DNA of 33,393 bases from Nitrososphaerota archaeon (GTDB lineage Archaea > Thermoproteota > Nitrososphaeria > Nitrososphaerales > Nitrosopumilaceae), in NCBI GenBank assembly GCA_029782475.1, contig JARPSM010000113.1:1-33393 (forward strand). The letters are read 5' to 3'. Numbering within the stretch: the stretch's first letter is position 1; every line of letters begins with the position of its first letter. The translations under genes and the position numbers were made by a program. Shown here in pieces: positions 1-33,393 of the stretch. The notes beneath the pieces were generated by a model. That model saw only the letters and a program-made list of their open reading frames with translations. It had not been told where the DNA came from and did no database searches.

Positions 1-119
1 ATCTGGCGCATGAGAAATAGTGCAAAGCACAACATCATGCGTTGGTATTTGTTTTTCATAAAATGGAATAATTCTCATTAATTCATGGATCTAAAGATCT
101 TATTTGGTGTACCATCAGG

Positions 120-311
120 TTAAATCTTAATGATTTCTAGAAAGCCATCATCAACACCGTTGAAGATGAAATAACTTCCATCATACTCTGTGAAATCACA
201 AGGCCAAGAACCTATATGCATTGAAGATGGATTATCCCAAAGCAGTGATACTATATGTTCATCAGTATCAACAATACCACCAGTCTCAACAGCATAATCC
301 CTACAAGTCAT
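120..311 (-). CDS. small uncharacterised ORF, possibly a gene remnant
   Basis: A 63-codon ORF that I do not recognise. It is not clearly intact. Its ATG overlaps the TGA of a short upstream reading frame (ATG at 358, stop at 308-310) in an ATGA arrangement. After its own TAA (120-122) the same frame stays open for 13 more plausible codons (PDGTPNKIFRSMN) to a second TAA at 78-80. This could be a decayed C-terminal piece of a secreted repeat or propeller-type protein, a tiny coupled pair of ORFs, or chance. No signal peptide, membrane segment or known motif is visible. Low confidence that it is an expressed gene. Confidence 0.3.
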   Translation of the reverse strand: MTCRDYAVETGGIVDTDEHIVSLLWDNPSSMHIGSWPCDFTEYDGSYFIFNGVDDGFLEIIKI

Positions 312-563
312 TGAATTACAGATACGGGAGGTTTGATGTCACTGCCAGTAGGATTCATCCTCTCTGATGAAATTGTAAAATTTGACCAAAGTGCAAAATA
401 AAAATCCAGATGATCTGATCACTACTTGTAAATACAATAATTGGTTTTGATCCCCAATTCTATTATCATAAAGTACGAGATCAGTATTCGTCAGGAGAAG
501 GAAATTCCATCTCAGTATTCACTAAGAACAGAAAATAAAATAAGAGAAAATTGAGGATTTGTT
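312..563. other. intergenic stretch without a supported gene
   Basis: About 250 AT-rich bases with no convincing coding frame on either strand. It holds the first copy of a 15-bp direct repeat (473-487) whose second copy lies at 969-983, plus a short minus-strand frame ending at 308. A TGATGA at 364-369 and a CTGA at 413-416 were examined as C/D boxes and rejected. Confidence 0.5.
473..487 (+). repeat. 15-bp direct repeat, copy 1
   Basis: GTACGAGATCAGTAT, identical to 969-983. The two copies bracket the small secreted-protein gene at 564-896. The flanks are only partly similar (ATAAA versus ATAAT immediately before). It may be a regulatory element shared by two promoters or the scar of an insertion; the sequence alone does not decide. 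Confidence 0.6.
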
Positions 564-896
564 TTATCCTCTTCCCATTGCTGCGTATTTGCCAGATCTT
601 CCTTTAAGAAAGAAAGCTCCTGCAATACCACCAAACACGGTACCAGCAATAACTGCTGCACCAATAACACCATCTGGACTAATATATGGAGTTCCTGAGC
701 CAGCTCCTGGATTTGCATCAGCAGATGCGACTCTTCTTGTTTGAATCTCAAGTGCTTCTTCTAGTGTGTATGATCCGGTTTGTCCTTCACTACCGACGTT
801 ACCCATGTATTGTGCAAATGCTACTGCACTTTCTGCATAGAGTCCCATAGTGAATACAGCGATTAAGGATGCTGCTAATAGTATTTTTGTATTCAT
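564..896 (-). CDS. small exported protein with signal peptide and C-terminal membrane segment
   Basis: 110-aa protein of unknown function. Residues 1-27 look like a Sec signal peptide or N-terminal anchor (Met-Asn-Thr-Lys, hydrophobic core, Ala-rich end AESAVAFA). A short polar middle (about 28-75) is rich in Gly, Ser and Glu. A Gly/Ala/Val-rich hydrophobic segment near 78-97 is followed by a basic tail (KGRSGKYAAMGRG), so an extracytoplasmic loop with a C-terminal anchor is the simplest topology. It diverges from the S15 gene. Two open frames overlapping it on either strand look like shadows. No enzymatic motif is visible and I assign no function. Confidence 0.7.
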   Translation of the reverse strand: MNTKILLAASLIAVFTMGLYAESAVAFAQYMGNVGSEGQTGSYTLEEALEIQTRRVASADANPGAGSGTPYISPDGVIGAAVIAGTVFGGIAGAFFLKGRSGKYAAMGRG

Positions 897-960
897 ACGA
901 TTTACCTGCTTGTTTTCTCTGTCGAGACTTATTTAACTTTTATTCTGAACACCAAATTTC

Positions 961-969
961 GATATAATG
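961..969 (+). promoter_or_regulatory. TATA-like box of the S15 operon
   Basis: GATATAATG lies about 52-60 bases before the proposed S15 start. The expected transcription start is near 990, giving a short leader that contains the second copy of the 15-bp repeat just downstream of the box. Confidence 0.4.
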
Positions 970-983
970 TACGAGATCAGTAT
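969..983 (+). repeat. 15-bp direct repeat, copy 2
   Basis: Identical to 473-487. It lies between the TATA-like box and the start of the S15 gene, so it is placed to bind a regulator or form part of the initiation region. Confidence 0.6.
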
Positions 984-1020
984 AAGTAACGTTTAATTCT
1001 GTTCTATAATGAGCCAAATC

Positions 1021-1470
1021 ATGGGACGAATGCACACTCACAGACATGGAAAATCACACTCCATAAGACCAGCTACACTTCGTGCACCATCATGGATTAC
1101 ACAAAGTCCTGCAGAAATTGAAGAATTAGTGATTAAATATTCTAAAGATGGTTTGACCCCTAGTCAAATCGGAATTAAATTAAGAGACCAACATTCCATT
1201 CCTCTAATCAAACCAATTATCAAAAAAAGTATGGGTCAAATTTTAGAGGAAACTGATTTGAAAGCTGAAATGCCAGAAGATTTAGAAAATATTGTTAGAA
1301 AAGCAGTCGGTCTTCAAAAACACCTTAAAGCAAACAAAGGAGATAACAGAAACGTAAGATCTTTGGAATTAATTGAGGCCAAAGTTCACAGACTATCAGT
1401 CTACTACAAAAGAATTGGAAGAATCGATAAAACATGGAAGTATAAATCCGTGGTTGCTCAACTAGAGTAA
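1021..1470 (+). CDS. rps15: 30S ribosomal protein S15 (archaeal type)
   Basis: Small-subunit ribosomal protein S15, the archaeal/eukaryotic S13-type form with an N-terminal extension. The protein starts with the conserved archaeal MGRMHTHRHGKS region, which is why I prefer ATG 1021 (149 aa) over the in-frame ATG at 1009. The S15 core occupies roughly the C-terminal 85 residues, including the basic stretch HRLSVYYKRIGRIDKTWKY that would contact 16S rRNA. Its stop codon overlaps the start of the following RecJ-like gene by one base, indicating an operon. S15-RecJ-Pcc1 is a recurring archaeal order, which supports all three calls. Confidence 0.95.
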   Translation: MGRMHTHRHGKSHSIRPATLRAPSWITQSPAEIEELVIKYSKDGLTPSQIGIKLRDQHSIPLIKPIIKKSMGQILEETDLKAEMPEDLENIVRKAVGLQKHLKANKGDNRNVRSLELIEAKVHRLSVYYKRIGRIDKTWKYKSVVAQLE

Positions 1471-2891
1471 TGACAAAATCATTAGATGAATCACTTTTAT
1501 TTTTCAAAGATAAAATTATAGATTGTATAAAATCAAAAAAATCAATTTCAGTTACAACACATATTGATTGTGATGGACTTACATCAGGCAGTATAATTAC
1601 TAAAGCCCTAATCAGAGCAGGGGCAAATTGTACCGTTAGAACATCAAAAGAATTTAGTAAAAATGTTCTAGAGTCATTCAAAACAGATTCCAGGGATTTT
1701 CATATAGTGACTGATCTAGGAGGAGGTTTTGCAAATGAGCTAAACAAGACATTAGGAGATAATTGGATTGTTTTAGATCATCATCAAATTCCAAATGAAG
1801 AATTAGATAATCCAAATGTCATAAATTCTTGGAAATATGGAATTGATGGAGGAGTAGACATTTGTTCTGGAGGAATGGCATATCTAGCATCAGAAGCATT
1901 AGATGAAAGAAATTCAGACTTGTCTGCATTAGCTATTGTTTCTGCATTGGGTGATAGGCAAGACCAAGGAGAAAGAAAATCATTTACAGGCAAAAATTTT
2001 GAGATTGCAAATACTGCCAAAGAACTAGGTTTAGTAGAAATTGATTTAGACTTGTTGTTAGTTGGAAGAGAGACTAGACCTCTTGCAGATGCTTTAGCAT
2101 TTACATCTCAACCATTTATCGAAGGGTTAACCTGGAATAGAGAAGCATGTTTTTCATTACTAAAATCATCGGAGGTCAATCTCAAAGAAGAAGGCAGATG
2201 GAGAGTACCAGCTGAGCTAAATGAAGAAGAAAAAAAACAAGTCATAGAATCAATTACAAAATATGCCTCTGGAAAAAATGCTACTGAATTAATGTCAGAA
2301 TTAATCGGATATACCTATACATTTCCAAGAGAAGACAATAAAAGTTTCTTGAGAGATGGGAGGGAATTTTCAACTATGCTAAACTCTTGTGGTAGAATTA
2401 ATCGTTCAGGGGTTGGAATGGCAGTATGTATGGGAGACAGAAATAAGATCCTACGAGAAGCTGAAACCATTCTAACAGATTACAGAAAAATGATTAGAGA
2501 ATACATGAATATTTTATCAAATGAAAGATGGAGGATTTCAGAAAGTGAAACATGTGTAATGGTAAATGGTGAAGACATAGTTCCAGAAACAATGACAGGA
2601 ACTATTTCATCATTATTTGCCGGTTCACCAAAAAACTCTGGAAAAATTGTAATATTGAGAACCAAGGCAGAAGAGAATACAATAAAGTTCTCATCAAGGA
2701 AATCTTTTGGATGTACATCAGACATCAATCTTAGTGAAATAATGAGAAATGGTGCTGAGAAATTTGATGGTATTGGAGGAGGTCATAATGCTGCTGCAGG
2801 GGCCAAAATAACTAAAGACAAATTGGATGAATTTCTTAACTATTTAGAAGTAAATGTCGTTAACGTGTCAAGTTCAGGTAATTCTCAATAA
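1470..2891 (+). CDS. archaeal RecJ-like DHH-family phosphoesterase
   Basis: 473-aa protein of the DHH/DHHA1 superfamily. Motif I THIDCDG at residues 30-36 and motif III DHH at 103-105 supply the metal ligands expected for two-metal phosphodiester hydrolysis; IVTDLGGG lies between them. The C-terminal DHHA1 domain carries GGGH at 436-439 followed by NAAAG. Archaeal homologues (RecJ-like/GAN types) are single-strand exonucleases tied to the replisome or to RNA turnover; which substrate applies here cannot be read from sequence. Translationally coupled to S15 upstream (1-base overlap). Its last 38 bases overlap pcc1. Confidence 0.88.
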   Translation: MTKSLDESLLFFKDKIIDCIKSKKSISVTTHIDCDGLTSGSIITKALIRAGANCTVRTSKEFSKNVLESFKTDSRDFHIVTDLGGGFANELNKTLGDNWIVLDHHQIPNEELDNPNVINSWKYGIDGGVDICSGGMAYLASEALDERNSDLSALAIVSALGDRQDQGERKSFTGKNFEIANTAKELGLVEIDLDLLLVGRETRPLADALAFTSQPFIEGLTWNREACFSLLKSSEVNLKEEGRWRVPAELNEEEKKQVIESITKYASGKNATELMSELIGYTYTFPREDNKSFLRDGREFSTMLNSCGRINRSGVGMAVCMGDRNKILREAETILTDYRKMIREYMNILSNERWRISESETCVMVNGEDIVPETMTGTISSLFAGSPKNSGKIVILRTKAEENTIKFSSRKSFGCTSDINLSEIMRNGAEKFDGIGGGHNAAAGAKITKDKLDEFLNYLEVNVVNVSSSGNSQ

Positions 2892-3096
2892 CATATCAAA
2901 AGAAAAAGCCGAAACTGTGAAAAAAACCTTAGAACCAGATAATGTAGATTTTCCAGAAGGATTGAGTCTTTATGTTGAAAATATTGATAACAAACTTGTT
3001 TTTAATTTTGAAAGTAAAAAAAATATGAAACAGCTTACAAGTACAGTTGATGAAGTCATGGAACATATCCAAGTTGCTCTAAAGGTGATTGAATAG
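2854..3096 (+). CDS. pcc1: KEOPS complex subunit Pcc1
   Basis: 80-aa protein with the small alpha/beta fold typical of Pcc1/CTAG: two N-terminal strands, a helix (NISKEKAETVKKTLEPDN), the strand pair LSLYVENI/KLVFNFES and a long C-terminal helix. Pcc1 is the dimerisation subunit of KEOPS, which with Kae1, Bud32 and Cgi121 makes t6A37 on ANN-decoding tRNAs. Kae1 and Bud32 are encoded about 22 kb away in this window. ATG 2854 overlaps the end of the RecJ-like gene by 38 bases, and the stop overlaps the serS start by one base. Small and divergent, so the call rests on length, pattern and the S15-RecJ-Pcc1 order. Confidence 0.8.
   Translation: MSLTCQVQVILNNISKEKAETVKKTLEPDNVDFPEGLSLYVENIDNKLVFNFESKKNMKQLTSTVDEVMEHIQVALKVIE
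3084..3089 (+). promoter_or_regulatory. Shine-Dalgarno site for serS
   Basis: GGTGAT lies inside the end of pcc1, six bases before the GTG at 3096. It complements the usual archaeal 16S 3' end and supports the GTG start and translational coupling. Confidence 0.5.
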
Positions 3097-4361
3097 TGCT
3101 AGATCCTAAACTAATCAAAGAAAAACCACAAGTAATTCGAGATATGCTCAAAGCAAGAGCTGTTGATTTTGATTTAGATGCATTGATTGAATCTGATCAA
3201 AAAAGACGTGGATTTATTCTTAAAACAGATGAATTAAGAAAAAAGAAAAACCAAGTCGCTTTAGAGATTTCACAAAAAAAGAAAGCGGGAGAGGATGCAT
3301 CTTCAATTTTGTCAGAAATGAAAACAGTTTCATCTGAATTATCAAAATTAGAATCCGAACAAGAATCAGTTGAAAAAACATATTCTAAATTAGCATTAAC
3401 CATTCCAAATCTTGTTCATGAATCAGTTCCAATAGGAGTAGATGAGAACGCAAATAAGGAAATCAAAAAATGGGGAGAAATTCCAAGTTTTGATTTTAAA
3501 ATAAATGATCACATTGATATCTCTGAGAATTTAGATTTAGTAGATCTAGAAAGAGCCGCCAAAGTAGCAGGAGCCAGATTTTATTATTTGAAAAATGATC
3601 TTGTTAGATTGAATCAATCATTAATCCACTACGGATTGGATTTTCTTGCAAAAAAAGAGTATTCGCTTGTTCAACCTCCATACATGATTAATCATGAATC
3701 TATGGAAGGGGCCGTAATTGCAGATGATTTTGAAGAAGTAATCTACAAAATAGAAGATGAAGATCTATACATGATAGGAACATCCGAGCATGCCATGGCA
3801 GCAATGAGAGCAAAAGAAATCCTGGAAGGTAAAGAACTACCATTAAGATATGCAGGAGTTAGCCCATGTTTTAGAAAAGAGGCAGGAGCTCATGGAAGAG
3901 ATCAGAAAGGGATTTTCAGAGTTCATCAATTTGACAAAATTGAACAATTCGTGTTTACAAGGCCAGAAGATTCTTGGAAAGAACATGAAAAAATGTTAGC
4001 AGTGGCTGAAGAATTTTATCAAAACTTGGAAATTTCTCACAGAGTAATGTTACTATCGTCTGGAGATATGGGAAAGGTCTCTGCAAAAACATACGATATT
4101 GAAGCTTGGATGGCAGGACAAAATGCATACAGGGAAATTGTTTCATGCTCAAACTGTTTAGATTATCAAGCAAGAAGATTGAAAATTAGATTTAGAGATA
4201 AAACAAATGAAGATACACAGTACTTGCACACTCTAAACAGTACTTTGATAGCAACAACCAGAGTCATGGTATCAATAATGGAGAATTTCCAAACTAAAGA
4301 TGGTCACATTAGAATCCCTAGTGTTTTACAGAGTTACATGGGAAATCAGAAAGAGATCTAG
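3096..4361 (+). CDS. serS: seryl-tRNA synthetase
   Basis: 421-aa class II aminoacyl-tRNA synthetase charging tRNA-Ser. The N-terminal ~110 residues form the long antiparallel coiled coil that binds the extra arm of tRNA-Ser (charged heptads between about 30 and 105). The catalytic core shows motif 2 (SPCFRKEAGAHGRDQKGIFR) and a motif 3 region (LNSTLIATTRVMVSIMENFQ). This is the ordinary SerRS type rather than the rare methanogen type. GTG start at 3096 overlaps the pcc1 stop by one base and is preceded by GGTGAT. Full length for the family. Confidence 0.96.
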   Translation: MLDPKLIKEKPQVIRDMLKARAVDFDLDALIESDQKRRGFILKTDELRKKKNQVALEISQKKKAGEDASSILSEMKTVSSELSKLESEQESVEKTYSKLALTIPNLVHESVPIGVDENANKEIKKWGEIPSFDFKINDHIDISENLDLVDLERAAKVAGARFYYLKNDLVRLNQSLIHYGLDFLAKKEYSLVQPPYMINHESMEGAVIADDFEEVIYKIEDEDLYMIGTSEHAMAAMRAKEILEGKELPLRYAGVSPCFRKEAGAHGRDQKGIFRVHQFDKIEQFVFTRPEDSWKEHEKMLAVAEEFYQNLEISHRVMLLSSGDMGKVSAKTYDIEAWMAGQNAYREIVSCSNCLDYQARRLKIRFRDKTNEDTQYLHTLNSTLIATTRVMVSIMENFQTKDGHIRIPSVLQSYMGNQKEI

Positions 4362-4371
4362 TGATATACCC

Positions 4372-4380
4372 TTATATTTT
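4372..4380 (+). promoter_or_regulatory. TATA box for rps3ae
   Basis: TTATATTTT centred about 26 bases before the TTG start, the spacing expected for a leaderless archaeal transcript. Confidence 0.55.
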
Positions 4381-4401
4381 GGGTTCAAAGGTCGTTAATA
4401 A

Positions 4402-5013
4402 TTGGCACGTAGAAAAGGTCGAGTAAAGGACAAGTGGCGAGAAAAACGCTGGGTTACAGTACATGCACCAGATTCATTCAACAATGTACCTATCGCACAT
4501 GTTCCAATTACAGATGATGAAAATGCAGTAGGTAGAGTTATCGAAGTAACACTATATGATATTCTAAAAGGAGATCCTTCACAACATCAATACAAAATCT
4601 ATTTCCAAATTCACAAGATTGATGGAGATAAGGCTATAACAATTTTCAAGAGATATGAATATTCAAAAGAATTTTTGCGAAGTTTAGTAAGGAGAGGATC
4701 ATCAAAAATTAATTTCAGTATTGATATCAAAACTAAAGATGGGTATATTTTTAGAATTAAATTATTAGCTCTAACACATAGACAACTTAACACATCCAGA
4801 CAACATGCTCTTAGATTAATTGCTCAAAAAGTAATTAACAAAACAATTCCAGAAATGACAATTGAACAATTTGTTCAAGCAACATGTTACAGTAAAATTA
4901 ATTCAGATATTATGGCAGCATTCAAGAGAGTAATTAGAGTAAGACATGTAGGTCTAGAGAAAGTAAAGCTCATCAGAACTGCAGACAAAGAAACAAAATT
5001 ACTAGAAGCATAA
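4402..5013 (+). CDS. rps3ae: 30S ribosomal protein S3Ae (eS1)
   Basis: 203-aa archaeal/eukaryotic small-subunit protein eS1, located near the mRNA exit platform in known structures. The basic N-terminus (ARRKGRVKDKWREKRW) followed by the VHAPDSFNNVPIAHVPITD region is typical of the family. TTG start at 4402, chosen because the conserved N-terminus begins directly there and a TATA box sits at leaderless spacing. It has its own promoter although it follows serS by only 40 bases. Complete. Confidence 0.95.
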   Translation: MARRKGRVKDKWREKRWVTVHAPDSFNNVPIAHVPITDDENAVGRVIEVTLYDILKGDPSQHQYKIYFQIHKIDGDKAITIFKRYEYSKEFLRSLVRRGSSKINFSIDIKTKDGYIFRIKLLALTHRQLNTSRQHALRLIAQKVINKTIPEMTIEQFVQATCYSKINSDIMAAFKRVIRVRHVGLEKVKLIRTADKETKLLEA

Positions 5014-5039
5014 CCAACAGAGTTATTCTTTTACAATAT

Positions 5040-5468
5040 ATGGTACATAAGATTGAGATTGCAATTGATGTAATTGTTCATGCAACCGAAGATATTTCAA
5101 AAATTTTCCAATCTTTTGAAGATATTTTGAGTCTTAAAGAAGATGATTTTACACTCGAGGAAATTGAAGGGCATTATGAAAATCCAATTATCATGTTAAA
5201 AGCAAAAATTGTAAAAAAACAGGCTCAAAATTTGATGAATAAAATGCTCGAACTTTTACCAGTTGAACAAATCAATGAATTAACTGAAGAAATTGAAGAA
5301 AGAATAGATGATTCTAGATTCCATATGAGACTAGACAAACAGGAATTGATCAAAGGTAATCTAATAGTTAGTGAAAAAGAGACAATAAAAATAAAAATTC
5401 ATACTCCCATTTACAACAAAAAAGACACAGTCAAAATATTTACAGACATTTTTGATAGGGTCAACTAG
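5040..5468 (+). CDS. COG1325-type RNA-binding protein (predicted exosome-associated)
   Basis: 142-aa protein resembling the archaeal RNA-binding family once described as a predicted exosome subunit (COG1325/PF01877). It begins with a strand rich in Ile/Val (HKIEIAIDVIVHATED), a helix with FEDIL, the region EEIEGHYENPIIMLKAKI, and a Glu-rich helix, ending in an Arg/Lys-containing strand pair. No catalytic residues are expected. Placed 26 bases after S3Ae, probably co-transcribed, fitting a role in RNA handling or ribosome biogenesis. Family assignment is by recognition of pattern only. Confidence 0.72.
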   Translation: MVHKIEIAIDVIVHATEDISKIFQSFEDILSLKEDDFTLEEIEGHYENPIIMLKAKIVKKQAQNLMNKMLELLPVEQINELTEEIEERIDDSRFHMRLDKQELIKGNLIVSEKETIKIKIHTPIYNKKDTVKIFTDIFDRVN

Positions 5469-5499
5469 ATTAAATAGGAATAAAACAACTACACAATTT

Positions 5500-5568
5500 G
5501 GGAATGAGGAAACATTTGCCGCTCCAGTCTGAGCGAAAGCTTTGAAGACGCCGCGACGAACCGACCCT
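5500..5568 (+). ncRNA. candidate C/D box sRNA
   Basis: A GC-richer island in an AT-rich spacer carries the full C/D order: terminal stem GGG (5500-5502) with CCC (5565-5567); C box ATGAGGA (5504-5510, one mismatch to RTGATGA); D' box CTGA (5529-5532); C' box TTGAAGA (5542-5548); D box CCGA (5561-5564, one mismatch to CTGA). The C'-to-D spacer is 12 nt, the classic archaeal guide length; the C-to-D' spacer is 18 nt. A GAAA-capped mini-stem (AGC/GCT) links D' and C'. A T-run follows at 5568-5572. Guide targets were not identified. Confidence 0.5.
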
Positions 5569-5621
5569 TTTTATCGATCAATAATTTTGAGTTATGGATT
5601 TTGCAGACCATTTAAGGTATT

Positions 5622-5631
5622 ATTTTAAATA
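5622..5631 (+). promoter_or_regulatory. TATA box for the geranylgeranyl reductase gene
   Basis: ATTTTAAATA centred about 27 bases before GTG 5654, consistent with a leaderless transcript independent of the upstream RNA. Confidence 0.55.
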
Positions 5632-5653
5632 CGGATAGACAAACCCCAATATC

Positions 5654-7111
5654 GTGGCAGATTATGATGTTATAATTGCAGGTGGAGGTCTTGCAGGTAC
5701 AATTACAGCTCAAGCTATATCTCACTATTCAAAACAAAATTTGAAAATTTTGATTGTTGACAGAAATACAGAATTTTTACCAGGTCGAAAATCACTAGCA
5801 GGATGGGTATGTGGAGATGCATGTTCCAAAGAAGCAGTTGATTTTATGTCAGAGAGAATCAAAGTTGAATGGACTAAACCAGAAATTGAACATGATGTAA
5901 AAGGAGTTATGGCATTCTCACCAGATAAAGAAACTTCAATTCCTTTTGATGGTGATGGATTTATGTTAAATCGTCAAAAATTACCAGAAATTCAAAATGA
6001 GAGATGTAAAAAAATGGGTATTGAATTTGAATATGAAATTAATGCTACAGGTTTAATCTATGAAGGACAACAAGCAGTTGGAATACAAGGAGTAGATAAC
6101 AAAACAAAACAACCATTCAAAAAAACAGCAAAAATTGTAATTGATGCAACAGGAGTCACATCTATGCTTAGAAACGGACTCCAAAACTCAACTAAAGTAG
6201 AAAAGAGAATCGATAGAAGGGATTTAGAATCAACTGGAAGATACATCATGCATTTTGAAAAAGGCCAAAATGATCTTACCGAATTTGATCCTGATTATTG
6301 TATTATTCATTTAGATCAAGACATTGCACCAGGAGGATATGGATGGGTATTTCCAAAAGGCGATACTAAAGTTAACATTGGTTTAGGGGTTGAAAAATCT
6401 CTTTTAGATAAAAGAAACAAAAGATTAGGTAAAAAAGATAACGTTCAATCATTGATGGAAGAATACCTTCACAGAAATACTGCAATAAAAAATGCAAAGC
6501 TATCAGAAGAAGCTCAAGACATTAACAATAATTCAGGAGTGTTCCAGGTTTCAGTTAGAAGACAAAACGATTGTATGGTATCAGGTGGATACGTAATGGT
6601 TGGAGATTCAGCATGGATGCCAAAACCAATTGATGCAGGTGGTATAGGACCTGCTTTAATTGCAGGTACAGTTTTAGGAAATAATGTAGCTCAAGCATTA
6701 GAAGCAAATGATGTTTCTGAAGCAAGTTTATGGCAATACAATTTAGATTACATCAAAGAATACGGATACAAAACTGCAGGTCTTGAACTCTTTAGACGAT
6801 TAATTCAACAAATGTCTAATGAACAAATCAGTTATGGAATGAAGCACTTTTTGGGCAAACTTGATGCTGAATCAATTAGTAAAGGTGAACATCCAGACTT
6901 TTCAGGATTAGGAAAGATTGGAATGATAATTAGAGGTGCAATGAATAAGACAGTTGCAGACGGACTCAGATATACTTCGAAAGAAAACCAATGGTTAGTA
7001 GAGCATTACAATAACTATCCAAAAGATCCATCAGGATTTGATGTATGGAATAAAACGCTACATCAAAGACTAGAAGAAGCATTTACAAAAATTGAATCAT
7101 TTGATTCTTAG
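5654..7111 (+). CDS. geranylgeranyl reductase family FAD-dependent oxidoreductase
   Basis: 485-aa flavoprotein of the geranylgeranyl reductase family. The Rossmann FAD motif GGGLAG is at residues 10-15 (IIAGGGLAGT), and the family signature GGYGWVFPKG followed by VNIGLG lies near residue 225. GWVCGDACSKE near residue 50 and MVGDSAWMPKPIDAGGIGPA near 315 are the conserved cofactor-binding segments. In archaea these enzymes saturate isoprenoid chains of membrane lipids (digeranylgeranylglycerophospholipid reductase) or of quinones; the exact substrate here is inference. GTG start chosen because the FAD motif follows at the usual distance. Probably cytoplasmic and membrane-associated. Confidence 0.85.
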   Translation: MADYDVIIAGGGLAGTITAQAISHYSKQNLKILIVDRNTEFLPGRKSLAGWVCGDACSKEAVDFMSERIKVEWTKPEIEHDVKGVMAFSPDKETSIPFDGDGFMLNRQKLPEIQNERCKKMGIEFEYEINATGLIYEGQQAVGIQGVDNKTKQPFKKTAKIVIDATGVTSMLRNGLQNSTKVEKRIDRRDLESTGRYIMHFEKGQNDLTEFDPDYCIIHLDQDIAPGGYGWVFPKGDTKVNIGLGVEKSLLDKRNKRLGKKDNVQSLMEEYLHRNTAIKNAKLSEEAQDINNNSGVFQVSVRRQNDCMVSGGYVMVGDSAWMPKPIDAGGIGPALIAGTVLGNNVAQALEANDVSEASLWQYNLDYIKEYGYKTAGLELFRRLIQQMSNEQISYGMKHFLGKLDAESISKGEHPDFSGLGKIGMIIRGAMNKTVADGLRYTSKENQWLVEHYNNYPKDPSGFDVWNKTLHQRLEEAFTKIESFDS

Positions 7112-7151
7112 ATCTAATATTAAATATTGTAGAAATCATTGAAAACATACT

Positions 7152-7946
7152 TTGGAAGAAGCTCAATATCTAGACTGGAATAATTCAATTCAAATTCTAA
7201 ACAAGGCATATGAGGCAGGTCTTTTTGTACTCATAATAGGTCCAAAGGGAACTGGAAAAACATCCCTAGTTAGAGATTTTGCCAAAAATAAAAATGTCAA
7301 TTTAGACTCTATCAATTTTAGTTTAAGAACTAGAGAAAGTCATCTAGTGGGCACCAAAACACTAACAGATGGAACAGTTAGTTTTGATGAAGGCCTGTTA
7401 ATCAAATCAATGAAAAGCGGAGATATGCTTTACCTAGATGAAATCAATTCAGCAGAAGCAGATGTTTTACTTAGATTAGATGAAGCATTAGATGACAGAC
7501 GTCAAATTGTATTAAAAGAATCAAGCGGAGAGGTTATCAAAGCAAAAGAGGATTGGTTCACAATAGCTACAATTAATCCATTAACACATAGCGGAACAAA
7601 AGAATTACCACCACAATTGTTAAGTAGATTTCCAGTAAGAATTAGATTAGAATATCCCCCAGAGAATATAGAATTAGAAATTATAAAAAAACATGTTTCA
7701 GGAGATCACGAATCAGAAATAATTCAAGCAATTAAACTAGCAAATACATTAAGGCAAGCTGCTGCTGTTGAAGAGTTATTTTATTCGCCAAGCTTGAGAG
7801 AAACAATTGCTTTTGCTAAATTATTAGATAAAGGAATGACAGCAAAAGAAGTAGCTGAAATTGTTTTTGGAAATGTCTATACACAATGGGGAGACATAGA
7901 ATATCAAAAAATAAGTGACATCATAACTTCAATGTTTGGAAACTAA
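7152..7946 (+). CDS. MoxR-family AAA+ ATPase (CbbQ/NorQ-like)
   Basis: 264-aa AAA+ ATPase. Walker A GPKGTGKTS at residues 30-38, Walker B MLYLDE at 92-97 followed by INSAE, a sensor-type TINPLTHSGTKELPPQLLSRF segment, and the MoxR-typical SFDEGLLIKSMKSG before Walker B. TTG start at 7152. It is followed with no gap by a von Willebrand A protein, the classical MoxR-VWA pairing. Characterised pairs (CbbQO, NorQD) remodel or activate metalloenzymes, but no obvious client gene is adjacent, so the target is unknown. Confidence 0.88.
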   Translation: MEEAQYLDWNNSIQILNKAYEAGLFVLIIGPKGTGKTSLVRDFAKNKNVNLDSINFSLRTRESHLVGTKTLTDGTVSFDEGLLIKSMKSGDMLYLDEINSAEADVLLRLDEALDDRRQIVLKESSGEVIKAKEDWFTIATINPLTHSGTKELPPQLLSRFPVRIRLEYPPENIELEIIKKHVSGDHESEIIQAIKLANTLRQAAAVEELFYSPSLRETIAFAKLLDKGMTAKEVAEIVFGNVYTQWGDIEYQKISDIITSMFGN

Positions 7947-9512
7947 ATGCAAGCAATTCAATTACAAAATGATTCTTTAGTTGAAATAGCAACTTTTCTT
8001 GTTAGAAGATGGTCTGAAAATGAAAATATTATTGTAGAAATTTCAGACAAATCAGAAACAAAAACACGTCTAAAAGAAAATAAAATTATCATAACACCAA
8101 TAGAAAAAATAATTGGGAATGATTTTCAAAAATATCGTCATTTTAGAACGTCGCTATGGTATGAATCCATGAGAATAAAATATTGTAAAAAAATTCTTAG
8201 TAACGATCATGCATTTGGATTTATCCTTAATACAATAGAGACTCAAAGGATTGAAAAATTAGGAAGGAAGATTTGGAAAGGTATGGATGAAGAAATTATT
8301 TTTAATTATACCTATATGCTGATAGCAAGGCCACAATTACACACAGTTTATGGAAAAGCAAGGATTGTAGAGGCATTTTATCAATATTTTATGTTTGGAG
8401 CGTTAAAAGGTGAAATTCAATCAAGCAATTTTGAAAAAATACAAAAAGCATCAATTTTTGCAAAATCAATCGTTGATCAAGCAATTGAAAAAAAACAAGA
8501 TACAGATTGGATTGAAAAAAATGTTGGAGAAATTATAAAAATATTAGATATTGATTCCCTACTAACAATTCCAATTTCTTTGCCTTTTATGAAAGCAGGA
8601 ATGGCATTATCAGAAGAAGAATTACTAAAAATGCTTGGAGTGATTTCTAAAAATAAAGAAGGTGATTTAGGAACCACCATTGATCCAAAATCCGTAATTA
8701 GAGGAGAGGATGTTTATGATGAATACAAAGTACTGTTAAATGAAAATGAAAAAACTGAAAATAAAGGATTAGCAACAGAAACAATAGGAATTCAAATTCC
8801 ATCAACAAGAAATGTAGATGAAACAACAATTTATGACACGAGTTTGATTAATGGATTAAAAACAAAATTCAAAGAATGGAAAACAGGTTGGAAAGAACAA
8901 CATCTTAGTTCAGGAGATGAATTTGATGAAGAAAACTACATTGAAGGTAATGAACCATTTTTTACAGACATTAAAAAATCAATTAAAACAAAAATTGTAA
9001 TTTTATTAGATCATTCATCTAGTATTGCATCAGATGCAATTGAATATAAAAAAGCAACTCTAGCTTTATGTGAAGTATTATCTTTTCTTAAAGTAAAATT
9101 TGCAGTTTATGCTTTTAGCACTGAAAATAGATCAATGGTTTGTTGGTTAATTAAATCAGAAAATGTAAAATGGAATACTATAACTGCAAAAAGATTAACG
9201 CAGATTGTTGCTAACGGTTCAACACCATTAGCTGAAGTCTATGATAAAATGTTTCCAATTTTACAATCAAAGAGGCCAGATATTCTTTTAACATTGACTG
9301 ATGGAGAGCCATCAGATCCGGATGCAGTAAGAAATATGAGTAAATCTTTCAAAAATTTAGAAATTAGCATGGTGGCATTAGGATTAGGTCCAAATACAGT
9401 TAGAGCCACGACTATAGCAAATAATCTCAGGCATTTAGGATATGAGAAAACCATGGCAGTTAGTAGACTAAAGGATATTCCAAACAAGGTTATCAGTATT
9501 TTAGATGTATGA
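7947..9512 (+). CDS. VWA-domain protein, partner of the MoxR ATPase
   Basis: 521-aa protein. The C-terminal ~180 residues form a von Willebrand A domain with a complete MIDAS: DHSSS at residues 355-359 (DxSxS), the Thr in NGSTPLAE, and the Asp in LTDGEPSD. The N-terminal ~340 residues are helical, charged and of the CbbO/NorD/CoxE kind without recognisable catalytic motifs. ATG begins immediately after the TAA of the MoxR gene, so the two are coupled. Likely a cytoplasmic adaptor delivering a client protein to the ATPase, by analogy. Confidence 0.85.
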   Translation: MQAIQLQNDSLVEIATFLVRRWSENENIIVEISDKSETKTRLKENKIIITPIEKIIGNDFQKYRHFRTSLWYESMRIKYCKKILSNDHAFGFILNTIETQRIEKLGRKIWKGMDEEIIFNYTYMLIARPQLHTVYGKARIVEAFYQYFMFGALKGEIQSSNFEKIQKASIFAKSIVDQAIEKKQDTDWIEKNVGEIIKILDIDSLLTIPISLPFMKAGMALSEEELLKMLGVISKNKEGDLGTTIDPKSVIRGEDVYDEYKVLLNENEKTENKGLATETIGIQIPSTRNVDETTIYDTSLINGLKTKFKEWKTGWKEQHLSSGDEFDEENYIEGNEPFFTDIKKSIKTKIVILLDHSSSIASDAIEYKKATLALCEVLSFLKVKFAVYAFSTENRSMVCWLIKSENVKWNTITAKRLTQIVANGSTPLAEVYDKMFPILQSKRPDILLTLTDGEPSDPDAVRNMSKSFKNLEISMVALGLGPNTVRATTIANNLRHLGYEKTMAVSRLKDIPNKVISILDV

Positions 9513-9559
9513 TGTGAAATCAAAAATGAATGAATTTCAAATAATACCAGATATTTTAT

Positions 9560-11134
9560 ATGAGCAAAAAATCGACTGCACCTAGAGAAAATATGTCAGA
9601 AACAAATTTTGATAAACCCCTACTTGAAAAGTTTGAACAAGAGATTTGTAATAAAATTCCACATTTAGAAGGAGAAAAAGTAGTAAATGCAACACCGCTA
9701 ATTGATCTTACTAGTGATTTCAAAGAATGTGCAAAAAATCTTTACAAATTAGATATTTCAGATTTAGATTTGAAAGTATATGGAAAATTTGATGCTAATC
9801 TATTATCAGGCTCAATCAAAATAAGACCTGCCATCCACATAATGCATGATGCAATTAAAACAGGCAAGCTAAAGAGTACTCAAACAATTATTGAAGCAAC
9901 ATCAGGGAATTTTGGAATTGCTCTTGGACAAATGTCAAAACTTGGATTGACTGTTGTATCACTTGTTTCAAGAAAATTACAAGAAGGAGTCTTTAAAGAA
10001 TTAAAAGATGAAAACATTCGCATAATGGATTTAGATATGGATATTTGTCCAGCTCCGGGAATGAAAGATAGTGATGCTGATGCATTAAAGGCAAAAGCAA
10101 CGGCAGTAAACATTCGATCTCAATTAGTCGAATTGGATTTTGATCCTACAATTTATGATAAATCCATTTCTGAAGTTGAATCGCTATTAGCTGCACAAGA
10201 CATCATCAATCTAGCAAAGCTACTTTCAAAAATGTATAATTGTTTTTGTCCAGAGCAATATGATAATGAATTAAACATTGAAGCTCATAGAACAATTACA
10301 GCAGTAGAAATTGATCAGCAATTACACGAGAATGGAGATTCATTAGAAGATTATAGAATTGTATGTTCGTTTGGAACAGGTGGTACATCTGGAGGATTAA
10401 ATAAATACATGAATGAAAAATATGGTAAAAAGGCAATTCATGTAGTATTCCCAATTCCAGGTCAAGATGTAGCAGGAATTAGAACAAAAGCAAAGGCAGA
10501 CGGATTAAAGTTGTACAATCCAGATGCATATGCTGCTCAACATGAAGTTGATTTTGGGCAGGCAAAACACTTACTCAAATTCTTGGTAGACAAAGGTCAC
10601 AACATTGGTGAAAGTACTGCGTTGGCTCTATATTCTGTTTTAGAAATGCTCAGTAATGGCGATAAAGGTAAATTTGTAGTTGTAGTTGCTGATGGTATTG
10701 AAAAATATAGGAAAAATCTAGAAGCAATGTCGAACAATCAACGTATGCAAGTCTCATTAGATGAAGCATCATCAAGTGTACAAGATTATGATAAAATAAT
10801 ATGGGTTCATACCTCATACACGCCAAAAGAAGAAGGAATTGAAATGATTGCTAAATCTTTAGGGGTAGATAAAGAAAAAATTGCAATACCAAAGGCAAGC
10901 ACTGTCAATGAACTATTATCAGCACAGCAAATTCCAGAAGAATTAAACAAAGAGCTAGATGGTACCAAAGGCAAATCATTGTTAATCTGTATGGCTGGAA
11001 ATACATCATTGATGACTGCACAAGTACTTGCAAGTAAAGGCATAGTTACTGAAAGTTTGAATGGCGGAATAACAGGTTTGCCTGAAGGACAAGGTAAAAA
11101 TCCAGGCCAATATATCAAAGCAGCCACTGAATAA
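9560..11134 (+). CDS. PLP-dependent cysteine synthase-like protein fused to a rhodanese-like domain
   Basis: 524 aa. Residues about 40-390 form a fold-type II PLP enzyme: GSIKIRP places the Schiff-base Lys at K87, TSGNFG (114-119) is the substrate-binding loop and GTGGTSGG (272-279) the phosphate loop. Relative to ordinary cysteine synthase (~310 aa) there are insertions around 160-260 containing CPAPGMKDSDAD. Residues about 411-524 look like a rhodanese domain, with C477 in CMAGNTS (CxxGxxS) followed by LNGGITGLP. A PLP enzyme releasing or using cysteine sulfur next to a persulfide-carrying Cys suggests sulfur transfer, but the reaction is not known to me. ATG start 9560. Confidence 0.78.
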   Translation: MSKKSTAPRENMSETNFDKPLLEKFEQEICNKIPHLEGEKVVNATPLIDLTSDFKECAKNLYKLDISDLDLKVYGKFDANLLSGSIKIRPAIHIMHDAIKTGKLKSTQTIIEATSGNFGIALGQMSKLGLTVVSLVSRKLQEGVFKELKDENIRIMDLDMDICPAPGMKDSDADALKAKATAVNIRSQLVELDFDPTIYDKSISEVESLLAAQDIINLAKLLSKMYNCFCPEQYDNELNIEAHRTITAVEIDQQLHENGDSLEDYRIVCSFGTGGTSGGLNKYMNEKYGKKAIHVVFPIPGQDVAGIRTKAKADGLKLYNPDAYAAQHEVDFGQAKHLLKFLVDKGHNIGESTALALYSVLEMLSNGDKGKFVVVVADGIEKYRKNLEAMSNNQRMQVSLDEASSSVQDYDKIIWVHTSYTPKEEGIEMIAKSLGVDKEKIAIPKASTVNELLSAQQIPEELNKELDGTKGKSLLICMAGNTSLMTAQVLASKGIVTESLNGGITGLPEGQGKNPGQYIKAATE

Positions 11135-11139
11135 TAGAT

Positions 11140-11595
11140 TTGAAATGTATTTCAATTTCACAACCATTTGCTGATTTAATTATTTCAGGGAAAAAAAATA
11201 TAGAATTAAGAAATTGGAATACTAATTTTCGAGGGGAGTTACTGATTCATGCTCCGCTAAAAATAAGGAATGGTGATGTTAAGAGATTAAAAATTAATAA
11301 AAAATTTGTAACAGGTGCAATTATTGGCAAAGCTCAACTATATGATGTCAAAAAATATGATTCTACAAAAGAAATTAAATTGGATCAAAAATTTCATCAT
11401 TCTATAAAAAAATTTCAAACTAAAACATTTGGATTTATGTTGAAAAATTCAAAATCACTAAGAATTCCAATTCCATGGAAAGGTCAATTGGGAATATTTG
11501 ATGTAAACATTCCAAAAACAAAAATCGAAAACAAAAAAATTGTAACAGATATCATTGATGAAGAATATCGTTATCAATGGATTGGACATCATTAG
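11140..11595 (+). CDS. ASCH-domain protein
   Basis: 151-aa ASCH-superfamily protein. The hallmark GxKxxExR pattern is present as SGKKNIELRNW (residues 17-27), preceded by ISISQPFADLII and followed by the strand GELLIHAP. The domain has a PUA-like beta-barrel and is thought to bind RNA or modified nucleosides; some members are nucleoside hydrolases. The C-terminal half (IPWKGQLGIFDV) completes the barrel. TTG start at 11140 lies five bases after the stop of the preceding gene, suggesting co-transcription. Precise role unknown. Confidence 0.75.
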   Translation: MKCISISQPFADLIISGKKNIELRNWNTNFRGELLIHAPLKIRNGDVKRLKINKKFVTGAIIGKAQLYDVKKYDSTKEIKLDQKFHHSIKKFQTKTFGFMLKNSKSLRIPIPWKGQLGIFDVNIPKTKIENKKIVTDIIDEEYRYQWIGHH

Positions 11596-11625
11596 AAAAT
11601 TAAAGAATACAAAAAAATTGGCTAG

Positions 11626-11636
11626 TATATATAAAG
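11626..11636 (+). promoter_or_regulatory. TATA box of tbp (upstream copy)
   Basis: TATATATAAAG, centred about 29 bases before ATG 11660. Spacing predicts initiation at or just before the start codon, i.e. a leaderless mRNA. Confidence 0.65.
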
Positions 11637-11640
11637 GGCA

Positions 11641-11650
11641 TATATAAAGA
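11641..11650 (+). promoter_or_regulatory. second TATA-like box overlapping the tbp start region
   Basis: TATATAAAGA repeats the upstream box 13 bp later and ends ten bases before the tbp ATG. If used for initiation the transcript would begin inside the gene and lack its start codon, so it may instead act as an autoregulatory TBP-binding site. Confidence 0.45.
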
Positions 11651-11659
11651 CCACTCGTT

Positions 11660-12223
11660 ATGCCTCAAACCAAACCCATAGTTAGTGTTGAAAATGTTGT
11701 GGCATCAGCATCAGTAGATCAAAAAATTGATCTCATTGATATCACTAAAAAATTTCCAGATACTGAATATAATCCAGAACAATTTCCAGGACTCGTATTT
11801 AGATTGACAAATCCTAAAACTGCAACTCTAATTTTTAGAACTGGAAATATGGTATGTACTGGAGCAAAATCCGAAGATATGGCAATCAAAGCTGTTAACA
11901 TGGTTGTTCAAAAACTAAGAAAAGGAAAAATAAAAATAAAAAAAGATGCAGTAATTACAGTTCAAAATATAGTTGCATCAATAAATCTAGGTGGGAAAAT
12001 TCATTTAGAAAAAGCGGCTCGAACATTAGCTAGAAGTATGTATGAGCCTGAACAATTTCCAGGACTTATTCACAGAATGTTAGATCCAAAAACGGTATTA
12101 TTGTTATTTGCGTCAGGAAAATTAGTGTGTGCTGGAGCAAAAAAGGAATCAGATGTTTATCGTTCGGTTCACAATGTACATGCATTATTAGAAGAAAAAT
12201 CTCTAATGATTTATGATCAATAA
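11660..12223 (+). CDS. tbp: TATA-box-binding protein
   Basis: 187-aa TBP, the general transcription factor that bends promoter DNA and recruits TFB and RNA polymerase. Two direct repeats are evident: residues about 8-95 and 97-185, each with a VENVVASA/VQNIVASI opening, EQFPGL(V/I)xR, NPKT/DPKT, and (T/A)GAK(S/K). The length is that of a core-only TBP, without extra N-terminal domain. ATG 11660 is supported by the TATA box at leaderless distance. A 73-aa gene follows after 17 bases. The promoter carries two TATA elements, discussed separately. Confidence 0.97.
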   Translation: MPQTKPIVSVENVVASASVDQKIDLIDITKKFPDTEYNPEQFPGLVFRLTNPKTATLIFRTGNMVCTGAKSEDMAIKAVNMVVQKLRKGKIKIKKDAVITVQNIVASINLGGKIHLEKAARTLARSMYEPEQFPGLIHRMLDPKTVLLLFASGKLVCAGAKKESDVYRSVHNVHALLEEKSLMIYDQ

Positions 12224-12240
12224 TTTTTGGTTGAACTGAA

Positions 12241-12462
12241 TTGACTAAAGATATTTTTGAAGATGAAAAAACTAAATTAACTCCCGAAAAAGGTTTTGAT
12301 TTAATTGGTATAGATTATTTTGCAGAGCCTGGAAATCAATTGTATCTAGTAGAACATTTTGAAATGTATCAAGATGCTCTAAATGCAAAAAAAGATCGAA
12401 AGATTCAAGATGAATATTTTGTACTATACAAAGGAACAGGAAATGAATATTTCTGTAGATAG
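12241..12462 (+). CDS. small conserved-looking protein downstream of tbp
   Basis: 73-aa acidic protein with no recognised family. It reads as a plausible compact domain: a charged N-terminus (TKDIFEDEKTKLTPEKGFDL), a strand (LYLVEHFEMYQDAL), then DEYFVLYKGTGNEYFCR. No membrane segment or Cys pair. TTG start 17 bases after the tbp stop, suggesting co-transcription; its codon use and amino acid composition match neighbours, which argues for a real gene. Function unknown. Confidence 0.6.
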   Translation: MTKDIFEDEKTKLTPEKGFDLIGIDYFAEPGNQLYLVEHFEMYQDALNAKKDRKIQDEYFVLYKGTGNEYFCR

Positions 12463-12524
12463 ATTAGAAAAATCATAAAACTTTACTAAATTTTACACAA
12501 TCTCTTATCATTTAGTTAAAAAGA

Positions 12525-13106
12525 TTGGAAACAGTGCCTAACGAAACAAGTGATTTAATTGATACATTATATGAAAAAGAAAACCCAATCCAAACTCAAC
12601 AAATATCTAAACAAATCAATCGTAAAAGTCCAAAAGCAAAATATCAAATTTTTGACGAGTCGGAGTTTACACGAGGGAGAGAAGTTCTAGGGGATCTTAT
12701 TGTACATGGTATGATAGCCTCAGGCGGCACAGATATCGATTGGTTAATTGAACACAGAGGTGGATTCATTATTTTAGAATTCAAGGGATTTCATAATGAT
12801 AAAATCAACATAGCAAAAGGGCAAATGATAGCATATGAGAAATTGCATGAGAAATTAAACATGGCAACAAAATGTTATCTATACGTTGTTGGATGTGACG
12901 ATATTGATTTTTCTAATCCAGATTCAACAATATGGATTTTTGAAATGAATCAATGGAAGTCAGGAGTAATACCAAAGAATACTACAGATATCGATGATGA
13001 TGCAGGTAAACAAAACAAATTCATCGTTTATCGTGAATATATGAATGAGATCAGTGTAGAAAAATTACGAGATTTGGTAGATTCGCATTGGAAAGAATTT
13101 GAATAA
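12525..13106 (+). CDS. predicted PD-(D/E)XK nuclease-like protein
   Basis: 193 aa, TTG start. The segment from about residue 66 to 88 matches the PD-(D/E)XK core: GGTDID (D70) then a hydrophobic strand and ILEFKG (E85, K87), giving D-x14-E-x-K. Upstream acidic residues E47/E53 (ESEFTRGREVLGDL) could be the motif I Glu of the core helix. The region after the motif contains a helix with Q (AKGQMIAYEKLHEKL), as is common in this fold, and a strand (CYLYVVGCDDI). Likely a metal-dependent DNA or RNA nuclease, possibly repair-related. No restriction-modification partner is nearby. Convergent with the membrane protein at 13108. Confidence 0.55.
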   Translation: METVPNETSDLIDTLYEKENPIQTQQISKQINRKSPKAKYQIFDESEFTRGREVLGDLIVHGMIASGGTDIDWLIEHRGGFIILEFKGFHNDKINIAKGQMIAYEKLHEKLNMATKCYLYVVGCDDIDFSNPDSTIWIFEMNQWKSGVIPKNTTDIDDDAGKQNKFIVYREYMNEISVEKLRDLVDSHWKEFE

Positions 13107-13107
13107 A

Positions 13108-13803
13108 TTATGCAGTAAATGAAAATGTGTTGGATTTAATTTCTTTACCATCATCTACTGAAATTGTATAGGTACCAGATTTTTCCCATCCTGAACCACC
13201 TGCAATAGCTAAAGTTGAAAATTGTCCATTATTTTTCAAAGATATTTGTTCTGTCCATACAAGTTCATTATTTTGATTCTTTATTGAAAGATTCACAGTT
13301 CCAGTAGAAGTAGATTCACCACTAATTGAAATCAAATCCTTTTTGTTATATGATTCTAAATCAGTTTGAATTGATAGTGAAAGTGGTGTATTGTTTAATG
13401 GTGTATTAGTTATAGTTCCAGTTGAAAGGCCATTAAAAGAAACTGCAACTGCAATAATTATTACTAAAGCTAATCCACCAATACCAAACATAATTTTTTT
13501 ATTTTTTAATTTTGAATATGACATTCTTGGCACTTTAGTTTGAAATGATTGAGTTTGCGGAATAGATTGAATTTCAGGCATTTGAACATCCGGAACTAAT
13601 GGTTTGTCTGCAACTGAGGGGGTTGGAGTAAATTTAGGTTTTTTTCCTAGATATTTTTCAGCTAATTCTCTTACATAATTTCTTTCATAATTACTGATAA
13701 TTTCATCATGTTCACATGCTCTACAAATTTGCTTCAAAATTCTATCATCTCCAAAATCTTTATCCAAAAGAGATTTTACATCATCCAGTAAGGGATCAGT
13801 CAT
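13108..13803 (-). CDS. single-pass membrane protein with extracellular beta domain
   Basis: 231 aa. Residues 1-55 are a charged helical cytoplasmic domain with a CxxC (C27, C30) that resembles a small acid-helix module; residues 56-100 are a Pro/Gln-rich linker; residues about 104-124 are a transmembrane helix (IMFGIGGLALVIIIAVAV); residues 140-231 form a beta-rich exterior domain (LSLSIQTDLESYNKKDLISISG ending in NTFSFTA) like the Ig/macroglobulin-type folds frequent in archaeal surface proteins. Topology N-in/C-out is inferred from the basic residues before the helix. Stop codons of this gene and its right-hand neighbour are one base apart. Function unknown. Confidence 0.72.
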   Translation of the reverse strand: MTDPLLDDVKSLLDKDFGDDRILKQICRACEHDEIISNYERNYVRELAEKYLGKKPKFTPTPSVADKPLVPDVQMPEIQSIPQTQSFQTKVPRMSYSKLKNKKIMFGIGGLALVIIIAVAVSFNGLSTGTITNTPLNNTPLSLSIQTDLESYNKKDLISISGESTSTGTVNLSIKNQNNELVWTEQISLKNNGQFSTLAIAGGSGWEKSGTYTISVDDGKEIKSNTFSFTA

Positions 13804-13849
13804 GTATATTTTCTCTCAAATTGATTATTTATGAATATATGTCAGATAG

Positions 13850-14026
13850 CTATTTTGCATAGACTTTTTGGGCTTGTATTATGACTGTTCTAATGTAATC
13901 CTTAGCAGTTGAATCAGTAACCCCCATTTGCTTTGCTCTTTGATAAAGATCAATTTCTTTAGGATTTATCAAATAACATTTCAAAAGATAATTGAGCCTA
14001 TGAGACCTTTTTTCATCACTTTTCAT
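13850..14026 (-). CDS. small helix-turn-helix-like protein
   Basis: 58-aa basic protein. I chose ATG 14026 because the extra 36 upstream codons of the longer frame look non-coding (Cys/Phe-rich) and a TATA-like TTTTAGTATC lies about 25 bases before this ATG. The sequence reads as three helices with a helix-turn-helix pattern (DLYQRAKQMGVTDSTAKDYIRTVI), so it may bind DNA. Divergently arranged with glnK, 127 bases away, so regulation of glnK or itself is possible but unproven. Confidence 0.55.
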   Translation of the reverse strand: MKSDEKRSHRLNYLLKCYLINPKEIDLYQRAKQMGVTDSTAKDYIRTVIIQAQKVYAK

Positions 14027-14122
14027 AGTTTTATTTTTCTCAGATACTAAAAAGGTCAGAGGATTATGACATAACCCACTAGAATCTATAGTATCACAAA
14101 AGTTGAATAAAAACATATGATC

Positions 14123-14132
14123 TTTTTTAAAC
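14123..14132 (+). promoter_or_regulatory. TATA box for glnK
   Basis: TTTTTTAAAC centred about 27 bases before ATG 14154, leaderless spacing. Confidence 0.45.
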
Positions 14133-14153
14133 AATACGAAAAAAAGAATTCAA

Positions 14154-14495
14154 ATGAAACGAATTGAGGCAACGGTTCAAGCAACCAAAATTGGGGCAGT
14201 AACTGAAGCAATAAATGATATTGTTGGAGGATACACCATTCTGGAAGGTAAAGGCAGAGGTTCTGGAGCCAGACAAGAAATGAGATCTGGAAGAGGAACA
14301 GGTACAATTACTGCAGAATTTAACCATGTTGCAACTGTTAGTACAATTGTAGATGACTCAGACGTAGAGAAAATTTCAACAGCAATTGCTGATGCAGCTT
14401 TTACAGGTAAAGGCGGTGATGGAATTGTTATTGTATCCAGTGTGGATAGCGTTCTGAATATTGCATCTAAAAAGAGTGGTTCTGAAGCCCTCTAA
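14154..14495 (+). CDS. P-II family nitrogen signal protein
   Basis: 113-aa P-II (GlnB/GlnK) protein, a trimeric sensor of ATP/ADP and 2-oxoglutarate that controls ammonium transport and nitrogen metabolism. Family signature TGKGGDGIVIVSSVDSVLNI is clear near residues 84-103. The T-loop region (about 36-55, EGKGRGSGARQEMRSGRGTG) is Gly/Arg-rich and lacks the Tyr that bacteria uridylylate, so covalent control of that kind is not expected. The C-terminal Arg residues that contact ATP are replaced by Lys (ASKKSGSEAL). No amtB is adjacent in this window. Confidence 0.88.
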   Translation: MKRIEATVQATKIGAVTEAINDIVGGYTILEGKGRGSGARQEMRSGRGTGTITAEFNHVATVSTIVDDSDVEKISTAIADAAFTGKGGDGIVIVSSVDSVLNIASKKSGSEAL

Positions 14496-14545
14496 TCATT
14501 TTCTTTTATTAAAATTACATAATACATGAATTAATACAAATTAAA

Positions 14546-14620
14546 CTGCTGAGAGGGTGTGACAACCTCCTCTCAGAATGGTATCCCTTTGGGGGACATG
14601 TTTTTTGAAGGGATGGTATA
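14546..14620. ncRNA. structured non-coding stretch next to glnK
   Basis: Two hairpins lie beyond a T-run (about 14500-14510) that probably terminates glnK. Hairpin 1: CTGAGAGG (14549-14556) pairs perfectly with CCTCTCAG (14569-14576). Hairpin 2: ATCCCTT (14583-14589) pairs with AAGGGAT (14608-14614). TCCC at 14584-14587 could instead pair with GGGGA just downstream, so two structures compete. ATGGTAT occurs on both sides of hairpin 2. Possible small RNA of either strand, a 3' UTR element or a bidirectional terminator. Strand not determined. Confidence 0.4.
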
Positions 14621-14660
14621 TTGTTACAATTTTGAGTATAAAAGCAAAGGATTTTGAAGA

Positions 14661-14900
14661 TTATTGCTGACCTTCAATTCCCATTAAAGTTAGGGTTGAT
14701 CTAATTTTAGGGATTTTTCTAATTTTCCATGTAATGGTTTCTCTAAGTGCCTCTACTTGACTTGATTCTACTTTAGCTAGAATATCATATGCACCAAAGG
14801 TACCATGTACTTCAACAACACCTTCAATAGACTTTAGTTCTGAAATAACAGATTCTTCAGAACCTAGCTCACAGTTTATGAGAACATAAGCTGTCGCCAA
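14661..14900 (-). CDS. stand-alone Lrp/AsnC ligand-binding (RAM) domain protein
   Basis: 79 aa, entirely an Lrp/AsnC C-terminal effector domain: beta-alpha-beta-beta-alpha-beta with the opening ATAYVLINCELGSE, the VEVHGTFGAYDILAKVE core and ITWKIRKIPKIRSTLTL end. It lacks the N-terminal helix-turn-helix, so it cannot bind DNA by itself; such SraA-type proteins form ring-like dimers of dimers and may modulate full-length Lrp proteins by binding amino acids. TTG start at 14900, with a TATA box at 14942-14953. Its closeness to the P-II gene is suggestive of nitrogen or amino acid sensing, as inference. Confidence 0.85.
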   Translation of the reverse strand: MATAYVLINCELGSEESVISELKSIEGVVEVHGTFGAYDILAKVESSQVEALRETITWKIRKIPKIRSTLTLMGIEGQQ

Positions 14901-14941
14901 TTATGATTTAACTCCTATTTTCATACATAAAATACACTCTT

Positions 14942-14953
14942 GAAATATATAAG
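14942..14953 (-). promoter_or_regulatory. TATA box for the Lrp/AsnC-domain gene
   Basis: On the minus strand CTTATATATTTC, 42-53 bases before the TTG start, predicting a leader of roughly 20 nt. Confidence 0.5.
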
Positions 14954-15043
14954 AATAGCCATTTTACTTAAAAATTCAATATAAAATTAGGTCACATCAT
15001 AAACAAACGTTTAGTGATTTTAATTAATTTGAAATAGTTAGTT

Positions 15044-16003
15044 CTAAGAAGAGTACGCATCATTCATAATTTTTTCAAGTTCTTCAATATTTTTTGAAAT
15101 AGTAATTCTAGAACGCAGTTTGGAACCACCAGCCATACCTTTAGTAAATCTCATGGCTTGGCCCTTAATGTTTGCAAATTTTATCTTATATTGATTTGTA
15201 AGATGCAGATAATTAAAAAAAGAATCTAATCTATCTTTGAATGTATATTCTTTGTATGAATTTGTTTTCAAATAATCATTAATTTGTTCAAACAAAAATG
15301 GATTGCCCATTGCCCCCCTACCGATCATCACATAATCACAATTAGTACTATCAATCATGGTTTTTGCATCTTCAGGAGTAGTGATATCACCATTCCCAAC
15401 AATTGGAATGCTAGAAATTTCTTTTAATTCTTTAATTAGATCCCAATCAGCTGTTCCAGAATACCCTTGACTTACAGTTCGTGGATGAAATGTAATCATT
15501 TCGATCCCCTCATCTTCAGCAATTTCTGCAATATCGTAAAAGAGGAATCTACTTGCTTCTGTAACCCCTGAACGGATCTTAAGAGTCACAGGTTTTTTGA
15601 CTGCATTCACAAGTGTGTTAAAAATTTGTTGGGTTAGATTAACCTCTTGCAGTAATGCACCGCCTGCCATTTGTTGTGTAATGTGTGGTGCAGGACACCC
15701 CATGTTATAATCAATTATATCAAAATAAGGTTCTACAATTTTTGCAGCTTTTTCTAAAGCAGTAAGATCAGATCCAAATAATTGAATTGAAAGAGGACGT
15801 TCTTCATCAGAATATTCAATAAATTCTTGAATTGTTTTCATTCTTTCTTTGAGTTGGTTTTCTTTTGCTATAATACTATGAATATTTGTAAATTCTGTAA
15901 CAACTAATCCAGCACCCATTTTTTTACATTGTAAACGTAGTGCAGGATCACTTACTCCAGCCATCGGAGCTAAGAATGCTCTACTGGAAAATTTTGGAAG
16001 CAT
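15044..16003 (-). CDS. dus: tRNA-dihydrouridine synthase
   Basis: 319-aa FMN enzyme reducing specific uridines in the tRNA D-loop. TIM-barrel start FLAPMAGVSDPALR (10-23), catalytic Cys C103 in YNMGCPAP, LKIRSG (strand with conserved Lys/Arg), FHPRTVSQGYSGTADW, and the phosphate-binding GNGDITTPEDA near 200 followed by CDYVMIGRGAMGNP. The C-terminal ~75 residues are the helical tRNA-binding domain, so the length is normal. ATG 16003 with a TATA-like element 20-29 bases upstream. It shares its direction with the three repeat-protein genes but is separated from them by its own promoter. Confidence 0.93.
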   Translation of the reverse strand: MLPKFSSRAFLAPMAGVSDPALRLQCKKMGAGLVVTEFTNIHSIIAKENQLKERMKTIQEFIEYSDEERPLSIQLFGSDLTALEKAAKIVEPYFDIIDYNMGCPAPHITQQMAGGALLQEVNLTQQIFNTLVNAVKKPVTLKIRSGVTEASRFLFYDIAEIAEDEGIEMITFHPRTVSQGYSGTADWDLIKELKEISSIPIVGNGDITTPEDAKTMIDSTNCDYVMIGRGAMGNPFLFEQINDYLKTNSYKEYTFKDRLDSFFNYLHLTNQYKIKFANIKGQAMRFTKGMAGGSKLRSRITISKNIEELEKIMNDAYSS

Positions 16004-16021
16004 GATCTAACTTGACAAATT

Positions 16022-16032
16022 GAATATATTTA
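16022..16032 (-). promoter_or_regulatory. TATA box for dus
   Basis: AAATATATTCA on the minus strand, 19-29 bases before ATG 16003, leaderless spacing. Confidence 0.5.
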
Positions 16033-16062
16033 TCATTCAAAAAAAAGTGCAAGTAAATTCTA

Positions 16063-18234
16063 TTAATTATCAGGACAGCCATCTAAATCTCGGTCACCAT
16101 CATAATCCTCAGGATCTAATGGGCAAAGATCTTCATCATTGATGATATCATCTAAATCATCATCGTGTACAAATCTTTGTTGTTCCGGAGCAGTATCAGG
16201 ACAACCGTCATGATCATTATATTTATTCCAAGTTTCAGGATTAGTTGGACATGAATCAATTGCATCATAGTAGCCATCACCGTCAGAATCTACTCTTGTT
16301 GGCGTTGTAGATTCTGCTGCTAGTACGTCTGGGCAACCATCCCAGTCTAGATAGCCATTAAAGTTCTCTTGTACATCAATACATGAATCCCATCTATCAT
16401 CAATACCATCACCGTCAGAATCAGCAAAACTGTAAGATGGAACTACAGAACCAGTAGAGTCTGGGCAACCGTCTTCATCTTGATAATAATTGTAAGTTTC
16501 AGGTTCTAATGGACATGCATCAGAGACATCTACAATTCCATCTTGATCAGAATCAAGTGTGAAAACAAACTTGTCAGGACAGCCGTCTTTATCTTCAAAT
16601 CCATTTAATGTTTCAGGTTGAGCAGGACAAGAATCCAGATTGTCTGGGATACCATCACCGTCAGAATCAAATGCAAGTCTGTTATCAGGAATCAAATCAG
16701 GGCAACCGTCTTCATCGAGATATCTGTTGTAAGTTTCTCTAGTATCTGGACATTGATCCACATTATCAGTAATGCCGTCAAAATCAGAATCTCCAAATGA
16801 ATCATATGCTAAAGTGTCAGGGCAACCGTCTTCGTCTTGGAATTGATTATACCTCTCACCAATTGTTGGACAAGCATCAGAAATGTCTGGAATGCCATCA
16901 TGATCAATATCAGATAATGCAGATTTTGAGAATCCAGGAACATCAGGACAGCCGTCAGTGTCTAAGAAATTGTTATAATTTTCTGGTTCATCAATACATT
17001 GATCCCATCTATCATCAATACCATCTGCATCTGCATCTGGAAAGATGTAAGAAGATACAACAGTACCAGTTGAATCAGGGCAACCATCACCATCTTTAAA
17101 GAAATTATATGTTTCAGGTTCTGATGGACATGCATCATTAATATTTAAAATTCCATCCATGTCTGAATCTAATGTTGAATCATTACTATCAGGACAGCCA
17201 TCAGCATCCAATAATCCATTAAATGTTTCAGGTTGATTTGGACAATGATCTAAGTTATCAACAATTCCATCGCCGTCAGAATCTGAGGTGAATTTGTTAT
17301 CTGCAATAAGATCAGGGCAACCGTCCCAATCTAGATATTGATTGTAAGTTTCTTTAAAATATGGACATGTATCAAATTGATTCAAAATACCATCACCGTC
17401 AGAATCACCAGTAAATGTAAATTCAATTTCATCAGGGCAACCGTCTTCGTCTTGGAATTTGTTAAAGTTTTCACGTTCAAGTGGACATGCATCAACAGAA
17501 TCAAGAATACTATCATAATCAGAATCAATTAATCCATCAGAAGCAGAACCTAGGACATCAAAACATCCATCCCAATCTAGAAAACCATTATAATTTTCAG
17601 GTTCATCAATACATTGATCCCATCTATCATCAATACCATCACCGTCAGTATCTGGGAATGTGTATTGTGAATCAATAGAATCTACACTGTCAGGACAGCC
17701 GTCTTCATCGAGATATCTGTTGTAAGTTTCAGGTTCTAATGGACATGCATCTAGAGTATCAGAAACACCATCTTGATCAGCATCACTTAAAGTGGAAACA
17801 TCATCAGGACAGCCGTCTTTGTCATCAATGCCATTGAAAGTTTCTGGTTGGTTTGGACATAAATCCATAAAATCAGGGAAACCATCACCGTCAGAATCAG
17901 CAGTACCTTTTGTATCACCAGGTGACAAATCAGGACAGCCGTCTTCATCTTGGAATTTATTATAAGTTTCTTTTACAGTAGGGCAATTATCAAGATGATC
18001 TTGAATTCCATCATAATCAACATCATACCATGGAACAAAGTCTGCAGGACAGCCGTCAATATTGTTACCATACTGTGGATCATAGTCTTCTAAAAGATGA
18101 GGACAAAAATCAATATTGTTAGGAACGCCATCGCCATCAGAATCAATTTCATCAACAGCAAAAGCGCTACTTGGCACCATACCAATAGTTGATGTTAGTA
18201 AAAGTAAAAATCCTAAGAGATACTGTTTTTTCAT
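16063..18234 (-). CDS. secreted thrombospondin type 3-like repeat protein, paralogue 1
   Basis: 723 aa. Residues 1-26 are a signal peptide (MKKQYLLGFLLLL.., cleavage after AFA). The rest is 17 consecutive ~40-aa units, each DxDxDGxxDxxDxCP + xxPETYN + xxDxDGCPD, resembling calcium-binding TSP3 repeats with two Cys per unit. Unit order is N-cap, then three rounds of a five-unit block (units 2-6, 7-11, 12-16), then a C-cap. The third unit of each block has the distinctive DRWDxCID. One unit reads DGCFD, and one loop reads DYDSI, losing the Gly. No membrane anchor or sorting motif at the end. Presumably extracellular and Ca-stabilised; partner unknown. Own promoter. Confidence 0.88.
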   Translation of the reverse strand: MKKQYLLGFLLLLTSTIGMVPSSAFAVDEIDSDGDGVPNNIDFCPHLLEDYDPQYGNNIDGCPADFVPWYDVDYDGIQDHLDNCPTVKETYNKFQDEDGCPDLSPGDTKGTADSDGDGFPDFMDLCPNQPETFNGIDDKDGCPDDVSTLSDADQDGVSDTLDACPLEPETYNRYLDEDGCPDSVDSIDSQYTFPDTDGDGIDDRWDQCIDEPENYNGFLDWDGCFDVLGSASDGLIDSDYDSILDSVDACPLERENFNKFQDEDGCPDEIEFTFTGDSDGDGILNQFDTCPYFKETYNQYLDWDGCPDLIADNKFTSDSDGDGIVDNLDHCPNQPETFNGLLDADGCPDSNDSTLDSDMDGILNINDACPSEPETYNFFKDGDGCPDSTGTVVSSYIFPDADADGIDDRWDQCIDEPENYNNFLDTDGCPDVPGFSKSALSDIDHDGIPDISDACPTIGERYNQFQDEDGCPDTLAYDSFGDSDFDGITDNVDQCPDTRETYNRYLDEDGCPDLIPDNRLAFDSDGDGIPDNLDSCPAQPETLNGFEDKDGCPDKFVFTLDSDQDGIVDVSDACPLEPETYNYYQDEDGCPDSTGSVVPSYSFADSDGDGIDDRWDSCIDVQENFNGYLDWDGCPDVLAAESTTPTRVDSDGDGYYDAIDSCPTNPETWNKYNDHDGCPDTAPEQQRFVHDDDLDDIINDEDLCPLDPEDYDGDRDLDGCPDN

Positions 18235-18260
18235 TTCTTATGATTCAGCTATTATCAAGT

Positions 18261-18270
18261 ATTTATTAAG
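18261..18270 (-). promoter_or_regulatory. TATA-like box for repeat-protein paralogue 1
   Basis: CTTAATAAAT on the minus strand, 27-36 bases before ATG 18234. It suggests that paralogue 1 is transcribed separately from the two genes upstream. Confidence 0.4.
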
Positions 18271-18313
18271 TCTCACGTTGAAGTGATTCTTCAAAAATAG
18301 AAATCAAAAAAGC

Positions 18314-20485
18314 CTATGGATCAGGACAGCCATCTAAATCTCGGTCACCATCATAATCCTCAGGATCTAATGGACAAAGATCTTCATCATTGATGATATC
18401 ATCTAAATCATCATCGTGTACAAATCTTTGTTGTTCTGGAGCAGTATCAGGGCAACCATCCCAGTCTAGATATTTATTCCAAGTTTCTGAGCTTGTTGGG
18501 CATGAATCAACGGCATCAGGATACCCATCACCGTCAGAATCTGCATACATAGGAGTAGTAGATTCGGCTCCAGGAACGTCAGGACAGCCATCGTGATCTA
18601 GATAATCATTATAATTTTCAGGTTCATCAATACATGAATCCCATCTATCTTCAATACCATCACCGTCAGTATCTGGGAATGTGTATTGTGAATCAATTGC
18701 TTGAGTAGTGTCAGGACAGCCGTCACTGTCAAGATATCTGTTGTAAGTTTCAGGTTCTAATGGACATGCATCTAAAATATCAATAATTCCATCCATATCT
18801 GAATCAAGATGAGATGATTCTCTATCAGGACAACCGTCTTCGTCTTGGAATCCATTGAATGTTTCTAGTTGAGTTGGACATAAATCTAAAATATCTGGAA
18901 TACCGTCGCCGTCAGAATCAGATGTAAATTTATTATCTGCAATATAATCAGGACAACCATCTTCATCGAGATATCTGTTGTAACTTTCTTTGGTAAGAGG
19001 ACATTGATCCAAGTCATCATAAATCCCATCACCATCAGAATCACCAATCGTTTGATAATCAACACTATCAGGACATCCATCATCATCTTGGAATCCATTG
19101 TATCTTTCAGCTAATGTTGGACATTTGTCTAAATGATCTGCAAGACCGTCATAATCTGCATCAAGCATATCACCATATGATGTACCAGGAACGTCAGGAC
19201 AACCATCGTGATCTAGATAATCATTATAATTTTCAGGCTCATCAATACATGAATCCCATCTATCTTCAATACCATCACCGTCAGTATCTGGGAATGTGTA
19301 TTGTGAATCAATTGCTTGAGCAGTGTCAGGACAGCCGTCTTCATCAAGATATCTGTTGTAAGTTTCAGATTCTAATGGACATGCATCAATTTCATCTGGA
19401 ATTCCATCCATATCAGTATCATTAGTTAAAATATAATTATCAGGACAACCGTCTTTATCTAAAATATCATTATACGTTTCTGGTTGATTTGGACAATGAT
19501 CTAAGTTATCAATAATTCCATCACCGTCAGTATCAAATGCAAATCGATTATCTGCAACATAATCAGGACATCCATCTTCGTCTTGGAATTTATTAAAAGT
19601 TTCAGGACTAAATGGGCAGGAATCATTATCATCTGCAATGCCATCGCCGTCAGCATCACCAGTTATCATTAATTGTAAGACATCTGGACATCCATCTTCG
19701 TCTTGGAATTTATTATAATTTTCTCGATCTAAAGGACAATCATCGACATCATCTGGAATCCCATCATAATCAGCATCAAGCATATCACCATATGATGTAC
19801 CAGGAACGTCAGGACAGCCATCGTGATCTAGATAATCATTATAATTTTCAGGCTCATCAATACATGAATCCCACCTATCTTCAATACCATCACCGTCAGT
19901 ATCTGGGAATGTGTATTGTGAATCAATTGCTTGAGCAGTGTCAGGACAGCCGTCACTGTCAAGATATCTGTTGTAAGTTTCAGGTTCTAATGGACATGCA
20001 TCTAAAGTATCAGAAAGACCATCTTGATCTGTATCTCTTAATTGGATATCGCCGTCAGGACAACCATCTTTGTCATCAATACCATTGAATGTTTCTGGTT
20101 GATTTGGACATAAATCCATAAAATCAGGGAAACCATCACCATCAGAATCATAAATACCTTGTGCATCAACAGGTGACAAATCAGGACAACCATCTTCATC
20201 TTGGAATTTATTGTAAGTTTCTTTTACAGTAGGACAATCATCAATGTGGTCCTCAACACCATCATAATCAGCATCATACCATGGAACAAAGTCTGCAGGA
20301 CAACCGTCAATATTGTTACCATATTGTGGATCATAGTCTTCTAAAAGATGAGGGCATTGATCTAGATTATTTGGAACACCATCACCATCAGAATCAATTG
20401 CCTCAACAGCAAAAACACTACTTGGCACCATGCCAATAGTTGATGTTAGTAAAAGTAAAAATCCTAAAAGATATTGTTTTTTCAT
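18314..20485 (-). CDS. secreted thrombospondin type 3-like repeat protein, paralogue 2
   Basis: 723 aa, the same length and unit order as paralogue 1: signal peptide (1-26, differing by one residue), N-cap, three five-unit blocks, C-cap, 17 units. Block length is exactly 205 aa (38+44+42+40+41), visible as a 615-bp period in DNA. The second and third units of the blocks are almost identical between copies, whereas other units differ, indicating recent homogenisation. All acidic loops and paired Cys are intact. It starts 15 bases after the stop of paralogue 3, so the two are probably one transcript; GGAG at 20498-20501 may help initiation. Predicted extracellular; no catalytic residues. Confidence 0.88.
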   Translation of the reverse strand: MKKQYLLGFLLLLTSTIGMVPSSVFAVEAIDSDGDGVPNNLDQCPHLLEDYDPQYGNNIDGCPADFVPWYDADYDGVEDHIDDCPTVKETYNKFQDEDGCPDLSPVDAQGIYDSDGDGFPDFMDLCPNQPETFNGIDDKDGCPDGDIQLRDTDQDGLSDTLDACPLEPETYNRYLDSDGCPDTAQAIDSQYTFPDTDGDGIEDRWDSCIDEPENYNDYLDHDGCPDVPGTSYGDMLDADYDGIPDDVDDCPLDRENYNKFQDEDGCPDVLQLMITGDADGDGIADDNDSCPFSPETFNKFQDEDGCPDYVADNRFAFDTDGDGIIDNLDHCPNQPETYNDILDKDGCPDNYILTNDTDMDGIPDEIDACPLESETYNRYLDEDGCPDTAQAIDSQYTFPDTDGDGIEDRWDSCIDEPENYNDYLDHDGCPDVPGTSYGDMLDADYDGLADHLDKCPTLAERYNGFQDDDGCPDSVDYQTIGDSDGDGIYDDLDQCPLTKESYNRYLDEDGCPDYIADNKFTSDSDGDGIPDILDLCPTQLETFNGFQDEDGCPDRESSHLDSDMDGIIDILDACPLEPETYNRYLDSDGCPDTTQAIDSQYTFPDTDGDGIEDRWDSCIDEPENYNDYLDHDGCPDVPGAESTTPMYADSDGDGYPDAVDSCPTSSETWNKYLDWDGCPDTAPEQQRFVHDDDLDDIINDEDLCPLDPEDYDGDRDLDGCPDP
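18571..18773 (-). repeat. near-identical intragenic block, copy 1 (615-bp period)
   Basis: About 203 bp covering the end of a B unit and all of a C unit in paralogue 2. It differs from the copies starting at 19186 and 19801 at only a handful of positions by eye. Confidence 0.75.
19186..19388 (-). repeat. near-identical intragenic block, copy 2
   Basis: Exactly 615 bp from copy 1. It has slightly more differences towards its right end (the start of the neighbouring B unit). Confidence 0.75.
19801..20003 (-). repeat. near-identical intragenic block, copy 3
   Basis: Exactly 615 bp from copy 2. By eye it differs from copy 1 at about three positions over 203 bp, including synonymous changes. Confidence 0.75.
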
Positions 20486-20497
20486 TCTAAGATACTA

Positions 20498-20501
20498 CTC
20501 C
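20498..20501 (-). promoter_or_regulatory. possible ribosome-binding site for paralogue 2
   Basis: GGAG on the minus strand overlaps the stop of paralogue 3 and lies 12 bases before ATG 20485. Spacing is a little long, but it is the only candidate in the 15-base gap. Confidence 0.3.
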
Positions 20502-22939
20502 TAAGGGTCAGGACATCCATCGGCATCTCTATCACCATCATAATCCTCAGGTTCTAGAGGACACATGTCATTTTCATTGATAATATCATCTAAATCAGCA
20601 TCGTGTTTGTATCTTGATTGTTCTGGTACAATATCTGGACAACCGTCATGGTCATTATACTTGTTCCAAGATTCTTTTTCATTTGGACACAAATCAATAT
20701 CATCGTTTATTCCATCTTCATCAGTATCAATTATTACATTTCCAATTGGCAATGTGTCAGGACAACCGTCATAATCAGCATATTTGTTCCACACTTCAGA
20801 TTGTGTTGGACACATATCCATCACGTCTGGAACACCATCACCATCAGAATCTGGTTGAGTGTTATCAGTATCTGGACAGCCATCATCGTCTTGGAATCCA
20901 TTATAATTTTCAGCCACTAGAGGACAATCATCGTATACATCATCAATTCCATCATTATCAGAATCAACTACAAATGATGATTCGGAAACAGAATCAGGAC
21001 AGCCATCATCGTCTTGGAATTGATTGTAAGTTTCTTTAGCAGTTGGGCATGCATCAATTCCATCTGGAATTCCATCCACATCACGGTCATTCTTTAAGAT
21101 GTAATTATCAGGACAGCCGTCTAAATCTAAAATACCATTATACGTTTCTGGTTGGTTTGGACAATGATCATTATAATCATTAATTCCATCACCATCAGAA
21201 TCTGGAGTATCTTTGTTATCTGCCACATTATCAGGACAGCCGTCTAAATCTTTGAATTTATTATAAGTTTCTGGAACTAGTGGGCATTCATCTAGAGCAT
21301 CAACAATTCCATCATAGTCAGTATCTAATTCAGTAATGAAATCAGGAGAATCAGGACATCCATCTTCATCTTGGAATCCATTATATCGTTCTCTATCAAG
21401 AGGACATTGATCCACTGAATCTAAAATACCATCAAAGTCAGAATCTGCACCTGTTGGGTCATCTGGACAACCGTCATGATCTAGATAACGATTCCATGTT
21501 TCAGGTGTTGAAGGGCATTGATCTAGAGCATCTCTAATTCCATCCCCATCAGAATCTAAAACAGCAACATCAGGACAACCGTCTTGATCTAGATAACCAT
21601 TTACGGTTTCTGCAACTAGAGGACATTTATCATTCAAATCAGCAATACCATCACCATCATAATCTTGACCAGATAATCCATCTACACCGTCAGGACAACC
21701 ATCAGTGTCTTCAAATCCATTGTAAATTTCTTTAGCAGTTGGACATTGATCTAGATTATCTGGAATTCCATCCAAGTCTCTATCTGCAGAATTATTAGTA
21801 TCAGGACAACCGTCTCTATCAAATACACCATTGAAAGTTTCTGGTTGGTTTGGACATAAATCGTTAAAGTCATTGATTCCATCACCATCAGAATCTGGAA
21901 CACCATTATCAGTACCTACAAAATCAGGACAACCGTCTTCATCTTGGAATTTATTGTAAGTTTCTTGTACTTCAGGACATTGATCAATGCTGTTAGGAAT
22001 ACCATCACCATCAGAATCTACATCACTCGAATATGGAGGGATGTCTGGACAACCGTCATCGTCTTGGAATCCATTGTATCTTTCTGGATCTAATGGACAT
22101 ACATCATCAACATCCATAATCCTATCACCATCTGCATCATTTTGTGTTCCATCAAATGATGGAAGTGAATCCGGACAACCGTCATAATCTGCAAATCTAT
22201 TGAAAGTTTCAGGTTGGTTTGGACAAATATCAAATTGATCAGCGATACCATCATCGTCTTTATCATCAAATGAAGTATCTAATGCAATGTCAGGACAACC
22301 GTCTGTATCTCTATAACCATTATACACTTCTGGTTCAGTTGGACATAAATCGATTTTATCTTGAATGCCATCATTATCAGTATCTATAAAATTAAAATCA
22401 TTAACAGAATCAGGACAACCGTCATCGTCTTGGAATCTATTGTAAGTTTCAGCACTTAGTGGACATTCATCTAAATAATCTAGAACACCGTCCAAGTCTC
22501 TGTCACCTGAACCATAGGAATCAGGACAGCCGTCTATGTCATCAATGCCATTGAATGTTTCTGGTTGGTTTGGACAATTATCTATTAAATCAATAATACC
22601 ATCACCATCAGAATCTGCTGCACCACCATCTCCACTTCCCGGAAGATTATCAGGACAACCGTCTTCATCTTGGAATTTATTGTATTGTTCTTTGAGATTT
22701 GGACATTGATCAATATGATCTTCTATACCATCATAATCTTCATCATACCATGGAACAAAATTTGATGGACATCCATCTAGGGTTCCTTCATAGTCTTCTT
22801 GTAAATTAGGACATGCATCTATAGAATCATCAATACCGTCATTGTCTAAGTCATCAGCGGCAAAAACAGGATTAATAGGCATACTGGTCAAAGTAGCGAC
22901 AAGTAAGAATAGGAATGATACAGTGTGTATTTTTTTCAA
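20501..22939 (-). CDS. secreted thrombospondin type 3-like repeat protein, paralogue 3
   Basis: 812 aa, TTG start, first gene of the trio. A signal peptide of about 27 residues (MKKIHTVSFLFLL..., ending VFA) precedes 20 repeat units of ~40 aa. Its plan is N-cap, three six-unit blocks (units 2-7, 8-13, 14-19), C-cap; so it also has three super-repeats but with one extra unit per block relative to the paralogues, and it lacks the DRWDxCID unit type. The C-cap is nearly the same as in the other two. Two Cys per unit and acidic DxDxDG loops throughout predict a stiff, disulfide-linked, Ca-binding rod. No anchor seen, so secreted or held by another surface component. Confidence 0.88.
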   Translation of the reverse strand: MKKIHTVSFLFLLVATLTSMPINPVFAADDLDNDGIDDSIDACPNLQEDYEGTLDGCPSNFVPWYDEDYDGIEDHIDQCPNLKEQYNKFQDEDGCPDNLPGSGDGGAADSDGDGIIDLIDNCPNQPETFNGIDDIDGCPDSYGSGDRDLDGVLDYLDECPLSAETYNRFQDDDGCPDSVNDFNFIDTDNDGIQDKIDLCPTEPEVYNGYRDTDGCPDIALDTSFDDKDDDGIADQFDICPNQPETFNRFADYDGCPDSLPSFDGTQNDADGDRIMDVDDVCPLDPERYNGFQDDDGCPDIPPYSSDVDSDGDGIPNSIDQCPEVQETYNKFQDEDGCPDFVGTDNGVPDSDGDGINDFNDLCPNQPETFNGVFDRDGCPDTNNSADRDLDGIPDNLDQCPTAKEIYNGFEDTDGCPDGVDGLSGQDYDGDGIADLNDKCPLVAETVNGYLDQDGCPDVAVLDSDGDGIRDALDQCPSTPETWNRYLDHDGCPDDPTGADSDFDGILDSVDQCPLDRERYNGFQDEDGCPDSPDFITELDTDYDGIVDALDECPLVPETYNKFKDLDGCPDNVADNKDTPDSDGDGINDYNDHCPNQPETYNGILDLDGCPDNYILKNDRDVDGIPDGIDACPTAKETYNQFQDDDGCPDSVSESSFVVDSDNDGIDDVYDDCPLVAENYNGFQDDDGCPDTDNTQPDSDGDGVPDVMDMCPTQSEVWNKYADYDGCPDTLPIGNVIIDTDEDGINDDIDLCPNEKESWNKYNDHDGCPDIVPEQSRYKHDADLDDIINENDMCPLEPEDYDGDRDADGCPDP

Positions 22940-22965
22940 GGCCTAAAAATACGTCGAGGATCCAG

Positions 22966-22974
22966 TTATTAAAC
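22966..22974 (-). promoter_or_regulatory. TATA-like box for the repeat-protein operon
   Basis: GTTTAATAA on the minus strand, 27-35 bases before TTG 22939; leaderless spacing for the first gene of the trio. Confidence 0.45.
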
Positions 22975-23077
22975 CTCACTCTGAAATTGGTTAGAAATAT
23001 CAGTAAATTTGAGAAGAGTTTCCATGTTGGACAAAAATCTCGATCAATTTAAGTAAACCAAAACACGATCTGAACTA

Positions 23078-24106
23078 ATGAGTTGTTCGGGTGAAACAGT
23101 TGAAGAAGATGAGCAATTACTCCAAATCAGACCTGTAATTACGGCACAATTAAAAAAAGCAAAGTATGGTGTAGCAGATCATTCAACTGTAGGACTTTGT
23201 CATTGGACAAAAAAATCATTCAAGCATGAAGGCAGTTGTTACAAACACAAGTTTTATGGGATTTCAACTCATAGATGTATGGAATTTTCTCCTGCTGGCA
23301 TGTATTGTGAAAATCGTTGTGTGTATTGTTGGAGACCAATGGAATTTTATGATTCAATGCAAATGAAACCAGAACAAGTTGCAGAACCAGAACAAATTCT
23401 AACAAAATTAATGGCTGAACGAAAAAAATTGATCAATGGATTTTATGGCGATTCAAGAAACGATAAACAAAGATTAGATGAATCTTTATTGCCTGCACAT
23501 TATGCTATTTCACTTTCTGGAGAACCAACAATGTATCCTAAACTACCAGAATTAATTAAATACCTAAAAACATTTGAAGCAACAAAATCAATTTTTCTTG
23601 TAACTAATGGACAAGAGCCAGATATGATTCAAAAATTACAAGATGAAGATGCATTGCCAACACAGTTGTATCTGTCAACAAATGCTGCAGATTATGAGTC
23701 ATTTATGAAAATAAACAAGCCAAGATACGATGATTCATGGGAAAGATGGAATAGAACACTTGACATGTTAAAAGATTTGAAAACAAGAACAGTGTTAAGA
23801 ATTACATTAATCAGAGATCATAATGATCAAAAAGAATCAATTCCAGCATTTGCAGAAATGTTTAGAAAAGCGAGTCCGCACTTTATCGAAATTAAATCAT
23901 ATATGCATATTGGACGCTCAACAAATAGATTAGAATATGAAAATATGTTAGAAATGGAAGAAATAAAAAAGTATAGTGAAGAAATTGCAAAGCAAAGTAA
24001 AATATTTTCAATAATGGATGAGAGTATTGTTTCAAGAATCTCGATATTACAAAACAATGAACGATGTATTGATCGTTTTATCCCTACTTATGTAAATACC
24101 ATTTAG
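23078..24106 (+). CDS. taw1: tRNA 4-demethylwyosine synthase Taw1 (TYW1)
   Basis: 342-aa radical-SAM enzyme that condenses pyruvate with m1G37 of tRNA-Phe to the tricyclic wyosine precursor. The radical-SAM cluster is CENRCVYC with C77, C81, C84. An additional N-terminal trio C41, C54, C67 has the 13-residue spacing known for the second [4Fe-4S] cluster of Taw1. LSGEPTMYPKLPELI (SAM-binding GEP motif) and the C-terminal KSYMHIGRSTNRL segment match the family. ATG 23078 chosen from the usual family length. Its 3' end overlaps the convergent ITPase gene by 23 bases. Confidence 0.95.
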   Translation: MSCSGETVEEDEQLLQIRPVITAQLKKAKYGVADHSTVGLCHWTKKSFKHEGSCYKHKFYGISTHRCMEFSPAGMYCENRCVYCWRPMEFYDSMQMKPEQVAEPEQILTKLMAERKKLINGFYGDSRNDKQRLDESLLPAHYAISLSGEPTMYPKLPELIKYLKTFEATKSIFLVTNGQEPDMIQKLQDEDALPTQLYLSTNAADYESFMKINKPRYDDSWERWNRTLDMLKDLKTRTVLRITLIRDHNDQKESIPAFAEMFRKASPHFIEIKSYMHIGRSTNRLEYENMLEMEEIKKYSEEIAKQSKIFSIMDESIVSRISILQNNERCIDRFIPTYVNTI

Positions 24107-24632
24107 AAAATTTTCTTAATGCTTTGTATCTATGTGATAATTCATTTTTATTATTTAATTCTGCAAATGTTTTCTTAGAATTATTTGGAATGAATATCGG
24201 ATCATATCCCCAACCTTTACCTTTTTGAGTCTTAGATATTCTTCCATTTAATTTGCCTTCAAATGATTGCAAAATTGTTTTGTCACAATAAGTAATAATT
24301 GAAACAAATTTTGCTTTTCTGTTATTTTTTAATAAATTTAAAATTCCTTTATTCCCAATAGTTTTGAAAACATATGATGAATACGGACCTGGAAATCCAT
24401 CAACTGAATCAATGAATAAACCATCATCTTCAATAATGATAGGTTTTTTGAATATAGAATATGCATTCTTAGCTTTTGCCATTGCAATAGTATTGAGTGA
24501 ATGTGATTGGATTTCTTCTAAATTAGATTTTAAAAATCCAAGATCAATTCCCAGAGAATCCAAAATGGACTTTGCTTCTTGGTATTTGTGACTATTAGAG
24601 GAGACAAAAAATAGATCAAATGACTTGTGCAT
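24084..24632 (-). CDS. XTP/dITP pyrophosphatase (RdgB/HAM1 family)
   Basis: About 182 aa; a house-cleaning enzyme hydrolysing dITP/XTP and so keeping deaminated purines out of nucleic acids. Motifs: FVSSNSHKYQEAKSIL (SxNxxK-type nucleotide-binding start), IIEDDGLFIDSVDGFPGPYSS (catalytic Asp region), GRISKTQKGKGWGYDPIF and NELSHRYKAL (SHR motif). I prefer ATG 24632 because family proteins begin a few residues before the SSN motif; an in-frame ATG at 24650 is possible. The gene overlaps the end of bud32 by 17 bases and the 3' end of taw1 by 23. Probably co-transcribed with bud32. Confidence 0.9.
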   Translation of the reverse strand: MHKSFDLFFVSSNSHKYQEAKSILDSLGIDLGFLKSNLEEIQSHSLNTIAMAKAKNAYSIFKKPIIIEDDGLFIDSVDGFPGPYSSYVFKTIGNKGILNLLKNNRKAKFVSIITYCDKTILQSFEGKLNGRISKTQKGKGWGYDPIFIPNNSKKTFAELNNKNELSHRYKALRKFSKWYLHK

Positions 24633-25242
24633 ATCTTCCACGACTTTCAATTTCCAAGACTAGTTTAGTTATTTTAGAGTAATAGGAATGACCAACAATG
24701 GACTTGTACCCACTAAGGAAATTTTTCCATGAGGATAACATGATTTTAGCATGAGCACTGTTAAGAATTTCTTTAATTAGTCTCAAGTCAACAGCATGAT
24801 CTTCAGGTTTTATTGAAGTTTGAGATAATCCAAAATCAATTACAAATATAGTATTTTTAAATAAAATAAAATTTGAAGTTGTTAAATCACCATGCATTAC
24901 TCCATTCTTATGTAATGTACCTACCAATTTTCCAATATCCTTAGAGACTTTAATAATTTTTAATTCAGACAAATCATGTACTGGTTTACCAGGGATTTCT
25001 TGCATAGTTATTGACGTTTCATCTAAATTTACAAAGTAAACTAGTGGTGTATGTATTCCAAATGATTTTACAAGTGAGAGCATTTGAGATTCTTTGATAG
25101 TTCTTTGTTTACGAATTTTTGAATCAAGTAAAGAATTTCTATAAGTTTTGATTTTTCTAATTTTCAATATTGCCTTTGAATTTTGCCATTTAGTTTGATA
25201 CAGATCTGCTTCAGCACCTTTTTTGACTAATTTCATTAACAT
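24616..25242 (-). CDS. bud32: KEOPS kinase/ATPase Bud32
   Basis: 208-aa atypical small protein kinase of the PIPKE/Bud32 type. N-lobe GAEADLYQT (9-17), K27 in AILKIRK, the helix with KQRTIKESQML, catalytic HGDLTTSN (117-124) and DFGLS (136-140). It acts in KEOPS as an ATPase supporting Kae1 in t6A37 synthesis. In many euryarchaea Bud32 is fused to Kae1; here it is free, with Kae1 a separate gene on the same strand about 350 bases upstream. The first ATG was chosen; ATG 25236 is an alternative. Overlaps the ITPase gene. Confidence 0.92.
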   Translation of the reverse strand: MLMKLVKKGAEADLYQTKWQNSKAILKIRKIKTYRNSLLDSKIRKQRTIKESQMLSLVKSFGIHTPLVYFVNLDETSITMQEIPGKPVHDLSELKIIKVSKDIGKLVGTLHKNGVMHGDLTTSNFILFKNTIFVIDFGLSQTSIKPEDHAVDLRLIKEILNSAHAKIMLSSWKNFLSGYKSIVGHSYYSKITKLVLEIESRGRYAQVI

Positions 25243-25273
25243 TATAACCAGAAGGATTCAATAAAAATTAATC

Positions 25274-25597
25274 ATGGATGATGGAGAAAAACGCATCAAG
25301 CAAGAAGATTGTAGTGAGGATAAGTTAGGAGCAGGGATTTTAACATTAACAAGCAAGAGATTGGCATTTGATAAAACTAATGCAAGGATAATGGATTTTT
25401 CTAAACATTTCGGAGATACAGTTTTAGATATTTCATTAGATAAAGTAACAAAGACATGGAAAGAAGGCTTATTGATGAAAAAGGTATGTTTTACAGCAAA
25501 GACAGATGACGGAGAGCAAACTTTCAAGTTTGGAGTATTCAACACTAAAAGTTGGGTTAAAGATATAGAACAAACTATTAATGAAAACAAGAATTAG
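25274..25597 (+). CDS. PH/GRAM-like small protein between kae1 and bud32
   Basis: 107 aa with a pleckstrin-homology-like pattern: GILTLTSKRLAFDK (typical GxLxLTxxRLxF strand pair of bacterial/archaeal PH-like and GRAM proteins), ISLDKVTKTWKEGLL, then VCFTAKTDDGEQTFKFGV and a C-terminal helix (TKSWVKDIEQTINEN). No signal peptide. It is the only plus-strand gene inside an otherwise minus-strand run: divergent from bud32 (31 bases apart) and tail-to-tail with kae1, overlapping its stop by 4 bases. Role unknown; association with KEOPS genes may be coincidence. Confidence 0.65.
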   Translation: MDDGEKRIKQEDCSEDKLGAGILTLTSKRLAFDKTNARIMDFSKHFGDTVLDISLDKVTKTWKEGLLMKKVCFTAKTDDGEQTFKFGVFNTKSWVKDIEQTINENKN

Positions 25598-26577
25598 TAT
25601 TCAACTTTTACAGTATCTAATCTCCAAGATTGAGTAACAAATGTATCTTTTAATTTTACACCAGATTTTATCTGAGATTCAAGTAATCCAGTCCAACAAA
25701 TTTGACTTCCGCAATCTCCAGCATATTTTAATGGAACAACAAAAAATTTACAACCATGTCTTTTACAAACATCTTTTAGCATTTCAGATAATCGTTTGTT
25801 AGCAGCAACTCCTCCAACAATCATTAATTCTTTTTTTCTTGTAAATGATAGAGCGCGTTCTACTGCCTCACTTATCATAGCAAATGCAGTTTCTTGAAGT
25901 GAGTAGCAAGCATCAACCTTATTTTTTGTTGCAGCAGATTTTGTTGCAGATAACAATCCAGAAAAAGATACATCATTGCCTTTTACAGAATATGGCAAAG
26001 TGACATAATTTGAGGATGTGGATGCTAACTCTTCAATATTTTTTCCACATGGAGATGCAAACCCAATTGAACGTCCAAATTGATCTAATAATTGGCCCAG
26101 AGTGATGTCCAATGTCTCTCCAAATACTCTCCATTGCTTATTTAGAAATGCCAAAAGCATGGTATGCCCCCCTGAAACTAAAAGTACAAGAGGATTAGCA
26201 GAACCAGTTAGTAATTTTCCTAATTCGATATGTCCAATTGCATGATTTACTGGATATATTGGAATTTTGTAATATGAAGAAAGAGATCTAGCAACTACTG
26301 CACCTACACGTAAACATGGACCCAGCCCCGGACCTGCAGCATATGAAACAATATCCAAGTCTTTGACAGTTGCATTTGCTTCTTGAAGACAATCAGAAAG
26401 TACCTGGGAACTATTCTCAATATGATGTCGTGATGCCTCTCTAGGATGAATTCCCTCTCCTTCTTCAGGGCGATAGATTTTACGTATGTCTGAAAGAATT
26501 TTTCCTTTTTTTCCACGTTTTTCAATTATTGCACAAGAAAATGTGTGAGCAGTACTCTCTATTCCCAATCCCAACAT
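25594..26577 (-). CDS. kae1: KEOPS threonylcarbamoyl transferase Kae1 (TsaD homologue)
   Basis: About 327 aa; transfers the threonylcarbamoyl group to A37 of ANN-decoding tRNAs. ASKHA-type features: start MLGLGIESTAHTFSCAII, metal-binding His in NHAIGHIE (H112, H116 with N111), LVSGGHTMLL, and VSFSGLLSATKSA. ATG 26577 is chosen rather than 26604 because the family begins at the LGLGIESTAH segment and only one base then separates it from the ychF stop, suggesting an operon order ychF-kae1. No Bud32 domain is fused at the C terminus; the protein ends normally. Confidence 0.95.
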   Translation of the reverse strand: MLGLGIESTAHTFSCAIIEKRGKKGKILSDIRKIYRPEEGEGIHPREASRHHIENSSQVLSDCLQEANATVKDLDIVSYAAGPGLGPCLRVGAVVARSLSSYYKIPIYPVNHAIGHIELGKLLTGSANPLVLLVSGGHTMLLAFLNKQWRVFGETLDITLGQLLDQFGRSIGFASPCGKNIEELASTSSNYVTLPYSVKGNDVSFSGLLSATKSAATKNKVDACYSLQETAFAMISEAVERALSFTRKKELMIVGGVAANKRLSEMLKDVCKRHGCKFFVVPLKYAGDCGSQICWTGLLESQIKSGVKLKDTFVTQSWRLDTVKVEY

Positions 26578-26578
26578 A

Positions 26579-27775
26579 TCAACCACGACTTGATGTGGAA
26601 ACAATTTTGATCACATCGCCATTTTTGAGTTTTTGATCTCCACTAATCCTTTGTTTTGTTTTACAATCTATTGCATGCAAAAACCCCTTTGCAATATCTG
26701 CATGAATTAATCCTGCCAGATCTTTAGCAGTAGAATCTTGTGGAACTAATTTTGTATCAGGTAAAATTACTCCATCTTTGCTAGTAAGTTTAGTTTCATC
26801 TTCTACAGGATACACAACGATATATTTTAGAGAATCAAAAACAGCAGTATTTAGAATTTTTTGAATTCCTGTTGAATCAATTTTTGAGAAAACTGATTTT
26901 ACTAAATCAAGTGCTTTTTGTTGCGGTGGAGGGATGTCTTTTCCTTCAATAGGAGTAAATCCTTTATCTCCAGAAGAATAATTTACAATTCCAGCTTTTG
27001 ATGCTTTTCGTAAAAGTAATTCAGTTTCTGCACTACATGGAATTACATTATCAGGAATTTTCTTAATTATATCCAAGTCCTGGCAAAGGTCTGCCTTGTT
27101 TGCTGCAATGATCATCGGTTTTGTGTTTTTTCTTAATTCTTTGACAAAAGTTTCAATATCTTCGTCTACCCATTCTTTTGGATTTTTAGCCATGAATCCT
27201 AATTTTTGAAGAATTTCTTGAACTTGAAAATCTTTAATTCCTAATCCAGAAAATCTTTTTGCAATACCATCAGTTAGTTTTGCACGTTTTTGATCTATTT
27301 CTCGGGTAATTTTATCCCATTCTCTTTTTAAAATATCTGCAAACCATTGATCAAATTCATCTTGTACAAAAGCTACATCTTCTAATGGATCATGAGTTCC
27401 AACTGGAACAGATTGTCCTTGAATATCTGTTGTTCCAGCAATATCAACAACATGAATTAAAACTTCAGCTTGTCGCGCATCATCAAGAAATTGATTTCCC
27501 AATCCTTTACCTTCATGAGCTCCAGGTACTAATCCTGCAACATCAATGAGTTTAACAGGAATAAAACGTGTACCATTTACACATAATTCATTTTCATGTT
27601 TAATTTCAAAATGTTTGCAAGCACAATCTGCTTTTACAAACGCTACCCCCACATTAGGTTCAATTGTTGTAAAAGGGAAATTTCCTGTTGCAACAGGTGT
27701 TTCAGTTGCAGCTGAGAAGAATGTAGATTTACCAACATTTGCCTTTCCTAGTAAACCAATTTGCAATACTGTCAA
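26579..27775 (-). CDS. YchF/OLA1-type GTPase with TGS domain
   Basis: 398-aa Obg-family P-loop NTPase. G1 GKANVGKST (10-18), G2 region FPFTTIEPNVG, G3 DVAGLVPGAHEGKGLGNQF, G4 NKADL, plus a central coiled-coil insertion (IDQKRAKLTDGIAKRF) and a C-terminal TGS domain near 310-398 ending in KNGDVIKIVSTSSRG. YchF/OLA1 proteins associate with ribosomes and often hydrolyse ATP; nucleotide preference here is unverified. TTG start at 27775 places the G1 motif ten residues from the N-terminus as in homologues. One base separates it from kae1, suggesting co-transcription. Confidence 0.93.
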   Translation of the reverse strand: MTVLQIGLLGKANVGKSTFFSAATETPVATGNFPFTTIEPNVGVAFVKADCACKHFEIKHENELCVNGTRFIPVKLIDVAGLVPGAHEGKGLGNQFLDDARQAEVLIHVVDIAGTTDIQGQSVPVGTHDPLEDVAFVQDEFDQWFADILKREWDKITREIDQKRAKLTDGIAKRFSGLGIKDFQVQEILQKLGFMAKNPKEWVDEDIETFVKELRKNTKPMIIAANKADLCQDLDIIKKIPDNVIPCSAETELLLRKASKAGIVNYSSGDKGFTPIEGKDIPPPQQKALDLVKSVFSKIDSTGIQKILNTAVFDSLKYIVVYPVEDETKLTSKDGVILPDTKLVPQDSTAKDLAGLIHADIAKGFLHAIDCKTKQRISGDQKLKNGDVIKIVSTSSRG

Positions 27776-27839
27776 AAATCTAATTCTACTTATTAGTATT
27801 GCAGAAATCGTTTAATCTAGTTAATTATGATTTCATATC

Positions 27840-28388
27840 ATGTCAATAGTAATTACAGGTAATCCAGGTGTAGGAAAGCACACAATCACACAACTAATTG
27901 CAGATAAAATGAAATTACCGATAATTGATATTAATAAAATTGCAAAGGATTCACAACTATTTGAAAAAAATGGTAATGTAAATGACGTAGATGTTGAAGT
28001 GCTTGAAAAAATTCTTGAATCAAAAATTTCTGAAAATAATATAATCGTAGGACATTTGGCACCATACGTCCTACGAAAAAACCAAGTAAAACTAATCATA
28101 GTATTACGAAAAAGCCCATATGATTTGATTCCAGTTTATGAAAATAGAAAGTATGATAATGTAAAAATCAGAGATAATGTAGGTAGTGAGGTTTTAGGGG
28201 TTATAGCAAATGATGCAATGGGTAAATTTCAAGAAAAAACATTTCAAATTAACGTCAGTGGAAAGCCAGTGGCAGAAATGTTTGAAAAAGTCATGAGTGT
28301 AATTATGAATAAAAAAGGAAATGAAGTAGTAGATTGGCTAGAATTAGTGAGAAAAAATAATGATTTAGGAAAATTTTTTGCTGATTGA
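27840..28388 (+). CDS. AK6/Fap7-type adenylate kinase
   Basis: 182-aa P-loop kinase. Walker A GNPGVGKHT (7-15) with a tightly packed N-terminus; IIDINKIAKDSQLF, VDVEVLEKILES, NNIIVGHLAPY and KLIIVLRKSP follow the AK6/Fap7 pattern. In eukaryotes and archaea this enzyme acts with ribosomal protein uS11 in late small-subunit assembly and has adenylate kinase/ATPase activity. The C-terminal helix (EVVDWLELVRKNNDLGKFFAD) is consistent in length. It precedes the TGT gene by 13 bases and is probably co-transcribed with it. Divergent from ychF. Confidence 0.85.
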   Translation: MSIVITGNPGVGKHTITQLIADKMKLPIIDINKIAKDSQLFEKNGNVNDVDVEVLEKILESKISENNIIVGHLAPYVLRKNQVKLIIVLRKSPYDLIPVYENRKYDNVKIRDNVGSEVLGVIANDAMGKFQEKTFQINVSGKPVAEMFEKVMSVIMNKKGNEVVDWLELVRKNNDLGKFFAD

Positions 28389-28401
28389 TTAAATAACGCC
28401 T

Positions 28402-29931
28402 TTGAATTTGTGTAATTACTTGTTTGAAATCTCTAAAACTGATTTAGCTGGAAGAATCGGGACTCTGTATACCAATCATGGGGAAATTGAGACTCCAGCT
28501 TATGTTCCAGTTATTCATCCAGTCAAACAAACAATTCCATCTAAAAAAATTAAAGAGATTGGTTTTGATTTAGTAATTACCAATGCCTACATTACAAGAA
28601 ATAGTTACGGTGATGAAGCAATAGAGAAAGGGATTCATAAAATAATTAATTTCGATGGCGGAGTAATGACAGATTCTGGAGGTTATCAAGTACTTGAATA
28701 CGGAGATGTCGATGTGCTACCACCAGATATGGCAAATTTTGAAAGAGGTATCTTAACTGATTTTGCAATTCCACTTGATAAACCAACAGGATATGGAATG
28801 CCAATTAAAAAAGCAGAAGCTTATGTTAAACACACCCTAGATGTTTGTAAACAAACTCTAGAAGATAGTACAGATAATGGTCAAATTTGGATAGGCCCAA
28901 TTCAAGGAGGAGAACATTTTGATCTTGTTGGAAAATCTACAAAAAGTTTAGTCAAAATGGGATTTCAAATGCTTGCATTAGGAAGTCCAGTTGAATTTAT
29001 GGAGTCATATGAATACAGATTATTAGCACAAATGATAGTTGCTGCAAAGAAACAGATGCCACATTCAATTCCATTACACCTATTTGGTGCAGGGCATCCA
29101 CTCACTATACCATTTGCAATAGCTTTAGGATGTGATACTTTTGATTCAGCATCATACATGCTTTATGCAAAACAACTCAGATACATCACAGATGATGGTA
29201 CACGATATTTATCAGATATTTCCACATTTCCATGCAATTGTGAAATATGTTCAAAATACACCCCAAATGAATTTCGTCAATTAGAGGCCACTGAAAAAAT
29301 AAATCAGTTAGCAGTTCATAATTTGTATGCAATTAAACTAGAAGTAGACAAAGTAAAACAAGCAATTCATGAAGGAAGGTTATGGGAGTATGTAATCAAA
29401 AAAGCAAGAGCCCATCCAAAGTTATTTGAGATGATTGAAGTTATGACTGAAAACTATGAATTTTTAGGTTTAGGAACTCCAAAATTCAAAGAAAAAGCAA
29501 TTTTCTTATTCAGTAAAGAGGATCAATATAGGCCAGAAGTTCAATCATTCCACAATACGGTTAGAAAATTCAAATCAAAGAAAAAAAAATTGATCATAAC
29601 CAAAGAATCAAGTTCAAAACCAGGATATCTTTCACATGAATATGCCAACCTAAAAAAGAAAACTAAAGATTTTAAATTATTTCAAGTTTGTCAATATAAT
29701 CCGCTTTTAGGATTAATACCAATTGAGATTTCAGATATTTTTCCAGCAGCACACCATGAAACTTCTAGAATAAACTTTGAACCAAATGAATTTCCTGTGT
29801 TTGAGAAAACATGGAATGATTTCTTTACAAACAATGAATTTTCTGAAATTCATTTTGATAAAGAGGATAAATTTCTAAAATATTTTGTAAAGAGTTTACC
29901 AAAAGAGATCAAGAAAAAATCTTTTGCGTAA
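28402..29931 (+). CDS. tgtA: archaeosine tRNA-guanine transglycosylase (TgtA)
   Basis: 509 aa. Exchanges guanine-15 of tRNA for preQ0, the first committed tRNA step of archaeosine synthesis. Catalytic barrel: MTDSGGYQ with D91, WIGPIQGG, LHLFGAGHPLT and the nucleophile region CDTFDSASYMLYA. A zinc site CNCEIC (C278, C280, C283) is followed by HNLYAIKLE. The C-terminal part (about 340-509) is the archaeal extension, but I do not see an evident PUA module, so this may be the shorter form with the PUA part encoded elsewhere. TTG start 28402. Confidence 0.92.
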   Translation: MNLCNYLFEISKTDLAGRIGTLYTNHGEIETPAYVPVIHPVKQTIPSKKIKEIGFDLVITNAYITRNSYGDEAIEKGIHKIINFDGGVMTDSGGYQVLEYGDVDVLPPDMANFERGILTDFAIPLDKPTGYGMPIKKAEAYVKHTLDVCKQTLEDSTDNGQIWIGPIQGGEHFDLVGKSTKSLVKMGFQMLALGSPVEFMESYEYRLLAQMIVAAKKQMPHSIPLHLFGAGHPLTIPFAIALGCDTFDSASYMLYAKQLRYITDDGTRYLSDISTFPCNCEICSKYTPNEFRQLEATEKINQLAVHNLYAIKLEVDKVKQAIHEGRLWEYVIKKARAHPKLFEMIEVMTENYEFLGLGTPKFKEKAIFLFSKEDQYRPEVQSFHNTVRKFKSKKKKLIITKESSSKPGYLSHEYANLKKKTKDFKLFQVCQYNPLLGLIPIEISDIFPAAHHETSRINFEPNEFPVFEKTWNDFFTNNEFSEIHFDKEDKFLKYFVKSLPKEIKKKSFA

Positions 29932-29969
29932 TTAAAAATAAGAAAAAAGAATGTGCTAAAAGATGCGGC

Positions 29970-30272
29970 TTATAGAGCTGCGTCTTCAGCCCAACCTTTG
30001 ATGAAGATACCGTTTTTGTGAAGAGGTACTGGTTGTCCAGCTGTGTAATTCATTGGTCTCATCCAAAAGATTGATTTTGTTGGACATACACCTATGCATG
30101 CACCATCAGAAATACATCTTTCTGGGTAGAAAACAAATGCTTTACCTCTCTTCCAGCCTTCAACAGGTTTGACTCTAAGGACATCAGGACCAAGAGTTGT
30201 ACAGATTTCTACACATAGTGCACATCCGATACATCTTTGTTCATCAATGTCTGGAAGTATTGCTATTGGCAT
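29970..30272 (-). CDS. seven-cysteine (predicted 7Fe) dicluster ferredoxin
   Basis: 100-aa electron carrier. Motif 1 is CIGCALCVEIC (C14, C17, C20, C24). Motif 2 is C53-ISD-GA-C59-IGV-C63-P, i.e. CxxDxxCxxxCP with Asp56 in place of the second Cys. By analogy to archaeal 7Fe ferredoxins one cluster would be [4Fe-4S] and the other [3Fe-4S] or Asp-ligated [4Fe-4S]. Around the clusters are WKRGKAFVFYPER and a C-terminal extension with MRPMNYTAGQPVPLHKNG. Strong TATA box at leaderless spacing suggests high expression. Convergent with tgtA. Confidence 0.9.
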   Translation of the reverse strand: MPIAILPDIDEQRCIGCALCVEICTTLGPDVLRVKPVEGWKRGKAFVFYPERCISDGACIGVCPTKSIFWMRPMNYTAGQPVPLHKNGIFIKGWAEDAAL

Positions 30273-30296
30273 TACAAAGATTAGATTGCTTGGTAC

Positions 30297-30305
30297 CTAT
30301 TTAAA
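30297..30305 (-). promoter_or_regulatory. TATA box for the ferredoxin gene
   Basis: TTTAAATAG on the minus strand, 25-33 bases before ATG 30272; a near-consensus archaeal box at leaderless spacing. Confidence 0.6.
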
Positions 30306-30380
30306 CCATGATCGAAATTCATAACCCTGTTATGAAAATGATCGATTCAAAATGTATGCGGAAAATCTAGATTGAAGAAT

Positions 30381-30414
30381 TTAAAAAACAAAAAGACAAC
30401 GTGGTGTTCACGTT
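30381..30414 (-). terminator. hairpin plus T-run terminator after the 70-aa gene
   Basis: Minus strand: AACGTG-AACAC-CACGTT, a perfect 6-bp stem directly abutting the stop codon, followed by the U-rich run GTCTTTTTGTTTTTTAA. This is a bacterial-looking intrinsic terminator, notable because archaeal terminators usually need only the U-run. Confidence 0.55.
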
Positions 30415-30626
30415 TATTTTCTCATTGCATCTATTTGACCTGAGGTTACCCAGTCAAGTAGTTCTGCTGAAGAAGGATTAAGGTCTGCTTTCTTATTCAT
30501 AAGATTGTTTACCCAAATCCAGTTGAGTTGGTTTAAGAGTGGTTTGTTTGCTTCATCACCAGCACGTGTCTTTGCGACTACGGCCTGGTCTTGCTGTGCT
30601 AACCAATCTGCGAAACTTCTTCCCAT
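30414..30626 (-). CDS. 70-aa uncharacterised protein
   Basis: Small soluble protein (MGRSFADWLAQQDQAVVAK...). It is helical, with several Trp (DWLAQQ, LNWIWVNNLMNKK, LDWVTSG), no Cys, no signal peptide and no motif I recognise. Its composition (richer in Ala, Gln and GC-ending codons than its neighbours) together with a TATA-like GCTTTAATTAG about 25-35 bases upstream and a clean terminator indicates a well-expressed single gene. Function unknown. Confidence 0.7.
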   Translation of the reverse strand: MGRSFADWLAQQDQAVVAKTRAGDEANKPLLNQLNWIWVNNLMNKKADLNPSSAELLDWVTSGQIDAMRK

Positions 30627-30739
30627 GAGGATCGAATCTTAGCTTACACTAATTAAAGCTTTTGTAGATTACACGATAGGCGTAATGATCGGATCACCTC
30701 TAAGAAGGTTTTAACGTAGATAAAAATCCAATTTAATCC

Positions 30740-32005
30740 TTGGATGTTAAAGTTTTAGGTGCTGCAAACGAAGTAGGCAGATCAGGATTTCTAGTTAATT
30801 GTAATGGTACTAAATTATTACTTGATTATGGTGTAATGTTTGGAAGAAGAGGTTCCCCTCCACAATATCCACTCCATGTAAAACCAAAAGATTTGGATGC
30901 GATTATTATCACACATGCACATTTAGATCATTCAGGAAACGTTCCATCCCTATTTGTCAGCGGAAATACTGACGTATACGCTACACCTCCAACATTTGAC
31001 CTTTCAAAATTATTAATTAATGACATGTTAAAAATTGAAAAAAATGCACATCCATTTGATTTACCTGAATTAAATAATATGATGAAAAATGCTAAAGAAA
31101 TTGGATTCAAACAAAAAGTAACCAAAGGAAATGCAACTTTTGAATTTAGAGAATCAGGACATGTGATTGGCGGAAGCACCGTATTAGTAGAATCTGAGAA
31201 AAAACGTCTGTTCTACACAGGGGATATCAAAACAAACGGCTCAAGAATGCTTCGAGAGATGGATATGGATATAGGAGAAATTGATATGTTGATTACTGAA
31301 AGTACTTATGCAAAAACAGAACAAAAACCAAGAAAAGAATCAGAAACTGAATTAATAGAATTTGCAAATGAAGTAATGGATAGAAAAGGGATTTTATTCA
31401 TTCCATCATTTTCTGTAGAACGTTCTCAAGAAATAGCATGTATTTTGAGAAGTTCAAATTTTAAACATAAAATCATCATGGATGGAATGGCATTAAAAGT
31501 TAATGAAATAATGTTCAAGCATCCAGAATATCTAAGAGATCCCAAAGTATTTTCTGAAGCAATCAAAAGTTCAACTGCAATTAAAGAACATGCAGAAAGA
31601 AAACGTGCAATGGGAGAACCTTGTGTTGTAATATCTCCAGCTGGCATGTTAGTAGGAGGAAATGCAGTTTATTATTTACAACAATTATCTTTTGATAGTA
31701 AAAATGGAATAGCCCTCGTATCGTATCAAGGTGAAGGTACACCAGGTAAAAAATTACTAGATACAGGAATGGTTTCAACTAGAGGTAAAGATCTCCAGGT
31801 AAAAGCAGAAGTTAAACAATTTCAATTTTCAGGACATGCAGACAAAAAAGAATTGTTTGACATGATTAAGAAAGTTAAAGGAAACCCAAAAGTGTGGACA
31901 GTTCACGGAGATTCAGAATCATGTCAAATTTTTGCTCAAGAAATCCATGAGAAATTTGGTTTTGAAACACATGCACCTGCAGTTAATGAAGAAACATCCA
32001 TCTAA
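30740..32005 (+). CDS. beta-CASP metallo-beta-lactamase RNase (archaeal CPSF-like, no KH domain)
   Basis: 421-aa Zn-dependent RNase. HxHxDH at T58-H64 (H59, H61, D63, H64), SGHVIGGST and YTGDIK supply further metal ligands; the beta-CASP part has ESTYA, SFSVERSQE, SPAGML and a late His in FSGHADKKEL and VHGDSESCQIF. It lacks the N-terminal KH domains of aCPSF1, so it is closest to aCPSF2-type enzymes; endo- versus exonuclease activity cannot be told. TTG start 30740; the first residues DVKVLGAANEVGRSGFLV match the family's start. The next gene overlaps its 3' end. Confidence 0.9.
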   Translation: MDVKVLGAANEVGRSGFLVNCNGTKLLLDYGVMFGRRGSPPQYPLHVKPKDLDAIIITHAHLDHSGNVPSLFVSGNTDVYATPPTFDLSKLLINDMLKIEKNAHPFDLPELNNMMKNAKEIGFKQKVTKGNATFEFRESGHVIGGSTVLVESEKKRLFYTGDIKTNGSRMLREMDMDIGEIDMLITESTYAKTEQKPRKESETELIEFANEVMDRKGILFIPSFSVERSQEIACILRSSNFKHKIIMDGMALKVNEIMFKHPEYLRDPKVFSEAIKSSTAIKEHAERKRAMGEPCVVISPAGMLVGGNAVYYLQQLSFDSKNGIALVSYQGEGTPGKKLLDTGMVSTRGKDLQVKAEVKQFQFSGHADKKELFDMIKKVKGNPKVWTVHGDSESCQIFAQEIHEKFGFETHAPAVNEETSI

Positions 32006-32849
32006 TTTGCAAAATAATAGCATCATAAATGTCGAAAATTCAATTAATAGCGGTCAAGTATTTCTTTGGAAAAAAAATAACGATATCTGGTATGGAGTTA
32101 ATGGACAAAATATTTTAAAAATATCAAAAACAGGAATTATCAAATCATATCAAAATACAAAAACAGATTTTTTTCGAAAAAGAGACAATATTGAAAAAAT
32201 AATAAAATCAATTTCCAAAGACGATGTAACTAAAAAAGCTGTAAAACAATATTTGGGATTAAGGATTTTAGAACAAGATCCATTTCAATGCTTGATTTCA
32301 TTTATTGTATCATCCAACTCAAATATTCAAAAAATTAAAAATAGTTTAGAAAAAATATCAATGAAATTTGGAGAAAAAATTGAATTTGAAAATCAAGAAT
32401 TTTTCTTATTTCCAAAACCAGAAAATCTTGCTAAAGCATCCATAAACGAAATTAAAAATTGCGGAGTAGGTTATCGTGCCAAATTTATCAAAGATGCTGT
32501 AAATATGGTAGTTTTAAAGAAAATAGATTTTGAAAATTTGAAAAAATGTAATTATCTAGATGCAAAAGAAGAGATTTGTAAAATTCCAGGAGTAGGAAAT
32601 AAGGTTGCAGATTGTATTTTATTATTTTCATTAAACAAGTTAGAATCTTTTCCGTTAGATAGATGGATGATTAGAATATTAGAAAAATACTATTCGAATA
32701 AATTTCAATTAGAAACAAAATCAATTACTCAAAAACAATATGAGATTCTTCACGAAAAAATCGTAAACCATTTTGGTCCATATGCAGGATATGCACAACA
32801 ATTTCTTTTCAAAATGGAAAGAGAGAATTACCAAAAAAAGTGGCTGTAA
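31986..32849 (+). CDS. 8-oxoguanine DNA glycosylase/lyase (OGG1-like)
   Basis: About 287 aa, helix-hairpin-helix-GPD superfamily. HhH and catalytic segment KIPGVGNKVADCILLFSL with K206, and D225 in FPLDRWM, 19 residues apart exactly as K249/D268 in human OGG1. N-terminal TBP-like domain starts SIINVENSINSGQVFLWKK, and the damage-recognition NFGxxxGYRxxFI-like region is present as CGVGYRAKFIKDAV. Base-excision repair of oxidised guanine with AP-lyase chemistry. ATG 31986 chosen because earlier in-frame ATGs lie within the RNase gene; the remaining overlap is 20 bases, indicating coupling. Confidence 0.9.
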   Translation: MKKHPSNLQNNSIINVENSINSGQVFLWKKNNDIWYGVNGQNILKISKTGIIKSYQNTKTDFFRKRDNIEKIIKSISKDDVTKKAVKQYLGLRILEQDPFQCLISFIVSSNSNIQKIKNSLEKISMKFGEKIEFENQEFFLFPKPENLAKASINEIKNCGVGYRAKFIKDAVNMVVLKKIDFENLKKCNYLDAKEEICKIPGVGNKVADCILLFSLNKLESFPLDRWMIRILEKYYSNKFQLETKSITQKQYEILHEKIVNHFGPYAGYAQQFLFKMERENYQKKWL

Positions 32850-32852
32850 ACC

Positions 32853-32862
32853 CTTAAAATGG
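32853..32862 (+). promoter_or_regulatory. TATA-like box for the tRNA gene
   Basis: CTTAAAATGG centred 26 bases before the mature 5' end of the tRNA. Confidence 0.4.
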
Positions 32863-32882
32863 CAATTAATTTTTAGGTTTTT

Positions 32883-32957
32883 GGGCCTATGGCGCAGCAT
32901 GGATAGCGTGTTGGACTTCTAATCCAAAAGTCAAGGGATCGAAGCCCTTTGGGCCCA
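32883..32957 (+). tRNA. tRNA-Arg (anticodon UCU)
   Basis: Full cloverleaf of 75 nt without intron and without encoded CCA. Acceptor GGGCCTA/TGGGCCC with one G-T pair, D-stem GCGC/GCGT, anticodon stem TTGGA/TCCAA around loop CTTCTAA (anticodon TCT, positions 34-36), five-base variable loop, T-stem AAGGG/CCCTT. Discriminator A. The T-loop is ATCGAAG, so position 54 is A rather than the usual T. U36-A37 makes it an expected substrate for t6A by the KEOPS proteins encoded in this window. Reads AGA codons, which are common in this genome. Confidence 0.95.
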
Positions 32958-33393
32958 TATAGTTTTAGTCGTGAATCGAGTCCCAAGGCTTCCTAGAAGT
33001 CATCAACCAAACTCAGTAGATAGGAAAGTGCTACCCAACATACTCTAGAAAATAATTTTGTTTTTCATTTCTAATCATTTGTATGACAAACAATCTAAAG
33101 AAACATTGAGTATCTCAATTGATATGATTGGTTTACAGTAGAGTTGATGCGTAATCGACCTTCTCATAACGTCATTGCATGAGATCAGTCTAATTTTGCA
33201 TGTACAAAGCTTTTGCATGTACAAAGATCCACATGTACAAAGCTTACACATGTAACAACTTGACAGTTTCATCCAAAAATGGTCAGTTTTTCATACAATA
33301 ATGCGCAGAATCACAGCGCAGCAATGCGCCCTGTGTCGTAAAATTAAAAATCAAGCTTGAGCCGTTCATGCTTTTCATCCCACAAAAGATCAA
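32958..33393. other. gene-free right end
   Basis: About 436 bases with no supported gene. Contents: a run of four imperfect 16-17-bp tandem repeats (33198-33260), TGCGC/GCGCA inverted repeats with a GCAA-capped hairpin (33302-33329), and otherwise AT-rich sequence. A 65-codon minus-strand frame (33075-33272) is a by-product of the tandem repeats. Confidence 0.55.
33198..33260 (+). repeat. four imperfect 16-17-bp tandem repeats
   Basis: Copies begin at 33198, 33215, 33231 and 33248, with core (G/A)CATGTACAAAG; the last copy is degenerate (ACATGTAACAAC). The unit contains the palindromes TGTACA and, twice, AAGCTT. Too short and too close together for a CRISPR array. Confidence 0.7.

Follow-up and report, generated by a model that had tools for sequence, protein, structure and literature searches.

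Secreted-type TSP3 arrays of Nitrosopumilaceae are organised in whole blocks of five or six units, usually three, between two caps

Type 3 thrombospondin (TSP3) repeats are known from animals and bacteria. Thrombospondins and COMP are defined by TSP3 repeats followed by a lectin-like C-terminal domain, and the animal repeats adjoin EGF and lectin-like domains. Ammonia-oxidising archaea, too, are reported to have TSP3-repeat proteins, with a strong response to H2O2. In the relevant passages of one study, two such proteins became 15 to 40 times more abundant when Nitrosopumilus cultures were given H2O2; S-layer proteins increased as well, and some small aggregates were seen (PMC6593220). These published proteomics data fit a surface role for the arrays described below. 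A passage of PMC7265257 refers to an extracellular, thrombospondin-like structure of deep-sea alpha AOA that has five calcium-binding domains. A search of the main text of PMC12153357 for the term thrombospondin returned nothing. Finally, the authors of the N. maritimus S-layer structure, in the passages that concern charge and calcium, postulate that this layer is negatively charged and traps ammonium, and they suggest a part for it in cell shape that depends on calcium (PMC11153153). The organisation of TSP3 arrays in whole blocks is a plan that we did not meet in the open-licence literature searched.

The window, the whole stretch of 33,393 nt that was analysed, comes from an archaeon whose nearest named relatives are Nitrosopumilus. 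It contains three adjoining TSP3-like array genes, all on the minus strand at 16063-22939 and transcribed in the order P3, P2, P1 (Table 1). A preliminary description had seen here three secreted-type arrays of 17 (P1), 17 (P2) and 20 (P3) units. We find the same unit counts in the same open reading frames, and each protein begins with a hydrophobic signal sequence, judged by eye. All three belong to the Pfam family TSP_3 (PF02412), with E-values of 4.2e-29, 1.8e-29 and 1.4e-37 and scores of 100.4, 101.5 and 127.5 bits for P1, P2 and P3, against a curated cut-off of 25. All 24 TSP_3 matches in the host genome (E up to 0.001) map to the contig of the window, at the array locus. No other Pfam family rises above its cut-off in P1, P2 or P3. 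The scan gave neither an OmpA domain nor a lectin-like C-terminal domain, and the final unit reaches the stop codon. Nor did the Pfam scan or inspection by eye reveal an anchor domain, a hydrophobic tail or a sorting signal, the termini being DGCPDN or DGCPDP. The preliminary description had likewise seen no anchor.

Table 1. Positions in the window of the three array genes and their parts
Feature	Position	Strand	Remarks
P3	20501..22939	-	812 aa, 20 units, TTG start, apparently secreted; transcribed first; period 6, p=0.001
P3 signal peptide (by eye) and N-cap unit 1	22766..22939	-	
P3 six-unit block 1, units 2-7	22046..22765	-	FVPWYDxDYDG motif opens unit 2; from unit alignment to P1/P2
P3 six-unit block 2, units 8-13	21353..22045	-	
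P3 six-unit block 3, units 14-19	20636..21352	-	
P3 C-cap unit 20 (PEQSRYKHDADLDDIIN...)	20504..20635	-	closest of the P3 units to its P1/P2 counterpart; cross-family profile identity 0.71
P2	18314..20485	-	723 aa, 17 units, apparently secreted; 15 nt downstream of P3; period 5, p=0.001
P2 signal peptide (by eye) and N-cap unit 1	20297..20485	-	
P2 first block, units 2-5, types a b c d	19811..20296	-	
P2 second block, units 6-10, types e a b c d	19196..19810	-	205 codons
P2 third block, units 11-15, types e a b c d	18581..19195	-	205 codons
P2 unit 16 (special) and C-cap unit 17 (PEQQRFVHDDDLDDIIN...)	18317..18580	-	
P1	16063..18234	-	723 aa, 17 units, apparently secreted; 79 nt downstream of P2; period 5, p=0.0045
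P1 signal peptide (by eye) and N-cap unit 1	18046..18234	-	
P1 first block, units 2-5	17560..18045	-	
P1 second block, units 6-10	16945..17559	-	205 codons
P1 third block, units 11-15	16330..16944	-	205 codons
P1 unit 16 and C-cap unit 17	16066..16329	-	

The mature proteins are 22.7-24.0% Asp and carry net charges of -170 (P1), -182 (P2) and -195 (P3). They contain 34, 34 and 40 cysteines, respectively, which amounts to two per unit. Across the aligned relatives, a strict ligand-plus-cysteine motif is present in 1101 of 1224 P1/P2 units and 938 of 1020 P3 units; by construction, this motif misses units in which the two cysteines are spaced by other than 15 residues, such as the N-cap. The arrangement C-x15-C itself occurs 1147 times in P1/P2 units and 966 times in P3 units, with one unit per array spaced differently. 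From their similarity to 5wtl and COMP, we infer that the units bind calcium and close an intra-unit disulfide.

The surroundings of the arrays are conserved. A Dus gene lies 59 nt downstream of P1 on the same strand, and the arrays sit amid translation and tRNA-modification genes (window positions 23078-27775 and 15044-16003), with radical SAM/wyosine, Ham1, a small protein kinase (which we take to be Bud32-like), TsaD/Kae1 and a YGR210-like GTPase on one side and Dus on the other. The second gene beyond the arrays encodes a PII-like nitrogen regulatory protein (14154-14495), which stays nearby in many relatives, and the gene order around the arrays recurs in many relatives too. Among 140 archaeal loci with arrays, a count in which some loci are one contig fetched twice, both flanking genes are present in 56, and in 56/56 the arrays lie between Dus and a gene that we call TYW1-like (our own label; its Pfam domains are radical SAM and wyosine-formation). 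The remaining loci have the TYW1-like flank only (53), Dus only (27) or neither (4).

We cut each array into units at the cysteine pairs and compared the mean identity of units k apart with that obtained in 2000 shuffles of the interior unit order. Unit identity peaks at lag 5 in P1 (0.63 versus 0.50-0.55 at other lags; permutation p=0.0045) and P2 (0.70 versus 0.51-0.56; p=0.001), and at lag 6 in P3 (0.61 versus 0.51-0.56; p=0.001). The five- and six-unit periodicity that had been read from the translations thus exceeds that of shuffled order. At the DNA level, P1 and P2 each contain three copies of a 300-nt repeat at a spacing of exactly 615 nt, or 205 codons; copies in P2 match the reference at 83% and 90% identity. 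Tandem Repeats Finder, whose longest period of 500 is below the 615-nt block, returned one short row. Linker lengths follow the same periods in the aligned relatives. In P1/P2-type proteins, linkers are of equal length in 472/648 comparisons at lag 5 versus 232/4392 at other lags. For the P3 type, the signal at lag 6 is weaker (232/561 versus 510/4080).

It had further been proposed that each protein divides into an N-cap, three equal blocks and a C-cap. The periods of five and six bear this out, but the division is less regular than that. Unit 16 of P1 and P2 is not of a block type, its nearest units being 3 and 13 and not 6 and 11, which gives these proteins the strict pattern cap - abcd - eabcd - eabcd - special unit - cap. 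Four of the six positions (2/8/14, 3/9/15, 4/10/16 and 7/13) account for most of the six-unit period in P3, where units 5, 11 and 17 are not mutually nearest.

P2 has matches in 49 of 60 genomes of the genus; the other 11, which include 6 of the 38 genomes at least 90% complete and at most 5% contaminated, have none, so the array proteins may be dispensable. P3 matches are found in 78 of 151 family genomes, representing 14 of 22 genera. The P1/P2 alignment has matches in 96 of 250 class genomes and, among the matches listed, all are in the family except three. These three are weak (E of 8.2e-11, 2.3e-7 and 5.4e-5 in G248, G257 and G311) and come from family f3 of the same order.

To compare block numbers, we started from 308 frames with at least 4 DGC motifs. 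With bacterial loci set aside, 301 archaeal frames remained; removal of 58 that were open or contained N and of 47 exact duplicates left 196. Deduplication was by exact sequence only, and relatives are not independent events. Judged by motif, 141 of the 196 have both caps, and 55 do not (21 with the N-cap only, 6 with the C-cap only, 28 with neither). Arrays were assigned to the five- or six-type by their spacing patterns, not by unit number. The best lag is 5 in 94, 6 in 77 and another value in 10 of the 181 arrays of at least 10 units, a set that may include a few bacterial or broken frames. Of the 78 arrays called 17-unit/lag-5, 77 have a permutation p of 0.05 or less, as do 61 of the 62 called 20-unit/lag-6. 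A single vector of 16 spacings, identical to the residue, is common to 49 of the former, and one vector is likewise common to 37 of the latter.

With both caps present, 79 of 80 five-type arrays consist of 2+5n units and 59 of 61 six-type arrays of 2+6n, so that 138 of 141 complete arrays equal two units plus whole blocks. The formula also fits 10 of 11 five-type and 6 of 8 six-type arrays when the commonest sizes, 17 and 20, are left out. Five-type arrays have 7 (1 array), 11 (1), 12 (1), 17 (69), 22 (7) or 27 (1) units; six-type arrays have 8 (4), 14 (1), 19 (2), 20 (53) or 26 (1). The number of blocks, n, is usually 3 and ranges from 1 to 5; it is 6 in one array that fails the cap filter. 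Of the three misfits, two 19-unit P3-type arrays (L089 and L192) show a single spacing of 62 or 65 where others show 42 and 40, and the 11-unit array of L106, which has a gap of 82 near its end, has apparently had one unit lost or left unrecognised.

The 55 arrays lacking one or both caps are a mixed group. They include arrays of 17, 20, 22, 26, 27 and 32 units with variant cap letters, among them L138 (32 units, or 2+5x6), L190 (27) and L083 and L197 (26), together with unperiodic arrays, broken pieces (e.g. at L098, L106, L110 and L113) and misfits of 13, 15, 18, 19 (L090), 24 and 25 units. By genus, with loci linked to genera by hand and some loci unmapped, arrays of 17 or 20 units occur in g1, g4, g12, g14, g15 and g18; arrays of either kind contain four blocks in g22; a six-type array of 14 units is present in g12; and g11 and g2 have six-type arrays of 24, 25 and 15 units that fall outside the formula. 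In g11, two 14-unit arrays (L199:11823-13677 and L200:11537-13427) appear, from their spacing, to join a five-type start to a six-type end, and may be chimeras of the two types. The 8-unit arrays consist of the caps and a single six-unit block and lie beside longer arrays (L068:10937-11963, L080:903-1911, L081:8574-9600 and L139:1004-2054). Misassembly could account for some of the block numbers seen in short-read genomes; L059 (G021), a single contig, carries arrays of 14 and 27 units.

The preliminary description had supposed a conserved threefold plan across paralogues of different block size. The plan of whole blocks is indeed common to such paralogues in several genera, and unit numbers are for the most part not arbitrary, the exceptions being an unperiodic lineage and the g2 and g11 arrays just mentioned. 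Threefold is the commonest arrangement, not a rule. "Whole blocks between caps, usually three" holds, and "always threefold" is wrong; strict selection for three blocks is ruled out by the other block numbers among arrays with both caps.

In relatives with small genomes (assemblies of 0.7-1.4 Mb, or 1.2-1.4 Mb when at least 95% complete), another kind of array occupies the same locus. These arrays, at L152-L156 and L158-L161, usually have 17 units and stand in place of the three genes, with one listed array wherever both flanks are present. Seven of them, taken as a profile of 17 units, have near-constant spacing among themselves and show no period, the lag means being 0.50-0.55 versus 0.634 at lag 5 in P1/P2. 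They do not have the usual C-cap motif, and their final unit resembles unit 16 of P1/P2 (0.67). L158 (p=0.33), one of the 78 arrays called 17-unit/lag-5, belongs to this lineage and was excluded from the P1/P2 alignment, which keeps 72 of 73 selected rows. Since the unperiodic arrays keep near-constant spacing, register can be held without blocks, and conservation of spacing does not depend on them.

In the aligned relatives, the ends and the middle of the arrays are conserved in different ways. On average, 96.6% of P1/P2 linkers and 96.7% of P3 linkers are of modal length, the lowest values being 89% and 71%. Past the first two residues, interior linkers of P1/P2 share 0.19-0.50 identity and those of P3 0.25-0.55, apart from a single linker at 0.78. 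For the linkers at the two ends, first and last, identity is 0.90 and 0.84 in P1/P2 and 0.92 and 0.87 in P3. Comparison of the P3 and P1/P2 unit profiles gives the highest identity for the last unit (0.71), followed by unit 2 (0.70) and unit 3 (0.67), with unit 1 at 0.49. What conservation the ends show thus lies in unit 2, in the first and last linkers and in the final unit, and not in the N-cap unit 1. With regard to a triplication that P3 and P1/P2 might share, P3 units outside the ends resemble their counterparts in each of the three P1/P2 blocks to about the same degree.

Ends kept by sequence and a middle kept by length form the pattern expected of a spacer with two specific ends. We lean towards the view that the three proteins are spacer rods, stiffened by calcium, that belong to the cell-surface matrix and bind partners at their ends. 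Each TSP3-like unit, by similarity to the TSP3 repeats of OmpA proteins and COMP, would form a calcium-filled, disulfide-closed knot, and a chain of such units would make a stiff, disulfide-stapled, polyanionic rod in the cell-surface matrix or in the space under the S-layer. The N-terminal end (unit 1 together with FVPWYD, which opens unit 2) and the C-terminal end (PEQ.R..HD.DLD..IN and the last unit) would both bind partners, while the middle would set spacing and register, the block being the step by which rod length is gained or lost. This proposal builds on the signal peptides seen by eye, the ligand and cysteine pattern, linker lengths, whole-block changes, the locus and the conservation of the ends. 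Calcium binding, rod shape, location, partners and selection (and not history alone) for three blocks are what we infer from them. AlphaFold2 models were poor, with mean pLDDT of 60.4 for P2 (72-row alignment) and 59.4 for P3 (51 rows) and pTM of 0.17 for both; a fold search with the P2 model found TSP3 structures at TM-scores of 0.04-0.12, which lends local support only. Points against the proposal are the unperiodic 17-unit lineage at this locus, the low identity of unit 1 beside that of block unit 3, and the genus genomes in which P2 has no match.

Alternatively, the arrays might be relics of duplication, in which an ancestral block of five or six units was tandemly duplicated and the plan persists by in-register recombination and ordinary purifying selection on each unit, with length itself functionless. 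Whole-block steps from 1 to 6 are in keeping with such a history, as is the 615-nt repeat of P2 with its copies 83% and 90% identical to the reference. Within a protein, P1/P2 blocks share 0.681 identity, versus 0.629 for different blocks of different proteins, which also suits a relic. So does the tree of 58 P1/P2-type proteins, in part. There, the middle genes and the last genes of Nitrosopumilus mostly fall into two clades, of 18 and 19 rows; the gene pairs of several other lineages, and that of L131, cluster by species, and the labels need 9 changes. This species-wise pairing suggests conversion or repeated duplication of the 17-unit genes, through which the 17-unit plan would have survived.

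Other observations fit a relic less well. In P3, blocks show hardly any homogenisation (0.606 identity within versus 0.596 between proteins), yet n is 3 in 53 of 61 six-type arrays with both caps. Spacing is kept while most of the interior linker sequence has been lost. When P3 is aligned with P1/P2 by unit, P3 units 6, 12 and 19 are left over, i.e. once per block, so the six-unit block looks like a five-unit block plus one. The plan is old, since blocks are nearest to those at the same position in other proteins. For P1/P2 this is so in 202 of 216 cases (the nearest is in the same protein in 13 and at another position of another protein in 1), and for P3 in 153 of 153. Recent expansion can therefore be rejected, because blocks are mostly nearest to the same position elsewhere and not to their neighbours. 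Taken together, we regard a functionless relic as rather doubtful. In-register recombination would nonetheless also produce whole-block numbers, so quantisation alone is no proof of selection. As a target of selection, register has better support than total length, for which the near residue-exact linkers with drifting sequence and the dominance of three blocks in P3 argue indirectly.

A more specific form of the spacer idea is that of a molecular ruler. Here, the five- or six-unit block would be one structural period, e.g. one turn of a calcium-stabilised superhelix. Residue-exact linkers would hold the period, the reach between fixed binding ends would be set by whole turns, and the pitch of P3 would differ from that of P1/P2 by one unit per turn. 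We offer this as a tentative possibility, with the odds against it. Also unlikely, in our view, is that the arrays are adhesin or aggregation filaments, released or displayed under stress, that join cells or particles through their ends. The conserved ends would suit such filaments, as would the 15 to 40 fold rise of TSP3-repeat proteins and the small aggregates seen with H2O2, although renewal of damaged proteins could also explain that response, according to the same passages (PMC6593220). A possible adhesion role is mentioned, too, for the thrombospondin-like structure of deep-sea alpha AOA in the passage that cites it (PMC7265257). Against adhesion, no domain other than TSP3 that might bind a partner rises above the Pfam cut-off. 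A polyanionic cation reservoir, which holds calcium or attracts ammonium between S-layer and membrane and in which charge matters and not register, seems improbable, in that it would need neither residue-exact linker lengths nor conserved ends, and 73 of the 151 family genomes (some of them incomplete) have no P3 match, although ammonia oxidation is regarded as typical of the Nitrosopumilaceae. Its appeal lies in the high Asp content and net charge of each molecule and in the negatively charged ammonium trap postulated, in the passage noted above, for the N. maritimus S-layer (PMC11153153).

If the proteins are indeed spacer rods, those of one to six blocks make up a natural series in which the functional role of repeat-protein length is directly testable. 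The search for binding partners should then turn to the two ends, in the poorly known cell envelope of these highly abundant marine organisms.

Like the arrays described here, the OmpA-family TSP3 protein of Capnocytophaga gingivalis (PDB 5wtl) is built from calcium-motif units of the same kind; it is the best match in the fold search and matches in sequence with E of 4e-4. Six bacterial relatives were scanned, of which five have an OmpA domain and four a TSP_3 match. The five OmpA relatives contain 4 or 5 DGC motifs, whereas complete archaeal arrays have 7 to 32 units with caps, and the window proteins have no OmpA domain. The type 3 repeats of thrombospondin and COMP (PDB 3fby, 1yo8 and 2rhp) consist of the same chain of DxDxDG...C units; they too are fold-search matches, and 3fby matches in sequence with E of 9e-8. 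Unlike in those proteins, the array here makes up the whole mature protein and is arranged in blocks. A passage of PMC6593220 cites a Myxococcus thrombospondin-like locus (Zhang 2007) for its sequence similarity and its link with the cell surface matrix. The TT3R proteins of Nitrosopumilus are TSP3-like repeat proteins from the same genus, for which the main-text passages of PMC6593220 describe no block plan, caps or locus. Likened to the window proteins by description and not by sequence, they are probably members of the same array family.
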